From the NCBI GenBank assembly GCA_021774795.1, contig JAJFIR010000014.1:62001-126000 (forward strand): a DNA stretch of 64,000 nt, in the 5' to 3' direction. The position numbers and the translations under genes were made by a program. Below, piece by piece: positions 1 through 64,000 of the stretch. The stretch comes from Emcibacteraceae bacterium. Its GTDB lineage: Bacteria; Pseudomonadota; Alphaproteobacteria; Sphingomonadales; Emcibacteraceae. The notes under the pieces were generated by a model. That model was not told where the DNA came from, did not search any database, and was given only the letters and a program-made list of their open reading frames with translations. The number at the start of each line of letters is the position of its first letter. Within the stretch, counting starts at the first letter, position 1.

Positions 1-118
1 GATATGGGGTAATTTTTTCATAAATATATATACCCGCACCCAGCATCAATAATGTGAGGCCAAAATGCGATATAAAGTAAGGAAATCCGCTCAAAAGAGT
101 ATCTAAAACAAGTTCCAT
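1..118 (-). CDS. DUF350 family membrane protein, N-terminal part (runs off window)
   Basis: The first 39 codons of a minus-strand gene are present; the rest lies before the window. The start ATG at 118 is preceded by a strong GGAGG ribosome binding site five bases away. The translation begins MELVLDTLLSGFPYF and continues into a hydrophobic segment (residues about 14-33) ending ITPY. This matches the start of DUF350 (YjfL-type) small multi-spanning inner-membrane proteins, whose function is unknown. The family call rests on the N-terminus only. Confidence 0.6.
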   Translation of the reverse strand, partial: MELVLDTLLSGFPYFISHFGLTLLMLGAGIYIYEKITPY

Positions 119-138
119 TATGCCTCCAGAATTTTTTA

Positions 139-155
139 ATATACTATCAGTATAT
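139..155. promoter_or_regulatory. Perfect short inverted repeat between divergent genes
   Basis: Seven-base arms ATATACT and AGTATAT are separated by ATC, in the 164-base gap between the DUF350 gene (minus) and the permease gene (plus). It lies just upstream of the DUF350 start. It could be an operator or part of an AT-rich promoter; nothing else in the sequence decides this. Confidence 0.3.
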
Positions 156-282
156 ATTCTACACGCAATCAAAATTTAGCCCTTATACTGTTTGGTAGAA
201 TGCAGATCCCCTGAGGCGAATAAATGCGGCTTGTGCCGCTAATCCCACCATGTTAGGATCGCCCTTCATAATCGGAAAAACT

Positions 283-1611
283 ATGATAAATAAGGGTAAA
301 TTCAGCGCGGCGACAGCGATGGCAATCGTCGTAGCCAACATGATCGGGACTGGCATTTTTACCAGCCTCGGCTTTCAACTGGCTGATATCCGTTCTGGTT
401 TTGTTATTATGACCTTATGGGGCCTTGGCGGTATAATGTCGCTTTGCGGTGCTCTTTGTTATGCAGAGCTGGGGGCCAGGCTACCCAGATCGGGCGGTGA
501 ATATAATTTTTTAGGTGAAATTTACCACCCCGCTGCGGGTTTTATTTCCGGATGGATTTCAGCAACTGTTGGCTTTGCGGCACCAACGGCCCTTGCCGCA
601 ATGACATTTGGCGCCTATCTTTCCTCTGTTTTTCCGGCCCTTAATCCTCTTTGGCTTGCGACGGTTTTAATTTTATCCATGACTTGGATTCATTCAACAA
701 GTCACAAAAATAGCGCTGATTTTCAAGGTTTTTTTACATCAGGTAAAATTCTTCTTATTGTAGCATTTTCCTTTTCCGCGCTATTTTTTGTGGGTGAGCC
801 GCAAGAAGTGAGCTTTATGCCAAAAGCATCTGATCTCTCCCTTTTCACTGGCGGTGCATTTGCCGTATCGCTCATCTATGTCGGTTATGCTTATACGGGT
901 TGGAACGCCGCAACATATCTCACCAGTGAAATCGAAAATCCGAAGAAAACATTACCTCGCGTTCTAATCGTTGGTACAGGCGTCGTCATGCTCTGTTATT
1001 TATTGCTGAATTACGTGTTTTTGACAGTTGCACCTATGGACGCGATGGCGGGCGAGCTGGAAATTGGTTATATCGCAGCCACCAGTGCTTTCGGCGATAT
1101 TGGCGGAACAATTATGGGGATTTCTTTGTCCTTGCTTCTCGTATCAACCGTTAGCGCAATGCTCGTTGCCGCTCCTCGCGTACTTCAAGTTTTAGGCGAA
1201 GATTACAGCCTCTTTAAAACATTAGCGAAGAAAAACAAACACGGCATTCCCGCGACTGCTATTTGGTTTCAATCCTTCATGGCCATCATCTTTCTCTGGA
1301 CAGCAACTTTCGAAAGTATATTGATTTTTTCCGGTGCCACCATGGCCCTAAATTCGTTCTTTGTGGTTTTCGGCGTATTCATCATCCGTAGAAAAGAGGA
1401 TCAAAATGAGGAAACCAGTTTTCTAGTGCCGTTATTTCCACTACCGCCAATTATATTTCTCATGATCACTGCAGTTACACTCGTCTATCTCACGCTTCAA
1501 AATACCGAAGAAATAGCGTTCAGTGCTGCGGTTATCATAATCGGTGCGGTAGGGTATTTTCTTACAAAAAAATATTCATTTCGCACCGACCTTAAAACTG
1601 AAACAAGTTAG
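283..1611 (+). CDS. APC-superfamily amino acid permease
   Basis: This is a polytopic membrane protein of about 440 residues with roughly 12 hydrophobic segments. The N-terminal motif VVANMIGTGIFTS is the conserved first transmembrane signature of amino acid-polyamine-organocation (APC) permeases, and GYAYTGWNAATY with SEIENPKKTLP matches the helix 6 region and the following loop. The protein should import an amino acid or related amine by proton or ion coupling; the substrate cannot be read from sequence. An in-frame ATG at 250 gives 11 extra residues but has no ribosome binding site. The ATG at 283 is preferred because it follows a weak GGAAAA and gives the usual short cytoplasmic N-terminus. 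It converges on the DUF805 gene. Confidence 0.85.
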   Translation: MINKGKFSAATAMAIVVANMIGTGIFTSLGFQLADIRSGFVIMTLWGLGGIMSLCGALCYAELGARLPRSGGEYNFLGEIYHPAAGFISGWISATVGFAAPTALAAMTFGAYLSSVFPALNPLWLATVLILSMTWIHSTSHKNSADFQGFFTSGKILLIVAFSFSALFFVGEPQEVSFMPKASDLSLFTGGAFAVSLIYVGYAYTGWNAATYLTSEIENPKKTLPRVLIVGTGVVMLCYLLLNYVFLTVAPMDAMAGELEIGYIAATSAFGDIGGTIMGISLSLLLVSTVSAMLVAAPRVLQVLGEDYSLFKTLAKKNKHGIPATAIWFQSFMAIIFLWTATFESILIFSGATMALNSFFVVFGVFIIRRKEDQNEETSFLVPLFPLPPIIFLMITAVTLVYLTLQNTEEIAFSAAVIIIGAVGYFLTKKYSFRTDLKTETS

Positions 1612-1639
1612 CCACTAAAAATTATCATTCGACCGATAT

Positions 1640-1984
1640 TTAATCTCCTACAGGCTTAGGGCCATATTGATTGTCTTCTTTACTTTCTTCAATGCAGAAA
1701 ATTATCATGACAATCAAACCTAATAAAGGAATGATACCTATTAATTGCCACCATCCGCTTCTGCCGGTGTCATGAAGACGTCTAGTCGTTATGCTAAGAG
1801 TTGGAAGTAACAAACCTAGACTATAAATTATTGAGACCATACCAGTGTGTAGAATTCCATTGGCAACTAAACAAGCCACATAAAAAATGAAGTAATATAA
1901 GATATACCTCCAAAATTCTTTTTTTGTGGTACGTCCTTCAAAATCCACATAATGTTTTTGAATCGGTCTAGTAAAATATTCCAT
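1640..1984 (-). CDS. DUF805 family inner-membrane protein
   Basis: This is a small membrane protein of 114 residues. It begins MEYFTRPIQKHYVDFEGR and has the DUF805 hallmarks: an F-x-GR-x(4)-FW motif, three or four hydrophobic segments, the RRLHDTGRSGWW motif in the second half, and an acidic tail ending YGPKP. The family (YhaH/YhaI type) has no established biochemical role. The open frame extends 17 codons upstream, but the ATG at 1984 is preferred because GAGGAAAAGGAA lies directly before it. It stands alone between the permease and rpsD. Confidence 0.85.
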   Translation of the reverse strand: MEYFTRPIQKHYVDFEGRTTKKEFWRYILYYFIFYVACLVANGILHTGMVSIIYSLGLLLPTLSITTRRLHDTGRSGWWQLIGIIPLLGLIVMIIFCIEESKEDNQYGPKPVGD

Positions 1985-2079
1985 TTCCTTTTCCTCGCCT
2001 AATATTAAGTATTCAATTAATGAAATAATAAGCACGAATTCAAGATTTTTTCAAGAGCAGGTAAATATTTGGCAATGAT

Positions 2080-2110
2080 AAAAAAAGCCGCTCAGAAAAA
2101 CAAAGCGGCT
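2080..2110 (-). terminator. Rho-independent terminator of rpsD
   Basis: Read on the minus strand, AGCCGCT (2110-2104), an 11-base loop, AGCGGCT (2092-2086) and a run of T residues follow the rpsD stop codon by about 24 bases. The perfect GC-rich 7-bp stem plus T tract is a standard intrinsic terminator. Confidence 0.85.
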
Positions 2111-2133
2111 CATATTAGAATTATGGAGTATTT

Positions 2134-2751
2134 TTAACGTGAATAAAATTCCACAACAAGGTTCGGTTCCATCACAACCGCGTAAGGTATTTCATCCAAT
2201 GAGGGAACACGAAGGAATGTTGCTTTCGTTCCGTCATTTTCAACCGTGATATATTCAGGATAATCACGTTCTGTTGACTGGATGCCCTGGATAACCATTG
2301 GAATTTGACGTGATTTTTCACGGATCTCAATAACATCTCCCACTTTAACAGAATAGCTTGGGATGTTCACTTTTTTACCGTTCACTGTAACGTGACCGTG
2401 GTTCACGAACTGACGAGCGGCAAATACGGTTGGTACGAACTTGGCACGGTAAACAACCGCATCAAGACGCGTTTCCAAAAGACCCACAAAAATCTCGCCC
2501 GTGTCACCGCGGCGGCGATCAGCTTCGGCAAAAATGCGTTTGAATTGTTTTTCTGTAAGATCACCGTAATAACCTTTAAGCTTCTGCTTGGCCATTAACT
2601 GGACACCATAGTCAGAAAGCTTGGAACGACGCCCTTGGCCATGTTGACCAGGACGATAATCGCGTGAATTTACCGGTGATTTTGGACGACCCCAAATGTT
2701 TTCACCCATGCGGCGGTCGATTTTATACTTAGCTTGTGTACGTTTAGTCAT
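2134..2751 (-). CDS. rpsD: 30S ribosomal protein S4
   Basis: This is a primary rRNA-binding protein of the small subunit, 205 residues, the usual length in alphaproteobacteria. It starts [18 protein letters not shown] and has the conserved N-terminal half followed by an S4 RNA-binding domain (about residues 94-155), including [14 protein letters not shown] and [14 protein letters not shown]. It is monocistronic here, with its own intrinsic terminator. It is separated from trmJ by 142 bases. Confidence 0.98.
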
Positions 2752-2893
2752 TTTTCAAATCGCTTCTTGTTTAGGATTATTAATAATATCAGCACCGTAA
2801 AGAACAATATGTGGTCCTCTACGCAACTTGAGACTCTCACTCAAGTCATTCGAGATGGGCGGAATATAGCCAAAACTGGGGCTATGTCAAACA

Positions 2894-3712
2894 TTATTGC
2901 GGGTTTTTCTTCTTATTTTTCGCAAGCTCCGCCTTTTCAGCAATCCAACCGGGTCCACCGCCTGTGGCAAGCGCCTTAATTACTCCGCGCATAGTACTTA
3001 TTTCTTCCTGCGTCAGTTCTGATCTGGTGAAGATATTACGGAGGTTTCTACGCATCAGTGACCGTCGTTGTTCGGCCCTGAAATATCCTGCTTCTTCCAG
3101 TTCTTCTTCCATATGATCAAATAATTTCTGAAGCTCCCCGGCGGTCGCGGGTGTGGTATCCTGTGTCGGGGTATAGCTTCCCGGGATATCGGTACCCGTT
3201 TGAAACCATTCGTATGATAAAAGCCCTACTGCCTGCGCCAAGTTAATTGATGCAAAACTCGGATTAAGCGGCACAGAAACAATCGCCGTTGATAAGGCAA
3301 TATCATCATTTTTAAGGCCTGCTTTTTCAGGGCCGAACAGTAAACCAACCTTCTTACCGGCGTTCACATAGCCCCACATCAAATTAGCGCAGTGTTTTGG
3401 GGTCACCACTTCTTTAATCATGTCCCGCGGTCGCGCCGTGGTCGCATAGACATATTCAAGGTCAGCGATGGCTTCCGCCGTGGTTGCATACACCCGCGCC
3501 TTTTCGAGAACGATATCAGCACCTGCGGCCGGTGCCACGGCCGCCTCATTCGGCCAGCCATCCCGAGGGGCGACTAATCTTAAATCAGTAAGCCCAAAAT
3601 TATACATGGCCCGCACCGCTTTGCCGATATTTTCCCCAAGTTGTGGCACAACAAGAATAATAGCAGGGCCTTGTTGAATCACAGACGGTTCCTTATGATT
3701 GGTCCCGGCCAT
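2894..3712 (-). CDS. trmJ: tRNA (cytidine/uridine-2'-O-)-methyltransferase, TrmJ-like
   Basis: This SPOUT-class RNA methyltransferase of 272 residues belongs to the TrmH/SpoU family. The N-terminus AIILVVPQLGENIGKAVRAM, the central LLFGPEKAGL and the C-terminal VPLNPSFASINLAQAV form the trefoil-knot S-adenosylmethionine site characteristic of TrmJ, which 2'-O-methylates position 32 of tRNAs. The ATG at 3712 lies two bases after the cysS stop codon. A TTG at 3724 in the same frame would overlap cysS and is less likely. It is the last gene of the nadE-gltX-cysS-trmJ run. The target nucleotide is assigned by family, not shown here. Confidence 0.88.
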   Translation of the reverse strand: MAGTNHKEPSVIQQGPAIILVVPQLGENIGKAVRAMYNFGLTDLRLVAPRDGWPNEAAVAPAAGADIVLEKARVYATTAEAIADLEYVYATTARPRDMIKEVVTPKHCANLMWGYVNAGKKVGLLFGPEKAGLKNDDIALSTAIVSVPLNPSFASINLAQAVGLLSYEWFQTGTDIPGSYTPTQDTTPATAGELQKLFDHMEEELEEAGYFRAEQRRSLMRRNLRNIFTRSELTQEEISTMRGVIKALATGGGPGWIAEKAELAKNKKKNPQ

Positions 3713-3714
3713 CG

Positions 3715-5070
3715 TTATTCCCAATCGGTGGTGCCATCAGGCTTATCATGAAGTTTAATACCTAACATTGCAAGATCAGCTCGAATCTCATCCGCGCGTG
3801 CAAAATGTTTTATTCTTTCTTCCTTTGATTCTGCCAATTTCCCTTTATTTTTGGCTTCAGCACGTTCAGAAACCAAAGCTATTATATCAGTATGAGCCAA
3901 ATTTATACCAACCGAACCAGGGTTAGAAAATTCACGCTCCAAGAGACCGAGCATTCTTGCGGAAGCTAATAATTCGCCTTTTCTATTCTCATCCTTTGAT
4001 AACTGATGCAACTCCATAATAGCTTTCGGTGTATTAAGGTCGTTTCGTAATGATTCTAGAACTTCTGAAGCTGGCTTAGTAGCTTCTATACCTTCAGTAA
4101 GTTTATACCATTTTCCAAGTTGTTTATTCGCTTGCAATATACCGTCCCGGCTAAAATCTACCGGCTGCCTATAGTGTGCCGTGAGCAAACACATACGGAT
4201 CGCCTCCCCTAATCTCGGGAATTCTTCCAGTAATTCATGAACGGTCACATAATTACCAAGTGATTTTGACATCTTTTCACCGTCGACCGTCAAATAACCA
4301 TTATGCATCCAATGGTTCGCTAGGGCCGCACCACCGTGCGAACATTTGCTTTGGGCAATTTCATTTTCATGATGCGGGAATATCAAATCAAGCCCGCCAC
4401 CGTGAATGTCGATGGTATTGCCGAAATTCTTTTCGATCATCGCCGAACATTCGGTGTGCCATCCTGGGCGGCCACGCCCCCATGGGCTATCCCATCCCGG
4501 TTGATCAGCGGTTGATGGCTTCCACAGCACAAAATCCGGTGCTTCCTTCTTGTAACTTGCTACATCAACCCGCGCCCCGGCCAGCAGGTCTTCTACCGTA
4601 CGACCAGAAAGTTCACCGTAATCTTTCATGGTAGAAACCTGAAAAAGCACATGATCGTCAGCTTCGTAGGCATGGCCTTTTTCAATGAGATCAGAAATTA
4701 GGGTTATCATATCTTCAACATACTCAGTAGCCTTGGGGGTGATGTCCGGCATTTCTGCGTTTAATGCGGCCATATCTTCTTCATAGTGGCGTGTATATTT
4801 GTTGGTTATCTCGGCGATATCGCCGCCAGCAGCAGCTTCGATGATTTTATCATCAATATCGGTAATATTGCGGGCATAGGTAAGTTTCCTGTAGTCATGC
4901 CTAAGCAACCTCGCCAGCGTATCAAAAACAACAACGGGACGCGCGTTACCCACATGGGCAAAATCATATACCGTCGGCCCGCATACATACATGGTGATGT
5001 GGTTTGGGTTTATCGGTTTAAACTCTTCCTTTTTATTGGTGAGCGTATTATATATTTTAAGTTTGCTCAT
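3715..5070 (-). CDS. cysS: Cysteinyl-tRNA synthetase
   Basis: This class I aminoacyl-tRNA synthetase of 451 residues charges tRNA-Cys. The CysRS start MYVCGPTVYD contains the first zinc-ligand cysteine and is followed by the HIGH-type motif HVGNARP. GWHTECSAM and HHENEIAQS supply the remaining zinc-site residues. The KMSKS loop reads GEKMSKSLGNYVT. The C-terminal region is normal in length. The start is four bases from the gltX stop, consistent with one operon. Confidence 0.97.
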   Translation of the reverse strand: MSKLKIYNTLTNKKEEFKPINPNHITMYVCGPTVYDFAHVGNARPVVVFDTLARLLRHDYRKLTYARNITDIDDKIIEAAAGGDIAEITNKYTRHYEEDMAALNAEMPDITPKATEYVEDMITLISDLIEKGHAYEADDHVLFQVSTMKDYGELSGRTVEDLLAGARVDVASYKKEAPDFVLWKPSTADQPGWDSPWGRGRPGWHTECSAMIEKNFGNTIDIHGGGLDLIFPHHENEIAQSKCSHGGAALANHWMHNGYLTVDGEKMSKSLGNYVTVHELLEEFPRLGEAIRMCLLTAHYRQPVDFSRDGILQANKQLGKWYKLTEGIEATKPASEVLESLRNDLNTPKAIMELHQLSKDENRKGELLASARMLGLLEREFSNPGSVGINLAHTDIIALVSERAEAKNKGKLAESKEERIKHFARADEIRADLAMLGIKLHDKPDGTTDWE

Positions 5071-5073
5071 TTT

Positions 5074-6408
5074 TTATGCTTTTTCACCACTTAACCTTGC
5101 TCTTACACGTGTTTCACCAATAAGAGGAAGTAACGATCCCATTTCCGGGCCATGTTGAAGTCCGGTAACCGCTTGGCGCAACGGCATAAAGAGCTCTCTA
5201 CCTTTTGCGCCGGTTTCTTCCTTCACCGCCGTCGTCCATGCTTTCCATGTTGTTTCGTCCCAATTACCTTGCGGCAGTAATTCGCCGGCCTTCGCAATGA
5301 AATCCGCGTTACCAATAACCGGGGTTATTGGCCCACTAACAATGGTCAGCCATTCATCCACATCGGAAAGTTTTTTAATATTTGCCCGCGCTACATTCCA
5401 GAATTTTTCAGTCGCCCCTTCGGGCAGGCGGTCTTTTACCGCGTCATATTCCGTCACATGCAAAATTTTCGCGTTTAATATTTCCAGATCATGGGGGTCA
5501 AATTTGGCCGTGGCGCGGCTGAACTTTGAAAAATCAAATCCGTCTATAAGTGATTCAATTGATGTGAACGGCTCGATCGGGTCCGATGACCCGATACGCG
5601 CCAGCAAGCTTACGATGCTTAATGCTTCAAGTCCGTCTTTCTCGCGGTATGATTTAATGCTCGCAGTACCAAGCCGTTTTGAAAGCCCCTCACCCGCAGC
5701 ACCGGTTAACAATGAAAAATGCGCCATGTCGGGTGCTTTCGCTCCGAGTGCCTCAAATATTTGTGTCTGCACCGCGCTGTTGGCTGAATGATCCTCGCCG
5801 CGCATGACGTGGGTAATGCCAAATTCAATATCGTCGACGACAGACGGCAGCGTATATAAATACGTGCCGTCACCCCGCACCAATATCGGATCACTAAGCG
5901 CGGCAATATCAAAACTTTGGTGGCCTTTTACGTGATCTTCCCATTCTACACGCGCCGGAATATTTAGCTTAAACCGCCAATGCGGTGTGCGGCCCTCCGC
6001 CTCATATTTCGTTTTTTCCGCGTCAGATATGTTTAATCCCGCGCGGTCATATAACGGCGGCTTTCCTTGACCAAGCTGTATTTTTCTTTTTATATCAAGT
6101 TCTTGTGACGTTTCATAACAAGGGTAAAGCCGGCCATCACTTTTTAATTTCTCAACGGCCGCGTCATAACTGGCAAAGCGTTCCGATTGTTTCGCGGTTT
6201 CGTCCCAATTGAGGCCAAGCCACCGTAAATCTTCTTTAAGGCCTTCTTCATATTCTTTTGTCGATCGCTCCAAATCCGTATCATCAATACGAAGAAAGAA
6301 TACGCCACCCATTTTACGGGCATAAAGCCAGTTTGAAATTGCGGTTCTAACGTTTCCCACATGAAGTAACCCCGTTGGGCTTGGGGCAAATCTTACTTTT
6401 ACGGACAT
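5074..6408 (-). CDS. gltX: Glutamyl-tRNA synthetase
   Basis: This class I synthetase of 444 residues begins MSVKVRFAPSPTGLLHVG, the canonical N-terminus, with the HIGH-type motif HVGN. The KMSKS-type loop is GLSKRLGTAS, and there is no zinc-binding cysteine cluster in the insert. Many alphaproteobacteria carry two GluRS paralogues, one of which also charges tRNA-Gln before amidation; this shorter form could be either, which the sequence does not decide. The open frame extends 24 codons upstream into nadE, but the ATG at 6408 follows TAGGAAA and starts exactly at the conserved domain. Confidence 0.95.
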   Translation of the reverse strand: MSVKVRFAPSPTGLLHVGNVRTAISNWLYARKMGGVFFLRIDDTDLERSTKEYEEGLKEDLRWLGLNWDETAKQSERFASYDAAVEKLKSDGRLYPCYETSQELDIKRKIQLGQGKPPLYDRAGLNISDAEKTKYEAEGRTPHWRFKLNIPARVEWEDHVKGHQSFDIAALSDPILVRGDGTYLYTLPSVVDDIEFGITHVMRGEDHSANSAVQTQIFEALGAKAPDMAHFSLLTGAAGEGLSKRLGTASIKSYREKDGLEALSIVSLLARIGSSDPIEPFTSIESLIDGFDFSKFSRATAKFDPHDLEILNAKILHVTEYDAVKDRLPEGATEKFWNVARANIKKLSDVDEWLTIVSGPITPVIGNADFIAKAGELLPQGNWDETTWKAWTTAVKEETGAKGRELFMPLRQAVTGLQHGPEMGSLLPLIGETRVRARLSGEKA

Positions 6409-6421
6409 TATTATTTTTTTC

Positions 6422-8083
6422 CTATTTGTCTTGTTTATCTCTATATCTGTTGGTAATTGGATATCGGCGATCACGGCCAAAATTCTTGGTCGATATCTTC
6501 ACACCCGGCGGTGCCTGCCTGCGTTTATATTCAGCGATGTATAACAGATGTTGAATACGCGCAACTGTTTCTGCATCATGGCCCCTTTTAACAATATCGC
6601 GTTTCGGCATCTCATGCTCAATTAAACATTGCAAAACATCATCGAGCTGCTCGTAAGGTGGCAGGCTGTCTTCATCTTTTTGATCGGGGCGAAGTTCCGC
6701 AGTTGGCGGCTTATCGATGATGTTAACCGGCATAATCTCTCCCCGTGGGCCAAGCCCGCCAAGCGGATGGTTTTCATTTCGCCAGCGGCTAAGCGCAAAC
6801 ACATCAAGCTTATAAATATCCTTAAGCGCGTTATACCCACCGCACATATCACCATAAATTGTTGCGTAACCCACTGACATTTCAGACTTGTTTCCGGTTG
6901 TCAGAACCATTTTCCCGTGCTTGTTGCTAAGTGCCATCAATATGACGGCGCGAATACGCGATTGCAGGTTTTCTTCAGTTAAATCTTCTTCCGTTCCCGC
7001 AAAAGCCCCTGCAAGCATTCTGCCAAACGCATTTACCCCATCGTTAATAGGAATATTATCAATCGCGCACCCCATCATCTGCGCCGCGTCCACCGCATCC
7101 AATAGGCTTTCCTCGCTGGTATATTTTGACGGCATCATCACCAATTGAACCCTATCTGCACCAAGGGCATCAACCGCTATTATTGCGCTTAAAGCACTAT
7201 CAATACCGCCAGACATGCCAATGATTACACCGGGGAAATGGTTTTTATTCACATAATCACGCACGCCGATCATCGCCGCCAGATAAATATCGGTCATTCG
7301 GTCGTTTTTTAACGCGACATCGTCCGCACTGCAAACCCAATGGTTACCTTCTTTTGTCCAGTCGGTTATGGTAAGTTGTTCCTGAAAGGCGGTTTGGCGC
7401 ATGATGATTTCACCATGTCGGTCCATAACAAAGGCCTCACCGTCAAAAACAAGTTCATCCTGTCCACCGAACTGATTTGTGTAAATAAGCGATAGACCGG
7501 ATTGCTCAACCCTCTCTTTTGCATTTTGAAAGCGGTCCCGGTATTTTATTTCTTCATAAGGTGAACCGTTAAGTGACACCAATATATCACTATGTTTATC
7601 AGCAAGGTGCTGCGTTACTTCCTCCCACCACAAATCTTCACATGTGAGCACACCAAGCTTAACCCCCTTAAAATCAATAGGTTCCGGGCATTCCCCACGA
7701 GAAAAAACCCTCTTTTCATCAAACACACCATAATTCGGAAGGTCACGTTTATGACGAATAGCGGCTATTGTTCCGTTATCAAGCAACAATGAACTATTAT
7801 ATAATTTTCCGCCTTCAACCCAGCATGACCCGATAAGCATTGCCGGCCCGCCGTGCTTTGTTACAGTCGCAAGTTCCACGGCTTTGTCCATAGCGTCCCG
7901 CTGAAAGGCAGGTTTTAATACTAAATCTTCAGGGGGATAACCTATTAGAGTCAGTTCGCTATAGATAACAATATCAGCATCAGTGGCCTTTGCGCGTATC
8001 TCTAAAATACGCGCAGCATTGCCGTCAATATCCCCTAAAGTAGGGTTTATGGTCGCTAATGCGATCTTTAATGCACTGGTCAT
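6422..8083 (-). CDS. nadE: Glutamine-dependent NAD+ synthetase
   Basis: This two-domain enzyme of 553 residues converts nicotinate adenine dinucleotide to NAD+ with ammonia from glutamine. The N-terminal nitrilase-type glutaminase domain shows the Glu-Lys-Cys triad at E43 (YSELTLIGYPPEDL), K112 (HKRDLPNYGVFDE) and C148 (LTCEDLWWEE). The C-terminal synthetase domain has the ATP-pyrophosphatase loop GMSGGIDSALS and a GNKSEMSVGYATIYGD segment. It heads the gltX-cysS-trmJ run with a 13-base gap to gltX. The call is secure. Confidence 0.97.
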   Translation of the reverse strand: MTSALKIALATINPTLGDIDGNAARILEIRAKATDADIVIYSELTLIGYPPEDLVLKPAFQRDAMDKAVELATVTKHGGPAMLIGSCWVEGGKLYNSSLLLDNGTIAAIRHKRDLPNYGVFDEKRVFSRGECPEPIDFKGVKLGVLTCEDLWWEEVTQHLADKHSDILVSLNGSPYEEIKYRDRFQNAKERVEQSGLSLIYTNQFGGQDELVFDGEAFVMDRHGEIIMRQTAFQEQLTITDWTKEGNHWVCSADDVALKNDRMTDIYLAAMIGVRDYVNKNHFPGVIIGMSGGIDSALSAIIAVDALGADRVQLVMMPSKYTSEESLLDAVDAAQMMGCAIDNIPINDGVNAFGRMLAGAFAGTEEDLTEENLQSRIRAVILMALSNKHGKMVLTTGNKSEMSVGYATIYGDMCGGYNALKDIYKLDVFALSRWRNENHPLGGLGPRGEIMPVNIIDKPPTAELRPDQKDEDSLPPYEQLDDVLQCLIEHEMPKRDIVKRGHDAETVARIQHLLYIAEYKRRQAPPGVKISTKNFGRDRRYPITNRYRDKQDK

Positions 8084-8110
8084 CTATCATTTTGGCCCTT
8101 ATGGTCAATT

Positions 8111-9496
8111 TTAATTGGCTGCTGCCGCTTTTAATTCTTTTGCACGTTCATCACGTTCTTCTTTAAGACTTTCAGCAATTAAAAACGCAAGTTCCAAACT
8201 CTGACTGGCGTTTAAGCGCGGGTCGCAGTGTGTGCGGTAACGGTCCGCCAGTTTTTCTTCGGTTATCGCCTCTGCGCCTCCGGTGCATTCGGTAACATCT
8301 TGACCCGTCAATTCAAAATGAACCCCGCCTGCATAGGTACCCATGCCGCGGTGAATTCTGAAAAAGCGTCTTATTTCCGTAAGTACGTCTTCGAATGGTC
8401 TTGTTTTAAAGCCGTTTGACGCAGATATTGTGTTGCCATGCATGGGGTCCGACGACCAAACAACCTTCCGGCCCTCTTCTTCAATACGCTGAATAACCCC
8501 GGGCAGCTTATCTTCAATTATGCCAGCACCCATGCGACAAATAAGCGTGATACGTCCCGCTTCATCCGTCGGATTTAGTACATCAATTATCTTAACAAGG
8601 TCATCCAGATCAGTAGTTGGTCCCACTTTGATACCAAGCGGGTTACCAATGCCACGGATAAATTCAACATGCGCTTCACCCAAAATACGGGTACGGTCGC
8701 CAATCCAAAGCATATGACCGGATGTGTCATACCAATCACCGCTCAAACTATCCACACGTGTCAAGGCTTCTTCGTACCTGAGAAGTAAAGATTCGTGCGA
8801 TGTATAAAAATCCGTTCCATACAGTGCTTCACTGTTGGGATTAATGCCGCACGCCTCCATAAAGGCCATAGCTTCATCAATTCGGTCAGCCAAATCCTGA
8901 TATTTTTCTACGGCATCGCCGCCACCGACGAAATCAAGGTTCCATTGATGCACTTTTTTAAGGTTGGCGTACCCTCCCTGGGCAAATGCTCGAAGAAGAT
9001 TTAATGTTGATGCAGCCTGATGATAACCCTTCATCATACGCTCAGGATCGGGAACACGGGACTTTTCATCAAACTCAATACCGTTGATGTTGTCGCCGCG
9101 ATAACTCGGCAGGGTCACATCTCCCTGTGTTTCACTATCGGAACTTCTTGGCTTGGCATATTGTCCTGCCATGCGTCCTACCTTTACGATCGGGCATGCC
9201 GCCGCGAAAGTAAGCGCCACTGACATTTGAAGAAGCACGCGGAATGTATCACGGATTTTATCTGCATGAAATTCTGCAAAACTTTCGGCACAATCACCGC
9301 CTTGAAGCAAAAATGCGTTACCATTGGCCACATCACCAAGCTGTGTTTTTAGGCGGCGGGCCTCGCCAGCAAATACAAGCGGCGGAAGGTTTCTTAATTC
9401 AGCTTCCACTGCTTCTAATTTTTCTGCATCCGGATAGGTCGGCACTTGCCTGATCGGCATCGATCTCCAACTACCCGGACTCCAGTTCTTCGTCAT
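8111..9496 (-). CDS. Class II 3-deoxy-7-phosphoheptulonate (DAHP) synthase
   Basis: This enzyme condenses phosphoenolpyruvate and erythrose 4-phosphate in the first step of the shikimate pathway. The 461-residue sequence has the class II (plant- and actinobacteria-like) features: an N-terminal W-SPGSWR stretch, [44 protein letters not shown] and SDPMHGNT. It is unrelated to the E. coli AroFGH class. The ATG at 9496 follows GGAAGAA; an ATG four codons upstream is possible but overlaps that site. It lies downstream of gor in the same direction. Confidence 0.95.
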
Positions 9497-9562
9497 CAGT
9501 TCTTCCAATTATTTTCTTTTACCTTAGCTTTCTATAAGACTTTTACGCCCATAAGGAAAGCA

Positions 9563-10912
9563 TTACTTCATTAAAACAAACTCTTCCGCAGAAGAAGGAT
9601 GCACCGCTACCGTGTCATCAAACTGGGCTTTGGTAGCACCGCATTTAAGAGCAATGGCAATTCCCTGAATGATTTCGGCGCTATCGGGGCCAATCATATG
9701 GGCACCGACGACTTTATCTGTTTTACCGTCCACAAGCATTTTTATCAGTGATCTTTCATCACGACCGCTAAGCGTGAACTTCATTGACTTATATTCGCTG
9801 CGATAAACCTTTAGGTCATCTCCATATTGTTCAATGGCATCTTCCTCACTTAAACCCACTGTTCCGATCGGCGGCTGCGAAAATATCGCTGTTGGGATAT
9901 GGTCATAATTCACAAATGTCGGTGTATCATTAAACTGCGTCGCGGCTAAGGCAGCACCTTCTTTAATGGCGATCGGTGTTAACTGCATTCCCCCGGTGAC
10001 ATCCCCCACAGCAAAGATATTATCTACGCTCGATTTATAATATTCATCAACAATGATTTCTCCGTTACCTTTTAGCTTAACGCCTAGATCCTCAAGCCCC
10101 ATATTCGCGGTGTTTGCTTTTCGTCCCGTGGCATACATAACAAGGTCTGTGGCCATTTCATTACCATCAGTAAGTTTTAATATATATTCGTCACCGTTCT
10201 TAATAATCCCGATCACATTTGTATTAATACGAACATCGACCCCTTTTTTGATCATTTCATCACGAAGTTTAGCACGGACTTCCAGATCAAACCCCCGCAA
10301 TATTTCTTCGCCGCGGTAAAGAAGCGATGTTTGCGCCCCCAGACCGTTGAAAATTCCGGCAAATTCAACAGCAATATACCCGCCCCCTACAACCGTAATC
10401 CGTTTTGGTAACTTTTCCAGTTGAAAGGCTTCGTTGGATGATATGGCATGCTCAATACCCGGCACATTTGGCATCGACGGCCATGCGCCCGTTGAAATAA
10501 GGATCTTGTCGGCAGTTATTTTCCGGGTACTATTTTCAGACGTTAACTCAATGGTATGTGCATCGATAAGCTTACCTCGAGCCTGAATGATTTCAACATT
10601 GTGATTTTCAAGATTTTGACCATATAAACCTTCAAGGCGATCAATTTCCTTATCTTTATTAGCAATCAGCGTTGACCAGTCAAAGTTATGACTGGCTTGC
10701 GACCAACCGAAGCCCATAGCGTCCCTAAAATGTGATGAAAATTCGGATGCATATACGAATAATTTTTTGGGAACACATCCCCGTATGACACAGGTGCCGC
10801 CAACACGGTAATCTTCACATAATCCAACCTTAGCACCATATGTCGCCGCCATTCTGCTTGCCCGAACGCCGCCGGAACCTGCCCCTATTACAAAAAAATC
10901 ATAATCATACAT
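9563..10912 (-). CDS. gor: Glutathione-disulfide reductase
   Basis: This cytoplasmic flavoprotein of 449 residues reduces oxidised glutathione with NADPH. It has an N-terminal FAD fold (FFVIGAGSGGVRASR), the redox-active disulfide in GGTCVIRGCVPKK (C41 and C46), a second nucleotide fold (VVGGGYIAVEF) and the C-terminal catalytic motif VHPSSAEEFV. The GGTCVIRGCVPKK variant and the VHPSSAEE end separate it from lipoamide dehydrogenases and mercuric reductases. It is the first gene before class II DAHP synthase. Confidence 0.93.
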   Translation of the reverse strand: MYDYDFFVIGAGSGGVRASRMAATYGAKVGLCEDYRVGGTCVIRGCVPKKLFVYASEFSSHFRDAMGFGWSQASHNFDWSTLIANKDKEIDRLEGLYGQNLENHNVEIIQARGKLIDAHTIELTSENSTRKITADKILISTGAWPSMPNVPGIEHAISSNEAFQLEKLPKRITVVGGGYIAVEFAGIFNGLGAQTSLLYRGEEILRGFDLEVRAKLRDEMIKKGVDVRINTNVIGIIKNGDEYILKLTDGNEMATDLVMYATGRKANTANMGLEDLGVKLKGNGEIIVDEYYKSSVDNIFAVGDVTGGMQLTPIAIKEGAALAATQFNDTPTFVNYDHIPTAIFSQPPIGTVGLSEEDAIEQYGDDLKVYRSEYKSMKFTLSGRDERSLIKMLVDGKTDKVVGAHMIGPDSAEIIQGIAIALKCGATKAQFDDTVAVHPSSAEEFVLMK

Positions 10913-11000
10913 AATAAATATCCAATAATTAAATCTATAGTGATTAAATTGGCCTTATGGCAAAGAAAGTCAAGTCGTCAAATGACAAAATAAAGCTAAT

Positions 11001-11378
11001 TTATTTATCGCTGTCAACCAACGTCCCCTGATGAAAGTATAATTGCCAAATACCGTCTGTAATCCGCCAAAGAGAACTTCTCAGTGTTGGTCGCGAGATT
11101 TCACCAGATAAGCTTTTTCGGTAACATCGATATCTAGCCATAGCAACTTCAGGCGAAAGTGATATTACCTTAAAATCACTTGTTGATAAGGAATACTGCC
11201 TCTCGCGATTTTCATTCAATAAATCGACGATGATATCTTTTTTATTCCAGACACGCCCTGAGCAGCCAAATTCCACAAAATCGTCAGCAAGCAATTCTTC
11301 CAGCTCACGTTTCGAATTGCGAGTATCAGCATTGAGCAGCTGTTCTTCCAGGTTTTGGATTTGTAGTGGTAAATTCAA
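11001..11378 (-). CDS. NTF2-like (DUF4440-type) small protein
   Basis: This 125-residue protein has the pattern of the nuclear-transport-factor-2-like fold: an N-terminal helix with NLEEQLL, ELLADDFVEFGCSGRVWNKKDII, a sheet region with VAMARYRCYRK, and the terminal strand WRITDGIWQLYFHQGT. Such proteins are small alpha-plus-beta cone folds used as enzymes, binding proteins or toxin-immunity folds. No catalytic assignment is possible. The likely start is a TTG at 11378, 16 bases after the oxidoreductase stop, with AGGAC upstream and no in-frame ATG before the fold. It is the last gene of the 14060-11001 run. Confidence 0.7.
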   Translation of the reverse strand: MNLPLQIQNLEEQLLNADTRNSKRELEELLADDFVEFGCSGRVWNKKDIIVDLLNENRERQYSLSTSDFKVISLSPEVAMARYRCYRKSLSGEISRPTLRSSLWRITDGIWQLYFHQGTLVDSDK

Positions 11379-11393
11379 TTTTGAGTTGGTGTC

Positions 11394-12659
11394 CTAATCT
11401 ATCATTTTTACTTGCATTGAAAGCCTTGCTTCTTCTGCTGCGAAAACGGCTTTGTGAGTTTCAAGTGATTGATCAGGACCGGTCAGGATCATTGACTGAT
11501 CTCTATTTGCGACAGCCGCTGTAAAATTCTGAATTAAAAAATAATCTCCGCCGCCATGACCTTTCATCGAGGCCATAACATCATACGCTGCGACATTATG
11601 CACGGTTTCCGTGTCCGTGAGAAAGTCATATACTTTTATATACTCACCGTCGCCTTCAATGCGACCGTGTGTGCCAAATATTCGCGTTTTCCTATCACAG
11701 TATTCTGTAAAAGCCATCATCGTATGGGTTGCTGTCGCGCCTCCTTCAAACATAAGGTTAACCACCTGCTGATCAACGACATTATTATCGCACGCATAAA
11801 CGCAGCGCGCATAGGGGCCGTTTTTTACGTCTTTCAATCGCAATTCGTCATCACTATAGTGCGAAATCACATCAAGAAAATGAGGGGGACATTTGCGTCT
11901 GTTTTCCGCGTCACCAAAGTAAATCTTTTGCGCCGAATAAGGACATGTCTCCTCCACATCGCACGTAAAACAATTGTCACTTGCTCCGTCAGGCTTATTT
12001 TCCGCTTTAAAATGTGACAGACCGCCAAACGAAGATACCGCTTTTATTTTTTTATCCATAACATGGCAAAGCCAGTCTATATCATGGCAAGATTTTGCCA
12101 TGAGCATGAATGCCACTTCATCATCCCGGCGCCAGTTACCCCGAACAAATGAATGTGCATGGTGCCAATAGCCAACCGGTTCCAGATGCTGAATGTTCAT
12201 GATTTCACCAATTGCACCGCTGGCCAGTATTTTCTTTAAGGATCTTGTATATTGAGTATATCTGAGTACGTGGCAGACCCCGAAAATGACATCATTTTCT
12301 TTCACTGCCTGCACTATTTCTTCGCACTCGCGCTCGGTAACAGCCATTGGCTTTTCAAGAAGAATGCTATATTTCAATTTTGCAAATTTTATGCATGGCT
12401 CAGCGTGATAATCGTCTTGAATGCAAATATAAACCGCGTCGGCAATTTTGCCTTTATCCAAAACTTCCCGCCAATCCGAATAGACATTCTCAGGCGTAAT
12501 ATTATGACTTTCGACGAACTTTGTTCTATAATTCTCTCTTGGTTCGCAAACTGCAACAATGTTAACTTCATCAGGGTTTTCAAGCGCATATTGTGAATAT
12601 ACCGTACCACGTGCACCCGCACCAACAACAAGAACGCTCACCGGGATATTTTTTGTCAT
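11394..12659 (-). CDS. Gfo/Idh/MocA family NAD(P)-dependent oxidoreductase
   Basis: The 421-residue protein has an N-terminal Rossmann fold (VSVLVVGAGARG), the conserved EKPMAVT sheet motif that holds the catalytic Lys in this family, and a C-terminal substrate domain. A cysteine-rich insert, C-x2-C-x5-CPYSAQ followed by RRKCPP, occurs in a sub-group of these proteins annotated as sugar dehydrogenases and may bind a metal. HDIDWL fits the catalytic Asp-His region. The substrate is unknown. It lies between the M29-like gene and the NTF2-like gene, downstream of the small peptide. The ATG at 12659 follows AAAGGA; the frame extends eight codons upstream only through a TTG. Confidence 0.85.
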   Translation of the reverse strand: MTKNIPVSVLVVGAGARGTVYSQYALENPDEVNIVAVCEPRENYRTKFVESHNITPENVYSDWREVLDKGKIADAVYICIQDDYHAEPCIKFAKLKYSILLEKPMAVTERECEEIVQAVKENDVIFGVCHVLRYTQYTRSLKKILASGAIGEIMNIQHLEPVGYWHHAHSFVRGNWRRDDEVAFMLMAKSCHDIDWLCHVMDKKIKAVSSFGGLSHFKAENKPDGASDNCFTCDVEETCPYSAQKIYFGDAENRRKCPPHFLDVISHYSDDELRLKDVKNGPYARCVYACDNNVVDQQVVNLMFEGGATATHTMMAFTEYCDRKTRIFGTHGRIEGDGEYIKVYDFLTDTETVHNVAAYDVMASMKGHGGGDYFLIQNFTAAVANRDQSMILTGPDQSLETHKAVFAAEEARLSMQVKMID

Positions 12660-12748
12660 CGTTGTTGTCCTTTGAATTCTCAATTTGACATACTAAAGCA
12701 TGGATCAAATCCAAAATAAAGACAGAACCTATGATAAAAGTTTTTTAA

Positions 12749-13855
12749 TTAGAGAGTAAGGCCGCAACAATCGCCTTCAACAACGCTTTCCGGTGAAAAT
12801 GCGTCTTCAGATGCAACACGAGCGGGGTGCGCACCATATGAAGGGATAACATTACCTAAATCAATGATATCCGGTTGTCCGTCAATAATAATATGCCCGC
12901 CTTTTGCAATCAGGTCGATATGACGTTCACTATAATAATCAACGCGTTCACCCTGATTATGTTGACCAAATCCCAAATGTACGCCAGGAAAGCGTTCATT
13001 GATCTGGGAATTTTCGGATATCGGGTTTGTTATCGATAAATTTGTACCAATCCCAAGTTCACCAACGATGTTTCCATTAGTAGATTTGAAACATTCATCA
13101 ATATAGTCCATTGTGTCCTTACAGGCACAAAAATGATCCACGGCTTTTCCGCCTTTGACGGTTACTGTCACCGGATTTTTTTGTAATCTTACATCGCGGT
13201 CTATAACTGTGTTAATATTATAGGCGACATCGGCCACTAGAGTACCATTTATATTCGCAGGGAAAGTGGCTACTTCGCCTGCTGGCAAAATAATGGTACT
13301 TCCCGGACGCCACAGTCCACGGTTACTGATCCAGCTAAACTTCGAATTATCCAATTCGATATCAAGATTGGTACCGTTCGAGCACGAAATATTAATATGC
13401 TTAGCTTTCATGCATCTGTTTAAAATAGTCGCATTTCTGGCAGATATTTCTTTAGGGTCCACTAACAACGTTGTTGAGAATAATTCCGGTATTGAACTCA
13501 TAATACGGAATATTTTCGTCTTATCCGTGTCAAAATTACGAATGCATGTATTGATAATGCTTGAGTGAGAAAGTGTTTCTACTTCGAATACAAAAACAAC
13601 GAGGTTGCCCAAAACCTCATCCGGTGATGGAATAGCTTCCATCAGACGGTTAAATAACCCGTTATCCTCAAGAGGTGCCATCCAGACCGTTGATAGGTCT
13701 ACGTCTCTCATTTCCAGAGCGGAAGATACCCAAGCAGCAATGCTTTTACTTTCTTCGGTAAACACAATTACTACTTTGTCTTCTTTGCCTATTTGAGCAT
13801 ACAGATCAATTAAAGAATTAACCCCCTGCCATGCTTCAGCGGTTGGATTCAACAC
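12749..13855 (-). CDS. M29-like metalloprotein (aminopeptidase or dioxygenase fold)
   Basis: This 368-residue protein is related to the thermophilic M29 metallo-aminopeptidases, a fold also used by the iron enzyme 2,5-dihydroxypyridine dioxygenase. All five family metal ligands can be placed: E194 in PAGEVATFP, E266 in VGELGIGTN, H293 in GVHLGFG, and H312 and D314 in RHIDLIA. The N-terminal half is poorly conserved. The C-terminus carries CC. The start is uncertain: GTG at 13867 overlaps the AGAGG site, so GTG at 13855, about 11 bases after it, is preferred. It follows the 56-residue peptide gene after a hairpin and precedes the Gfo/Idh/MocA gene by 89 bases, suggesting a joint role, possibly in peptide maturation. 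Confidence 0.65.
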   Translation of the reverse strand: MLNPTAEAWQGVNSLIDLYAQIGKEDKVVIVFTEESKSIAAWVSSALEMRDVDLSTVWMAPLEDNGLFNRLMEAIPSPDEVLGNLVVFVFEVETLSHSSIINTCIRNFDTDKTKIFRIMSSIPELFSTTLLVDPKEISARNATILNRCMKAKHINISCSNGTNLDIELDNSKFSWISNRGLWRPGSTIILPAGEVATFPANINGTLVADVAYNINTVIDRDVRLQKNPVTVTVKGGKAVDHFCACKDTMDYIDECFKSTNGNIVGELGIGTNLSITNPISENSQINERFPGVHLGFGQHNQGERVDYYSERHIDLIAKGGHIIIDGQPDIIDLGNVIPSYGAHPARVASEDAFSPESVVEGDCCGLTL

Positions 13856-13883
13856 AGTTGCAGACACCTCTTTTTAGATATTT

Positions 13884-13911
13884 AATTTCTTATGAAATTT
13901 TATAAGAAATT
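13884..13911 (-). other. Stem-loop at the 3' end of the small peptide gene
   Basis: Ten-base arms (13884-13893 and 13902-13911; AATTTCTTAT with ATAAGAAATT) flank an eight-base loop. The structure covers the last codons and stop of the peptide gene and ends about 28 bases before the M29-like start. It lacks a T run, so it is more likely an attenuator or RNA-stabilising stem that makes the peptide more abundant than the downstream enzymes than a full terminator. Confidence 0.5.
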
Positions 13912-14060
13912 TTGTAGCTTTCTACGAATGGACCTTTTGTAGCTTCAAGGCCATTATCAGTTGAAAGTGATTTAGCGTCTAATTCGCCAAATTTACTTGA
14001 AATCGCTTTTAACACGTCTTCTGTTACGATTTCATCAGTTGATAGTTTTAAAGTTGACAT
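13890..14060 (-). CDS. Small peptide, 56 residues, possible RiPP-like precursor
   Basis: The ATG at 14060 is preceded by GGAGAAAG at good spacing; an ATG four codons earlier lacks a site. The product is acidic and helix-prone in its first half (TDEIVTEDVLKAISSKFGEL), has a Gly-containing middle (DNGLEATKGP), and ends FVESYKISYKIS. The final YKIS is duplicated with different synonymous codons (TAC/TAT, TCT/TCA). It has no Cys and no signal peptide. I recognise no family. Its size, leader-like first half, repetitive tail and position ahead of two enzyme genes are what one expects of a modified peptide precursor, but that is inference. Confidence 0.6.
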   Translation of the reverse strand: MSTLKLSTDEIVTEDVLKAISSKFGELDAKSLSTDNGLEATKGPFVESYKISYKIS

Positions 14061-14472
14061 TACTTTCTCCATTTTTTGTTAAGTTATTATGGTTACCAAC
14101 GTTAATGTTTTGTTAACCATGATCGATCCTAGCCACAATATTCTTACGAGTCAAATAAGGCAAATGTGGCGACATATAAATGTTTTATATCAACATGTTG
14201 CGATTCTTTGATAAACCATGACATTATGACGAATCTATCAATTAGGGTTTTAATATTAGTATCAGTACACCATTAAAACGGGCATATTTATGGGTCTGAT
14301 TTCTATGCCGGTTTCGAATGAAAATTAGCTATGGAGCGTTAAAATTCACATCCAAATTCGAAAAAAAAGTAACACATTTAGAAGCGAGTTAGCTTAATAT
14401 TTATGTTGCGAAAGCTTATTTAGTTTGCCTAGATAATAATGCTATAATCAAATTAGATGTTAGGAAAGTGAA
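14061..14472. promoter_or_regulatory. Divergent control region with inverted repeat
   Basis: This is a 412-base AT-rich gap between the small peptide gene (minus) and the HEPN-like gene (plus). It holds an inverted repeat with arms ATGGTTA (14089-14095) and TAACCAT (14114-14120) about 30 bases upstream of the peptide start, a likely operator position. On the other side AGGAAAG lies just before the HEPN-like ATG. I see no open frame, RNA gene or clear -35/-10 pair in the rest. Confidence 0.4.
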
Positions 14473-14997
14473 ATGAATTTGTCAAAATTAGATGTAGCCA
14501 GAAGTCAACTTCTAACAGCGATAAGACTTTATTGGGATGATGGCGATCCTGTATCGGTATACACTCTTGCTTCTAATGCTTGGGAAATAATATATGAGCT
14601 ATGTAGGGTAAAAAATATAGATAGTATATCAGACGATATTCAAAGCCATATCGGTATAGGTAAAAAATTGAAGCGTGATTACATAAACAAACCCTTTAGG
14701 AATTTTTTTAAACACGCAGATACTGATCACGACGATATATTAAATGGATTCTCAGATTCGTGTAACGATGGGATGTTGTACATGTCAGTAGAAGATTTTA
14801 TACGTTTATCTGACAAATCGCCACTCGAGTTTCAAGTCTATCAACTTTGGTATTTAAGTCGAAACCCAGATAAATTGCGAAAAGATATATTCGACGAATA
14901 TACAAAGAAGATAGAACTAGCTTTTCCTGAAATCAGAAGCCTTACACGTTCTGGTCAAAAGAAAATGGCGAAATCGGGTCTTGTTACAATATGTTGA
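14473..14997 (+). CDS. HEPN-like all-helical protein
   Basis: The 174-residue protein is predicted to be entirely helical. It carries R76-N-F-F-K-H81, which fits the Rx4-6H motif of HEPN-domain ribonucleases and toxins, within a KPFRNFFKHADTD segment, and an upstream LASNAWEIIYELC helix typical of HEPN-like proteins. If active it would be a metal-independent RNase; many HEPN proteins are toxins, but no antitoxin gene is adjacent. AGGAAAGTGAA precedes the ATG well. The gene is richer in A and T and in rare codons than its neighbours, which may indicate acquisition. It lies between the divergent control region and glmS. Confidence 0.55.
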   Translation: MNLSKLDVARSQLLTAIRLYWDDGDPVSVYTLASNAWEIIYELCRVKNIDSISDDIQSHIGIGKKLKRDYINKPFRNFFKHADTDHDDILNGFSDSCNDGMLYMSVEDFIRLSDKSPLEFQVYQLWYLSRNPDKLRKDIFDEYTKKIELAFPEIRSLTRSGQKKMAKSGLVTIC

Positions 14998-15065
14998 TGA
15001 TAATATCTTATTAAACCATCCAAGAGTGGACGTATCCGAAATACACTACTGGAAGGTATAATAAG

Positions 15066-16892
15066 TTATTCAACCGTCACTGATTTTGCCAAGTTCCTTG
15101 GCTGGTCCACATCGGTACCTTTGGCAACTGCCACATGATATGATAAAAGTTGCACAGGGATTGCATGAAGAAGCGGTGTTACAAATTCATCAAGCATAGG
15201 AAGCGCTATCGTCGCAATCGCCGCCTCGCCGTCAATCTCAGCCCCTTTGATATCAGTAAAGAAATAGACCTGACCTTTTCGGGCAATCACTTCCTGCATA
15301 TTTGAAACTGTTTTTTCGTAAAGACGCCCACTTGGCGCGATGACAATGATCGGTACATTTTTATCAATGAGCGCGATTGGGCCATGCTTCATTTCCCCAG
15401 CGGCGTAGCCCTCTGCATGAATATATGAAATTTCCTTGAGCTTAAGTGCTCCTTCCATAGCGATCGGATATTCGAGGCCACGACCAAGATAAATAACATC
15501 CTGTGCCTTGGCCACGTCAAGGGCCATCGTTTGTATAGCATCATCATGATTTAAAACATCTGCCATTCGTGCGGGTACTTCGCTAAGCGCGACGCAAAGA
15601 CGGCTTTCTTCGGCTTCATCTATAGTGCCCCTCGCCTTCGCATGGGTAATTGCAAAACATGCCAGCACAGAGAGCTGACATGTAAAAGCCTTTGTCGATG
15701 CAACACCCACTTCGGGGCCGGCATGAGTATGAAGAACGATATCGCTTTCCCGCTCCATTGAGCTTTGTGCAACATTCAAGATTGATAAAATATGCTGACC
15801 CTGCGCTTTTGCATATCTAAGGGCAGCAAGCGTATCTGCCGTTTCACCAGACTGGGAAATAAATATCGCCAAACCATTTTTAGGCATGACCGGTTCGCGG
15901 TAGCGAAATTCAGACGCGATATCAACATCGACATTAATTCGTCCCACTTGCTCCATCCAGTATTTAGCAACCATAGCCGCGTAAAATGATGTGCCGCAGG
16001 CAATAATAGTGACACGCTCTATAGATTTTAAATCAAATGGCATATCAGGCAATTCAACACGACCCTTAAGGGGATCAATTAAAGTACCAAGGGTTTGACC
16101 AACTACTGTTGGCTGCTCATATATTTCTTTCATCATAAAATGCTTGTAGTTGCCCTTATCAATTGCGCCGCTTGCGGCATCTACAACATGAACTTCCCGG
16201 GCTACTTCTTCGCCTGCTTCATCAAATATTATTGCCGTTGTTTTACTAATTTCAACTCTGTCACCTTCATCAAGATATGATATCCGGTCTGTCAGATGAG
16301 AAAGAGCTATTGCATCAGAACCCAGATACATTTCATTTTCACCGTACCCAAGGACCAGCGGGCTACCACGCCGCGCACCGATCATTAGCTGATTATTTCC
16401 TTCAAATATTATGGCAAGCGCAAACGCGCCTTCAAGTTCCGATAGTGCCGCTTTTGCTGCGTCCCGCCTCGATTTACCCTGATCAATAAAGTCGGTGATT
16501 AAATGTACAATGGTTTCAGTATCGGTTTCTGTATTAAAAACATGTCCTTTTGCGGCTAATCTTTCGCGTAATTCACGAAAATTCTCAATAATACCGTTAT
16601 GAACCACTGCCACCTTCTCTGAAGCATGTGGATGAGCGTTCTCAACAGTAGGTTCACCGTGGGTTGCCCATCTTGTGTGCCCAATGCCAACAAAACCGGG
16701 AAGCGGACTTCGGTCCAGTTCATTCACCAGATTTACAAGCTTCCCTTTGGCGCGGCGACGGTCAATTGAATGACCATCGAAAAGTGTGGCAACTCCTGCA
16801 CTATCATAACCCCGGTATTCGAGACGACGTAACCCGTCAACGATACGCCCCGCAACATCATGATCACTGATTATCCCTATAATTCCGCACAT
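15066..16892 (-). CDS. glmS: Glutamine-fructose-6-phosphate aminotransferase (isomerizing)
   Basis: This enzyme makes glucosamine 6-phosphate, the entry to amino-sugar synthesis for peptidoglycan, lipid A and exopolysaccharide. The 608-residue sequence starts MCGIIGI with the catalytic Cys exposed after Met removal, has a class II glutaminase domain (GIGHTRWATHG, HNGIIENF), and two SIS sugar-isomerase domains (ACGTSFYAA, SQSGETADTLAALR, EVGVASTKAF), ending DQPRNLAKSVTVE as expected. There is no glmS ribozyme signature upstream, since glmU is 10 bases away. It forms an operon with glmU. Confidence 0.98.
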   Translation of the reverse strand: MCGIIGIISDHDVAGRIVDGLRRLEYRGYDSAGVATLFDGHSIDRRRAKGKLVNLVNELDRSPLPGFVGIGHTRWATHGEPTVENAHPHASEKVAVVHNGIIENFRELRERLAAKGHVFNTETDTETIVHLITDFIDQGKSRRDAAKAALSELEGAFALAIIFEGNNQLMIGARRGSPLVLGYGENEMYLGSDAIALSHLTDRISYLDEGDRVEISKTTAIIFDEAGEEVAREVHVVDAASGAIDKGNYKHFMMKEIYEQPTVVGQTLGTLIDPLKGRVELPDMPFDLKSIERVTIIACGTSFYAAMVAKYWMEQVGRINVDVDIASEFRYREPVMPKNGLAIFISQSGETADTLAALRYAKAQGQHILSILNVAQSSMERESDIVLHTHAGPEVGVASTKAFTCQLSVLACFAITHAKARGTIDEAEESRLCVALSEVPARMADVLNHDDAIQTMALDVAKAQDVIYLGRGLEYPIAMEGALKLKEISYIHAEGYAAGEMKHGPIALIDKNVPIIVIAPSGRLYEKTVSNMQEVIARKGQVYFFTDIKGAEIDGEAAIATIALPMLDEFVTPLLHAIPVQLLSYHVAVAKGTDVDQPRNLAKSVTVE

Positions 16893-16902
16893 ATATTATA
16901 CC

Positions 16903-18243
16903 CTATTTATTATCTTTTTTTTCTTGTTGAGTTGTTCGGAATGTTTTTGCCCAACCACCAATTTCTCGCTGTTTTGAGCGGGAAATTATCAATGCATCGC
17001 CTTCCGTGTCTTTGGTTACGATACTCCCCGCTCCAACGATAGCACCATCACCAACTTTAACCGGTGCTACGATCGCAGTGTTTGAGCCAATAAAAGCACC
17101 CTCGCCGATATCCGTGTGATACTTAAAATACCCGTCATAATTACAGGTAATTGTTCCTGCGCCAATATTGGCATTTTTACCGACCCTTGCGTCACCAATA
17201 TAACTAAGGTGGTTTACTTTCGCGCCGTCCTCAATATCAGCTTTTTTAACTTCAACAAAATTACCCACTTTTACATTCTTGCCTAGCTTTGCTGCGGGCC
17301 TTAAACGCGCAAATGGACCGACGATTGATCCCGCGCCCACTGTCGCCCCTTCGATGTGGCAAAATGCGTTTATGGTTACATCGTCATCAATCGTTGTTTC
17401 TGGTCCGAAAAATACGTTTGGTCCGATGCTGACATCTTTGCCGATTTTCGTATCATATGAAAAATACACACTTGACGGGTCAAGCAAGCTTACACCTTCA
17501 TCCATGAAATATTGACGGGCTTGGTCTTGAAATATTTTTTCTGCCTGCGCCAATTCACTTCGACTATTAATGCCCATAACCTCTCTTTCAGGGGCTTCCA
17601 CGACCACACACTTATGGCCTTGAGAATTGGCTATCCCTACTAAATCAGTCAAATAATATTCGTTTGCCGCATTTTTGTTATCCAACAAATCCAGTAAATC
17701 AAACAAATGATTGCCGTCTATGGCCATGATACCACTGTTGCAAAGGTCGATCTTTCGTTCTTCTTCGTTTGCGTCCTTGTATTCTACAATGGCTTGAAGG
17801 CGACCCGCTCGATTTAGCTTTAATCGTCCATATCTAAACGGATCAGCAGGTCTAAATCCAAGTACAACGACGGCCGCATCCTTATGTTTAATCATATTTT
17901 CCATAGTCGCTTGGCTAATCAGCGGAACATCACCATAAAGGACAAGCACCGTACCCTTAAATCCTTCAAGTTTAGCTCGCGCCATTTGTACCGCATGACC
18001 GGTTCCAAGCTGAGGTTCCTGAACAACAATTTCCGCTAAAGCACCCACCGATCTTTCAACCTGTTCTATTCCTGCGCCGGCAATTATTATATTGCGCGAT
18101 GGCTTTAGTGGTGCCACCCTATCAAGCAAGTGGTGTAACATCGGCCGACCGGCAATTGGATGCAAAACTTTATGAAGTGATGACTTCATTCGTGTGCCTT
18201 TTCCTGCGGCAAGGACGATGATGGCAAGATCAGAATTATTCAT
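16903..18243 (-). CDS. glmU: Bifunctional GlmU: GlcN-1-P acetyltransferase / UDP-GlcNAc pyrophosphorylase
   Basis: This 446-residue enzyme catalyses the last two steps to UDP-GlcNAc. The N-terminal uridylyltransferase domain has LAAGKGTRMKSSLHKVLHPI and GTGHAVQMA. The C-terminal left-handed beta-helix (from about residue 240) has hexapeptide repeats and the acetyltransferase motif NHLSYIGDARVG. It precedes glmS by 10 bases. Its product also feeds the WecB and TviB reactions encoded downstream in this window. Confidence 0.97.
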   Translation of the reverse strand: MNNSDLAIIVLAAGKGTRMKSSLHKVLHPIAGRPMLHHLLDRVAPLKPSRNIIIAGAGIEQVERSVGALAEIVVQEPQLGTGHAVQMARAKLEGFKGTVLVLYGDVPLISQATMENMIKHKDAAVVVLGFRPADPFRYGRLKLNRAGRLQAIVEYKDANEEERKIDLCNSGIMAIDGNHLFDLLDLLDNKNAANEYYLTDLVGIANSQGHKCVVVEAPEREVMGINSRSELAQAEKIFQDQARQYFMDEGVSLLDPSSVYFSYDTKIGKDVSIGPNVFFGPETTIDDDVTINAFCHIEGATVGAGSIVGPFARLRPAAKLGKNVKVGNFVEVKKADIEDGAKVNHLSYIGDARVGKNANIGAGTITCNYDGYFKYHTDIGEGAFIGSNTAIVAPVKVGDGAIVGAGSIVTKDTEGDALIISRSKQREIGGWAKTFRTTQQEKKDNK

Positions 18244-18401
18244 GATTATATTTTTGTTTCCTGTTATTTTTTTTAATACTCTGACTTAAAAATTGGGAAC
18301 CTACATTCTTATAGTTTACTGGCAATTTGGACAACATAATGTCATAAGATTAATCAAAACTGAATATCTATCTCTTTTAATAAATCAGTTGCTTTAAATT
18401 T

Positions 18402-19100
18402 ATGTTAAAAATGAATGAAAAAATGCTTAATAAAAAACCCACCGCAGTAATATTCGATCTCGACGGAACGTTAGTAGACAGTGCCCTGGACCTTACCGCG
18501 ACACTAAACCACTTATTACGCATTAATGGACGCGAAACCATCGATAATAGTGTTGTACGCCACATGGTTGGTGAAGGTGCCAGAGCACTTATAATTAAGG
18601 GCTTTTCACACACGGGTGACCTTCCGTCCGAAGATAAACTTGATGAAATATTTGAAGAATATCTTAACTATTATCTGGCCAATGTTTCTGTGGAAACAGT
18701 TATGTTTGACGGCGTATTGAATGTATTAAATAAATTACAAGCTCAGGGCATACCTATGGCGGTTTGTACAAATAAAATTACTGAACTTACGCATGCTCTG
18801 CTTAAAAGTTTGGAAATTGACCATTTTTTCTCCGCCATCACCTGCGGCGATAGTTTTGACTATAAAAAACCCGATCCCCGCCACCTTTATTCAACGTGCG
18901 ATATGATGAATGTCGACCCTACTGGTGCCATCATGGTCGGTGATAGTGCCAGCGATGTAAATTCTGCAATTGCTGCAAACATGCCTGTAATCGGTGTTTC
19001 ATTTGGCTATACAGCTATACCAATGCGGGAACTGGGCCCAAACATCGTAATCGATCACTTTGATGAGTTTATTGAAGCTGTTAATGTTGTTCGTCGCTGA
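18402..19100 (+). CDS. gph: HAD-family phosphoglycolate phosphatase
   Basis: This haloacid-dehalogenase hydrolase of 232 residues has motif I VIFDLDGTLVDS, a helical cap, motif II VCTNK, motif III lysine in YKKPDP and motif IV MVGDSASDV. The set and length fit Gph, which removes 2-phosphoglycolate. The start may be the ATG at 18402, 18411 or 18423; none has a good ribosome binding site. It is divergent from glmU and its last 20 bases overlap the end of the convergent nucleotidyltransferase gene. Confidence 0.88.
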   Translation: MLKMNEKMLNKKPTAVIFDLDGTLVDSALDLTATLNHLLRINGRETIDNSVVRHMVGEGARALIIKGFSHTGDLPSEDKLDEIFEEYLNYYLANVSVETVMFDGVLNVLNKLQAQGIPMAVCTNKITELTHALLKSLEIDHFFSAITCGDSFDYKKPDPRHLYSTCDMMNVDPTGAIMVGDSASDVNSAIAANMPVIGVSFGYTAIPMRELGPNIVIDHFDEFIEAVNVVRR

Positions 19101-20157
19101 ACCGTCGAATAAATTTGATAGTCAAATGCTTCGCAAGTAATAATGTCGGCATTCTCAACCAATGGGACCGAACATAAAGTCCATTTTGCGCGAACCACCG
19201 ACCTAATCCTTTTGCCCCAAAACTGGGTGATATAACACCCGTCACCATATAATTCATAATATTATCAATAATAATATTTGGCGCGTAGGGTTCTATATCA
19301 ATCAATACTTGCTCCGGTATATTCGTGTCAAAAATAGCTTTTGAAAATTTAAGTGAGTAATATAATGCGCGCGTTAACCCCAGTTCCTTCGCCCTCGGTA
19401 TTAAATCATCCCAGAATTGTTGATTTTCGCCAAATTCACCATACATGTCGTGCTGCTCGAGCAGATTTCTGATGCTTCCCCGGATTTCACCATCATGAAA
19501 AAGATGAACAACACTATGAAGGATGATGTCTATATCGGAAAACACATAAAACCCACCATCTAGTTGCACCGCGCTTTCCAGCATTTTCTTAATATCTGGT
19601 TTCACTCGACTGGTGACCGGCAAGATCGTATGATGAACATCTATGCTTATGTGACGGTCCGGATGAACAAGCGGCGGTAATTCATGAGAGTATTCCCGGT
19701 AAAACTTCTGATCATAATCGTTAACAACCTGATGTTTCCATCCGGCGGCCAAAAACTTCTCTTCTGCCCAGTCAATCCGGTTTTTCGCAACTAATATATC
19801 CAGATCAACACTGGTGCGCCCTTCTGCACAGCGCAGTCCCTTCGTTATATATGCTGCACCCTTTAAAATAATCGTCTTTTCGTTACTACCATGTAGCGAT
19901 CTTTTGACCCGGTTCATTTCCCATTTTATTTTTCGGGTTGACGTTGCAGAAATATATGAAAAAGATTTAAAAAGATTTTGAACTTTTAACGGCAAATCCG
20001 CTGTAATGCCCATGTTTTCCGCATCGCTGGCAAGGCGTCCTGATACGCCGGTTAGCTTTGCTTCAATCAGGCATCTATTCCAGTCTTGCGCACTTAAACC
20101 CTTCATCACTTCGGGGTTTTTAATAACGTTCACCAAAATATTATTTCTTACTGTCAT
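19081..20157 (-). CDS. Nucleotidyltransferase family protein of the HPr-rel-A system
   Basis: The roughly 358-residue protein has a nucleotidyltransferase-like core of the NTP_transf_5 type: KTIILKGAAYI, then GRTSVDLDILV with the G-x-x-S-x-D-x-D metal motif, and H/D-rich stretches (SIDVHHTI, HSVVHLFHDGE). Family members sit beside HprK-related kinase A and a PqqD-like protein. The reaction is unknown. The ATG at 20157 is preferred because GGTGAT lies ahead; ATGs at 20166 and 20175 would overlap the kinase gene. It is last in the operon and overlaps gph tail to tail. Confidence 0.75.
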   Translation of the reverse strand: MTVRNNILVNVIKNPEVMKGLSAQDWNRCLIEAKLTGVSGRLASDAENMGITADLPLKVQNLFKSFSYISATSTRKIKWEMNRVKRSLHGSNEKTIILKGAAYITKGLRCAEGRTSVDLDILVAKNRIDWAEEKFLAAGWKHQVVNDYDQKFYREYSHELPPLVHPDRHISIDVHHTILPVTSRVKPDIKKMLESAVQLDGGFYVFSDIDIILHSVVHLFHDGEIRGSIRNLLEQHDMYGEFGENQQFWDDLIPRAKELGLTRALYYSLKFSKAIFDTNIPEQVLIDIEPYAPNIIIDNIMNYMVTGVISPSFGAKGLGRWFAQNGLYVRSHWLRMPTLLLAKHLTIKFIRRFSDEQH

Positions 20158-20158
20158 C

Positions 20159-21142
20159 TTATTCATCACCAACATTTTGGTTTACGTTATCAGCAACGAA
20201 TTTCTCAACAAGATCAACGGCGTCTTCCAGCGTCGGATATATTATTTCACAAACATGTGCATCATCGATAATTTTGGACAAAGATAAAAAAGCATCTTTG
20301 CCAACGTCCCCATAATTAGCCGATGACATCACAAGCCGGAAGAATGCCATCGTTTTTGAAATAGGTTTTATAGCTGGTTCTGCATTCGCATCATACACAG
20401 GAAGTATCACGACGTTGGGTTTGGTTCTTTTGTGCATGTCTTTGATGGAGTCTGCCGATGGCCGCATATAGCAAATAGTCCCCTTCGGGGTGCCTTGATA
20501 TTCGTCGGAAAAATAGTCCATATAATTATCATCGACTTCCCGGACCCACTTTTTCATCACCGGAATTGATTGATTCTTTAGCGATACTGCACGTGGATAA
20601 GGAACCAACTCACCTGTTCCCACGTCAAAAAGACCAAATTCATCAGAATGAAGTTGCCATCCACGATAAGAAAGTCCTGCCGCCAACGTACTTTTCCCAC
20701 TACCCGACATGGCTGGCATCACTAACCCAACTCCGTCCTTTGCAACAACGCCTGCATGGAACATAACATACTGGCGGCAAGTGTAGGCAACGTGCCAGTT
20801 AAGGCCCATCTCAAGAGAAACCATTCCCATGCTGGCAGGAAGCGGAATAAATTCATTACTCATTCCCAGCTCCACAAATGCTTGTGGTTTAATATATTGG
20901 CGGTAAAAGTTTTGCCCGTAAAGTTTAAGGTAGTTATCCCATACAACGTTATCAGCGTAAAAAGGGAAATCGCGATATATTTTTATAAATTCATCGCGAA
21001 CATTTTGAAACTTTATTGAGACATTAACGCAAAACGGGCCAATTTCAATTGCAACACCATCGCTGGACAATCTATTGTTCAACTCTATGTCATTATATGA
21101 TTGGTTAGTTTTATTGTTATAATATGGGCTTGTCACTGGCAT
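20159..21142 (-). CDS. HprK-related kinase A (HPr-rel-A system)
   Basis: The 327-residue protein resembles the kinase domain of HPr serine kinase/phosphorylase. Its P-loop reads PAMSGSGKSTLAAGL and is followed by LHSDEFGLFD, matching the HprK-like arrangement. Its N-terminal half contains the YTCRQYVMFHAGVV lead-in seen in the family. In HPr-rel-A systems this protein occurs with a PqqD-like small protein and a nucleotidyltransferase; its substrate is not established. A TTG at 21190 would lengthen it into the PqqD-like gene; the ATG at 21142 after AAGAAAA is preferred. Confidence 0.85.
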   Translation of the reverse strand: MPVTSPYYNNKTNQSYNDIELNNRLSSDGVAIEIGPFCVNVSIKFQNVRDEFIKIYRDFPFYADNVVWDNYLKLYGQNFYRQYIKPQAFVELGMSNEFIPLPASMGMVSLEMGLNWHVAYTCRQYVMFHAGVVAKDGVGLVMPAMSGSGKSTLAAGLSYRGWQLHSDEFGLFDVGTGELVPYPRAVSLKNQSIPVMKKWVREVDDNYMDYFSDEYQGTPKGTICYMRPSADSIKDMHKRTKPNVVILPVYDANAEPAIKPISKTMAFFRLVMSSANYGDVGKDAFLSLSKIIDDAHVCEIIYPTLEDAVDLVEKFVADNVNQNVGDE

Positions 21143-21176
21143 AAATAATTTTCTTTTATATGGGTTTTCTAAAAAT

Positions 21177-21494
21177 TTATACTGGTTCAATCAGGCCCAT
21201 AGTATCAAATTCATTGAGGGTTTCTACTATTTTAACTTTAAGGGGTTCATCAAGGTCTGTTTCGACAATTTTTGCGAATTCATCAAATAACTCAATCAAG
21301 GATTTGGGACCATCTTCATATAACGCAAGAAGCTCTCTGGCAAAATCATTCAAAACCTGTGTGTGGCCGCTTCGTGTGTCATAAACAATACGCGCATCTT
21401 CCCATCCCGACCATAAGAAATTGGCTGCGTCCGGAACCCCGTACACAGCCTTTTCGTCGAATATATTTTCGTTATTTTCGTTAATGTAACTCAT
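21177..21494 (-). CDS. PqqD-like peptide chaperone of the HPr-rel-A system
   Basis: This 105-residue protein has the small winged-helix pattern of PqqD-related proteins: VYDTRSGHTQVLNDFARELL followed by a helical second half (LIELFDEFAKIV, TLNEFDTMGLIEPV). PqqD and its relatives bind leader peptides of ribosomally made, modified peptides; the HPr-rel-A subgroup is named from its constant neighbours. It lies between the Tat-like signal protein and the HprK-related kinase. Its partner peptide is not known; the neighbouring exported protein is the obvious candidate. Confidence 0.8.
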   Translation of the reverse strand: MSYINENNENIFDEKAVYGVPDAANFLWSGWEDARIVYDTRSGHTQVLNDFARELLALYEDGPKSLIELFDEFAKIVETDLDEPLKVKIVETLNEFDTMGLIEPV

Positions 21495-21561
21495 CCAAAA
21501 GCGTAATTAAAATAATATAATTAAATATCAAATTTAAATACTTTTAGCAACATTCATCAGT

Positions 21562-22116
21562 TTAGTTGGGGTTTGGTTCCGGGAATTTCGGCGGCTGATT
21601 CCCTTTAGGGAATGTATCATTCTCCGCGGCGTTATGGAACAATGAATTCCCCGGCGCACATTGATCAAGATTACCAATTCCATTATTGCAATTATTTTTA
21701 AACGCTACGATAGAATTGTAACAAGACATTGCATAGCCGCCATTTGAAGGATTACTTAAGAACTTCCAATGCTCTTGACTACCATCAAACGGTATAAGTT
21801 GAGAACCTTCTTCATAGTCATCAATATCTAGTTCCCCACCAGTTGGCGGTTTTTCCAGTTTTGCCAATTGGTTACCATGCATAGGGATTTGTAGGTGTCT
21901 AGTGCGCGGGTCAGCACTATAAGCACCTTTATTCGCTATTTCTATTAACTCAAATTCACATAAGCCCGCAGAAGCGGCATGCGCCAGAGGAACCCCACCA
22001 TGAAGCGTCATAGCAACTGGCGCCGCCAAGGCACCCGTTTTCAACAGGCGACGGCGTAATTGTCTTTTGCTGTCAATCGCGTCCATCTTTTTTTCAGTAC
22101 CATTTACCTTAGTCAT
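21562..22116 (-). CDS. Secreted protein with Tat-like signal, first gene of the HPr-rel-A operon
   Basis: The 184-residue protein begins with a basic region and QLRRRLLKTGALAAPVAM, then LAHAAS, a twin-arginine-like signal with an A-x-A cleavage site near residue 45. The mature part is short, Asn-, Pro- and Gly-rich, and has four Cys (in SAGLCEFEL, AMSCYNS, NNCNNG and DQCAPG) that could form disulfides. I recognise no enzyme domain. Similar short Tat-signal proteins lie beside HPr-rel-A genes elsewhere. It could be the substrate of the system. The ATG at 22116 is preferred over an upstream GTG at 22125. A sigma-54 promoter lies 70 bases ahead. Confidence 0.7.
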   Translation of the reverse strand: MTKVNGTEKKMDAIDSKRQLRRRLLKTGALAAPVAMTLHGGVPLAHAASAGLCEFELIEIANKGAYSADPRTRHLQIPMHGNQLAKLEKPPTGGELDIDDYEEGSQLIPFDGSQEHWKFLSNPSNGGYAMSCYNSIVAFKNNCNNGIGNLDQCAPGNSLFHNAAENDTFPKGNQPPKFPEPNPN

Positions 22117-22186
22117 ACTATTCACCCATTCTACATCTAACTTATTATGTTAGATATTTACTCACAATAATCACACCCTTATATAA

Positions 22187-22202
22187 GCAATTACCGTGCC
22201 AA
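22187..22202 (-). promoter_or_regulatory. Sigma-54 (RpoN) promoter of the HPr-rel-A operon
   Basis: The minus strand reads TTGGCACGGTAATTGC, matching the sigma-54 consensus TGGCACG-N4-TTGC at every defined position, with GG and GC ten bases apart. Transcription would begin near 22175, about 60 bases before the first start codon. It implies control by an enhancer-binding protein. Confidence 0.85.
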
Positions 22203-22283
22203 TTTATTTAAACTTTTATTTTCAACATGTTAACATAAAATCACATTCGAAGTATTTAATATTATGTAAACTATCTTAACAGC

Positions 22284-22300
22284 CATCCCATTTTGGGACA
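22284..22300 (-). promoter_or_regulatory. Palindromic activator site A upstream of the sigma-54 promoter
   Basis: The minus strand reads TGTCCCAAAATGGGA, with TCCCA/TGGGA arms around a three-base centre. It lies about 90 bases upstream of the -24 element, the normal place for a sigma-54 enhancer-binding protein. A closely related sequence occurs at 33166-33182. Confidence 0.55.
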
Positions 22301-22404
22301 CTTGATGTTAATATTTTATACAACATATCGACAATCTTAAAAACTTCAGTTAGCATCACTGTTTACGTATAAAAACATGTCCTGGTTAAGATTATATAAA
22401 TATA

Positions 22405-23667
22405 ATGCCTCAAAAATTCACAAAATTAATTTATCTTTTTCCCTTTTTCTTGTTGCTGGCTTATTTTGCATATGGAAAAACAATTTCAATTAGCACCGCA
22501 GGATTGTTAGCTCTAGCACTAATACTACCTCTATTAATAACATTAAGACCGCTCCATCGCAGCGGGTTACGCACTCCGTTGGCAGGTGATGACACGCATT
22601 CTCTTTTTATAAACATAATGGAAAATTTGAATGATCCATTTTTGCTGCTTAATCAAAAAGAGGTAATTTTACTGGCAAACAAATCCGCTAAAAGTATGTT
22701 CGGTAACAATATTGTAAATCAAAATATATCTGACTATCTATATGATGTTGAAGCACTGCTTGCTATCAATAAAGCCGTCGAAAGTGGAAAATCAGATACC
22801 GTTGAATTTATGTCAGGCAGCCCCCTGCCCAGAAGTTACCTTTTGCGTATTTACGTTCTGGAAAAAACGTCCAATTACGGTAACTATGAAGATCTTAATA
22901 TTCCACAAGATGAAAGAACCATTTTCCTGACAATTTATGATATAACAAGCATAAGAGAAGCCGAGAGAATGCGGGTGGATTTTGTTGCTAATGTAAGTCA
23001 TGAATTACGCACTCCGCTGGCTTCCATTCTCGGTTTTATAGAGACTTTACAAGGTGCGGCAAAAAACGACACTGTAGCCATAGAGCGATTTCTAAAGATC
23101 ATGCAGGACGAAGCCAGTCGTATGACACGGCTTATAGAAGACCTGCTTTCCTTAAGCCAAATAGAACGGAACGCCCATATTCCGCCTGATCATAATATTT
23201 CGCTAAAAAAGATTATCGAAAATGTCATAGAAACTATGGATATGCGCCTTTTAGATAAATCAATGACCGTAAAATTCACAACAGAATTTGAAACGGGAAA
23301 TATTAACGGCGACCGTGATCAATTAACGCAAGTTTTTCAAAATTTGCTAGACAATGGCATTAAATATGGAGAGGAAGGCACGAATATTACTATTGAGATG
23401 AACCGCTATTTGGAGAGAACTGAAGATAAAGAATATATGGAGATTAAGATCACCAATAGAGGAGCAGGAATTGCGCCGGAGCACATAGAGAGGCTAACGG
23501 AACGATTTTACAGAGTGGATACTGCCAGATCACGCAGTCTCGGTGGTACTGGCCTCGGGCTGGCCATCGTAAAACATATTATTCAAAGGCACGAAGGTAA
23601 ATTATCTTTTCAAAGCGAGGTCGATAATTTTACGTCAGCAACCGTTTTTTTACCGATGAAAACATAG
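22405..23667 (+). CDS. phoR: PhoR-type sensor histidine kinase
   Basis: The 420-residue inner-membrane kinase has two close hydrophobic segments (about residues 8-47), a PAS-like domain (about 75-185), a HisKA domain with H199 in NVSHELRTPLAS, and an ATPase domain with N, G1 and G2 boxes (NLLDNGIKYG, GAGIAPEH, GTGLGLAIV). It lacks a periplasmic loop, as in PhoR. phoB follows 96 bases downstream. No pst or phoU genes are here, so its link to phosphate rests on the PhoB partner and Pho boxes. No strong ribosome binding site precedes the ATG. Confidence 0.88.
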   Translation: MPQKFTKLIYLFPFFLLLAYFAYGKTISISTAGLLALALILPLLITLRPLHRSGLRTPLAGDDTHSLFINIMENLNDPFLLLNQKEVILLANKSAKSMFGNNIVNQNISDYLYDVEALLAINKAVESGKSDTVEFMSGSPLPRSYLLRIYVLEKTSNYGNYEDLNIPQDERTIFLTIYDITSIREAERMRVDFVANVSHELRTPLASILGFIETLQGAAKNDTVAIERFLKIMQDEASRMTRLIEDLLSLSQIERNAHIPPDHNISLKKIIENVIETMDMRLLDKSMTVKFTTEFETGNINGDRDQLTQVFQNLLDNGIKYGEEGTNITIEMNRYLERTEDKEYMEIKITNRGAGIAPEHIERLTERFYRVDTARSRSLGGTGLGLAIVKHIIQRHEGKLSFQSEVDNFTSATVFLPMKT

Positions 23668-23677
23668 CTCTGTTTAT

Positions 23678-23719
23678 ATGTCATATAATTGTAACAAATA
23701 AGTGTAATATTGCTGTAAT
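23678..23719 (+). promoter_or_regulatory. Two tandem Pho boxes between phoR and phoB
   Basis: Two 18-base boxes of seven-base repeats spaced 11 bases apart are present: ATGTCATATAATTGTAAC (23678-23695) and GTGTAATATTGCTGTAAT (23702-23719). Both fit the PhoB consensus CTGTCAT-A-rich spacer-CTGTCAC. Their place 45-86 bases before phoB suggests phoB controls itself from an internal promoter. Confidence 0.6.
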
Positions 23720-23763
23720 AACTGGAGTATTAATTTAAAAATATATTTATTGAGTATGGCAAG

Positions 23764-24453
23764 ATGTCAACGAAGATATTACTGATCGAAGACGATCCAA
23801 GCTTAACTGAGCTTGTTAAATATAACCTTGAGCAAGAAGGATATGACGTTACTGTTGAAATGGATGGTGAAGAAGGGCTTTTATATGCGCAAACCCAGTC
23901 GCCGGATCTAATTCTTCTCGATTGGATGCTCCCCAATTTATCCGGAATAGAAATTTGCCGCAGGATAAGACGTCATAAAAGTTCGCAAAACATCCCGGTA
24001 ATAATGTTAACGGCCAGAAGTGAAGAAAATGACCGCATTAGAGGCCTTGATACCGGAGCAGACGATTACATAACAAAACCCTTCTCGCCAAAAGAACTTC
24101 TAGCCCGAATAAAAGCGATCCTTCGAAGAATTAGACCTGCACTGGTTGGCGAGTCATTGGAATATGCCGGTATTGAAATGGATATCTCTTCGCGTAAACT
24201 AGAACGGGATGGCAACCCAATTCATTTAGGTCCTACAGAATTTAATATCTTGAAATTTTTAATGGAAAACCCACAACGTGTCTTTTCTCGTGAACAATTG
24301 CTTGATATGGTTTGGGGTAATGATATCTATGTAGAAGCCAGAACCATCGACGTACATATTAGGCGCTTACGCAAGGCTTTAAACTCAAATGATAAACCGA
24401 ACATTATAAGAACAGTGCGCTCTGCCGGCTACTCTTTAGACCAACATCTCTAA
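23764..24453 (+). CDS. phoB: Phosphate regulon response regulator PhoB
   Basis: This OmpR/PhoB-family regulator of 229 residues has a receiver domain with D10 and D11, phospho-acceptor D53 (LLDWMLP), and K105 (YITKPFSPKEL). Its winged-helix DNA-binding domain contains LGPTEFNILKFLM and VDVHIRRLRKAL-like sequence ending RSAGYSLD. The LGPTEF motif and length fit PhoB rather than OmpR. It is encoded after phoR rather than before, the reverse of the common order, with Pho boxes ahead. It is a plausible regulator of the adjoining polysaccharide genes, but no Pho box was found at them. Confidence 0.92.
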   Translation: MSTKILLIEDDPSLTELVKYNLEQEGYDVTVEMDGEEGLLYAQTQSPDLILLDWMLPNLSGIEICRRIRRHKSSQNIPVIMLTARSEENDRIRGLDTGADDYITKPFSPKELLARIKAILRRIRPALVGESLEYAGIEMDISSRKLERDGNPIHLGPTEFNILKFLMENPQRVFSREQLLDMVWGNDIYVEARTIDVHIRRLRKALNSNDKPNIIRTVRSAGYSLDQHL

Positions 24454-24505
24454 ATTTTTCGAAAAAAATTAATTATATTTTTGTTTTTCTACAAGGCATT
24501 AACAT

Positions 24506-24535
24506 GCTTTTCTTAATTTTGACATTAAGAAAAGC
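24506..24535. terminator. Perfect 12-bp inverted repeat downstream of phoB
   Basis: GCTTTTCTTAAT (24506-24517) and ATTAAGAAAAGC (24524-24535) flank a six-base loop, 50 bases after the phoB stop. The downstream T run (TTCTTTTTTT) begins ten bases on. It is probably the phoB terminator; an operator for the following small gene is an alternative. Confidence 0.5.
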
Positions 24536-24648
24536 TTGCAATTGTTCTTTTTTTGATTATGGTTAATTTCAATTAATAAACATAGTTAATAAAAAATTAA
24601 CATTTGTGGTTAATTTTTAAATGATTATTCTAATTGGTGTGCTGCATA

Positions 24649-24885
24649 ATGGAAATTAACGTAACAGAAAATGAACAGGACCCTCCAGAGAAGCTATCTG
24701 TTAGAATGTCTGTCTTTGCCTGGATAGTTTGCGCAGTTTTAGGGTGGGGTATAGCCTACTCTTCTATCACCGGAATTGCTGAAGTGAACGATACGTTCAT
24801 TGCACAAAATGAACCTTCAATAGATGTTGCTACCGAAATGGAACAAATTCTTCCTGCTTCCGGTAGCCAAGAAACAAATAAATAA
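24649..24885 (+). CDS. Small single-span membrane protein, unknown
   Basis: The 78-residue product has an acidic N-terminus (ENEQDPPEKL), one hydrophobic helix (about residues 21-44, FAWIVCAVLGWGIAYSS) and an acidic periplasmic tail. I recognise no family. The ATG at 24649 is chosen; a TTG at 24634 adds five residues. It lies alone between phoB and the convergent FemAB-like gene, at the end of the XrtA locus. It could be an accessory membrane protein of that locus, but nothing in the sequence shows this. Confidence 0.5.
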   Translation: MEINVTENEQDPPEKLSVRMSVFAWIVCAVLGWGIAYSSITGIAEVNDTFIAQNEPSIDVATEMEQILPASGSQETNK

Positions 24886-24898
24886 ATTTACCAACAAA

Positions 24899-25933
24899 CT
24901 ATCCCAATGATTTTGCTATTAATGGGCCAATTAAATTTGCCACGGGCAGAGGTAATTTTCGCCAAGTTTTAATCATCATTTGGTATTTAGGATTAAGCGG
25001 ATTTACTTCCGGTATTTCATCACCGTTGTTTAAATAATACTCATACTCAAGCGGTGTAGGTTCGAACCCCCAGTTTTTTTTAAAACGATATGCACCGGTG
25101 TCGTTTTTACTACGTCCGAAGTCAAAAACTTGAACCGCTCTTTGTGAAACAGAATGTTCCATAACAGACCAGTACATAAAGTCATTTGCTGCATATGAAC
25201 GGGCCGAAGCACCGCCCCCGCCATAATACGGAATTATTTCATTTTTGAAATAAAAACTCATAACACTGGAAATTGCCTCACCGCCATCTGTACAAACCGT
25301 CAAGATTTCGCAATCGTCCTTGAATTCTTTTTTTAACGCCGCAAATAACGATTTAGGAAATACTGGCGTACCAAGGTTTCTAACACTTGTTGAGTAAAGA
25401 TGATAAAGACGATCAATTTCATTATCAATTTCATATGTCAACCCAAATTTGATGCCTTTACGAACCATCGCCCTTTGCTTACGCGGGATCGCCAACATGT
25501 TTTCTTCATTGTCTGTGCTTAACTGCTTTCTGAAGGTCGAATATGTCTCGTTCTTTATCGGCCAGTCATTGTGGCTTCTATTTATCTGACGATATTCAAG
25601 AGTCGCCACCCCAAGTTTATTTGCAAGATCAATAGCTTGTCCATCCAGCAAATTCAGGGCTTCTTCATCATCAAATAGCGGACCACCCCCAATGGAGAAA
25701 GCGACAGAAACCAAGGCATTACCAAATAGTCTGCTTCTAATGTGAATAAGCGGTAGAACAGCACATATTGCGTCATCTTTTGTTGCATATAAATAATAAA
25801 AATCGTGCCCCATACTTTGACACACGCTTCGCCCCCAACCGGACATTTGGTATATATTACCTCGTTCATGATTGAGAACATAATCGTCCCAATCCGCGCA
25901 ATCTTCAAATATATTCAGATGTTTAATTTCCAT
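24899..25933 (-). CDS. FemAB-like acyl(aminoacyl)transferase, XrtA-associated
   Basis: This 344-residue GNAT-fold protein belongs to the FemAB-related family found with exosortase/PEP-CTERM loci (TIGR03019). It shows NIYQMSGWGRSV near the start, a central LGTPVFPKSLF, and the family end FDFGRSKNDTGAYRFKKNWGFEPTPLEYEY. FemAB relatives add amino acids to cell-wall or lipid acceptors; the XrtA-associated role is unproven. It is the last gene of the XrtA block, four bases after the deacetylase. Confidence 0.88.
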   Translation of the reverse strand: MEIKHLNIFEDCADWDDYVLNHERGNIYQMSGWGRSVCQSMGHDFYYLYATKDDAICAVLPLIHIRSRLFGNALVSVAFSIGGGPLFDDEEALNLLDGQAIDLANKLGVATLEYRQINRSHNDWPIKNETYSTFRKQLSTDNEENMLAIPRKQRAMVRKGIKFGLTYEIDNEIDRLYHLYSTSVRNLGTPVFPKSLFAALKKEFKDDCEILTVCTDGGEAISSVMSFYFKNEIIPYYGGGGASARSYAANDFMYWSVMEHSVSQRAVQVFDFGRSKNDTGAYRFKKNWGFEPTPLEYEYYLNNGDEIPEVNPLNPKYQMMIKTWRKLPLPVANLIGPLIAKSLG

Positions 25934-25936
25934 AAT

Positions 25937-26809
25937 TTAATCATTTACCCCAAGAAAAACATCGTCCATGCGTCCCCAGGAAAAATCATTCAATAAATTT
26001 TCTATTTTTTTTTCCATAACATCCAAGTTAGTATAGTGCCTAAAACGTGACTTCAAACTGGCATTAGCTTGCCTTGGTTGTTCAGGATCAATTTCCCAAG
26101 GATGAAAGTAAAAAATACAGGCTTTCTTATCTTTTATATTCACTCTATTCATGGCCATTTTTGATAATTTATAGGGCAGCAAGCGAAAATATCCGCCGCC
26201 ACCGCAAGGAAACTTTTTATTCATAAATTCAAATGTCGTAACCGGCATTTCCAGAAAATCGCTCCCGGCAACTGGATGAAATGCAAAGCGTGGTGCCGAA
26301 GGCATCCCATAATGATCGTGCCTAATTGGATATATGCTTGAGCTATATATATATCCCGCTTCTTTTAGGCATTCCAATGCCCAAATATTTCGCTCCCCAA
26401 TAGAAAAGCTAGGCGCTCTATATCCGATTACAGCCGCCCCTATCGTATCTTCAAGCATTCTTTTTGACTTGGTGATATCTTCTACAAATTGATCCCGAGT
26501 TAAATCCGTAACGCGGTGATGGCTGATGCTATGGCTAGCCACTTCGTGGCCTTGCTTGTGAATTAGCCTTATTAACGCCGGGTAGCGTTCACACACCCAT
26601 CCTAAAGTAAAAAAGGTGCCTTTTACGTTATTTCGTTCAAATAATTCTAATGTTCTCCGGGTATTACGCTCCACGCGGCAAGGTAAATGGTCCCAATCAT
26701 CCCGTGATATATTATTTTCGAAAGCGCCCACATGAAAATAATCTTCAACGTCAACTGTCAATGCGTTAATTATCGGTACTTCTTTTGTCTGCTGCTCTGA
26801 TGAGGTCAT
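25937..26809 (-). CDS. XrtA-system polysaccharide deacetylase
   Basis: This NodB-homology carbohydrate esterase of 290 residues begins with LTVDVEDYFHVGAF, carrying the catalytic Asp and metal Asp, and has HEVASHSISHHRV with the two metal His, then GYRAPSFSIG and FYFHPWEID near the end. The family (TIGR03006) occurs with exosortase A loci and removes N-acetyl groups from a polysaccharide. It sits between the ATPase and FemAB-like genes with short gaps on both sides. Confidence 0.92.
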   Translation of the reverse strand: MTSSEQQTKEVPIINALTVDVEDYFHVGAFENNISRDDWDHLPCRVERNTRRTLELFERNNVKGTFFTLGWVCERYPALIRLIHKQGHEVASHSISHHRVTDLTRDQFVEDITKSKRMLEDTIGAAVIGYRAPSFSIGERNIWALECLKEAGYIYSSSIYPIRHDHYGMPSAPRFAFHPVAGSDFLEMPVTTFEFMNKKFPCGGGGYFRLLPYKLSKMAMNRVNIKDKKACIFYFHPWEIDPEQPRQANASLKSRFRHYTNLDVMEKKIENLLNDFSWGRMDDVFLGVND

Positions 26810-26826
26810 GAGGCTAATATCCTATT

Positions 26827-27873
26827 TTAACCTTCGAGCCAGTCTTCAACAATATCGATTGTGCCTTTAATGGTCCTGTCATGAACTTTTATATTTTTTT
26901 CAAGTCTTACAACACGTTTTCTAAGCTTGAGTAAATCGGCCGCCATCCTTAATTCAGCTTGTTTTGCCATTTCCAGATCTTCCTGAGAAATTGAGTGGTT
27001 GCCATTGGCTGCTACTGTCTCTAAATTTTGAGCCAACCGGGCGCTCGCTGATGCGGCGTAATTATCCTGTTCCATATCTTCGAGAACTTCTTTAACGACT
27101 TCGCCGTTAATTTCTTCTAATTCTTCGATTGCACCGAATAATAAAAGTCTCGTGCATAAGGTATTCAATTTGCGCGGCACACCAGCCGAATATTTAAATA
27201 TTTCTGCCAAACTATTTTCAGAGAAATTTGGGTTTCCTTTCCAATCGACAAGGGTCAATCTGTGTTCTATATATTCACGTGTTTCCTCAATCGTCATCGG
27301 TGATAAATGATGGGTCGCGATTACCCTTTGGCGTAATTGTTCCAATGCAGGGTCATTGGCCCATTTATCTCTAAATTCAGGTTGTCCTACGAGAAAGCTC
27401 TGTAATAGTGCTTTGTTGCCTTCCTGAAAGTTGGACAGCATCCGCAGTTCTTCTAAAGCTTGTGTCGTTAAATTCTGAGCCTCATCTATTAGCAGTAACG
27501 TACTCTTGCCCGCCCTATTATTACCGCGTAAAAATTGTTCAATTTTTGTGATGATAATGGCTTTATCACCGGTTTCAATATTAATCCCAAATGAAGCAGC
27601 AACCATTTTCAAAATATTATCTGCATCGAGTTGCGATGTAACAATTTTAGCAGTAACAAATTCATTTGGATCCAAACTTTGCAGCAACCGTCCAACCAAG
27701 GTCGTTTTGCCGGACCCAATTTCACCGGTGATGATAATAAACCCCTCTCCCTGACTAATACCATACGACAAATATGCCATTGCTTTATGATGGGTGCTGC
27801 TATCAAAGTAAAAGTTTGGATCGGGGGTAAGCTGAAAAGGTTTCCCAGATAGGTTATAAAATTCCGAGTACAT
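26827..27873 (-). CDS. XrtA-associated ExeA-like AAA ATPase
   Basis: This 348-residue P-loop ATPase resembles ExeA and GspA. Walker A is ITGEIGSGKTTLVG, Walker B LLLIDEAQNL, with RMLSNFQ and a sensor-like RQRVIATHHL. The start EFYNLSGKPFQLTPDP is typical. The last 70 residues are predicted coiled coil (AELRMAADLLKLRKRV). The family (TIGR03015) accompanies XrtA exopolysaccharide loci; its role in assembly is unknown. It is eight bases after the outer-membrane protein gene. Confidence 0.92.
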   Translation of the reverse strand: MYSEFYNLSGKPFQLTPDPNFYFDSSTHHKAMAYLSYGISQGEGFIIITGEIGSGKTTLVGRLLQSLDPNEFVTAKIVTSQLDADNILKMVAASFGINIETGDKAIIITKIEQFLRGNNRAGKSTLLLIDEAQNLTTQALEELRMLSNFQEGNKALLQSFLVGQPEFRDKWANDPALEQLRQRVIATHHLSPMTIEETREYIEHRLTLVDWKGNPNFSENSLAEIFKYSAGVPRKLNTLCTRLLLFGAIEELEEINGEVVKEVLEDMEQDNYAASASARLAQNLETVAANGNHSISQEDLEMAKQAELRMAADLLKLRKRVVRLEKNIKVHDRTIKGTIDIVEDWLEG

Positions 27874-27881
27874 ATTTTATC

Positions 27882-29306
27882 CTAGAAGGTTGCTCCAATG
27901 GCAACTCTAACAAGGTTTGATTTGCGCGGTATAAAGTTAAAAATCTGCTGTTTACGATCTGAATATATATATTCGATCGTGCCTACCAGATTTTCTGAAA
28001 TATTATAAGTAATACCACCTGAGTAGCTCAAAAATATATCTGATTGAGGGTCAACAACGAATTTGTCATCTACCAGAAATGCAGCTATATTCACATTTAA
28101 CCTAGGACTCATGGCGCGGTTCCATATTGCGCCGACCGTATACCTTTTAAAGTCCCCAAGGACGATAGAAGAGTCAGATCGAAGTATAGTTCCAATTAAG
28201 GTAAGTGTTGACCGCCCTCTGGTGCCCACTAAATTCAATTCCCATTGTTTCTGGCGGGTAAAATCTTGACTGACCGCATCCTGCGGAAAATCTGCTGCAT
28301 TACCACCTCCAGCAAGGAAAGCCTGCAATGCAAATGATTGGAATGTTGCAAGGTTATCCCGATAAGACACTGTAACATTCATATTGGGTGTAATGATATA
28401 TTGGCCGTCAACTGTCCAAGCATTACCAAAAAAAGTTTTACCGTAGCGCACAGTAAGATTTGTTCTTGGTCCAGGTGTTAATCTCGTACCAACATCCCAG
28501 ATAAAGCCAGAAAACCGTGCCGGACCAAATTCAGCCTCTCGGTCCGTATAACCCGCAGAAGCCAATAATGCGATCTTGCGGTGCAATTGGTAATCACCAA
28601 ATAGTTGAGTAGTTAATGTTGTATTATTATCACCTACTATCGATTCTTGTGTATAGATGTTTTGCCAAGACCAGGTCGTCCGCGTAAATCTAGTGCCGTT
28701 AGTGAAAATTACTGATCCTTCATGAAATACTGAGGCTGCACCGGCCCCAAGATCTGTACCATCCACTGCGATATTTCGTGAAACGTCCACATAACTCAAA
28801 CGATACCGCGTTGTCATAACGGCGAAATTCCCCCCAACCTTATTAACTGTAAATGGCGAGATTGAACCAATAGTAACCGTACCACGGTTATCACTTACAC
28901 CAATATCAAGCGTCGAAAACGTGTCTCTTCTGTCAATAAATTGTTGTGTAACACCGGCATCTGCCTCAATAAAGAAGAAATCACGAACAATTTCGGAATC
29001 CATACCAGCGAGTAGCGAATGGCGAAACTCGTCCTTATCACCTTCTAGGCTGGGATAATAAAAATGGTTAAGATCATAATTTATGTTGGCGTTAAAGCGT
29101 GCACCTGTTGCGACCGCTGTGCCTCCGATAGTGGTTTGTGTCACAAAATCACTTTGTGCAAAGGCCGCATCTAAATCCACGTCATCAGTATATATTTCCG
29201 CAACTTCAATAGATGGCGTAATCACCCAATCCGCCTTGGCGGATATAACCAACCCCATTGTACCAATCATAGATAAAATTACAGCTGTTCCGACCTTATT
29301 TTTCAT
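27882..29306 (-). CDS. XrtA-associated outer-membrane beta-barrel protein
   Basis: The 474-residue protein starts with a signal peptide (MKNKVGTAVILSMIGTMG to about SAKA) and then alternating beta strands ending in a terminal RVAIGATF, as for an outer-membrane barrel. It fits the TIGR03016 family of PEP-CTERM/XrtA loci. It may help export the polysaccharide through the outer membrane. The ATG at 29306 follows AGGACAAT; an upstream ATG at 29330 has no site. It lies between the tyrosine kinase and ATPase genes. Confidence 0.88.
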   Translation of the reverse strand: MKNKVGTAVILSMIGTMGLVISAKADWVITPSIEVAEIYTDDVDLDAAFAQSDFVTQTTIGGTAVATGARFNANINYDLNHFYYPSLEGDKDEFRHSLLAGMDSEIVRDFFFIEADAGVTQQFIDRRDTFSTLDIGVSDNRGTVTIGSISPFTVNKVGGNFAVMTTRYRLSYVDVSRNIAVDGTDLGAGAASVFHEGSVIFTNGTRFTRTTWSWQNIYTQESIVGDNNTTLTTQLFGDYQLHRKIALLASAGYTDREAEFGPARFSGFIWDVGTRLTPGPRTNLTVRYGKTFFGNAWTVDGQYIITPNMNVTVSYRDNLATFQSFALQAFLAGGGNAADFPQDAVSQDFTRQKQWELNLVGTRGRSTLTLIGTILRSDSSIVLGDFKRYTVGAIWNRAMSPRLNVNIAAFLVDDKFVVDPQSDIFLSYSGGITYNISENLVGTIEYIYSDRKQQIFNFIPRKSNLVRVAIGATF

Positions 29307-29341
29307 TTTTTTATTGTCCTGACAGTTCATAACAAAAGCGT

Positions 29342-30283
29342 CTATTGATTATAACCATACCCGTAATATGATCCAAACCGCTTGTTCCCCGTATGAATAT
29401 GTGCCTTATTCAATACCATATTTATGTTCTTACAGTTTTTAATCAATTGCAAAGCTTCTTTAATTTCTTCCTCCGAAGTTCTATCTGCTTCGACAACAAA
29501 CAAAACCTGCCCAACATGCATCGCAAGTACAGAGGACGCACTGCTGGCCAGAGCTGGCGGGCTATCAATAACAATTACTCTGTCATGATAGCGCTGTGCG
29601 AGCTCATCAATAATATTTCCCATTTTCTCGCTTGCCAAAAGTTCAGTGGTAAACGAATGTTTTTTACCTGCCGGCAAAACGCTTAAGTTCTTAATATCTG
29701 TTTTAAGGATACATTCGCTTAAATCTACACCGTCGTCACCAATAACATCAATAAGGCCTTTACCGCCCTTGATGCCCATAGTTTGCATGATATCAGGTTT
29801 TGATACATCAGCATCAACGAGCAGAACATTTAAATCTTTTTCCTTTGACATGCTCAATGCTAAACTAAGGGCGCAATATGTTTTGCCCTCATCCGGTTGT
29901 GAACTGGTAACCATGATGATATTACCATTTTCAATGGCGTTTTCACCGCTCGTAAATGCGTTAATTAAGAGACTTCTTTTAATAAGACGAAACTCTTCGG
30001 CTACGAGCACATTATCATTATTTAGAGTTAAGATATTTTTTTCATTGAGCCTGTCTTCATCAATCTTAACGCTATTTTGAGCTTCAATTAAACCTTTTCT
30101 ACCTGGCTCTTCATTTCTTTCAGAACTGTTATAGTTGACGGGTTTAACGAGTTCACCGTTCGGCGCTTTTGTTTGTGAAGTAATTTCCGGTGCTTGTGAT
30201 TTTGCCGCTAACTTTCTAGCAGCCCTTTCAACAAGGCTTTCCTTACTCTTCTTCTTATCCACATTTTTTTCGTTTACGTTCAT
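29342..30283 (-). CDS. XrtA-associated tyrosine autokinase
   Basis: This CpsD/CapB-type bacterial tyrosine kinase of 313 residues has Walker A SQPDEGKTYCALSL, Walker A' VLLVDADVSKPDI and VIVIDSPPAL, with a C-terminal tyrosine cluster (GSYYGYGY) as the autophosphorylation tail. It would work with the adjacent chain-length protein to set polymer length. A low-complexity N-terminus of about 90 residues precedes the kinase. The family is TIGR03018 of XrtA loci. Confidence 0.93.
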   Translation of the reverse strand: MNVNEKNVDKKKSKESLVERAARKLAAKSQAPEITSQTKAPNGELVKPVNYNSSERNEEPGRKGLIEAQNSVKIDEDRLNEKNILTLNNDNVLVAEEFRLIKRSLLINAFTSGENAIENGNIIMVTSSQPDEGKTYCALSLALSMSKEKDLNVLLVDADVSKPDIMQTMGIKGGKGLIDVIGDDGVDLSECILKTDIKNLSVLPAGKKHSFTTELLASEKMGNIIDELAQRYHDRVIVIDSPPALASSASSVLAMHVGQVLFVVEADRTSEEEIKEALQLIKNCKNINMVLNKAHIHTGNKRFGSYYGYGYNQ

Positions 30284-30301
30284 ATTAAATCTTCTATCTA
30301 A

Positions 30302-31879
30302 TTAAATTACGCTACTATTCATTTGTTCTAAAACTACATAAACAAATATACCAGCTACAAACAAACCGCCAAACATAACGGACGAAGCAATTAGACTGCG
30401 TCTTCTTATGGACTCATCTTGTTTAGATAAGATGGCAGATACACTCCCGAGCACGGGTAGATTAAATACGTCCCGTAATCTTTGTTCAGATGAAAAGGTG
30501 CTGTGAAACTGGTTCAAGACAAACGCAGCACCACTACCAGCGACGATACCTGCCGCCATACTGGCTAGCACAAGCAACAATCTATTTGGAGATGCCGGTG
30601 ACGCTGGTACTTGAGCCGGTTCAATTAGGCTATAAATGATCCCGGCTGACGAATTTTCCAAAATCTGTGACATTTTGGTATCTTCTCTCTTACCCAGCAA
30701 GCTATTATAATTTTCCAGCAGAATTTCGTAGTCGCGGTTAAGTCTTGCTTCTTCCGCCTCTACTTCTGGTACACGCTGTGATAAACTTAAAAGTCTGTTT
30801 ACCGCAGCTTCTCTTTGAAGCTTTCTGGCTTCCAATTTTGCAATTTCACCCTCAACATCGATTAATTTGATACTCAACTGATCAAAAAGTGGATTTGGTC
30901 TCAATCCATTCATAGAAGATAGAGCTGAGGTATCACCATCTGTCATAGCACGTGCTAAATTTTCTTTTTCAGTAACAAGCTGATCCCGCAGGGATTTTAT
31001 CTGTTCTTGCAAAATAACAATATCCGGATGCTGTTCTTTATATCCGCGTACATAAAGAGCGTCCAATTGAGTAACCATTGATGCTATCCTTGTTTCAATG
31101 GTAACACGCTGTGCTCCGCTGATTGGACCCACGCCAAAAGATGAAACAAAAGGAGGTAATTGCTCACGGTAATCCAGAATCTGCTGCTTTTGGTTTAGCA
31201 ATTCACCCATTTGCAAATCAACCGCTGCGGCTTCTTGCCTTGCCGTGTTTAAATTTTGAAAGTAAGTCTGGCCTGTTGAGGATAAGAAGCCCATATTTGC
31301 CTGGATAAATTCCGACCTTTTACGCTCCGCTTCTTCAAGATTAGCTTCATGTTCCGTAATTTGTTCTTCAAGAAAAACCAATGCGCTGGATAATTCGCCG
31401 GAACTATCTACAAGTTGCCCACCCATGAATGCATCCAAAAATCCCTGAACTACGCCATGTGCTAAAACCGGATCTCTACTTTCATATGACATACTAAACA
31501 GTGTCGTCGATTCTGGTTCAATTTTAAACCGGCCCGAGATTTGTCCAATCAACCTGTTTAATTCTTCTTCAGAACCAACCAGATCCTTAATTCCGGTGCC
31601 TCGGACAACTTTTTCAACATTATCCCGTCCCAACAGAGTTTCCCGCATCGCTAAAATCTGGTTGTAAATATTGTTATTTACAGTCAAATCAGACATCAAT
31701 GGAGTAAGCACCTTATCAGTATCAAAATGAAGTCTGGCCTTCGATTCATATTGATTGGGAATTTGCGATATGTATAACCATCCTGTTACCGACACACCCC
31801 ATGCAACCAAAAGAGCAATCTTTCTATTGCGCCAAATGCCGTATAAGATTGATACAAACTGAGTATAAATTTCATTCAT
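30302..31879 (-). CDS. XrtA-system polysaccharide chain-length determinant (Wzz-like)
   Basis: The 525-residue inner-membrane polymerase co-regulator has an N-terminal transmembrane segment (about residues 20-34), a long periplasmic coiled-coil region (residues about 160-390), a second transmembrane segment (about 434-456) after a Pro-rich PASPASPNR, and a third near residues 500-520. It matches the family TIGR03007. It is co-transcribed with the tyrosine kinase, to which it would present its cytoplasmic ends. Confidence 0.93.
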   Translation of the reverse strand: MNEIYTQFVSILYGIWRNRKIALLVAWGVSVTGWLYISQIPNQYESKARLHFDTDKVLTPLMSDLTVNNNIYNQILAMRETLLGRDNVEKVVRGTGIKDLVGSEEELNRLIGQISGRFKIEPESTTLFSMSYESRDPVLAHGVVQGFLDAFMGGQLVDSSGELSSALVFLEEQITEHEANLEEAERKRSEFIQANMGFLSSTGQTYFQNLNTARQEAAAVDLQMGELLNQKQQILDYREQLPPFVSSFGVGPISGAQRVTIETRIASMVTQLDALYVRGYKEQHPDIVILQEQIKSLRDQLVTEKENLARAMTDGDTSALSSMNGLRPNPLFDQLSIKLIDVEGEIAKLEARKLQREAAVNRLLSLSQRVPEVEAEEARLNRDYEILLENYNSLLGKREDTKMSQILENSSAGIIYSLIEPAQVPASPASPNRLLLVLASMAAGIVAGSGAAFVLNQFHSTFSSEQRLRDVFNLPVLGSVSAILSKQDESIRRRSLIASSVMFGGLFVAGIFVYVVLEQMNSSVI

Positions 31880-32039
31880 CTCATTTTACTTCCAAAAAAA
31901 TTATTATCTTCACCAAATCAAACCTTAGGACGCTTTACATAATTTCATAGCACTGTATCTAAGACATAACTCGTTACTACTTTGCCCTGGACCCTAATAA
32001 CAATCCATCCGATCCAGAGCGAATTACATTACTTAAAGC

Positions 32040-32699
32040 TTAAAAGAAGCTTTCTGGAATAATGATCACGTCACCAGGTTGAATTTCCACATTTGCAGTA
32101 ACATCACCGTCTTTTAACAGATCATCCAACCGAATTGTATATTCACTCTGACTTCCATTTTCTACACGCGCCAGAGTTGAACTATTCCCTGCGGCAAATT
32201 CAGTCGTACCGCCAACGGCGATCATCACATCCAGCAACGTCATATTTGATCTATATGGAATTGCGGCCGGTGCTGTTGCAGAGCCAACAACCCTAACCTG
32301 TTGAGCAAACGGTCCCTGGAAGCCATTTACAATAACTGTTACAATTGGCCTTTGAATATATTGATCAAGTTGCTCTTCAATATCACGAGCCAACTGAGTA
32401 GGTGTTTTTCCCGTTGCGGCAATATCATCAATCAGCGGCACAGAGAAACGACCATCTGGGCGAACTGTTACCGGCGATGAAAGTTCCGGGTGTGTCCAGA
32501 CAAATATCTGTAGTAAATCAAGTGGCCCAACAATATACTGTGGTCCGGGACCTTCATCACTTGAAACGAACTGTGCAGAAGGAAGTTGTCCTTTACCTCC
32601 CATTCCTCCACAGCCTGCTATGAATAGCAGACAAAACAATGAACTTACTTTAGCAATATTCATTGCTGGCTTATTTAGATTTCTTAAAAGGCTTGGCAC
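32040..32699 (-). CDS. XrtA-associated polysaccharide export lipoprotein (OMA, Wza-like)
   Basis: This is a 219-residue outer-membrane auxiliary lipoprotein. A lipobox LFIAGC places the acylated Cys at residue 30. The poly-export domain (YIVGPLDLLQIFVWTHPELSS to about residue 130) is followed by one SLBB domain ending GDVIIIPESFF. It would form the export channel for the XrtA polysaccharide. The GTG start at 32699 follows AAGGGA at good spacing; an ATG at 32663 lacks one. It is first in the minus-strand XrtA run. Confidence 0.93.
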   Translation of the reverse strand: MPSLLRNLNKPAMNIAKVSSLFCLLFIAGCGGMGGKGQLPSAQFVSSDEGPGPQYIVGPLDLLQIFVWTHPELSSPVTVRPDGRFSVPLIDDIAATGKTPTQLARDIEEQLDQYIQRPIVTVIVNGFQGPFAQQVRVVGSATAPAAIPYRSNMTLLDVMIAVGGTTEFAAGNSSTLARVENGSQSEYTIRLDDLLKDGDVTANVEIQPGDVIIIPESFF

Positions 32700-33385
32700 G
32701 ATTTAATCCCTTCGTTATTTATAATTTTAAAACTCATATTTCTTTGAGCTGATGTAATACTGTAAATTTGTAGTCTAACTTTCTTAAATCTTTATAAATT
32801 TTTCCAAATTTCTCAATTTCTATAAATAATTAGTTTCAATTAGACTAATATTGATGATTCAATAAATATTAGTTAAAATTTGTGAAGCACATTACAAAGA
32901 CCCTCCGCTAACAGGGGTTACCTAACTCATGTTTCAACGATTTCTATAATGGATATATCTCGAACTTCACCAATAACTTCAAAATAACCATATTTAGTTG
33001 CCCAACTCACTCCAGTTACTTTTACTCAAAAACTCACTCATATGTAATTGATAAATTTATTTCAAATTCCATAAATTTATCTTGTTATGTAAAATAGCAT
33101 AAATAAAATAAATAAAATAAATATACGGAATACAGCTTAATTTTCCCCATTTATTTTTTTAAAAGTGTCCTATAATGGGACAAAATTTTCATTTATTAAC
33201 CATAAAACGAATCAAATAATATTAACTAAATTTAGAATCAGCAGAAAATACATGTTTTTTTAAACATTAAAGACTTATAACTATACGCGAGTATATTATA
33301 CATTATTTGCTATATATCATTTAACAAAAATAACTATATTTAATCTGAGCACATATTAAAAACAGACGATACAGGACTGAACTCT
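32700..33385. promoter_or_regulatory. AT-rich divergent control region with palindromic site B
   Basis: This 686-base gap divides the XrtA operon (minus) from wecB (plus). It contains no supported gene. The one clear element is a near-perfect 17-base palindrome TGTCCTATAATGGGACA at 33166-33182, alike in sequence and symmetry to site A at 22284-22300. No convincing sigma-54 promoter was found on either side. AGGACTGA lies before the wecB start. Confidence 0.5.
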
Positions 33386-34486
33386 ATGACACAAAAAATT
33401 CATTTGATCGCAGCTGCCCGACCAAATTTTATGAAAATTGCACCACTTTATCATGCGCTCTCTAAACAAGATTGGTGTGAGCCAAGTATCATTCATACCG
33501 GTCAACATTATGATGCCAACATGTCTGATGATATTTTTGCTGACCTTATGCTTCCTGATCCCCACTTTCACCTAAGCGTGGGAGGAGGTACTCACGCTGA
33601 GCAGGTAGGTAAAGTGATGATGGCTTATGAAAACATATGTCTAAATATTCAACGGCCGGATTTATTAATTGTTGTAGGAGATGTAAATTCAACGGCCGCT
33701 TGCGCCCAGGTCGCTGCAAAATTGCACATTACTGTCGCGCATCTTGAAGCAGGATTAAGAAGCGGTGATCGCCTAATGCCGGAGGAAATAAACAGATTGG
33801 TTACAGATGCTATTTGTGATTATCTTTGGACCCCCTCGCCTGATGCAGATGAAAATTTAAGGCGTGAAGGACATCCGGAAAGTCGGATAATTCGCGTTGG
33901 TAATATAATGATGGATTCATTTGAACTTCTATCAGGTAAAATAATTGCGGAAGATGCACCAACAAAATACAAATTGGATGAAAAATCATATGGAGTAGTT
34001 ACATTACACCGTCCTTCCAATGTTGATAATCCGAAAATTTTACATTCCTTGATGGATGGTTTGATCGAAAATTCCAAGAAAATAAAGCTCATATTTGCTG
34101 TACATCCACGTACTAGAAATAATTTGATCAAAAATAACTTGTGGGACAAAATGCAAAATCTCGAAAATCTAATTTTAATAGAACCGGTAAGTTATGTGCC
34201 ATTCATGTCTCTGGTAAGGTCAGCTAAATTAATCATCACTGACTCAGGTGGAATACAGGAAGAAACCACATATCTCGATATACCATGTTTGACTTTAAGA
34301 GATAACACGGAACGACCGATAACAGTTACTGAAGGCACTAATAAGCTGGTTAAACCGGAGGAATTATCTATTAATGTGGATAAGATTTTGAAAAATGATT
34401 GGGTCCATGGTAAAAAACCGGAAAATTGGGACGGTCACACCGCCGAACGTATAACAAAGATAATTGATAATTTATTAAATAAATAA
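33386..34486 (+). CDS. wecB: UDP-N-acetylglucosamine 2-epimerase (non-hydrolysing)
   Basis: This 366-residue enzyme interconverts UDP-GlcNAc and UDP-ManNAc. It shows the GT-B-like family motifs IIHTGQHYD near the start, HLEAGLRSGDR, AVHPRTRNN and the UDP-binding DSGGIQEETTYLDIPC. The ATG follows AGGACTGA. Its product may feed the polysaccharide made by the surrounding genes. It is the first gene of a plus-strand pair with the lectin-fold gene. Confidence 0.95.
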   Translation: MTQKIHLIAAARPNFMKIAPLYHALSKQDWCEPSIIHTGQHYDANMSDDIFADLMLPDPHFHLSVGGGTHAEQVGKVMMAYENICLNIQRPDLLIVVGDVNSTAACAQVAAKLHITVAHLEAGLRSGDRLMPEEINRLVTDAICDYLWTPSPDADENLRREGHPESRIIRVGNIMMDSFELLSGKIIAEDAPTKYKLDEKSYGVVTLHRPSNVDNPKILHSLMDGLIENSKKIKLIFAVHPRTRNNLIKNNLWDKMQNLENLILIEPVSYVPFMSLVRSAKLIITDSGGIQEETTYLDIPCLTLRDNTERPITVTEGTNKLVKPEELSINVDKILKNDWVHGKKPENWDGHTAERITKIIDNLLNK

Positions 34487-34508
34487 TTTGAGTGTGTAAG
34501 TAAGACCA

Positions 34509-35054
34509 ATGAGCAAAAGCATAAGCAAACTTTTATTACTTAGTTGTGCATTACTATTATATTCGGCTCAAAGCGGAATGACAGATAGAAATGTGCGTAG
34601 TCCTAGTGCGGACAGCACAATAACCGCCGGGCCATATTATAATGCATCAACAAAAAGTTATTTTGAACTATTTAGCTTTCCTGAGTTATCTTGGCCAGAA
34701 GCAGAGCTGGAAGCTAAAAATCATGTTTTTAAAAACACAACAGGCCGTCTCGCTACAATAGACAGTTATAAAACACATAAATTTCTGGTTAACAATTTTA
34801 CATTTTCTCAAGACACATGGATTGGGCTACAGTTTTTTTGCAAAAGTTCTGAAGCTATATGGCTTAACGGTACAACGCCCATATCCAATCATTTTGAAAA
34901 TTGGGATCCTAATATATCCACATCAAACAATCTTTGTGTAATAGAGGAATATTTGCCAATTTTCATAAGAAATAATTCCTTTGTCTGGGAAGTTTCTTCA
35001 CCAAGAAAAACATCAAATTTTTATTTAGTTGAATATCAAACAGGAACAAAATAA
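34509..35054 (+). CDS. Secreted C-type-lectin-fold protein
   Basis: The 181-residue protein begins with a signal peptide (LLLLSCALLLYSAQS) and then matches the C-type lectin fold: SYFELFSF, WPEAELEAKNHV, GRLATIDSYKTHKF, WIGL (104-107), NHFENWDP, and closing FYLVEYQ. Only two cysteines (C111, C143) lie in the mature domain, so the usual disulfide pair pattern is reduced. Ca2+-dependent sugar-binding residues (EPN or QPD) are absent. It likely binds a surface partner, perhaps polysaccharide or protein, but this is inferred from the fold and its location. Confidence 0.6.
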   Translation: MSKSISKLLLLSCALLLYSAQSGMTDRNVRSPSADSTITAGPYYNASTKSYFELFSFPELSWPEAELEAKNHVFKNTTGRLATIDSYKTHKFLVNNFTFSQDTWIGLQFFCKSSEAIWLNGTTPISNHFENWDPNISTSNNLCVIEEYLPIFIRNNSFVWEVSSPRKTSNFYLVEYQTGTK

Positions 35055-35129
35055 CAGCCAAACTTCAACTTTTAAGGCTAATCCTAGCCGATACATCTAA
35101 AATATGAATAGGACATATACTGCGTCTGT

Positions 35130-35203
35130 TGGCTGGGGTGGCAGGGATCGAACCTGCGATCACGGGATCAAAACCCGGTGCCTTACCACTTGGCTACACC
35201 CCA
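35130..35203 (-). tRNA. tRNA-Gln (anticodon TTG)
   Basis: Read on the minus strand, the 74-base sequence begins TGGGGTG, folds into a cloverleaf, has anticodon loop TTTTGAT with TTG at positions 34-36, a T arm with GGTTCGATCC, acceptor end CACCCCA, and encodes CCA. One C-T mismatch lies at the outer pair of the anticodon stem. It stands alone between the lectin-fold and YdcF genes in a 314-base gap that otherwise holds nothing clear. Confidence 0.95.
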
Positions 35204-35368
35204 AAAATTATCAACAGATCGTTCCAAGGTGGTGCGAACATAGTGAGTTTCACATAAACATGCAATAATGTTTTTTACTTATTTCGATTTTTTTTTGCTT
35301 TTAATTATTTCCTATAAAACATAGTCTTACTTAGTTAAATGGAAACCATTCTAAACGAAGGAAAATAA

Positions 35369-36184
35369 TTGGCCTGGGATAATATTATATCAAGGGGAAT
35401 ATGGGTAATTGTCCAACCAAGTAACTTTCTTATGTTAACTCTGACAATCAGTATAGTCCTTTATAAAATAAGTAATAAAAATTCGAAAATTAGAAAAATC
35501 AGCAATAAAATTATTCCAATATGTTTAACAGTTTTGTTTGTTGCTGGATTTACTAACCTGCCTTACTGGGCCTTAGTGCCACTTGAAAACCGTTTTCACA
35601 AATTTGTTAATCAACTAGATAATGGCCCCTATAGTGGTATAATTGTGTTGGGCGGGTCAGAAATCCTGCCCGTAAGTTCTGTAACCAATCAAGCCGCACT
35701 CAACGACAGTGGTGAGCGCCTAATAACGGCTGCCTCACTTGCTATTAATTTTCCTGATCTGCCCATTATCCACTCTGGAGGAACACGTTATGAAACATAC
35801 GCTTGGTCAGACAATGACGTTGCGAAAAAAGTGTTTGAAGATGTCGGCATTGACATGTCAAGAGTCCGCTTTGTTGACAATTCATATAATACTCATACAA
35901 ATGCAACTGAAGCCCGTAACCTGATCGAAGATAACGAAACCCGCCCCTGGCTTTTAGTAACGAGTGCCTTTCATATGCCTAGGTCGGTTGGTGCCTTCCG
36001 ACATGCCGGTATCAAATTTCAACCTTATCCGGTTGATTATAAAACCACTCTCAAATACAGCGGATTATTCTCTTTCGATTTCGCAAAAAATTTATTCCAT
36101 TTTGATTGGGCCATACATGAATATATCGGTTTACTTGCATATTATGTTACCGGTCGATCAAGCGATTTATTTCCTGCGCCGTAA
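35369..36184 (+). CDS. YdcF/ElyC-type DUF218 membrane protein
   Basis: The 271-residue protein has two N-terminal transmembrane segments (about residues 14-31 and 45-62) and a DUF218 domain with GIIVLGGSE, IHSGGTR and the motif VTSAFHMPRSVGAFRHAG. DUF218 proteins such as ElyC and SanA affect envelope polymer assembly; the molecular role is unknown. The start is a TTG at 35369 preceded by AAGGAAA at proper spacing; no ATG fits the frame. It converges with tviB (stop codons one base apart) and is next to polysaccharide genes. Confidence 0.85.
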   Translation: MAWDNIISRGIWVIVQPSNFLMLTLTISIVLYKISNKNSKIRKISNKIIPICLTVLFVAGFTNLPYWALVPLENRFHKFVNQLDNGPYSGIIVLGGSEILPVSSVTNQAALNDSGERLITAASLAINFPDLPIIHSGGTRYETYAWSDNDVAKKVFEDVGIDMSRVRFVDNSYNTHTNATEARNLIEDNETRPWLLVTSAFHMPRSVGAFRHAGIKFQPYPVDYKTTLKYSGLFSFDFAKNLFHFDWAIHEYIGLLAYYVTGRSSDLFPAP

Positions 36185-36185
36185 A

Positions 36186-37475
36186 TTACAATTGCCATTT
36201 TCGCAAATATTGTGGTTTTTCCAGTCCCCTCCACATTGCTTTAATGTCGGCAATTAACCCCCCCGGCTCAAGTAGACGTTCAAATTCCGCAAGTGGAATA
36301 TCTTTATAACAATCATGTGAGACAACCCCCACTACCGCGGCATATGAATGATCGTCAAGATCTTCAAGTGATGGTTTAAGGTCAACATCAAAAAATAACT
36401 TTGCTTCTTTCGGATCCGCAGCCGCGTCATGGACGTCTACACCAAAACCACGAACCTTAAGTCCATTTATTAAATCAGTCGCTTTGGTATTTCTGAGATC
36501 CGGGCAGTTTTCCTTAAATGTAAGGCCCAATACTAAAATTTTACCGCTGCCCGATAACTGTGCACAAATTCGCTCGGCAACAAAATCTGCCATGCCATCA
36601 TTTATAGCACGACCGGAAAGTATTATCCTTGGATCATGATTAATTTGTTTTGCGCGCTCCGCCAAATAGTACGGATCAACGCCAATACAGTGTCCGCCAA
36701 CAAGACCGGGTGTAAAATTAAGAAAATTCCATTTAGTTCCTGCTGCTTCAAGCACGTCATAAACGGATATACCAAGTTTTTGAAATATCATCGTAATTTC
36801 ATTAATGAATCCAATATTAATATCCCGCTGCGCATTTTCAATCACTTTGGCAGCTTCAGCAACGCGAATACTGGATGCCCTGAACACGCCTCCGCTTGTC
36901 ACCGCACCATATACTTCGGCGAGTATCTCTAATACCTCAGGCGTTTGCCCGGAAATCACTTTTGTTATTTTATCGACCGTATGGACCTTGTCACCGGGAT
37001 TGATCCGCTCTGGAGAATACCCCAAGTAAAAATCTTCACCGCATATAAGACCCGATTTTTCTGCCAGTATTGGACCGCATAATTCGTCTGTAACACCGGG
37101 ATAAACGGTGCTTTCAAAAACAACTATATTGTTTTTGCCAATCACAGGCCCCAATATTTCACATGAAGATCGTACAGGCGTTAAATCTGGTTTATTGTTC
37201 TCATCAACCGGTGTCGGCACGGTGACAATATAAATCTCCGCCCCATGAATGTCATCCACCGAACTTGTTAATTCCAAGGCACTTTCATCAAGGCGTTTTT
37301 TTTCAATTTCATCGGTACGGTCAAAGCCATCCTTTAATTCTGAGATTCTTTGTTTACTGATATCAAAACCAATTACATCGAATTTCTTTGCGAGTGCTAC
37401 TGCAAGCGGCAACCCAACATAACCCAGCCCAACAACGGCAATTCGTGTATCAGATGTTAGCGACAAAGATGACAT
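36186..37475 (-). CDS. tviB: UDP-sugar 6-dehydrogenase, TviB/WbpA-like
   Basis: This 429-residue NAD-dependent nucleotide-sugar dehydrogenase oxidises C6 of a UDP-N-acetylhexosamine to the uronic acid. The NAD fold reads IAVVGLGYVGLPLAV and the catalytic Cys sits in VGGHCIGVDPYYLAERA. The wording TPVDENNKPDLTPV and EIEKKRL-type N-terminus match the Vi-antigen TviB subgroup (UDP-GlcNAc 6-dehydrogenase). With wecB it supplies modified sugars for polysaccharide. It is last in a minus-strand run of polysaccharide genes. Confidence 0.9.
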   Translation of the reverse strand: MSSLSLTSDTRIAVVGLGYVGLPLAVALAKKFDVIGFDISKQRISELKDGFDRTDEIEKKRLDESALELTSSVDDIHGAEIYIVTVPTPVDENNKPDLTPVRSSCEILGPVIGKNNIVVFESTVYPGVTDELCGPILAEKSGLICGEDFYLGYSPERINPGDKVHTVDKITKVISGQTPEVLEILAEVYGAVTSGGVFRASSIRVAEAAKVIENAQRDINIGFINEITMIFQKLGISVYDVLEAAGTKWNFLNFTPGLVGGHCIGVDPYYLAERAKQINHDPRIILSGRAINDGMADFVAERICAQLSGSGKILVLGLTFKENCPDLRNTKATDLINGLKVRGFGVDVHDAAADPKEAKLFFDVDLKPSLEDLDDHSYAAVVGVVSHDCYKDIPLAEFERLLEPGGLIADIKAMWRGLEKPQYLRKWQL

Positions 37476-37582
37476 TTAAAGTTCCATTTATTATTATCTT
37501 ATATTTATTAATCTCAATTTCGGTCACATTAGACGTAATTTATTAAAGAAACCTAAAATAGAACCAAAAAACTTGGAAGTCT

Positions 37583-40003
37583 CTATTCTAAAATTCCATT
37601 CCAATTATTTCTTAACTTGTAAGGCTGCCCGGAAGCAAATAAATCAAATAAATTAGTATTATGATCAAGTTTTTGACCACCATTTTTGCCCAGCCGCCTA
37701 AATTGAAAACGCATTTTCTCTCTTGATTGTTTATACCAAAAGAAGTCAAAGGGAATAATCATATAAATTCCTTTATCAAAACTGCCTCTGCCGAAATCAC
37801 TTTGCGACATATCCGTAAAGGTTGCCGTAGCACCAATCCTGATCCCATTATCAAACTGTCTGGAAACATCGATCGTCGTGCCCCAATCTTTAGCTAAGTA
37901 GCGACCAGCGCTGACTTTGCTGGTAATATCGTATTTTTTATTAACGTAGTAGAGACTTGCGTGACCGGTCACCGTTTCATAGTCCCGATAACTAAAGAGC
38001 TGATCAAACCCGCGTTGTTTAACAAAATTGATGTCTACACCAAATGAAAAAGAACTGTCATAAGGTCGATAAAGAACTTCCCCGCTCACACCACTATACA
38101 TAGATTCCAAATGACCCGCAGTAATTCTTGTATAAACATTTTTTAAAGGATTTTTTACGTATTCAACATTTAGTCGAGTAATGCTCGTTGTACCTTCCGC
38201 AGCATATCTTCCAATATCACTTCTTACGTGCGGCACATTTAAATTTGTGGAAGAGGGAATTAGATCTAAATTACCAATTAAATGCTGCTTTACTTCACCA
38301 TAAACTCGGAGACTGTCAGAAATGTTTGCTCTGGCAAATAATTTCAAATTTAAGTCTGCTTTAAAATGATCATTTTTGTCGGATCCAAAATGGCTGATCA
38401 CATCCGGCAGAATGCCAAAATCAAAATCCTGAAGAGGTTTCTCAACTTTCGAACCACCAATATCGAATGTTGGATTATCGATGTTTGCCGACGCCATTAT
38501 TTCTTCCGGGCTGCTATTATAGTCTGCGACCTTCTCAAAGTCTTTTCTTAGTATCGAAACTTTTGATACGTTAACCCCTCGCTCTTTCGATATTACAGTA
38601 AATCGTTCAACATTATCTGGCGCTTCATTCGTCAGGATGCGAACCGTTCGTCCAATATTTTTTGGAATATTGTCAAAAGGAGAAACTGATTTTTCAATCA
38701 ATAATTCATCTTGTTCTACCGCAACGCCTGCGGGTCGCAAGTTCCTTGATCGCATTTTACTAATGATTGAATTGGAAATTTGTTGTTTATTCGCTTCCGT
38801 CAATTCAGCAACATTTCGTCCGCGAGCGAAATACGGACTATTCCTATATCGGGTTTGCGCCTCGTCTCCTACCAGACTACCTCTTATTGCTTCAATATTA
38901 TTTTCGGAGTCATCGATAAAATTTATGCTGGCACTTTTATATGTTCCTAGCACCGCGCCTAATACCATAATATTATCTTCTGTTTCACCGGACAATGATT
39001 CTAACTCAACATCCAGTTTATCATCCACCAAATTAAGTGATGTTACGGCAAAGCCCATGGACCTTAGGCGTTCAAATATGAAATCCTGACTATCGCTACT
39101 CGCATAGTCATTCACATTGACGGCATTGGCGTTCAATTGGCGCGATCTTATTTCATCTACTTGCGGTCCAGTTGCAAAATTTAGCCGCATCGGTCTATGT
39201 AGATTTTGCTTCAAAGTCAGGTGAAAGGCAAATTGATTCCCATGGAGAAGTCCCGCACCAACCTCCAGCCAATTTTTGACTTTATAATTAACGCCGAAGT
39301 TAAATGCTGTTTTGCTCTCATAATCACTGAAGAGAGGGATCGTAGATTTATCAACAGTAGAATATTCGAGCTTCGTCGTAACACCTTTAATTGGGGTTTT
39401 ATATTCTAGCCCCCAAAAAAAACCCATTTTTTCACCCGAAAAATAATTACCAAATCGAAATTTTTCTGAATTGTCATTTGTCGAACTTCTATTTTTAAAA
39501 TTGCCCCCAAATAGTCTCGCAACATTTTTAACCTTGGCTCTATTTCCTAAATTCCCGAATCCAAATCCTACCGTAAAATCAAAATCGTTAATTTTTTTAC
39601 TCGCTGCGATATATTCTCCACTAAACACACCGTCCCCGAGCATATCCTGAAGACCAATAACAATTACGGGTCTATATTTGCCCTCTTTAACCAATCTCAA
39701 TTTTAAATCCAGGCCTTTATCTATACCATCTAAATTGTCGTTATAATCGGAATATCGTAGTGTTGTCTCGAGCCACGGGGTTGCCTGCCAGGTAACGTAA
39801 TAATTTTGTCCGTCGCCAATATGTCCTGCACCGACTAATAATTCACCGTCATTCGAAAAACGGCCATTTCGTGTTTCCAGAAGTCCAATGCCGCCAAACA
39901 AGCCAACAGAACCAGTGTCACTCGAAACTTGTAATCCTTGTGCATTTAACATGTTGGGTAATAATGCGACGGCCGTGCTCAGTGCGTATTTGAAATGTTT
40001 CAT
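37583..40003 (-). CDS. YjbH-family exopolysaccharide lipoprotein-like outer-membrane protein
   Basis: The 806-residue protein has an N-terminal signal peptide (YALSTAVALLPNMLNAQG) and the YjbH domain start GLQVSSDTGSVGLFGGIGLLETRNGRFSNDGELLVGAG. The rest is strand-rich, with the family's repeated Y-x-D and G-x-x-Y strands. YjbH-type proteins are found in exopolysaccharide loci of proteobacteria and are thought to form outer-membrane barrels. It has no lipobox Cys here. It follows the SLBB gene by 33 bases. Confidence 0.85.
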   Translation of the reverse strand: MKHFKYALSTAVALLPNMLNAQGLQVSSDTGSVGLFGGIGLLETRNGRFSNDGELLVGAGHIGDGQNYYVTWQATPWLETTLRYSDYNDNLDGIDKGLDLKLRLVKEGKYRPVIVIGLQDMLGDGVFSGEYIAASKKINDFDFTVGFGFGNLGNRAKVKNVARLFGGNFKNRSSTNDNSEKFRFGNYFSGEKMGFFWGLEYKTPIKGVTTKLEYSTVDKSTIPLFSDYESKTAFNFGVNYKVKNWLEVGAGLLHGNQFAFHLTLKQNLHRPMRLNFATGPQVDEIRSRQLNANAVNVNDYASSDSQDFIFERLRSMGFAVTSLNLVDDKLDVELESLSGETEDNIMVLGAVLGTYKSASINFIDDSENNIEAIRGSLVGDEAQTRYRNSPYFARGRNVAELTEANKQQISNSIISKMRSRNLRPAGVAVEQDELLIEKSVSPFDNIPKNIGRTVRILTNEAPDNVERFTVISKERGVNVSKVSILRKDFEKVADYNSSPEEIMASANIDNPTFDIGGSKVEKPLQDFDFGILPDVISHFGSDKNDHFKADLNLKLFARANISDSLRVYGEVKQHLIGNLDLIPSSTNLNVPHVRSDIGRYAAEGTTSITRLNVEYVKNPLKNVYTRITAGHLESMYSGVSGEVLYRPYDSSFSFGVDINFVKQRGFDQLFSYRDYETVTGHASLYYVNKKYDITSKVSAGRYLAKDWGTTIDVSRQFDNGIRIGATATFTDMSQSDFGRGSFDKGIYMIIPFDFFWYKQSREKMRFQFRRLGKNGGQKLDHNTNLFDLFASGQPYKLRNNWNGILE

Positions 40004-40036
40004 ATAAACACGCCCTTCATGACAAATTTGGATGCA

Positions 40037-42820
40037 TTAATTTCTTACAAGAACAGCGATGGATGCCGCTGAAACCGCGAGATTTCTAAAAATATCACCA
40101 ATTTCTCGAACCAATGTCAAACCATCATAGGGGCTAAGATCAGTAGGCACCACGATCGCGGAACCGGGTGGAATGCTTAAATTTCGGTCCCCTCCCCAAG
40201 ATGCCAGGCTAATCGGTTTCGCGACACCGTTTGGATAAACAACAAATACACGATCTTCGTCAGCAGCCCGTGCAAAACCACCCACTTCTTCCAAATAACT
40301 CGCAACCCCTTTTCCCGGCACAAACTGTAATGCGCTAGGATTGAGTACATCACCTACTGTTACGATAAAACTGGGCCTTTTGGGCATAAACAGGCTATCG
40401 CCAGCTTCCAGCACGATATCTTTGTCTGGATCAAGATCGAGAACAACCGGGTCCGATTCAATTACGACACGCCCAACAAAATCCTGCTCGGCCATCTGTG
40501 CAACCATTCTTTGTAACTGAATTGCCCCCTCCGGACTGACATTCTGTTTCACGGAAGCGGATACCATGGCCGACTGCAATCTTTGTGCAGTCTGACGCAT
40601 TTCTTGTCTTTGAATTTCTTTCACCCGATTTCGGGTAAATATGGCGCCATATGGATAAGATTGCTCCGTAAGTCCCCCTGCTCTTTTTATCAAGGATGAA
40701 AGTTTTTCGCCTTTACGAATTGTATAGACACCAGGTTGAAGGAATTCACCCGACAGAAGCACGGCACCAGATTCAAAATTAGTATATATACTGCTCACAC
40801 GAACACCACCACCCGGATTGACACGGACGTCGCCTAAATTTGAAATTGACCCATCCACATATTCCCAATTCATTGTCAAATTACCGTTAGCAGCTGCTTC
40901 GTCGTAACTGGTTACCTCAATTCTGCTTATATTAGCGTCATTAGAAGTGCCACCTGAAACCGAGAGCAATAAATCTACAGCCGTCTCGTTTGGAATCGGG
41001 TAAACACCCGGAAGTCGAACGGCACCATCGATTGAAATGATATGTTCCAACGTAAAGGAAAGAAGATTATCTACTTCCTGATAAACAGAGGGACAGAAAG
41101 CAAAATTATTTTCCTCTACTTCCTCATCTTCATCATCATCTTCTTCATTCACCTGAAATTGTGATTGTGGCGATGCCCCTAATAAAGCAAGGGATTGCCT
41201 TCTTTGGGTTTCAATTTCCAATAATTCATCTTGACCCAGTATTTCTTGAAGGTCATTTTGTTGTTCTCTTGTGCTTTCGCGCCGTACAAATACTGCCCGA
41301 GTTGCAGTTACAAACCGATCAGACTGAGTATCAGCAATGATGCGCGACAGCTTCATAAGAGGTTCGCAATATACTCGATTTTTTTTGCCATTTGACAGCA
41401 TTTCTTCAACAAGGTATTCGTTAGAAAGTATCACATCTCTGATACTTTCTGATTTTAAAAAATCCACATCATCCCTGCCGAATATAATTACCTTATCTTC
41501 GTCTAAGACGGTAAAATTTTCACCGCCGTTTAGCACTTCCTGTGGGCTAAAAGGAATAAGTTGCCGCGTTTGTGTAAGTGGATCAGTGCGCTCAACAACA
41601 CCAAATAGAAGATACGGATCTTCAGTTAAGTTTTTCACAGAACCGATGAGATCTTTTACAGTTTTATATATGGCAACTGACCTAACTCCGGGTGTCGTAA
41701 CATGCCCCATTAAGGCTACCCTACCAACCTGAGAATTCTCAGAAACATTAACAATAACTATTTCGCCGCTATTTAAATTTCCGTCAATATTTAGCATGTC
41801 AAAATTCAGACGGCCTTCTTCGTCATAGCGCATATGTGTGTATGAATTTCCGTTACGCCTTACAGCACCGCCAGCGAGAAGGAGAGCATCTTTTGCTGAC
41901 ATACTATTTTGACCGCCGGGTAATTCATAAATTCCCGGGCGAATGACATTTCCATCAACCGCGACCGTTGTTCCAATCGTTGGAACAATTAGTCTATCCC
42001 CGTCCCTTAAATTCACAATTTCCGCATCGGACCCAACAACTACATCATAAAGATCTATCGTTATTTTCTGATCTCCCCGTTGCAATATAATATTTCTGAG
42101 TGAACCTGTTTTCTTTACACCGCCAACATTAAGCAAAACTTCGATAGGGGTAGCAAGGCTTGTAGTACGCACTAATGTCGGGTTTTCAACTTCACCAGCA
42201 ACCAAAACTGATATTTGGCGAAGCGTAGCAACAGATGCGAACACTTCGGTGCCAATCAGGGATTGATTAACCTCATTTTCCAATGTTGTTTTAAGTTCGC
42301 CAAAAGTTAGTCCGGCAGCGATCAACGGAGGTAGAGAGGGGATTATAAGACGCCCTTCCCTATCAACCCTGATCGAAACGATTTCCTCTCGTGATCCTTT
42401 AAAATTGATAATTAATTCATCACCGACACCAAGACGATAACTATCTGGAACAGTACCAGTGCTGATCTGCCCGAGAAGCGGAAGTCTATCAAAAATTGAA
42501 TAGCCAAACTGCTTAAGATAGTCGTCGGCTTTATCGTCGACTTTATTCACGCGGGCATTATAATCTTGTTCAATAATAGACGGGCCTGCTTTTCTCCGCT
42601 CTTCCAATTGCAAATTAAGTTTGTCCATATAATCTTGCTCGCGCAATTGATCGAGCGGTGAACGTACTTGCGTTGCGTCAGTAGTTGACCCAGTCTGCCT
42701 TTTTATCTGATCAAAAATATTCTGATCCAATCCTTGAGCAGCGGATGACGAAACGTAAGCAAACGTAAGAACAAGACACAAAGAAAGCGTTGTTATGCAG
42801 GGAAATATTCTTCTAATCAT
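40037..42820 (-). CDS. Large SLBB-domain polysaccharide export protein
   Basis: The 927-residue exported protein has a signal peptide (FPCITTLSLCLVLTFAYV), a poly-export domain (about residues 125-205, with DSYRLGVGDELIINFKG), then several SLBB domains (VLVAGEVENPTLVRTTS, VDGNVIRPGIYELPGG, VALMGHVTTPGVRS, GAVRLPGVYPIPNE, LLSGEFLQPGVYTIRKGE), an acidic linker (EEDDDEDEEVEE), and a C-terminal hydrophobic segment. This is larger than Wza. The ATG at 42820 is preferred over 42838, as GAGGAATTCC lies ahead. It pairs with YjbH. Confidence 0.9.
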   Translation of the reverse strand: MIRRIFPCITTLSLCLVLTFAYVSSSAAQGLDQNIFDQIKRQTGSTTDATQVRSPLDQLREQDYMDKLNLQLEERRKAGPSIIEQDYNARVNKVDDKADDYLKQFGYSIFDRLPLLGQISTGTVPDSYRLGVGDELIINFKGSREEIVSIRVDREGRLIIPSLPPLIAAGLTFGELKTTLENEVNQSLIGTEVFASVATLRQISVLVAGEVENPTLVRTTSLATPIEVLLNVGGVKKTGSLRNIILQRGDQKITIDLYDVVVGSDAEIVNLRDGDRLIVPTIGTTVAVDGNVIRPGIYELPGGQNSMSAKDALLLAGGAVRRNGNSYTHMRYDEEGRLNFDMLNIDGNLNSGEIVIVNVSENSQVGRVALMGHVTTPGVRSVAIYKTVKDLIGSVKNLTEDPYLLFGVVERTDPLTQTRQLIPFSPQEVLNGGENFTVLDEDKVIIFGRDDVDFLKSESIRDVILSNEYLVEEMLSNGKKNRVYCEPLMKLSRIIADTQSDRFVTATRAVFVRRESTREQQNDLQEILGQDELLEIETQRRQSLALLGASPQSQFQVNEEDDDEDEEVEENNFAFCPSVYQEVDNLLSFTLEHIISIDGAVRLPGVYPIPNETAVDLLLSVSGGTSNDANISRIEVTSYDEAAANGNLTMNWEYVDGSISNLGDVRVNPGGGVRVSSIYTNFESGAVLLSGEFLQPGVYTIRKGEKLSSLIKRAGGLTEQSYPYGAIFTRNRVKEIQRQEMRQTAQRLQSAMVSASVKQNVSPEGAIQLQRMVAQMAEQDFVGRVVIESDPVVLDLDPDKDIVLEAGDSLFMPKRPSFIVTVGDVLNPSALQFVPGKGVASYLEEVGGFARAADEDRVFVVYPNGVAKPISLASWGGDRNLSIPPGSAIVVPTDLSPYDGLTLVREIGDIFRNLAVSAASIAVLVRN

Positions 42821-42937
42821 TCCGGTGGAATTCCTCATTACGTGTTACACAGGGTATTATATTAACCATATATTTCAGCTATTGTCGGCAAATCTATCAT
42901 ATAGGAAACTAAGCGCAAGCCTAACCTTAAATTTTTG

Positions 42938-43786
42938 CTATTCCCGCGTATAATCTACCCACCAATCTGGCTTACGTTTTATTATATATTGCGCAGCCTT
43001 TACGCAACACTCTTTCGATTTATATAATGCGAAACAAGTTGCGCCGCTACCAGACATGCGTGCAATTAAAACATCTTCGGTTTCCGACAATAAACTTATT
43101 ACTTCATTAATACTTGGTTCGAGCATAATTGCCGCTTCGGTTAACGAATTTCCACTTTCTTTTATAATATCCAACATTAATGTTGGATGAATTTTTCCCG
43201 ATGGAAGAATCCTCTCAGTATCAAATGTCATATTGGATTTTTGAAAAACATTAAAAACCATAGGCGTCAAAACAGAAACGTTCGGGTTAACCAGAACCAT
43301 ATGTATTGCTTCTGCCAATTTGAAATGTGAAATTTTTTCACCCACTCCGGTCATATGCACCGGCTTACTAAGAAGACAAACTGGTATATCAGACCCTAAT
43401 TCTAAAGCGATTTTATTAAGCTCACCTGGTTCAATTTTAATTGAAAATAACTCGATACAAAGTTTAAGTGCCGCTGCCGCATCCGCAGATCCGCCACCAA
43501 TACCTGAACTAATCGGTAGTTTTTTATTTAAATAGAATTTAATATGTGGTGATATATTTGCATATTCGCAAATTCGGTGCGCCGCCAGCAAAATTAAATT
43601 GTTGCGCTGACTTTGTAAGTCACCAGCATATGGCCCCGAAATCACCAGCGAAAGTTCATCGCTTTTTTTAGCGGTTAATTCATCACCAATATCCGTAAAC
43701 ACCACTATACTATCAAGCAAATGGTATCCATCTTCCCGCTGGCCTGTTATTAATAAATCAAGATTAATTTTTGCAGGTGCGAGCAA
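42938..43786 (-). CDS. ispE: 4-diphosphocytidyl-2-C-methyl-D-erythritol kinase
   Basis: This GHMP kinase of 282 residues catalyses the fourth step of the non-mevalonate isoprenoid pathway. It begins MLAPAKINLDLLITGQREDGYH, has the ATP loop PISSGIGGGSADAAAALK and the third motif ARMSGSGATCFALY. The start is a TTG at 43786, preceded by AAGGG; an overlapping ATG is out of frame. It is ten bases after the TPR gene, suggesting one transcript. Confidence 0.94.
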   Translation of the reverse strand: MLAPAKINLDLLITGQREDGYHLLDSIVVFTDIGDELTAKKSDELSLVISGPYAGDLQSQRNNLILLAAHRICEYANISPHIKFYLNKKLPISSGIGGGSADAAAALKLCIELFSIKIEPGELNKIALELGSDIPVCLLSKPVHMTGVGEKISHFKLAEAIHMVLVNPNVSVLTPMVFNVFQKSNMTFDTERILPSGKIHPTLMLDIIKESGNSLTEAAIMLEPSINEVISLLSETEDVLIARMSGSGATCFALYKSKECCVKAAQYIIKRKPDWWVDYTRE

Positions 43787-43795
43787 AACATACCC

Positions 43796-45517
43796 TTAAT
43801 CAAATGTTTTAATATAACCATTTTTAATTTTGGTTTTAATGTTCAGAATTTTGTCTTCATCGGGCGAAAGAGAAAGAGCATGTCGCCATTGGAAGCGAGC
43901 CTCGTTTTTACGGCCGACGGTCCAATATACATCACCTAAGTGGTCATTAATAGCCCAGTCACTTGTTTGAAGTTGTGCTGCTCTTTCCAGTACTAATGCA
44001 GCTGCTTCGTCATTTCCCATTTTAAACAACGCCCAGCCCAAACTATCAACGATATATCCATCATTTGGTCGAAGTTCGACGGCGCGTTCCAGCATTTTTT
44101 TTGCCTCATCATAATTTACACCGCGATCTACCCACGAGTAAGCAAGATAATTAAGCACCATCGGCTGTTCCGGCCTTAATTCCAGTGCTTTCTTAAAATC
44201 CGTCTCGGCTTCCGGCCATCTTTTTTCTTGATCCAATACGATGGCACGAGTGTAATATAATAACCAGTCCTTTGCAGTTTGATCAGTTAAATTTTCCACA
44301 ATTTCGTCATAAGTTAATATGGCTTCACTATAGCGTTCATGCATGCGGTAAAATTCAGCTATTGAATTTAAAATCATTCTGTTGTCCGGGTATTCATCAT
44401 CCAGTTTTTTAAGTGCTATTAAAGCCTCTTCTGGCTGGTCCATATCATCGAGCAACCATGCTCGTTGAATTTTGGATTGAAAATATAGCGGACTATCATT
44501 TGGAATCTTATCCAGTTGAAAAGCGGCACCTTCGTAATATTCATCACTTTCAAATATCTGAGCTTGCAAAAATCGCGCTAGTGGAAATTCATATTTAAAA
44601 TAAATAGCATATTGCAAAAAATTGGTTGCAACCCTTTTAACATTGTCCTGCATCAATATTGTCGAAATTGAATAAAAAATTTCTGCGTAGGCATCATCTA
44701 TAGTAGCTACAAATTCTACTGGTTTCTTGCCCTCAATGGCCTCATTTAAAGCCACTTTTAAATGTTCGTTTTCTGGCGAGGTTTCCAGATATTCATTATA
44801 CACCGCTATTGCTTGGTCATTTTTATTCTGTTTTCGAAGAATATGCCCATAAGCTTCGACCGCTCGTAAATTAAGCAATCCTTTCTCATCCAACGATTTC
44901 GAATAATATTCTTCGGCTTTTTCGGTATCGCCCATATATTCAAATAACAAACCACTCTGATAATAATTGAAGAAGTTAAATGTATTATTTTCCTGAAACC
45001 CGCCAATTATTTCTTCAACTTCGCTGTTTTTACCTTGTTCGGCAAATATCCACGCTTTAAAAAACGGCCTAATTAAATTAATGATGCCGGTATCCGACAA
45101 ACCGTCAATGCGTCCGAGCGCCTCATCAAATTCATCTGTCTTAACTTCTTCAAAAAACAATATTAGCTTTGACGTACTCGTTTCTGCTTCAATTTCTTTT
45201 AAACGGTTAGAAATCAAAGCGGCGTCATTGAGCCGACCATCTGTAATTAATACTGATAAAGCCGACTGGTTAAGCGAAACATTTTCAGGATCAAGCGATA
45301 ATGCATCCAAATAAAAATCTGCCGCCGCCCTATAATCTTTATTAAGAAGCGCATGCCGCCCAGCCAAATATTCCCCAAACGGCATTTCCGGATTGTCCGC
45401 GGATAAGTTCTGGGTCAATGCAGGCCTGATTATAAAAGTCATTCCAATCACGACGATGGCGAGCAGTGACATCAAAGCAAGCATTACCGCACTTAAGTTA
45501 TTTTTTATTTTGTCCAT
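43796..45517 (-). CDS. TPR-repeat protein with N-terminal membrane anchor
   Basis: The 573-residue protein has one transmembrane segment (about residues 11-33) followed by a periplasmic array of tetratricopeptide repeats, seen as recurring helical pairs such as PEMPFGEYLAGRHALLNKDYRAAADFYLDAL, AEEYYSKSL and ILTYDEIVENL, through MVLNYLAYSW and DSLGWALFKMGNDEAAALVL. The repeats bind proteins; this family is often encoded with ispE in alphaproteobacteria. The partner is unknown. Confidence 0.85.
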   Translation of the reverse strand: MDKIKNNLSAVMLALMSLLAIVVIGMTFIIRPALTQNLSADNPEMPFGEYLAGRHALLNKDYRAAADFYLDALSLDPENVSLNQSALSVLITDGRLNDAALISNRLKEIEAETSTSKLILFFEEVKTDEFDEALGRIDGLSDTGIINLIRPFFKAWIFAEQGKNSEVEEIIGGFQENNTFNFFNYYQSGLLFEYMGDTEKAEEYYSKSLDEKGLLNLRAVEAYGHILRKQNKNDQAIAVYNEYLETSPENEHLKVALNEAIEGKKPVEFVATIDDAYAEIFYSISTILMQDNVKRVATNFLQYAIYFKYEFPLARFLQAQIFESDEYYEGAAFQLDKIPNDSPLYFQSKIQRAWLLDDMDQPEEALIALKKLDDEYPDNRMILNSIAEFYRMHERYSEAILTYDEIVENLTDQTAKDWLLYYTRAIVLDQEKRWPEAETDFKKALELRPEQPMVLNYLAYSWVDRGVNYDEAKKMLERAVELRPNDGYIVDSLGWALFKMGNDEAAALVLERAAQLQTSDWAINDHLGDVYWTVGRKNEARFQWRHALSLSPDEDKILNIKTKIKNGYIKTFD

Positions 45518-45604
45518 ATTTATTTCAACTCGCTGTATATTTTTTTGACCATACTCCTTATTACCCTAATTAATTCCTAAGAACCAAATCACATTTTTGA
45601 GATA

Positions 45605-47263
45605 TTACATATTGGGATAGTTTGGCCCGCCGCCGCCTTCTGGTGTGACCCAATTAATATTTTGAGTTGGATCTTTAATGTCACAGGTTTTGCAATGCAC
45701 ACAATTTTGTGAATTAATCTGTAATCCTGGACTGCTTTCCGTACCATTGCTAATAAATTCATATACCCCCGCAGGACAAAATCTTACTTCGGGTCCGGCA
45801 AATTTATTATAGTTTACCTCTATCGGAACATTATCATCTTTCAATTTTAGATGGCAAGGTTGATCTTCACTATGATTTGTGTTGGATAGAAATACAGATG
45901 ACAATTTATCAAACGTGATCTGGCCGTCCGGTTTGGGATATATAATTTCCTCGCATGCAGCGGCCGGTTTAAGACATTTGTGATCTTCATCATGGCCAAA
46001 GGTCCAGGGCAGTAAAAAGCCAAGGCCAATATTATTGAGCCACATATCAAATCCCGCATAAATAGTGCCCCAAAAAGCACCAAATTTATGAATGGCTGGC
46101 TTAGCATTCCTGACCCGTTTTAAGTCCTTATAAACCCAACTATTCTCATATGCCACTTCATAGCCACTAAGAATAATATTTGAGCCACTTTCATTAAGCG
46201 ATTTGAACGCCTCTTGTGCTGCTATCATCCCGGTTTTCATGGCATTATGACTACCTTTTATACGCGGTACATTTACAAAACCCGCTGAGCAACCAATTAA
46301 AGCACCGCCCGGAAAAACTAGCTTTGGAACCGACTGAAACCCCCCTTCATTAATGGCGCGCGCACCATATGAAATACGCTTAGCACCCTCAAACATTTTT
46401 ATGAGTGCAGGATGAGTTTTATAACGCTGCATTTCATCAAACGGTGATAAATACGGGTTTGAATAATCAAGCCCAACGACAAACCCAACGGCTATCTGGT
46501 TATTTTCAAGGTGATAACAAAATCCACCCCCCACCGTATCATTGTCCAGCGGCCATCCTTGCGTATGAATAACCTGGCCCTCTTTATGATGTTCCGGCTT
46601 TACTTCCCAAAGCTCTTTAATACCAATGCCGTAGGTTTGCGGTTCTTTACCGTCACGAAGATTAAATTTTTCAATGATTTCCTTCGACAGTGATCCGCGC
46701 ACACCTTCTGCAAAGAAAGTATATTTCGCATGAAGTTCCATGCCTTGCGTGTATGTATCCTTGTGGCTACCATCTTCTGCCACACCCATATCACCGGTGG
46801 CTATCCCTTTAACTGAACCGTCATCATTATAAAGCACTTCGGCGGCCGCAAATCCCGGAAATATTTCTACCCCCATATTTTCTGCCACGGTACCAAGCCA
46901 CCGACTTACATTACCCAGACTGACAATATAATTTCCTTTATTACTAAGAAGCGGCGGCATCAAAAAGTGAGGTATCGACGTTTTATCATTTTCACTCAAT
47001 ACCCAGTGTTGATTATCTGTAACACTTACATTAAGTGGCGTATCCTTGTCCTTCCAGTCGGGAATTAGCTCATCTAACGCTATTGGATCAATCACCGCCC
47101 CAGAAAGAATATGAGCCCCTATTTCCGATCCCTTTTCCAGAACACATATAGAATATTCTTTGCCCGATTTCTCGCAAAGCTGTTTAAAGCGAATAGCGGC
47201 ACTCAATCCCGCAGGTCCACCACCCACGATCACCACATCATATTCCATAAACTCGCGATCCAT
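45605..47263 (-). CDS. Electron transfer flavoprotein-ubiquinone oxidoreductase
   Basis: This 552-residue inner-membrane-associated enzyme passes electrons from ETF to ubiquinone in fatty acid and amino acid oxidation. It has an N-terminal FAD fold VVIVGGGPAGLSAAIRF and a C-terminal [4Fe-4S] ferredoxin domain with the cysteines of CVHCKTCDIKDPTQ ending VTPEGGGGPNYPNM, as in all ETF-QO proteins. The ATG at 47263 follows AGGAGTGG. ETF subunit genes are not adjacent. Confidence 0.97.
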   Translation of the reverse strand: MDREFMEYDVVIVGGGPAGLSAAIRFKQLCEKSGKEYSICVLEKGSEIGAHILSGAVIDPIALDELIPDWKDKDTPLNVSVTDNQHWVLSENDKTSIPHFLMPPLLSNKGNYIVSLGNVSRWLGTVAENMGVEIFPGFAAAEVLYNDDGSVKGIATGDMGVAEDGSHKDTYTQGMELHAKYTFFAEGVRGSLSKEIIEKFNLRDGKEPQTYGIGIKELWEVKPEHHKEGQVIHTQGWPLDNDTVGGGFCYHLENNQIAVGFVVGLDYSNPYLSPFDEMQRYKTHPALIKMFEGAKRISYGARAINEGGFQSVPKLVFPGGALIGCSAGFVNVPRIKGSHNAMKTGMIAAQEAFKSLNESGSNIILSGYEVAYENSWVYKDLKRVRNAKPAIHKFGAFWGTIYAGFDMWLNNIGLGFLLPWTFGHDEDHKCLKPAAACEEIIYPKPDGQITFDKLSSVFLSNTNHSEDQPCHLKLKDDNVPIEVNYNKFAGPEVRFCPAGVYEFISNGTESSPGLQINSQNCVHCKTCDIKDPTQNINWVTPEGGGGPNYPNM

Positions 47264-47408
47264 ACGCTGCCACTCCTAAAACTTGCCTGTTATTTCATTT
47301 AAAAAATAGCCTTAAACATGCTACACAGTCAATCAATCTAATGGTTTATTTTACTAGGATCCTGAATTAAGTATAAAAATATAAAGGTTATAAAAAAGAG
47401 GCAATATA

Positions 47409-48431
47409 ATGAAATTTGAAGACATAAAACGCTTACCGCTAACAAACCTGCCGACTTCATTTTATGCCATGCCAAATTTATCACTTGCCATCAATCAGAA
47501 TAACGCTAACGGTCCCACAATATATATTAAGCGGGATGACGTTATGGAACTTGCCCATGGCGGTAATAAAACCAGAAAACTGGAATATGTTTTTGCCGAC
47601 GCATTGCAACAAGGCACTGACACGGTGATTACCATGGGCGGCATTCAGTCAAACCACGTGCGCCAAACCGTTTCCGCTGCGGCAAAGCTCGGTTTAGAAA
47701 GTCATATTGTGCTAAATAATCCGGTTCCCGAACGAAAAAAAGAAATGCTCGGTTCCGGCAATTATTTGATGGATGTAATAATGGGTGCTAACGAGTATCT
47801 GATAGAAGGTGACGACGAAAAAGTCGCAGAAAAAATGTCAAAACTGACGCAAGAACTTATTGATGACGGTAAAAAACCCTATGTCGTTCCCCTTGGTGCG
47901 TCAAATGGATTGGGTAGCCTTGGGTATATGCTCGCCGCGAGGGAACTTATTATCCAATGGGAGAATATGGAAATATCGCCAAGTCATATATTTCTTGGTA
48001 CCGGTAGTGGCGGCACACAAGCGGGGCTATTAATGGGGCTACGGTATTTCGGTAACAAAACCATTAAAGTCGTTGGCATTTCCGTTAGCCAGCCGGAAGA
48101 AATTAAAAAACAAACCGTCCGTGATGTGCTAGAACAAATTAAGGAAGTTATTGATGTCGATGATGACTTGGTCACCGAAGAAGATATTATTGTAAGTGGT
48201 GATTATTACGGTAAAGCGTATGCTTATCCTACTGATGACGCCACCGCCGCTATTAAATTAGTCGGCGAAAAAGAAGGCATAATCCTTGATCCCGTTTATA
48301 CGGGAAAAGCAATGGCGGGCCTGATCGATATGGTTAAACATAATAGGCTCGAAAACCCGAAAGATATTGTCTTCCTTCACACTGGCGGCGCACCGGCAAT
48401 ACATTCCTTCGCAGATTTGTTTTTAGATTAA
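47409..48431 (+). CDS. dcyD: D-cysteine desulfhydrase-like PLP enzyme
   Basis: The 340-residue protein belongs to the ACC deaminase/D-cysteine desulfhydrase group of fold-type II PLP enzymes. The PLP lysine is K54 in GGNKTRKLEY, followed by GGIQSNHVRQT, and the phosphate-binding GTGSGGTQAG. D-cysteine desulfhydrase and L-cysteate sulfo-lyase (CuyA) share these motifs; the neighbours (DUF819 transporter, dipeptide epimerase) favour a D-amino acid. The ATG follows AGAGGCA. It converges with the DUF819 gene 20 bases away. Confidence 0.8.
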   Translation: MKFEDIKRLPLTNLPTSFYAMPNLSLAINQNNANGPTIYIKRDDVMELAHGGNKTRKLEYVFADALQQGTDTVITMGGIQSNHVRQTVSAAAKLGLESHIVLNNPVPERKKEMLGSGNYLMDVIMGANEYLIEGDDEKVAEKMSKLTQELIDDGKKPYVVPLGASNGLGSLGYMLAARELIIQWENMEISPSHIFLGTGSGGTQAGLLMGLRYFGNKTIKVVGISVSQPEEIKKQTVRDVLEQIKEVIDVDDDLVTEEDIIVSGDYYGKAYAYPTDDATAAIKLVGEKEGIILDPVYTGKAMAGLIDMVKHNRLENPKDIVFLHTGGAPAIHSFADLFLD

Positions 48432-48450
48432 TTGCTAAGCTTTAAATTCC

Positions 48451-49584
48451 CTAACCAAGCAAGCCAAACAACGATACACCGATAAAATTCGCCGTTGCGT
48501 AACCGAACGTCCCACAAAGAACTGCCGGTGTAACCAATGATTTCCAACCCAGTGCCCCTGCCATCGCCGCCGCTGTTGGCGGACCAAGGATGCAGGCATT
48601 TGATCCCACAAGAGCTTCCGGCAGGCCAATTTTAAATAATTTCGATAGCGTCAAAATTGTTATCAGATGAAACGAAAGAATAATAAATGCAAATAAGGCA
48701 AGCATCATTCCGCTTTCAATCATTGTTAAAATATCGACGCCGGCACCGATCATACCCAAAAATAAATACATGATTGCTATGCCGATTGGAAAGGCTTCGC
48801 TTAATCCGCCAATTTTATCGTGGGCTACTGTCGCTAAGCCCACCGTAATGGCAGTAATAATCAATAGTCGTAGCGGCGGATAACCTATAAATCCGGAAAT
48901 CACATCACTAACAACCACGATCAAAAAAGCCAACCCCAGCGCAAGAACCGCCCGTTCAATTGAAAAAGAGCTTTCCTCTTCCACCAATTCATCTTCGCCG
49001 TCATTATACTTTGCACCGCTTAAATCATAACCAAATTTGTTTGTCATAAATTTCATAGTTGGTATCGCGATTAGCACTGCCATAAACGCCACACCCACTA
49101 CATTATCCGCTGCGATACTGGCGGTCATCAGGTTGCTATCATCGAAACCAATTGCGTTAGATACGCCAACAAAATTGACTGATCCACCAATATATGTTGC
49201 ACTGAATATCGCAGCAAGTTCCGGTGTTTTGTCACCAAGAGGAACAAGGAAAACACCCAAAATAGTGCCGAGTGTTGTACCAATTGCACCAAAGATAAAT
49301 GCGATCAATGTAGGACCGGATTCAGTGAAAATTTTCTTTAGGTTGGCGTTGAACAACAAAAGTACGATCGCTATCGGAACACCAATGGTATTGATGCTAT
49401 CAAAAACACCATTAGACGCCGAAATAATACCAAAGTTCGAGAGAATAGCACCAAATGTGATGATCATTATTGTACCGGATATTTTTTGACCCAAAGTCGT
49501 TTTCTCTAGCTTCATAACAAGCGCAACCAGAAGCAGCATCACCGCCCACATGGCAAAATCGTTATCCGCAGATATCAAAGTCAT
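48451..49584 (-). CDS. DUF819 family membrane protein (YjcL-like)
   Basis: The polytopic inner-membrane protein of about 377 residues has ten or more hydrophobic segments. Motifs FATYIGGSVNFVGVS-like (here SATYIGGSVNFVGVSNAIG) and GSNACILGPPTAAAMAGALGW are the DUF819 hallmark. The family is probably a transporter of small organic acids or amino acids, unproven. The ATG at 49584 is preferred since AAGGGA lies six bases before it. It lies between the convergent dcyD-like gene and the divergent dipeptide epimerase gene. Confidence 0.85.
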   Translation of the reverse strand: MTLISADNDFAMWAVMLLLVALVMKLEKTTLGQKISGTIMIITFGAILSNFGIISASNGVFDSINTIGVPIAIVLLLFNANLKKIFTESGPTLIAFIFGAIGTTLGTILGVFLVPLGDKTPELAAIFSATYIGGSVNFVGVSNAIGFDDSNLMTASIAADNVVGVAFMAVLIAIPTMKFMTNKFGYDLSGAKYNDGEDELVEEESSFSIERAVLALGLAFLIVVVSDVISGFIGYPPLRLLIITAITVGLATVAHDKIGGLSEAFPIGIAIMYLFLGMIGAGVDILTMIESGMMLALFAFIILSFHLITILTLSKLFKIGLPEALVGSNACILGPPTAAAMAGALGWKSLVTPAVLCGTFGYATANFIGVSLFGLLG

Positions 49585-49675
49585 GGTCATTCCCTTTTTT
49601 ATTATTCCCTAAATACTGTACAAACCCTATCTGATATGATTACGTATTGCCAAGAATTAAATTTGAGTGCAGGCA

Positions 49676-50644
49676 ATGAACATAAATATCGAAACACACA
49701 CTTTTCCGTTAAAATCCCCTTTCGCCATTACCGGTTATACCTTCACTGCTGCCAATACCGTCCGCGTTATCATAAATAAAGAAGGATATACTGGTCGCGG
49801 TGAAGCCACCGGTATTTATTATCAGGATGAGACGCCTGAGACCATGACCGCTCAATTAAATAGCATTATTGATACACCGGTTAACTTGCAAGAAATTCAA
49901 GAAGCCCTGCCTCGGGGCGGCGCGCGAAATGCGCTGGATTGTGCCGCCTGGGATTTGTTGGCAAAACGCACCGAAAAGTCAATTTGGCAACTTCTGAATT
50001 TTACCCCAAGACATCTATCAACGGTTGCAACGGTTAGTATAGATACGCCTGAAGCTATGGCAAAGAGGGCTTTGCATTTCGCCAGCTACCCGCACCTTAA
50101 GATCAAACTGGATAATAATGACCCTATTTTAAGTTTGGAAGCGATCCGAACCAGCAGACCGGACGCCACATTAATTGTCGATGTCAACCAGGGTTGGAAT
50201 TTTGGTGAGCTTAAAGAATATACGCCCGCTGCCAAAAAATTAAATATCGCCATGATCGAACAACCGCTTCCACGCGGCAAGGACGAAGAATTGGAAGGGT
50301 ATGAATCAGCGGTGCCACTTGGCGCAGATGAAAGCTGCCTTGACGTCTCGGAATATGAAATTGCCGCCAGACGTTATGACGTGATAAATATAAAGCTCGA
50401 TAAATGCGGCGGCCTAACCGGGGCATTTAAGATTGTTCAAATGGCGGCCCGAGATAATAAAAAACTTATGATCGGCAATATGACGGGTTCGTCACTTTCC
50501 ATGGCACCCGCCTATGTCATCGGGCAATTTTGCCAATATATTGATTTGGATGGTCCGCTTTTTTTAAAAAGTGATGTTGATAATGGACTTGAATATCACG
50601 ATGGTGGTATTGTCAGCATACCAAACAGCACATTATGGGGATAA
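49676..50644 (+). CDS. L-Ala-D/L-Glu (dipeptide) epimerase
   Basis: This enolase-superfamily enzyme of 322 residues epimerises dipeptides released from murein. It has an N-terminal capping domain and a barrel with the acid-base lysines in KIKLD (about residue 145-150) and NIKLDKCGGL, and the metal carboxylates VDVNQGW, EQPL and ADESCL. The family fits L-Ala-D/L-Glu epimerase, a murein-recycling enzyme. A GTG at 49667 is an alternative start. The amidase gene begins seven bases after its stop. Confidence 0.88.
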   Translation: MNINIETHTFPLKSPFAITGYTFTAANTVRVIINKEGYTGRGEATGIYYQDETPETMTAQLNSIIDTPVNLQEIQEALPRGGARNALDCAAWDLLAKRTEKSIWQLLNFTPRHLSTVATVSIDTPEAMAKRALHFASYPHLKIKLDNNDPILSLEAIRTSRPDATLIVDVNQGWNFGELKEYTPAAKKLNIAMIEQPLPRGKDEELEGYESAVPLGADESCLDVSEYEIAARRYDVINIKLDKCGGLTGAFKIVQMAARDNKKLMIGNMTGSSLSMAPAYVIGQFCQYIDLDGPLFLKSDVDNGLEYHDGGIVSIPNSTLWG

Positions 50645-50650
50645 TAATTC

Positions 50651-51283
50651 ATGGCAAAATCTGCATCGGTAATCATATTCCTCATTCTCTGTTCTGGCTG
50701 CGCGTCTCATCAATCACTTAACATAAAGGATCACAAACTTCCCTTCTGGAATAAGCTTAGCGAACGAAATACCAACGATCTTGATATGGTCGTTGTGCAC
50801 GCAACTGAACTCAGCGATATGGCCGAAGCCCGCGAATATGGCGAGCGCATTCTTTACAAGGAAGCGGGTACCGGCGCGTCCGGTCACTATTACATCGATC
50901 GTGATGGCAGCATCGAACAATATGTTCCCGATAATCGCATTGCCAATCACACAACAGGTTGGAACAAAAAAACATTAAGCATTGAACTAATAAACTTGGG
51001 CCGCTATCCCAATTGGTATCATAGTGATCACCAAAAAATGCAGGAACCATATACGCAAGCACAAATTGACGCGTTGATCAGTCTCGTTACAGAATTCAAA
51101 AGCCGTTATCCGACAATCAAATATACTCAAGGCCACGAAGACCTGGACACCCGCATTATTGCGGCTGAAAATGATCCGTCAAAACAAGTCGCCCGTAAAA
51201 TGGACCCCGGACCATACTTTCCCTGGGAATTATTCTTGGACGCCGTTGATTTGAAGAAAGAAACGCCTGAAAAACCCGAATAA
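50651..51283 (+). CDS. Amidase_2 N-acetylmuramoyl-L-alanine amidase, lipoprotein
   Basis: The 210-residue zinc amidase of the AmpD/Amidase_2 fold removes peptide from muramic acid. Its N-terminus IIFLILCSGCASHQ carries a lipobox, so it should be a lipid-anchored periplasmic enzyme, unlike cytosolic AmpD. The zinc and catalytic residues lie in MVVVHATELSD, GASGHYYIDRDG, ANHTTGWN, LSIELIN and QGHEDLD. It follows the dipeptide epimerase directly, suggesting joint use of murein fragments. Confidence 0.88.
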   Translation: MAKSASVIIFLILCSGCASHQSLNIKDHKLPFWNKLSERNTNDLDMVVVHATELSDMAEAREYGERILYKEAGTGASGHYYIDRDGSIEQYVPDNRIANHTTGWNKKTLSIELINLGRYPNWYHSDHQKMQEPYTQAQIDALISLVTEFKSRYPTIKYTQGHEDLDTRIIAAENDPSKQVARKMDPGPYFPWELFLDAVDLKKETPEKPE

Positions 51284-51443
51284 TGTTTAACTTATTTTAA
51301 AATATTATCGTTACACATATGTGATTAAAAAACGGAATTGAAATCCGGTATGGCATTTTGATGTTAAATAATGTGTTTGGGGTGGTATCGTTAAAAATTC
51401 ATAATCAAGAGTGAAGAAAATCTCTATACGATAAACATTTTAT

Positions 51444-52382
51444 TTAGTTATCCATCCTTTTATTCATCAAATGGCCGTGCCGGCTTTGGACTTCAATAAA
51501 CACCCGTTTAATTTCCGGATGCATTTGTTTGATTTTCTGCTCAAACATCGAAATGATGTTTTCCACCTCACCGGCGGGAATATCATTTTTAAAATCAAGG
51601 CTAAGATTAAGAAGTATATCATTAGGGCCAAAATGCATGGTCAGAACTTCATTGATATTGTCGATTGACGGATGACCATCAAAAAGATCACCAATGCTTT
51701 TAACAACTTTCGATTCAGCAGCTTCCCCGATCAGCAAGCTTTTACATTCGAACGCCAGAACAGCTGCCGTCATTGCTAAAATCAGTCCGATCATCACCGA
51801 TGCAATACCGTCCGCCTCCGGTATATTAAAATAATCACCGATGAATAAACCGATAAGTGCTGTAGCCAAGCCCAACAATGCCGCTGTATCTTCAAACAAT
51901 ATGGCAAAAAGGCTCGGGTCCTTGCTTCGCCGCACAGCATCAACCATTCCGCGTTTACCGCGGCGGGAATTAAATTCGTCATACGCCATTTTCCACGGAT
52001 ATGCCTCGAACAATATTGCCACACTCAACACAATATAGTTGATGTGAATATTAGTTATTACTGCCGGTTCCAGTATTTTATGTATTCCTTCATAAAGCGA
52101 TACGCCCGCCCCTACTGCGAAGATCAGCATCGCGACAACGAAACTCCAGAAATAAAGTTCCTTACCATATCCAAAGGGATGGTCCCTGTCCGCAGCTTTT
52201 GACGCCTTTTTAATACCGTAAAGAAGTAGCACCTGATTTCCGCAATCAACAATGCTGTGGACCGCTTCGGAAAACATTGCAGATGAATTGGTATAAAGTG
52301 CGGCACCCAGTTTGGTGACAAATATTAGAAAATTGCCAATTAGGGCGGCAAATATGACTTTTTTGGATGAATGAGCAGACAT
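51444..52382 (-). CDS. Cation diffusion facilitator (ZnT9/CDF-like) transporter
   Basis: The 312-residue membrane protein has six hydrophobic segments. The helix 2 metal site is E39-x2-H42-x3-D46 in SEAVHSIVDCGNQ, a ZnT9-like variant of the CDF signature; DHPFGYGKELYFW follows. Its cytoplasmic C-terminal domain holds LTMHFGPNDILLNLSLDF. It probably exports Zn2+ or another divalent metal; the substrate is not certain. It converges with the amidase gene and diverges from the uracil-DNA glycosylase gene. Confidence 0.88.
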   Translation of the reverse strand: MSAHSSKKVIFAALIGNFLIFVTKLGAALYTNSSAMFSEAVHSIVDCGNQVLLLYGIKKASKAADRDHPFGYGKELYFWSFVVAMLIFAVGAGVSLYEGIHKILEPAVITNIHINYIVLSVAILFEAYPWKMAYDEFNSRRGKRGMVDAVRRSKDPSLFAILFEDTAALLGLATALIGLFIGDYFNIPEADGIASVMIGLILAMTAAVLAFECKSLLIGEAAESKVVKSIGDLFDGHPSIDNINEVLTMHFGPNDILLNLSLDFKNDIPAGEVENIISMFEQKIKQMHPEIKRVFIEVQSRHGHLMNKRMDN

Positions 52383-52500
52383 AAAAAACTTTTACCTTAA
52401 TTAGGATATTTTTACATCAATAAAAATACGATTGGCAAAAAAAAGTAAAAGATTAAATATTCTAATTAAAAAATTAATTTCTCTGTTATATAATTACCTG

Positions 52501-53325
52501 ATGAATAAAAATGTTGCAGTAGATCGTGATCTTGATCCCGCCAATATGCTGAAGTGGTATATTGAATGCGGCGTCAATGAAACCATTTCAAACAGTGAAA
52601 TAAATTGGTTTGAAGAAAACAATAATATTGTTATTAATCAACAAGTTAATGAAAATACGTCTATCATTTCCAAAAGATCACAAAAACCAGCCGTTCAGCC
52701 ACCACTTACAACCAATAAAGAGATTATAGAAAATGCAGAAAAACTGGCTGCTGCTTCGACCACTCTCGATGAGTTAAAGGCGGCGATTCTATCATTTGAC
52801 GGCTGTAGTTTAAAGAAAACCGCCTCAAACACTGTTTTTAGTGACGGTAACCCTAAGAGCGATATCATGCTCATCGGCGAGGCACCGGGCGCGGAAGAAG
52901 ACCGAACCGGCAAACCATTTGTCGGTGAAGCCGGCCAGCTTCTTGATAAAATGTTTGCAGCGGTCAATATGACTAGAAAAGACGATTTTTACGTTGCAAA
53001 TGTTCTACCGTGGCGCCCGCCGGGTAACCGCAAACCTACGGAAGCAGAATGTAATGTTTGCCTGCCCTTTTTGCGACGCCATATTGAATTATTCGATCCC
53101 AAAATGATAATATTAATTGGTGGCACTTCCGCATCGGCGCTACTCAACGTACAAACGGGCATTACAAAACTTCGTGGTAAATGGCTCGAATACTCATTGG
53201 GTGAGCAAAAAATCCCAATAATGCCGATCTTTCACCCGGCGTATCTTTTAAGACAGCCCCATTTTAAGAAACAGACTTGGCATGATCTGCTCTCTATTAA
53301 AGAAAAAATTGGACGTATTGATTAA
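52501..53325 (+). CDS. Uracil-DNA glycosylase, family 4-like
   Basis: The 274-residue DNA repair enzyme removes uracil. The core shows [17 protein letters not shown] with the catalytic region, [31 protein letters not shown] and FHPAYLLR. Family 4 enzymes bind a [4Fe-4S] cluster through four Cys; here only C in [10 protein letters not shown] and the C-x2-C of [10 protein letters not shown] are evident, so the first CxxC pair is reduced. The open frame extends 23 codons upstream via a TTG. The stop overlaps the start of the next gene (TAATG). Confidence 0.88.
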
Positions 53326-55136
53326 TGTTTAAAAAAGTTCTTATGATATTTACTCTTTTGAGTACTAACACTTCCTTTGCCCAAAATATTAACATTGACC
53401 GGATTAATTTAACTCCGCTCAGTGCCAATGATGTAGAAGCCTACAGAAATATATTCGATGAACAAAATCGCGGTCGGTGGAAACAGGCTGACCGGGAAAT
53501 TAAAAAAGTCGCCAACCCTATTTTGATGGGTCATGTATATTATCAAAGATACATGCATGCGACCGCTTATACTTCAAAATTTGGCGAACTATCAGAATGG
53601 ATGAAAAACTATAGCGATCTTCCCGGTGCCCAAAGAATATATGATTTAGCAAAGCGAAAAAACGGCGGTAAAACAGGTGGATTAATGCAACCGATGGTCG
53701 GTGCTTCATACGCCTTCCCCGCTGATAAGCCAACACCGCCTTCGCGTTCAGCAAGCGCGGCCGTGGCTGCCAAGCCGAAACCGGCTGAGCCAACAGAAGC
53801 GCAAAAACGAAAAAGGCAAGAACGCCGCGACGTGGCGGAGGTAAAACGGGCAATCAGCAGATATCTACGCCAGCATAACGCGGACCGTGCAGAAAAAAGA
53901 CTTTGGGCCTTTGTAGAGCGGGGTATTTTGACCGATCTGGAAATTGATACCGAACTATCAAAAATTTCCAATGAATATTATTTAACAAATCAGGATGACA
54001 AGGCATTGGCCCTTGGTCAATATGCGTCAAGATCGCGGCAACACGTTTCCCAATCGGACTGGATCGCTGGCCTTGCGGCGTGGCGGTTAGGGGATTGTGC
54101 CGTTGCCGCAGAACATTTTGAACATGTTGCAAATTCATCAGTGGCTGGCGACTGGACAGCCGCAGGAGGGGCATTTTGGGCGGCGCGCGCATATTTGAAC
54201 TGCCGTCAACCGGATCAGGTTAACAGACTCCTGAAAAAAGCGACTTCATTCAAACGAACTTTCTACGGCATTCTAGCCGCGCGCCAGTTGGGAATTGATT
54301 CTGATTTAGATTGGACAAGCCCCGAATTTACGGACCGCAATTACCGCGAAATAAGAGGACTTTCATCGGTTCACCGCGGCATAGCACTCGCACAGGTAGG
54401 CGAAAACACCCTTGCCGATATGGAATTAAGTGCAGCCTGGAGCCGCACGCGCGACAGCCAGCATGCTTCCTTGCTGGGTTTAGCAGCACGGCTAGGTCTT
54501 GCTGCAACGCAGCTCAGGATCGGTAGAATTGAAGAGCAGAAACGCATCGCGTCATTGGATAGTACACTATACCCTGTTCCTTATATAACACCTGATGGTG
54601 GTTATACGCTTGATAAAGCGCTTCTATTCGGCATGATCCGTCAGGAAAGTGGCTTTAACAGCTGGGCGAAGAGCGGAGTTGGCGCCCGCGGACTTATGCA
54701 ATTAATGATGGGTGCCGCTGGTGACATGTCACAAAACCGCCGGTTACAACGCATCAAGCTCGATGATCCGAGGTATAATATGTATCTTGGCCAGAAATAC
54801 ATGAAAACTATGCTCGGTAAGCAATTTGCCGACGGTAATTTATTTAAGTCGCTTACTGCATATAATGCAGGTCCGGGAAATATGCAAAAATGGGTTAAAC
54901 GGACGAATTTCCAGGACGACCCACTGCTTTTTATTGAAAGCATTCCTGCTCGCGAGACACGCATCTATATTGAACGCGTACTAAGCAACATGTGGATATA
55001 CCGTATGCGTATGGGACAAGAAATACCAACACTCGACTATGTTGCAGAAGGGAAATGGCCAATTTATAACCCGCAGGATAACATGCAGTCGGCCAAAAAT
55101 AATAAGAGCAATCAATATGCCAATAGATCAAACTAA
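53325..55136 (+). CDS. slt: Soluble lytic murein transglycosylase
   Basis: The 603-residue periplasmic enzyme cleaves glycan strands of peptidoglycan. It has a signal peptide (VLMIFTLLSTNTSFAQ), a helical superhelix (about residues 160-420) and a C-terminal SLT domain with catalytic Glu in MIRQESGFN, then GLMQLMMG and TAYNAGPGNMQKW. A basic, Pro-rich linker (about residues 125-170) is extra. It overlaps the glycosylase by one base and moaB by 20 bases. It would supply fragments for the murein-recycling genes upstream. Confidence 0.92.
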   Translation: MFKKVLMIFTLLSTNTSFAQNINIDRINLTPLSANDVEAYRNIFDEQNRGRWKQADREIKKVANPILMGHVYYQRYMHATAYTSKFGELSEWMKNYSDLPGAQRIYDLAKRKNGGKTGGLMQPMVGASYAFPADKPTPPSRSASAAVAAKPKPAEPTEAQKRKRQERRDVAEVKRAISRYLRQHNADRAEKRLWAFVERGILTDLEIDTELSKISNEYYLTNQDDKALALGQYASRSRQHVSQSDWIAGLAAWRLGDCAVAAEHFEHVANSSVAGDWTAAGGAFWAARAYLNCRQPDQVNRLLKKATSFKRTFYGILAARQLGIDSDLDWTSPEFTDRNYREIRGLSSVHRGIALAQVGENTLADMELSAAWSRTRDSQHASLLGLAARLGLAATQLRIGRIEEQKRIASLDSTLYPVPYITPDGGYTLDKALLFGMIRQESGFNSWAKSGVGARGLMQLMMGAAGDMSQNRRLQRIKLDDPRYNMYLGQKYMKTMLGKQFADGNLFKSLTAYNAGPGNMQKWVKRTNFQDDPLLFIESIPARETRIYIERVLSNMWIYRMRMGQEIPTLDYVAEGKWPIYNPQDNMQSAKNNKSNQYANRSN

Positions 55137-55644
55137 AGAATTCCTGCCTCTTAATATCGCGATATTAACGCTATCGGACAGTCGTACGTTGGAAGATGAT
55201 ATCTCCGGTCAAGTTCTTGTCGATAAACTTACTGATGCGGGCCATAATTTATCTGAGCGCGCTATTATTAAAGATGATAAAAATGATCTGCGGGCACAAC
55301 TCAATAAATGGATAACTGACGACGCCATTCAAGTTATTATTTCAACCGGCGGAACGGGACTTACGGGTCGCGATATAACGCCGGAAATATTCCATGAGCT
55401 TTATGACAAAGAAATAGAAGGGTTTGGAGAAATTTTCCGCCATATATCATTTAAACTAATTGGAACATCCACATTGCAATCACGCGCCACCGGCGGTGTC
55501 GCAAATGGTACATATATGTTTGCTGTACCGGGTTCACCCGGTGCCTGTAAAGATGCATGGAACCATATATTCTCGGAACAGCTTGATATCCGGTTCAAGC
55601 CTTGTAATTTTGCCGAAATGATGCCCCGCCTTAAAGAAAAGTAA
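55117..55644 (+). CDS. moaB: Molybdenum cofactor biosynthesis protein B
   Basis: The 175-residue MoaB/MogA-fold protein binds molybdopterin and probably adenylylates it. It starts MPIDQTKEFLPLNIAILT, has SDSRTLEDDISG, IISTGGTGLTGRDITPE and PGSPGACKDAWNHI, the family core motifs. The ATG at 55117 lies inside the end of slt, after AAGAG; a longer open frame upstream is only overlap with slt. Other moa genes are not nearby. Confidence 0.93.
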   Translation: MPIDQTKEFLPLNIAILTLSDSRTLEDDISGQVLVDKLTDAGHNLSERAIIKDDKNDLRAQLNKWITDDAIQVIISTGGTGLTGRDITPEIFHELYDKEIEGFGEIFRHISFKLIGTSTLQSRATGGVANGTYMFAVPGSPGACKDAWNHIFSEQLDIRFKPCNFAEMMPRLKEK

Positions 55645-55678
55645 TTATAGAATTTAGGACAGAAAAGGGAGGAATAAT

Positions 55679-57043
55679 GTGAACGAATTTGAAAAACCAA
55701 AAACGACACGCTTTTTGAAGAAATTTCTCTCTATTCTGATTGCGGGTCTGATGATCGCCGGTTCTTTTGCTTATATTTACTCGTTGAGCAATATTTCAAA
55801 CCCATCGATTGATCCTTCAAGTTTTGAAGCAAGACCCGCGAGCTTCGTTCAGTCTCCTGTCTGGTCGGGTAACGGCAATTATGCAATTTTTGATCATCAC
55901 ACGCACACCAACATTTCGGACGGTGTATTAAGTCAAAAAGCAGTGGTTGATCTGGCCGTAAATTCCCAGTGCGATGTTTTGGCTTTAACCGATCATTCGG
56001 ACATCGCAGCAGTCACCACCCCGCGTCATTTTGATGAGATTGATGCACTACGCTCAGCGAACCCGAATTTAATCATATTTAGCGGACTTGAAATTAATAT
56101 CCCGTCTTATGATGGTCGCGAACACCTGACCTTACTGGCTGACCCGGCACAGGAACGCCAGACTTTAACCTCTCTAAAGATAATTGCAGAGGCCGATAAC
56201 GAAGACACCGAAATCAAGGACCCCACGAGGGAAGTTGATCAAAAGTTCTTTAACCGCGTCAATTTATTTAACCAAACCGGTGCCAATTTGGTGGTATTAT
56301 ATAATCATCCCAGCCGCATGGATGTAACGCCTGGCGAAAATAAAAACGATATGATCGCATGGAATAGATATTCGCCGAGTTTTATCGGCTTCGCTGGCGC
56401 GCCCGGTCATCAAAACTCAGAACCACATGGCCTATATGAAGAAAGCATAAAAACAGTAAATCGCTGGGATCATATTGCCGCCAATGTGGGTGATGTATGG
56501 GATCAATTGCTTGGTGAAGGTTATCAACTATGGGGAGCACTTGCGGGATCCGATTTCCATGATAAGCTTTACGACTTCGCACCATGCAGTTTTTCACGTA
56601 CCCATCTGGAACTCGAAGATCGCAGCCATGAAGGTGTTTTAAAAGCCCTGCGCGCAGGGACGTTTTGGGCGGACCACGGCAGAATTTTAAATAGGCTGGT
56701 ATTTTCCGCGAACATGGATGGACTTGAGCGGCCGGCATACCCCGGCTCAATTGTCCAAACAGGCACAAGTAAAAAAATTGATATCAAAATTGATATTAAT
56801 CGCGGTAGCGGTTCATTTGGCAAACCGTTGGTCGTAGAAATTGTCAGTAATTGCCGAAGTGGAAGAGCAGCGGTAGTTGGCTCTAAAACATTGCTTGAAA
56901 ATGAACTAAATGCCGAATTCACCATTGATGCAATAGCAAGAGGCCCCGACAATAGTAGCTGCTATGCCCGATCCGTAGTGCGGCTCGTGGATGCGCAAGA
57001 TGAGCTGCTCGCCATGACAAATCCAATTCGGTTTCGTCTCTAA
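55679..57043 (+). CDS. PHP-domain metallohydrolase (CehA/McbA-like)
   Basis: The 454-residue protein has an N-terminal membrane or signal segment (about residues 16-37), then a PHP domain with HHTHTNISDG, LTDHSDI, GLEINI, EHLTLL, YNHPSR and GSDFHD, which supply the metal-binding His and Asp. PHP proteins hydrolyse phosphoesters or, in the CehA group, carbamates and amides; the substrate is unknown. The C-terminal third (from about 330) is strand-rich. The GTG start follows a strong GGGAGG. It converges directly with the asparaginase gene. Confidence 0.82.
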   Translation: MNEFEKPKTTRFLKKFLSILIAGLMIAGSFAYIYSLSNISNPSIDPSSFEARPASFVQSPVWSGNGNYAIFDHHTHTNISDGVLSQKAVVDLAVNSQCDVLALTDHSDIAAVTTPRHFDEIDALRSANPNLIIFSGLEINIPSYDGREHLTLLADPAQERQTLTSLKIIAEADNEDTEIKDPTREVDQKFFNRVNLFNQTGANLVVLYNHPSRMDVTPGENKNDMIAWNRYSPSFIGFAGAPGHQNSEPHGLYEESIKTVNRWDHIAANVGDVWDQLLGEGYQLWGALAGSDFHDKLYDFAPCSFSRTHLELEDRSHEGVLKALRAGTFWADHGRILNRLVFSANMDGLERPAYPGSIVQTGTSKKIDIKIDINRGSGSFGKPLVVEIVSNCRSGRAAVVGSKTLLENELNAEFTIDAIARGPDNSSCYARSVVRLVDAQDELLAMTNPIRFRL

Positions 57044-58207
57044 TCATTCATTCATGTAAATACTGTCCATAACCAAATGCTCACCGCCGTTCTCGGTGCA
57101 TACTGCGTAATATCGTTCGGTGCCACCGCGCATTGCGACACCCGCATAACGCCCTTTTTTATCAAGAATGTAAAATTGAAGGTTAAAGGCAATTTCACCT
57201 TTATCATTAAGGTAACCCGGATTGCTCATCGCCGTCGTTTTTACCCGATTTAATGCATACATACCTGCATCTTTCGGATGCATTCCATCGCGCATTTTTT
57301 CAACGATCAGGAATGAACAAAGATGATAGAGGTTCATTTCACCAAGCCCCGTTGATCCGGCTGCGCCAACTTCGTTATCAACATAAAGCCCGGCACCCAA
57401 TATCGGGCTATCACCAACGCGGCCCGGTACTTTAAAAGCGCGGCCCGACGTGGTTGTATTACCGCAAATTTCGCCTTTGCTGTTCATAGCGTTGCAATTA
57501 ATGGTACCGTGAATATGCTCTATATCAATGCGGCCTTCCTTCGCCATTTGATACGCTACTTCAAAGCCTTTCTTTTCAATAAAATCTAGGTCAAGTTCTG
57601 CGAATGTGCGATTATCGCCTTCCGCCTCAACCCGTGCTTTCCACTCCAGATAACGTTTAAAGGAAACTTCACTGTTCAGATCACCTTCAATTTTATGACC
57701 TTTATCACGGGCGAAATCAGTCGCCCCCTGACCGGCAAGCAAATGATGGTTTGTATGGTTCATAACATCAAGCGCAACCATTGACGGTGCTTTAACCCCC
57801 TGAATATAGGCCACACCACCCGCTTTTTTGCGTGGTCCGTGCATACAGCACGCATCCAATGTCACATCACCATTGGCATCTGGAAGGCCGCCATATCCAA
57901 CACTTGTATCTTCCGTTGATAATTCGGGAAGGTTAGTACAAGCTGTTGTTGCGTCCAAAACATCTGCGCCTTCTGTAATCATCCGGTACGCGATCTCGAC
58001 GCCGGTTTCCCCCGCTTCATTTTTAAGCCGGTGCCCGTTATGTGCCGAAACCACAAGTGGCTTATAGCTGCTCATGATCGCGGGGGCTTGCGCCATCGCT
58101 TTTGTTGCAACCGTTGATGCGGCGGCCACTGCCCCTGCGGTTGCCAATATTTCGCGCCTATTAAATTTTTTGGTGTTAAATTTTTTGGTGTTAGTTTTTT
58201 CAGTCAT
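57044..58207 (-). CDS. Tat-exported glycosylasparaginase-like Ntn hydrolase (copy 1)
   Basis: The 387-residue protein resembles N4-(beta-N-acetylglucosaminyl)-L-asparaginase. The N-terminus carries NRREILATAGAVAAA, a twin-arginine signal, preceded by a doubled TKKFN. The predicted autocleavage site has T235 in HIHGTINCNAM, followed by CGNTTTSGRAFK and GRVGDSPILGAGLYVDN, the substrate and structural motifs of the family. The residue before the nucleophile is Gly, where the classical enzymes have Asp. Natural substrate unknown. It is next to a paralogue. Confidence 0.88.
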   Translation of the reverse strand: MTEKTNTKKFNTKKFNRREILATAGAVAAASTVATKAMAQAPAIMSSYKPLVVSAHNGHRLKNEAGETGVEIAYRMITEGADVLDATTACTNLPELSTEDTSVGYGGLPDANGDVTLDACCMHGPRKKAGGVAYIQGVKAPSMVALDVMNHTNHHLLAGQGATDFARDKGHKIEGDLNSEVSFKRYLEWKARVEAEGDNRTFAELDLDFIEKKGFEVAYQMAKEGRIDIEHIHGTINCNAMNSKGEICGNTTTSGRAFKVPGRVGDSPILGAGLYVDNEVGAAGSTGLGEMNLYHLCSFLIVEKMRDGMHPKDAGMYALNRVKTTAMSNPGYLNDKGEIAFNLQFYILDKKGRYAGVAMRGGTERYYAVCTENGGEHLVMDSIYMNE

Positions 58208-58377
58208 CACTCTCTCCCGTTCTTTACTTGTGAAATTTATCAGTCTGTATCTGTTGTTCTATGAAGCAGATGAGCTGCTCCGTTTTTAATATTTTCAGCA
58301 TCCGGATCAAGTATATCATAATTCGCCAGCAGCGTCGGGTCAAAATGATAGCAGATATTCTCAATATTTATTCCTTA

Positions 58378-59496
58378 TCAGGACACAGGCGAAAAAACAC
58401 CGTCCAAAATAACCAGTTCTGGTCCGTTTTCCGTGTGAACCGCATAACCGTAATCCTTACGCGCATGCATGGTAGCACCGCCGTGACGTCCTTTTTTATC
58501 AAGCACATAAAAGCTAAGTCCGAAGCCCGGTTCGCCCATTTCATTACGGTATTTATCTGTTGTTTGCTCTGCAATTCTTTTTAAAGCATAAATCGCAGCA
58601 TCTTTCGGATGCATACCTTCACGTAATTTTTCAACGATTAAGAAACTCGCGCAGCTATACATGTTGCTTTCGCCTCGCCCTGTGGAACCTGCGGCTCCAT
58701 AATCATTGTCCACATATAAACCCGCGCCCAAAATTGGACTGTCACCAATGCGACCCGGCTTTTTCCATCCGAGGCCGGATGTCGTGGTCACGCCGCAAAT
58801 ATCGCCTTTACTGTTCATTCCGTTGGCATTAATGGTTCCAAAAAAATGATTGGGATCTATCTTGCCTTCTTTCATCATGGCAAGGGAAACATCCATACTG
58901 TGTTTTTCAAAATTGGTTGCGGAATCAATTTTTGCCTTGCGGTCGGTTTCTTCTTTCCATTCATTATATAGTTTGCGGCTTTTATCGGTATTTAGATCAT
59001 CTAAAATCTCATACCCTTGTTCGCGGGCAAAATCCTGCGCTCCTTGTCCGGCAATTAAATGGTGATCCGTTTTATACATCACGTCCCGCGCGACTTTGGA
59101 TGGGTTTACCACACCTTGAATATAACCGACAGCACCTGCCATACGTTTTGGCCCGTGCATGACGCTACTGTCTAATGTCACATTACCTTCCGCATCGGGA
59201 AGTCCGCCGTAGCCAACACCACGGTCCTCCGGGTCTTCTTCATTGAGGTTCACACCTTCGATAAGCGCGTCCAGAACATCGACACCTTCAATAATTTTAC
59301 GGTATGATATTTCAACCCCCATAAGACCATCGGCATTCTTAATCCAGTGCCCGTTGCCAGAACCTACGACCATCGGGCGATAGCCGCTCATAATCGCCGG
59401 TGCGCCCTGTGCGAACGCATTGGTAGAAACAGCAGATGCCGCCGCGACCGCCCCTGCCGTTGCCAGCACTTCACGTCTGTTTATTTTTTTTAACAT
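58378..59496 (-). CDS. Tat-exported glycosylasparaginase-like Ntn hydrolase (copy 2)
   Basis: The 372-residue paralogue of the preceding gene has a Tat signal (INRREVLATAGAVAAASAV) and the cleavage region HFFGTINANGMNSKG with predicted nucleophile T221, then CGVTTTSGLGWK and GRIGDSPILGAGLYVDN. Like copy 1 it has Gly before the Thr. The two copies differ over much of the middle and N-terminal parts, so the duplication is not recent. It would act in the periplasm on amide-linked substrates; the specificity is not known. Confidence 0.88.
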   Translation of the reverse strand: MLKKINRREVLATAGAVAAASAVSTNAFAQGAPAIMSGYRPMVVGSGNGHWIKNADGLMGVEISYRKIIEGVDVLDALIEGVNLNEEDPEDRGVGYGGLPDAEGNVTLDSSVMHGPKRMAGAVGYIQGVVNPSKVARDVMYKTDHHLIAGQGAQDFAREQGYEILDDLNTDKSRKLYNEWKEETDRKAKIDSATNFEKHSMDVSLAMMKEGKIDPNHFFGTINANGMNSKGDICGVTTTSGLGWKKPGRIGDSPILGAGLYVDNDYGAAGSTGRGESNMYSCASFLIVEKLREGMHPKDAAIYALKRIAEQTTDKYRNEMGEPGFGLSFYVLDKKGRHGGATMHARKDYGYAVHTENGPELVILDGVFSPVS

Positions 59497-59569
59497 GACT
59501 ATTCTCCCGATATTTGCTTTTATGAAAATATAATGATCCCAAAGCGAGAATGAGTCAAATAGAGGTGCT

Positions 59570-60205
59570 TTATTCTATGATATCTTCAATCATTTTCGAC
59601 ATTGCCAAAGCATTTTCATTATCTTCAGCCTTAAGTCCCTTCACAACGCCTTCTTTATCCTGTCTGTTTTTGTTCTGGCTTATTTTCCATTTGCCGTCAA
59701 AACGGGTGATTTCAATCTCGAGACCGATAATGCCTTTTAGTTGACTATCGATATATTTTTCCGGGGCGTCGGACACTTTCCAAGGCGTTTCGTAGTGTTG
59801 CTCATTTTTATCTGTTTGTTCATTGATATGATTAAGTAACCAATCATGATCCTCAATAATCTTCAGGGTGCCATGCGCGTGAACGACGGCATAATTCCAG
59901 GTGGGTACCACTTTTCCGTGCTCCGCCTTTGACGCATACCATGACGGACTGATGTAATGATGTGTGCCCTGGAAAATGACCATCACTTCTTGCCCCGCCT
60001 TATGTTTTTTCCAAAGCGGGTTGCCTTTCGAAATATGTGCGTGAAGCGCACCTTTCTCGCGAAGTTGCGGTTTAAACAATAATGGCAGATGATCCGCCGC
60101 TATTTCAACGTCTACCATAGATATAAGCGTACCAAAGGGGTTTGAATGAATTAGATCATGAATGAGTTCTTCTCTTTTCTCAACGAACATTGGAGGCTTA
60201 AACAT
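59570..60205 (-). CDS. PaiB-like FMN-binding split-barrel protein
   Basis: The 211-residue protein fits the FMN-binding negative transcriptional regulator family (PaiB). Markers are MFKPPMFVEK, IHSNPFGTLIS, DHLPLLF, LHAHISKGNPLWK, VIFQGTHHYISPSWYAS and VPTWNYAVVHAHG. These proteins have a pyridoxamine-oxidase-like split barrel and are called regulators, though the biochemical role is not shown. It is alone between the asparaginase copies and the glycosyltransferase pair. Confidence 0.88.
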   Translation of the reverse strand: MFKPPMFVEKREELIHDLIHSNPFGTLISMVDVEIAADHLPLLFKPQLREKGALHAHISKGNPLWKKHKAGQEVMVIFQGTHHYISPSWYASKAEHGKVVPTWNYAVVHAHGTLKIIEDHDWLLNHINEQTDKNEQHYETPWKVSDAPEKYIDSQLKGIIGLEIEITRFDGKWKISQNKNRQDKEGVVKGLKAEDNENALAMSKMIEDIIE

Positions 60206-60234
60206 GGTTTTATCCTTTTAATTCTTTTTATAAA

Positions 60235-60801
60235 TCAGCTTAAATCAGCAGCGGTATCGACGTCGTTTAACATATCCACATAGGCGACCCGCACATTGGA
60301 TTTAATATTTGCCGACGTTTCCTTCATTGTATCTTCTGACGACCAACGAACATTTGCAAATGGTGCAATGCGGTTTCGAGTTCTACGCATCCCAACCAGC
60401 CAGAAGCCACCGTCTTCTGCGGGGCCAAAAGCCACTTGATTATTCTTTAACGCATCGAATGCCCGCGTAATGTGATGCTTTTCAATGGTAGGGATATCAC
60501 CACCAATTAACACTAGTTTACCCTTAGGCACATCATCAAACACCCGCTGCATGCGCTGGCCAAGATCACCACCGCCTTGCGCCATGACACTATAACGCTT
60601 ATCAAAAAAGGACCCTTTATAATCATCCGGAGAAATGCAAATTATTGTTTTCCACTTTCCTTTTCCTACTCTTTTGACAAGGCCCTTTACGGTACGGCGA
60701 TAAAATCGCCATGCTTTGAAATTACCTATATCTTTTGTCAATCTTGTTTTGACCCGTCCCATACGTGGTGCTTTGACAAATATAACCAGATGTTTTTTCA
60801 T
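60235..60801 (-). CDS. TIGR04282-type glycosyltransferase-like protein
   Basis: The 188-residue protein has the GT-A-like start KKHLVIFVKAPRMGRVKTRL and GGDIPTIEK and FGPAEDGGFWLVG, motifs of the family named for arsenosugar synthesis. It overlaps its neighbour by one base, a pairing seen in many genomes; the arsenic link is by family name only and there is no arsenic gene here. The reaction is unproven. Confidence 0.85.
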   Translation of the reverse strand: MKKHLVIFVKAPRMGRVKTRLTKDIGNFKAWRFYRRTVKGLVKRVGKGKWKTIICISPDDYKGSFFDKRYSVMAQGGGDLGQRMQRVFDDVPKGKLVLIGGDIPTIEKHHITRAFDALKNNQVAFGPAEDGGFWLVGMRRTRNRIAPFANVRWSSEDTMKETSANIKSNVRVAYVDMLNDVDTAADLS

Positions 60802-61439
60802 TAATAAAACTTCTTTATAGTATTAGGCTCAACACCAAGTTTATAAAGCAGCAAACAAAACCCATTTTGAATCATGCGAAACAGATAGCCATATTTGTTG
60901 TATTTTTCAGCTGATGTGATGATCACATGATCCGACATTTTTAATCGGGTACCACCAATTCGCTTGACTATATCCACATCCTCCATCAAGGGCATATTGT
61001 TATAGCCTCCAATTTCGTCATATAGTTCGCGGGATATGAATAATCCCTGATCGCCATATGGAAGCGCAAATACCCGGCAACGGAACCTTACCCATTTTTC
61101 CAGCAGTCGCGGGAAAAAGCCAACATCATCAAACTTAAGCCTAAATGCTAAAGCTTTACCTGGTTCGTTTTTCATATGCTTTTGAAGCTCATCCCACCAT
61201 CCTGTGATCAGCTTACTGTCCCCATGTAAAAAGAATAACCATTCACCCTTGGCAAAATTTGCCCCGGCAGCCATCTGATAACCCCTTCCGGGATTGGTAT
61301 TGATGATATTATATTCGGCAAAACTATATGTATCCGTGCCGCCGTTTACGATAATCACATCTTTAGGCAGTACAGCAAGCAATTGCTTTAATTCTTCATC
61401 TATATTTAAAGTAGGTATAATTACCGTAATTGTCATCAT
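60801..61439 (-). CDS. TIGR04283-type family 2 glycosyltransferase
   Basis: This 212-residue glycosyltransferase, family 2, begins TITVIIPTLNIDEELKQLL and has GRGYQMAAGANFAKG, LFFLHGDSKLI, YGDQGLFISRE and MEDVDIVKRI, with a C-terminal amphipathic end (LFRMIQNGFCLLLYKLG) that may touch the membrane. It is translated together with the partner gene (TAATG overlap). It diverges from rnhB. Confidence 0.88.
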   Translation of the reverse strand: MMTITVIIPTLNIDEELKQLLAVLPKDVIIVNGGTDTYSFAEYNIINTNPGRGYQMAAGANFAKGEWLFFLHGDSKLITGWWDELQKHMKNEPGKALAFRLKFDDVGFFPRLLEKWVRFRCRVFALPYGDQGLFISRELYDEIGGYNNMPLMEDVDIVKRIGGTRLKMSDHVIITSAEKYNKYGYLFRMIQNGFCLLLYKLGVEPNTIKKFY

Positions 61440-61480
61440 ATTCGCTTTATTCTTATTTTTTCAAAGTCTATAGTTTCTTC

Positions 61481-62116
61481 ATGAAAAAACATACCTTAAA
61501 ATCAAGACCAACTTACGAACTGGAAAAGGAAATTGGCGGCATCATTTGTGGTGTTGACGAAGTGGGGCGTGGGCCGCTCGCCGGTCCGGTCATCGCAGCG
61601 GCCGTTATACTGAATCCGCGTAACATACCACTCCACCTAAACGATTCAAAAAAGTTGAGTGCTAAAAAAAGACAAGAATTAAATGATATCATAATTAAAA
61701 CCGCAGAATATGCTTACGGTGAAGCTTCACTTGAAGAAATAGACGATCTAAATATACTCCATGCAAGCATGCTTGCCATGAAGCGGGCGGTCGAAAATTT
61801 ACCCCGAAAAGTAGATCATATATTAGTTGATGGAAACCGTCTTCCAAGTTTCGACGCACCTGCAACTGCGGTCATAAAAGGTGATCAAAAATCTGTTTCC
61901 ATTGCAGCCGCATCGATAATTGCTAAAATAAAACGTGATTTTTTGATGAAAAGTTTATCAAAATTACACCCGGAATACGGCTGGGAACGAAATTCAGGAT
62001 ATGGTACCCGTGAACATATGGAAGCACTAAATCTTGTAGGACCTTCGCGTTTTCATCGAAAATCATTTGCGCCAATTCGTAATCTAATGACTCAAGAAAA
62101 ATATATAACTAATTGA
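61481..62116 (+). CDS. rnhB: Ribonuclease HII
   Basis: The 211-residue enzyme removes ribonucleotides from DNA and RNA primers. It has the active-site motif GVDEVGRGPLAGP and the further acidic residues in DHILVDGNRLP and GDQKSVSIAAASIIAK, ending WERNSGYGTREHMEAL. An ATG at 61430 in the same frame gives 17 extra residues, but the ATG at 61481 starts at the family's usual N-terminus. It is next to ccrM, a common pairing in alphaproteobacteria. Confidence 0.94.
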   Translation: MKKHTLKSRPTYELEKEIGGIICGVDEVGRGPLAGPVIAAAVILNPRNIPLHLNDSKKLSAKKRQELNDIIIKTAEYAYGEASLEEIDDLNILHASMLAMKRAVENLPRKVDHILVDGNRLPSFDAPATAVIKGDQKSVSIAAASIIAKIKRDFLMKSLSKLHPEYGWERNSGYGTREHMEALNLVGPSRFHRKSFAPIRNLMTQEKYITN

Positions 62117-62134
62117 TTTCAGTTAAAAAAACAC

Positions 62135-63325
<1,191 letters not shown>

Positions 63326-63343
63326 AACAATAAAAAAAGACCC

Positions 63344-63365
63344 ATATTATCTTCTCCGATAATAT
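63344..63365. terminator. Hairpin after ccrM
   Basis: ATATTATC (63344-63351) and GATAATAT (63358-63365) form an 8-bp AT-rich stem with a six-base loop, 19 bases after the ccrM stop. It has no T run and is probably part of the transcript end with the stronger hairpin that follows. Confidence 0.35.
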
Positions 63366-63392
63366 CAACTACTTACCTACTCCGGTAAAGTG

Positions 63393-63426
63393 ACCCGTCA
63401 AGAGCCCAATCTTGACGGGTTATTTG
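63393..63426. terminator. Bidirectional terminator between ccrM and the converging gene
   Basis: ACCCGTCAAGA (63393-63403) and TCTTGACGGGT (63410-63420) form a perfect 11-bp stem with loop GCCCAA, followed by TATTTG. The genes on both sides converge on it, so it can serve both, although its flanking T run is short. Confidence 0.75.
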
Positions 63427-63450
63427 TTTCAAGATTACAAGTATTTGAAA

Positions 63451-63999
63451 TTAAAATACGGAATTTTCAATCAAATTGTGCGGAATACGCCAAAGAATTG
63501 GCATATCTTGCAGCACAAATGAACGCCTTACCCACTTAGAGCGACGTAAACTTTTGTGAATTCCCCTCGAAAGTTCAATTTTACCCTGATTTTTTGCCAT
63601 ATCAGCCATATTTAAATAATCAGTTACGTTATCTGGCGAAATGATAAATACGTTTCCCACTTCATCATAATTATACTTATCAAGATCAAATAGTTCGCAT
63701 TTCTCCAAGCCGCCATATAGATCAAATGCGATCATTGTCCGGTAACATTTTTCACAGTGAGAGCAATTCACTTCATCTTGTCCTGTACCCTCTTTTCCGC
63801 GAATGCACACATGAAGATGTTTTAAGGCCAAGTCTTTATGGGATAAATACTGGATTTTCTCTGACCTGTTAACGCCGTCGCCATCATGAATTATATTTGT
63901 CCTGGTTGTGGAGTAAAGTGAATCACTCAAAGGGTGTGAACCGTTACCATTTAAATCTGCGTAACTATTGTGGCTAGAAGATATAAATAATTCATGGAA
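63451..63999 (-). CDS. C-terminal part of a PP-loop/ExsB-like protein (runs off window)
   Basis: The frame is open from its stop at 63451 to the window end, so the true start lies beyond. The visible 182 residues contain SHPLSDSLYST, INDGDGVNR-like IIHDGDGVNRSEKI, and a cysteine motif NCSHCEKCYRTMIAFDLYG. C-x2-C-x2-C next to a YRTM helix occurs in QueC/ExsB-like ATP-pyrophosphatase relatives, where Cys bind zinc or iron-sulfur. The family is a guess from the C-terminus only. An ATG-less start at 63930 would be internal. Confidence 0.45.
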   Translation of the reverse strand, partial: FHELFISSSHNSYADLNGNGSHPLSDSLYSTTRTNIIHDGDGVNRSEKIQYLSHKDLALKHLHVCIRGKEGTGQDEVNCSHCEKCYRTMIAFDLYGGLEKCELFDLDKYNYDEVGNVFIISPDNVTDYLNMADMAKNQGKIELSRGIHKSLRRSKWVRRSFVLQDMPILWRIPHNLIENSVF

Positions 64000-64000
64000 A

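Follow-up and report, generated by a model that had tools for sequence, protein, structure and literature searches.

Four genes on the minus strand at 19081–22116 of the window (the whole 64,000-nucleotide stretch of Emcibacteraceae DNA analysed here) probably make up a cassette that modifies one exported protein under the guidance of its leader. In the order substrate-PqqD-kinase-transferase, they encode a Tat-type protein, a PqqD-family protein, an HprK-related kinase and an NTP_transf_5 transferase, and the set recurs in many Proteobacteria. Judging from the sequences and from published analogues, the PqqD-family protein would bind the leader, the kinase would act on a serine, the transferase would follow, and the product would then leave through Tat. 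Directly supported for the cassette are the gene set, its conserved linkage, the finding that cassette genomes mostly have a single leader-bearing protein, the invariant catalytic residues and the Cys/Ser motifs. We give about even chances to a fuller version, in which the Tat signal doubles as the PqqD recognition leader that steers the kinase and nucleotidyltransferase onto a folded exported protein before Tat export. Such a system would be widespread in Proteobacteria, have two substrate classes with the Cys/Ser site at opposite ends, and possibly serve XrtA-type exopolysaccharide. The HPr-rel-A enzyme set, known from family models only in the open-access literature searched, gains a concrete and testable partner. 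Should the modification prove genuine, the scheme of leader, carrier and tailoring kinase known from peptide natural products would also apply to folded Tat-exported proteins.

The open reading frames and family scores placed the four genes exactly where the first-pass annotation had put them, and its Tat-like signal protein with four cysteines, upstream of the kinase, PqqD-like and nucleotidyltransferase genes, was likewise seen in the window. This Tat-type exported protein, the proposed substrate (21562–22116, minus strand), has 184 aa from an ATG, and its relatives adjoin the same genes; a GTG at 22125 is a possible alternative start. The PqqD-family peptide chaperone (PqqD_rel_X; 21177–21494, minus strand), the proposed leader binder, scored 47.4 bits against TIGR04353 (cut-off 35), covering positions 1–74 of the 74-position profile, and 16.8 bits against Pfam PqqD, under the cut-off of 23.4. 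The HprK-related kinase A (20159–21190, minus strand; 343 aa from a TTG start) gave a full-length match to TIGR04352 (250.4 bits, cut-off 200; positions 2–279 of 280). TIGR04352 and TIGR04353 are themselves the kinase and PqqD models of the NCBIfam HPr-rel-A system, and both cut-offs were exceeded. The NTP_transf_5 nucleotidyltransferase-fold protein (19081–20175, minus strand; 364 aa) scored 147.5 bits against PF14907 (cut-off 31.2). The kinase and transferase genes overlap; with the TTG as its true start, the kinase gene would overlap the PqqD gene as well. Around the cassette, sites resembling promoters or terminators occurred at about the rate found for shuffled sequence.

The Tat-type protein was found beside the enzymes in 73 of the 80 named loci; L137 was added by eye, and four of the other six end at a contig end. 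No Tat-type partner was detectable in L075, L141, L004, L148, L164, L165 and L171. Two more locus sets had the partner in 29/30 and 25/30 loci, and loci outside profile building in 27/33. One of the six further loci without a detectable partner ends at a contig end, and the PqqD gene went undetected in four of the 27 with one. Among 40 relatives (thresholds E ≤ 0.01 for the Tat-type protein and E ≤ 1e-15 for the kinase), the Tat-type protein was present in 20 of the 28 kinase-bearing genomes and in none of the 12 others. In 19 of these 20 genomes the two genes are neighbors on one contig, while in G391 they lie on separate contigs. The leader profile matched 31 of 36 cassette genomes, or 22 of 27 once the genomes that had supplied profile rows (at least nine) were set aside, and 1 of 14 cassette-free genomes, the latter weakly (E 4.8e-4) and on a 437-aa frame. 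Across the phylum sample, the kinase exceeded the TIGR04352 cut-off in 61 of 398 genomes. Linkage and presence/absence concur across alpha-, beta- and gammaproteobacterial loci and uphold the suggestion that the HPr-rel-A enzymes have a dedicated partner, and probably their substrate, in the Tat-type protein. Searches of plasmids with the Tat-type protein and of viral contigs with the kinase returned no relative.

The linkage also bears on whether the kinase could be a regulator acting on HPr or another cytoplasmic protein, with the Tat-type protein merely a co-regulated neighbour. The P-loop region of the kinase does align with solved HPr kinases, the best solved matches spanning 41 residues only, and the P-loop and catalytic region are common to HPr kinase/phosphorylase, whereas the operon and the proposed substrate differ. 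However, the kinase is accompanied by a PqqD protein and a leader-bearing protein, neither of which an HPr regulator would need, and a separate short HprK-like frame occurs in the genome at C37 (25.7 bits, 139-aa frame, one internal stop). We consider such a regulator very unlikely.

No Pfam or NCBIfam model matched the Tat-type protein of the window at E 0.1, and the Tat-type partners compared (the window protein and ten relatives for Pfam, the window protein and nine of these ten for NCBIfam) gave no convincing family match. The predicted leader (residues 1–47; 21976–22116, minus strand) has the sequence features of a Tat substrate: the twin arginine of the motif RRRLLK, a short hydrophobic stretch with Pro33 and, by inspection, an AHA cleavage site, with TatC encoded in the source genome (227.8 bits). 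In the alignment of 20 sequences (A2), the leader residues R18, R21, R22, L25, K26, G28, A29, T37, L38 and G41 were invariant. The twin arginine was present in all 128 leaders detected, a set in which some genes appear twice, and in 27 of 27 further leaders, the leader profile used for detection itself favoring RR. Leaders were more alike than mature parts (0.41 versus 0.24, 400 random pairs), and leaders without RR gave 0.38 versus 0.23 for the same leaders shuffled. As the first step of the proposed mechanism, this N-terminal leader, doubling as Tat signal, would be bound by the PqqD-family protein. The recognition motif known from lasso and PQQ systems, [Y/W]xxPx[L/V/I/A/F/Y], was rejected as a leader feature; it occurred in 2 of 78 leaders, so PqqD-protein binding is not arguable from it. 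A Pro-x-hydrophobic stretch occurred in 59 of 78, a count of little weight by itself.

A leader resembling a Tat signal would also suit a proof-reading role, in which the PqqD protein and the kinase retain or tag the precursor until folding is complete and leave no lasting modification; Tat substrates often have dedicated chaperones. This would leave unexplained a transferase with invariant catalytic residues, as well as the conserved serine motifs of the mature part, and we regard it as extremely unlikely.

The conserved features of the substrates were a cysteine just past the leader, a serine adjoining that cysteine, and a second Cys/Ser motif. Counts were made for twelve candidate motifs; the two final patterns were built from the same 78 non-redundant proteins and fixed before further loci were read. 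One of the two, never both, was present in 72 of the 78 (shuffled maximum 14); L109, L006, L003, L101, L005 and L172, which have neither, were kept within the 78. The class I motif accounted for 38 of the 78 (shuffled mean 1.2, maximum 5). In the small sample of further loci, 9 of 13 unseen non-redundant substrates carried one of the motifs (shuffled maximum 4); L219 (genome G385), of whose protein a fragment had already entered A2, does not count as unseen, and its inclusion gives 10/14.

Two serines of the window protein are candidate acceptors. Ser49 (21970–21972, minus strand) adjoins the leader end four residues ahead of Cys53, and Ser135 belongs to the class I motif Cys132-x-x-Ser135 (within SCYNSI; 21712–21723, minus strand); Ser49, Cys132 and Ser135 are invariant in A2. 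A serine at most five residues ahead of the first cysteine was present in 38 of 38 non-redundant class I and 2 of 34 class II substrates, a count weakened by the fact that mature N-termini are often Ser-rich. The four cysteines noted in the first-pass annotation are true of the window protein but not general, since the 38 class I substrates have four in 21 cases, two in 16 and three in one; as a diagnostic trait, this number was dropped.

In class II, the 31 mature parts aligned (alignment A3, 21% mean identity) have only two invariant residues, both serines. The A3 rows were chosen by GYW-type strings or SGN near the start (32 fitted the rule, and L091, partly masked, was omitted), so the second invariant serine is partly built in; SGN is present in 25 of the 31 rows, and the remaining six still have both serines. 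On the kinase tree, the two motif classes were explained by 2 changes, a pattern that common descent could explain. Because the serine motifs are placed differently in the two classes, no single acceptor is obvious.

The model of the window substrate was too poor for use (mean pLDDT 63.6, pTM 0.46; best Foldseek match E 3.4), and a class II mature part modeled as a confident fold (pLDDT 85.8, pTM 0.84). The latter had no match in the PDB at E ≤ 0.001 and none of 181 chains compared reached Z 2, which is not proof of a new fold; its sequence gave nothing convincing against solved structures (best E 0.43). A confident fold argues against the exported protein being trimmed to a small peptide-derived product, as for PQQ or mycofactocin, that the kinase and transferase would tailor. 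In favor of it, peptide natural products typically involve a PqqD-family protein and a conserved leader followed by a variable sequence, and the precursors of linear polyphosphorylated peptides (LPP) have 35–200 aa in the available part of that report (PMC13381572). The four-gene cassette, however, lacks a peptidase or cyclase, and the conserved residues of class I extend into the C-terminal part, so that we find this outcome unlikely.

In the proposed cassette, the PqqD protein would hand the precursor over to the HprK-related kinase for the addition of at least one phosphate to a conserved serine of the mature part. The catalytic histidine, P-loop lysine and acidic pair are all present in the kinase, and His145, Lys166, Asp183 and Glu184 are invariant in 171 of 171 rows (the window counted twice, some genomes more than once). 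These match residues tested in BsfK (H148, G163, K169, S170, D186 and D187, in the accessible part of PMC10368454), but with Glu184 in place of the last aspartate. From the catalytic residues and the published analogues, phosphoryl transfer to serine appears a reasonable chemistry. According to the available portions of the reports, BsfK phosphorylates core Ser3, and addition of its RRE protein speeds this up (PMC10368454), LppK also phosphorylates core Ser3 (PMC13381572), and PadeK, ThcoK and SyanK phosphorylate the C-terminal serine (PMC9266682).

The family score of the transferase, its Asp-x-Asp and a third aspartate agree with membership of NTP_transf_5, and Lys105-Gly106, Asp124, Asp126 and Asp179 are invariant in 122 of 122 rows. 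By sequence, with one query each, neither the transferase nor the PqqD protein found a relative among solved structures. The transferase might next add a nucleotidyl or sugar group onto the phosphoserine, which is the weakest step of the proposal. Its invariant aspartates would equally suit a switch rather than a build-up, in which the transferase acts first or alone, placing a nucleotide directly on the substrate, and the kinase either works with pyrophosphate or takes a group off; in the HPr system, HprK enzymes also act as phosphorylases. In the one published active case found, however, PsmN is required for a hexose that appears on an already phosphorylated serine (PMC9266682, in the part available), and LppN is inactive, its deletion in the LPP host causing no change (PMC13381572, likewise in part). 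The second result counts against the proposed transferase step too, and we hold the switch to be quite unlikely. In the last step of the preferred scheme, the folded, modified protein would leave via Tat and its cysteines would form disulfides outside.

The nearest known systems are the phosphorylated lasso peptides and the LPP, described in 2026. That HPr-rel-A sets have no known chemistry, as had been noted at first, holds for TIGR04352, for which no paper was found in the open-access literature, but not for these related enzyme sets, whose chemistry is published. Open-access full-text searches found no paper recognizable as describing this cassette, TIGR04352/TIGR04353 or its modification. 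As far as the accessible parts of the papers go, both systems have enzyme kinds in common with the cassette, but their precursors are not Tat-exported folded proteins. The lasso systems (paeninodin and pseudomycoidin, PMC9266682; Bsf, PMC10368454) also combine an HprK-like kinase with His/Lys/Asp-Asp, an RRE protein B1 and serine phosphorylation, with a nucleotidyltransferase in Psm and Bsf. They differ in having a short lasso peptide, a leader peptidase and a macrolactam cyclase, and in the Asp-Asp of their kinases versus the Asp-Glu found here; no leader peptidase B2 or lasso cyclase was found in the cassette or among the 27 window ORFs scanned.

The LPP of Bacillota (LppA/LppK/LppB/LppN), in the available text of PMC13381572, resemble the cassette in several respects: a discrete RRE protein, an HprK-like kinase and an NTP transferase are encoded beside a precursor with a conserved N-terminus and a variable remainder, and the kinase places phosphates on a serine near the leader end. 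Only the LPP have a dedicated SpI peptidase and MsbA-like transporter (PMC13381572); neither is in the four-gene cassette, and none was found among the 27 window ORFs scanned, not every ORF having been compared with both libraries. Twelve of 80 loci contain a protein resembling an ABC exporter by eye, with no constant distance or orientation. The LPP leader motif YxxPxVL differs from the Tat-like leader, the hosts are Bacillota and not Proteobacteria, and in the cassette a folded domain can serve as substrate; the main text of PMC13381572, as far as available, contains none of the words twin-arginine, Proteobacteria, Pseudomonadota and exosortase.

LPP are also found in polysaccharide loci (PMC13381572, in part), and the cassette lies near XrtA-associated exopolysaccharide genes (24899–32699, minus strand), outside the cassette itself, where TIGR03019, TIGR03006, TIGR03015, TIGR03016, TIGR03018, TIGR03007 and TIGR03027 scored over cut-off. 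These neighbors suggest a possible external role tied to surface polysaccharide or biofilm. A real modification would also tie XrtA-type surface-polysaccharide loci to a protein modification based on phosphate. A need of the cassette for XrtA was rejected, an XrtA match (E ≤ 1e-15) being present in only 31 of the 61 kinase genomes of the phylum sample. The neighboring XrtA exopolysaccharide genes are an addition to the first-pass annotation.

The minus strand of the window carries, at 19081–22116, a cassette of four open reading frames in the order Tat-type protein (the proposed substrate), PqqD-family protein, HprK-related kinase A and NTP_transf_5 transferase; frames and family matches bear out the gene set read there by the first-pass annotation. 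The kinase frame overlaps that of the transferase and, if its TTG start is right, that of the PqqD-family protein as well. The Tat-type protein had no match at E 0.1 in Pfam or NCBIfam, and its diverse relatives gave only sporadic weak matches to these databases.

The same annotation suspected that the Tat-type protein was a partner of the enzymes, and this proved a good guess, as both the linkage and the dedicated leader-bearing protein are conserved across loci and genomes. Among 40 relatives, the protein was found in 20 of the 28 genomes with the kinase and in none of the 12 without it; in 19 of the 20 it lies beside the kinase on the same contig, and in one on a different contig. The locus sets that follow are not to be summed, because some have genomes in common. 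Substrate profiles built from 80 named loci of alpha-, beta- and gammaproteobacteria detected the protein in 73 of them; four of the seven misses are contig ends (L069, L116, L118, and L121), L137 has a divergent copy recognized by eye, and L075 and L141 are real misses with no Tat-type partner. The same profiles detected it in 29 of 30 loci of a second set (miss, L004) and in 25 of 30 of a third (misses L148, L149, L164, L165, and L171, with a copy visible by eye in L149). It was present in 27 of 33 additional loci; L196 is cut off, and searching L190, L197, L200, L203, and L214 by eye yielded no Tat-type protein. Some arrangements differ: G410 has two tandem partners before one enzyme set (L049, 1–423 and 795–1370), and a Thiobacillus MAG has a tandem pair of kinase–transferase sets with the Tat-type protein between them (L115, 4557–10008). 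The partner is opposite in orientation to the kinase in L136 (10153–10755), where it is downstream of the enzymes, and in L162 (737–1240), where a PqqD match sits beside it.

A profile of the leader matched 31 of 36 cassette genomes, always best at the cassette and only once in 27; at least nine of the 36 had supplied rows to the profile, and 22 of the remaining 27 matched. No match was obtained in the cassette genomes G725, G436, G456, G707, and G732. Matches away from the cassette were weak (E 7e-5 or worse), and one of 14 cassette-free genomes matched, in a 437-aa frame (E 4.8e-4). Because the leader mostly occurs once per cassette genome, at the cassette, one dedicated leader-bearing protein is the rule. 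The twin Arg is present in every one of the 128 leaders detected, a count in which some genes appear twice and the profile itself favours twin Arg. Over 400 random pairs, identity was 0.41 in the leader against 0.24 in the mature part (leader higher in 383), and the hydrophobic part without the twin Arg gave 0.38 against 0.23 for shuffled copies. We infer that the leader is bound and that modification precedes export.

The mature parts fall into two motif classes. Class I comprises the window protein, other alphaproteobacterial substrates and several lineages with SCWxSF ends, and its motif, [STN]CxxS[FILVYM], lies toward the C-terminal end, the Ser being followed by a median of 6.5 residues. 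In the mature part, Ser49, Cys53, Pro78, His116, Trp117, Cys132, and Ser135 do not vary across the 20 aligned sequences of the window family. The 38 class I substrates have four Cys (21 proteins), two (16) or three (one). A Ser stands no more than five residues ahead of the first Cys in 38/38 class I substrates (composition expects about 0.37), against 2/34 in class II; because mature N-termini are often rich in Ser, this contrast calls for caution. Class II, found mainly in beta- and gammaproteobacteria, carries C-x(1-4)-S-xxx-S at the N-terminal end of the mature protein; Ser8 and Ser12 are the only invariant residues in 31 aligned mature parts (mean identity 21%), and the six rows without SGN, one of the selection marks, have both. 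Of 78 non-redundant partners, on which the patterns were themselves composed, motif I occurs in 38 and motif II in 34; no protein has both, and six have neither. Shuffled copies had either motif in 4.3 proteins on average and in 14 at most. With the patterns fixed beforehand, a motif was found in 23 of the 27 proteins from the further loci (one has both; shuffled maximum 5), and in 9 of 13 after one previously seen protein was set aside and relatives were removed from the set (shuffled maximum 4).

The predicted structure of one class II substrate (L097, 7163–7681; model me06c6a3d89da) has a pLDDT of 85.8 and a pTM of 0.84, with Ser8 and Ser12 within the first 20 residues, which are of lower confidence, and a confident remainder. 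Its mature domain, featuring CxGxTPGYWK ... HxVAALLNA, matched no solved structure significantly and no Pfam family convincingly, and is possibly an undescribed fold.

Kinase residues His145, Lys166, Asp183, and Glu184 are invariant in 171 aligned sequences (window counted twice), as are Lys105-Gly106, Asp124, Asp126, and Asp179 in 122 transferases; by these residues, the cassette enzymes look active. The kinase P-loop region aligns with the solved HPr kinases 1ko7, 1jb1, and 2qmh (E 6e-4 to 9e-4). A second, short HprK-like frame of the window genome (contig C37, 23322–23555; 139 aa, one stop inside) is probably its ordinary HPr kinase. When the kinases are placed on a tree of 77 rows, two changes suffice for the two classes if the "neither" rows are left aside, and eight are required with all three labels, a pattern that would fit recognition of the site by the kinase and that common descent alone could also produce. 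We think it likely that the kinase phosphorylates a Ser of the substrate; that the transferase acts on the phospho-Ser is a more tentative proposal.

In published systems, HprK-like kinases phosphorylate one Ser of a precursor, sometimes several times (PMC9266682, PMC10368454, PMC13381572): at the C-terminus in paeninodin (PMC9266682), and at the third core residue in BsfA and LppA (PMC10368454, PMC13381572). The RRE protein BsfB1 accelerates the reaction (PMC10368454), the hexose on the phospho-Ser of pseudomycoidin requires PsmN (PMC9266682), deletion of LppN caused no change in the test host, and LPP clusters occurred in capsular polysaccharide loci (both PMC13381572). Compared with these LPP and lasso sets, the cassette has the same three enzyme kinds; however, its leader is Tat-like, its substrates can be folded domains, its hosts are proteobacterial, it has no peptidase or transporter, and the [Y/W]xxPx leader motif is absent (2/78 leaders only). 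The membership test places it outside both the LPP and the lasso systems; it probably works in the way that they do.

Next along the window after the cassette are a PhoR-like histidine kinase gene (best scores under the cut-offs) and a response-regulator-like frame recognized by eye, ahead of seven consecutive XrtA/PEP-CTERM-associated exopolysaccharide genes (24899–32699), <3 kb from the first gene of the cassette. The genome's own XrtA match lies elsewhere, on contig C39 (181.8 bits, under the cut-off of 208). In the class sample, the kinase exceeded its cut-off in 11 of 385 genomes, and XrtA (E ≤ 1e-15) was found in 10 of these 11, G264 being the exception, against 45/385 overall (Fisher p 2e-9, relatedness ignored); at XrtA's own cut-off, the counts were 8/11 and 29/385. 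In the phylum sample, 61 of 398 genomes had the kinase, with XrtA in 31/61 against 72/398 at E ≤ 1e-15 (p 1e-10) and in 24/61 against 34/398 over the cut-off (p 1e-14), relatedness again ignored. Kinase and XrtA were ≤60 kb apart on one contig in 7/31 genomes (G411, G687, G665, G732, G433, G662, and G436). Half of the kinase-positive genomes in the phylum sample lack an XrtA match; for this reason, and because relatedness does not enter the p-values, XrtA is associated with the kinase but not required by it. Elsewhere in the window, a 174-aa frame (14473–14997) had no match in Pfam or NCBIfam, and a 372-aa frame (12749–13867) had none in Pfam. Adjoining the exopolysaccharide block, between UDP-GlcNAc epimerase and DUF218 genes, is a gene (34509–35054) whose 181-aa product contains a C-type lectin domain (PF00059).
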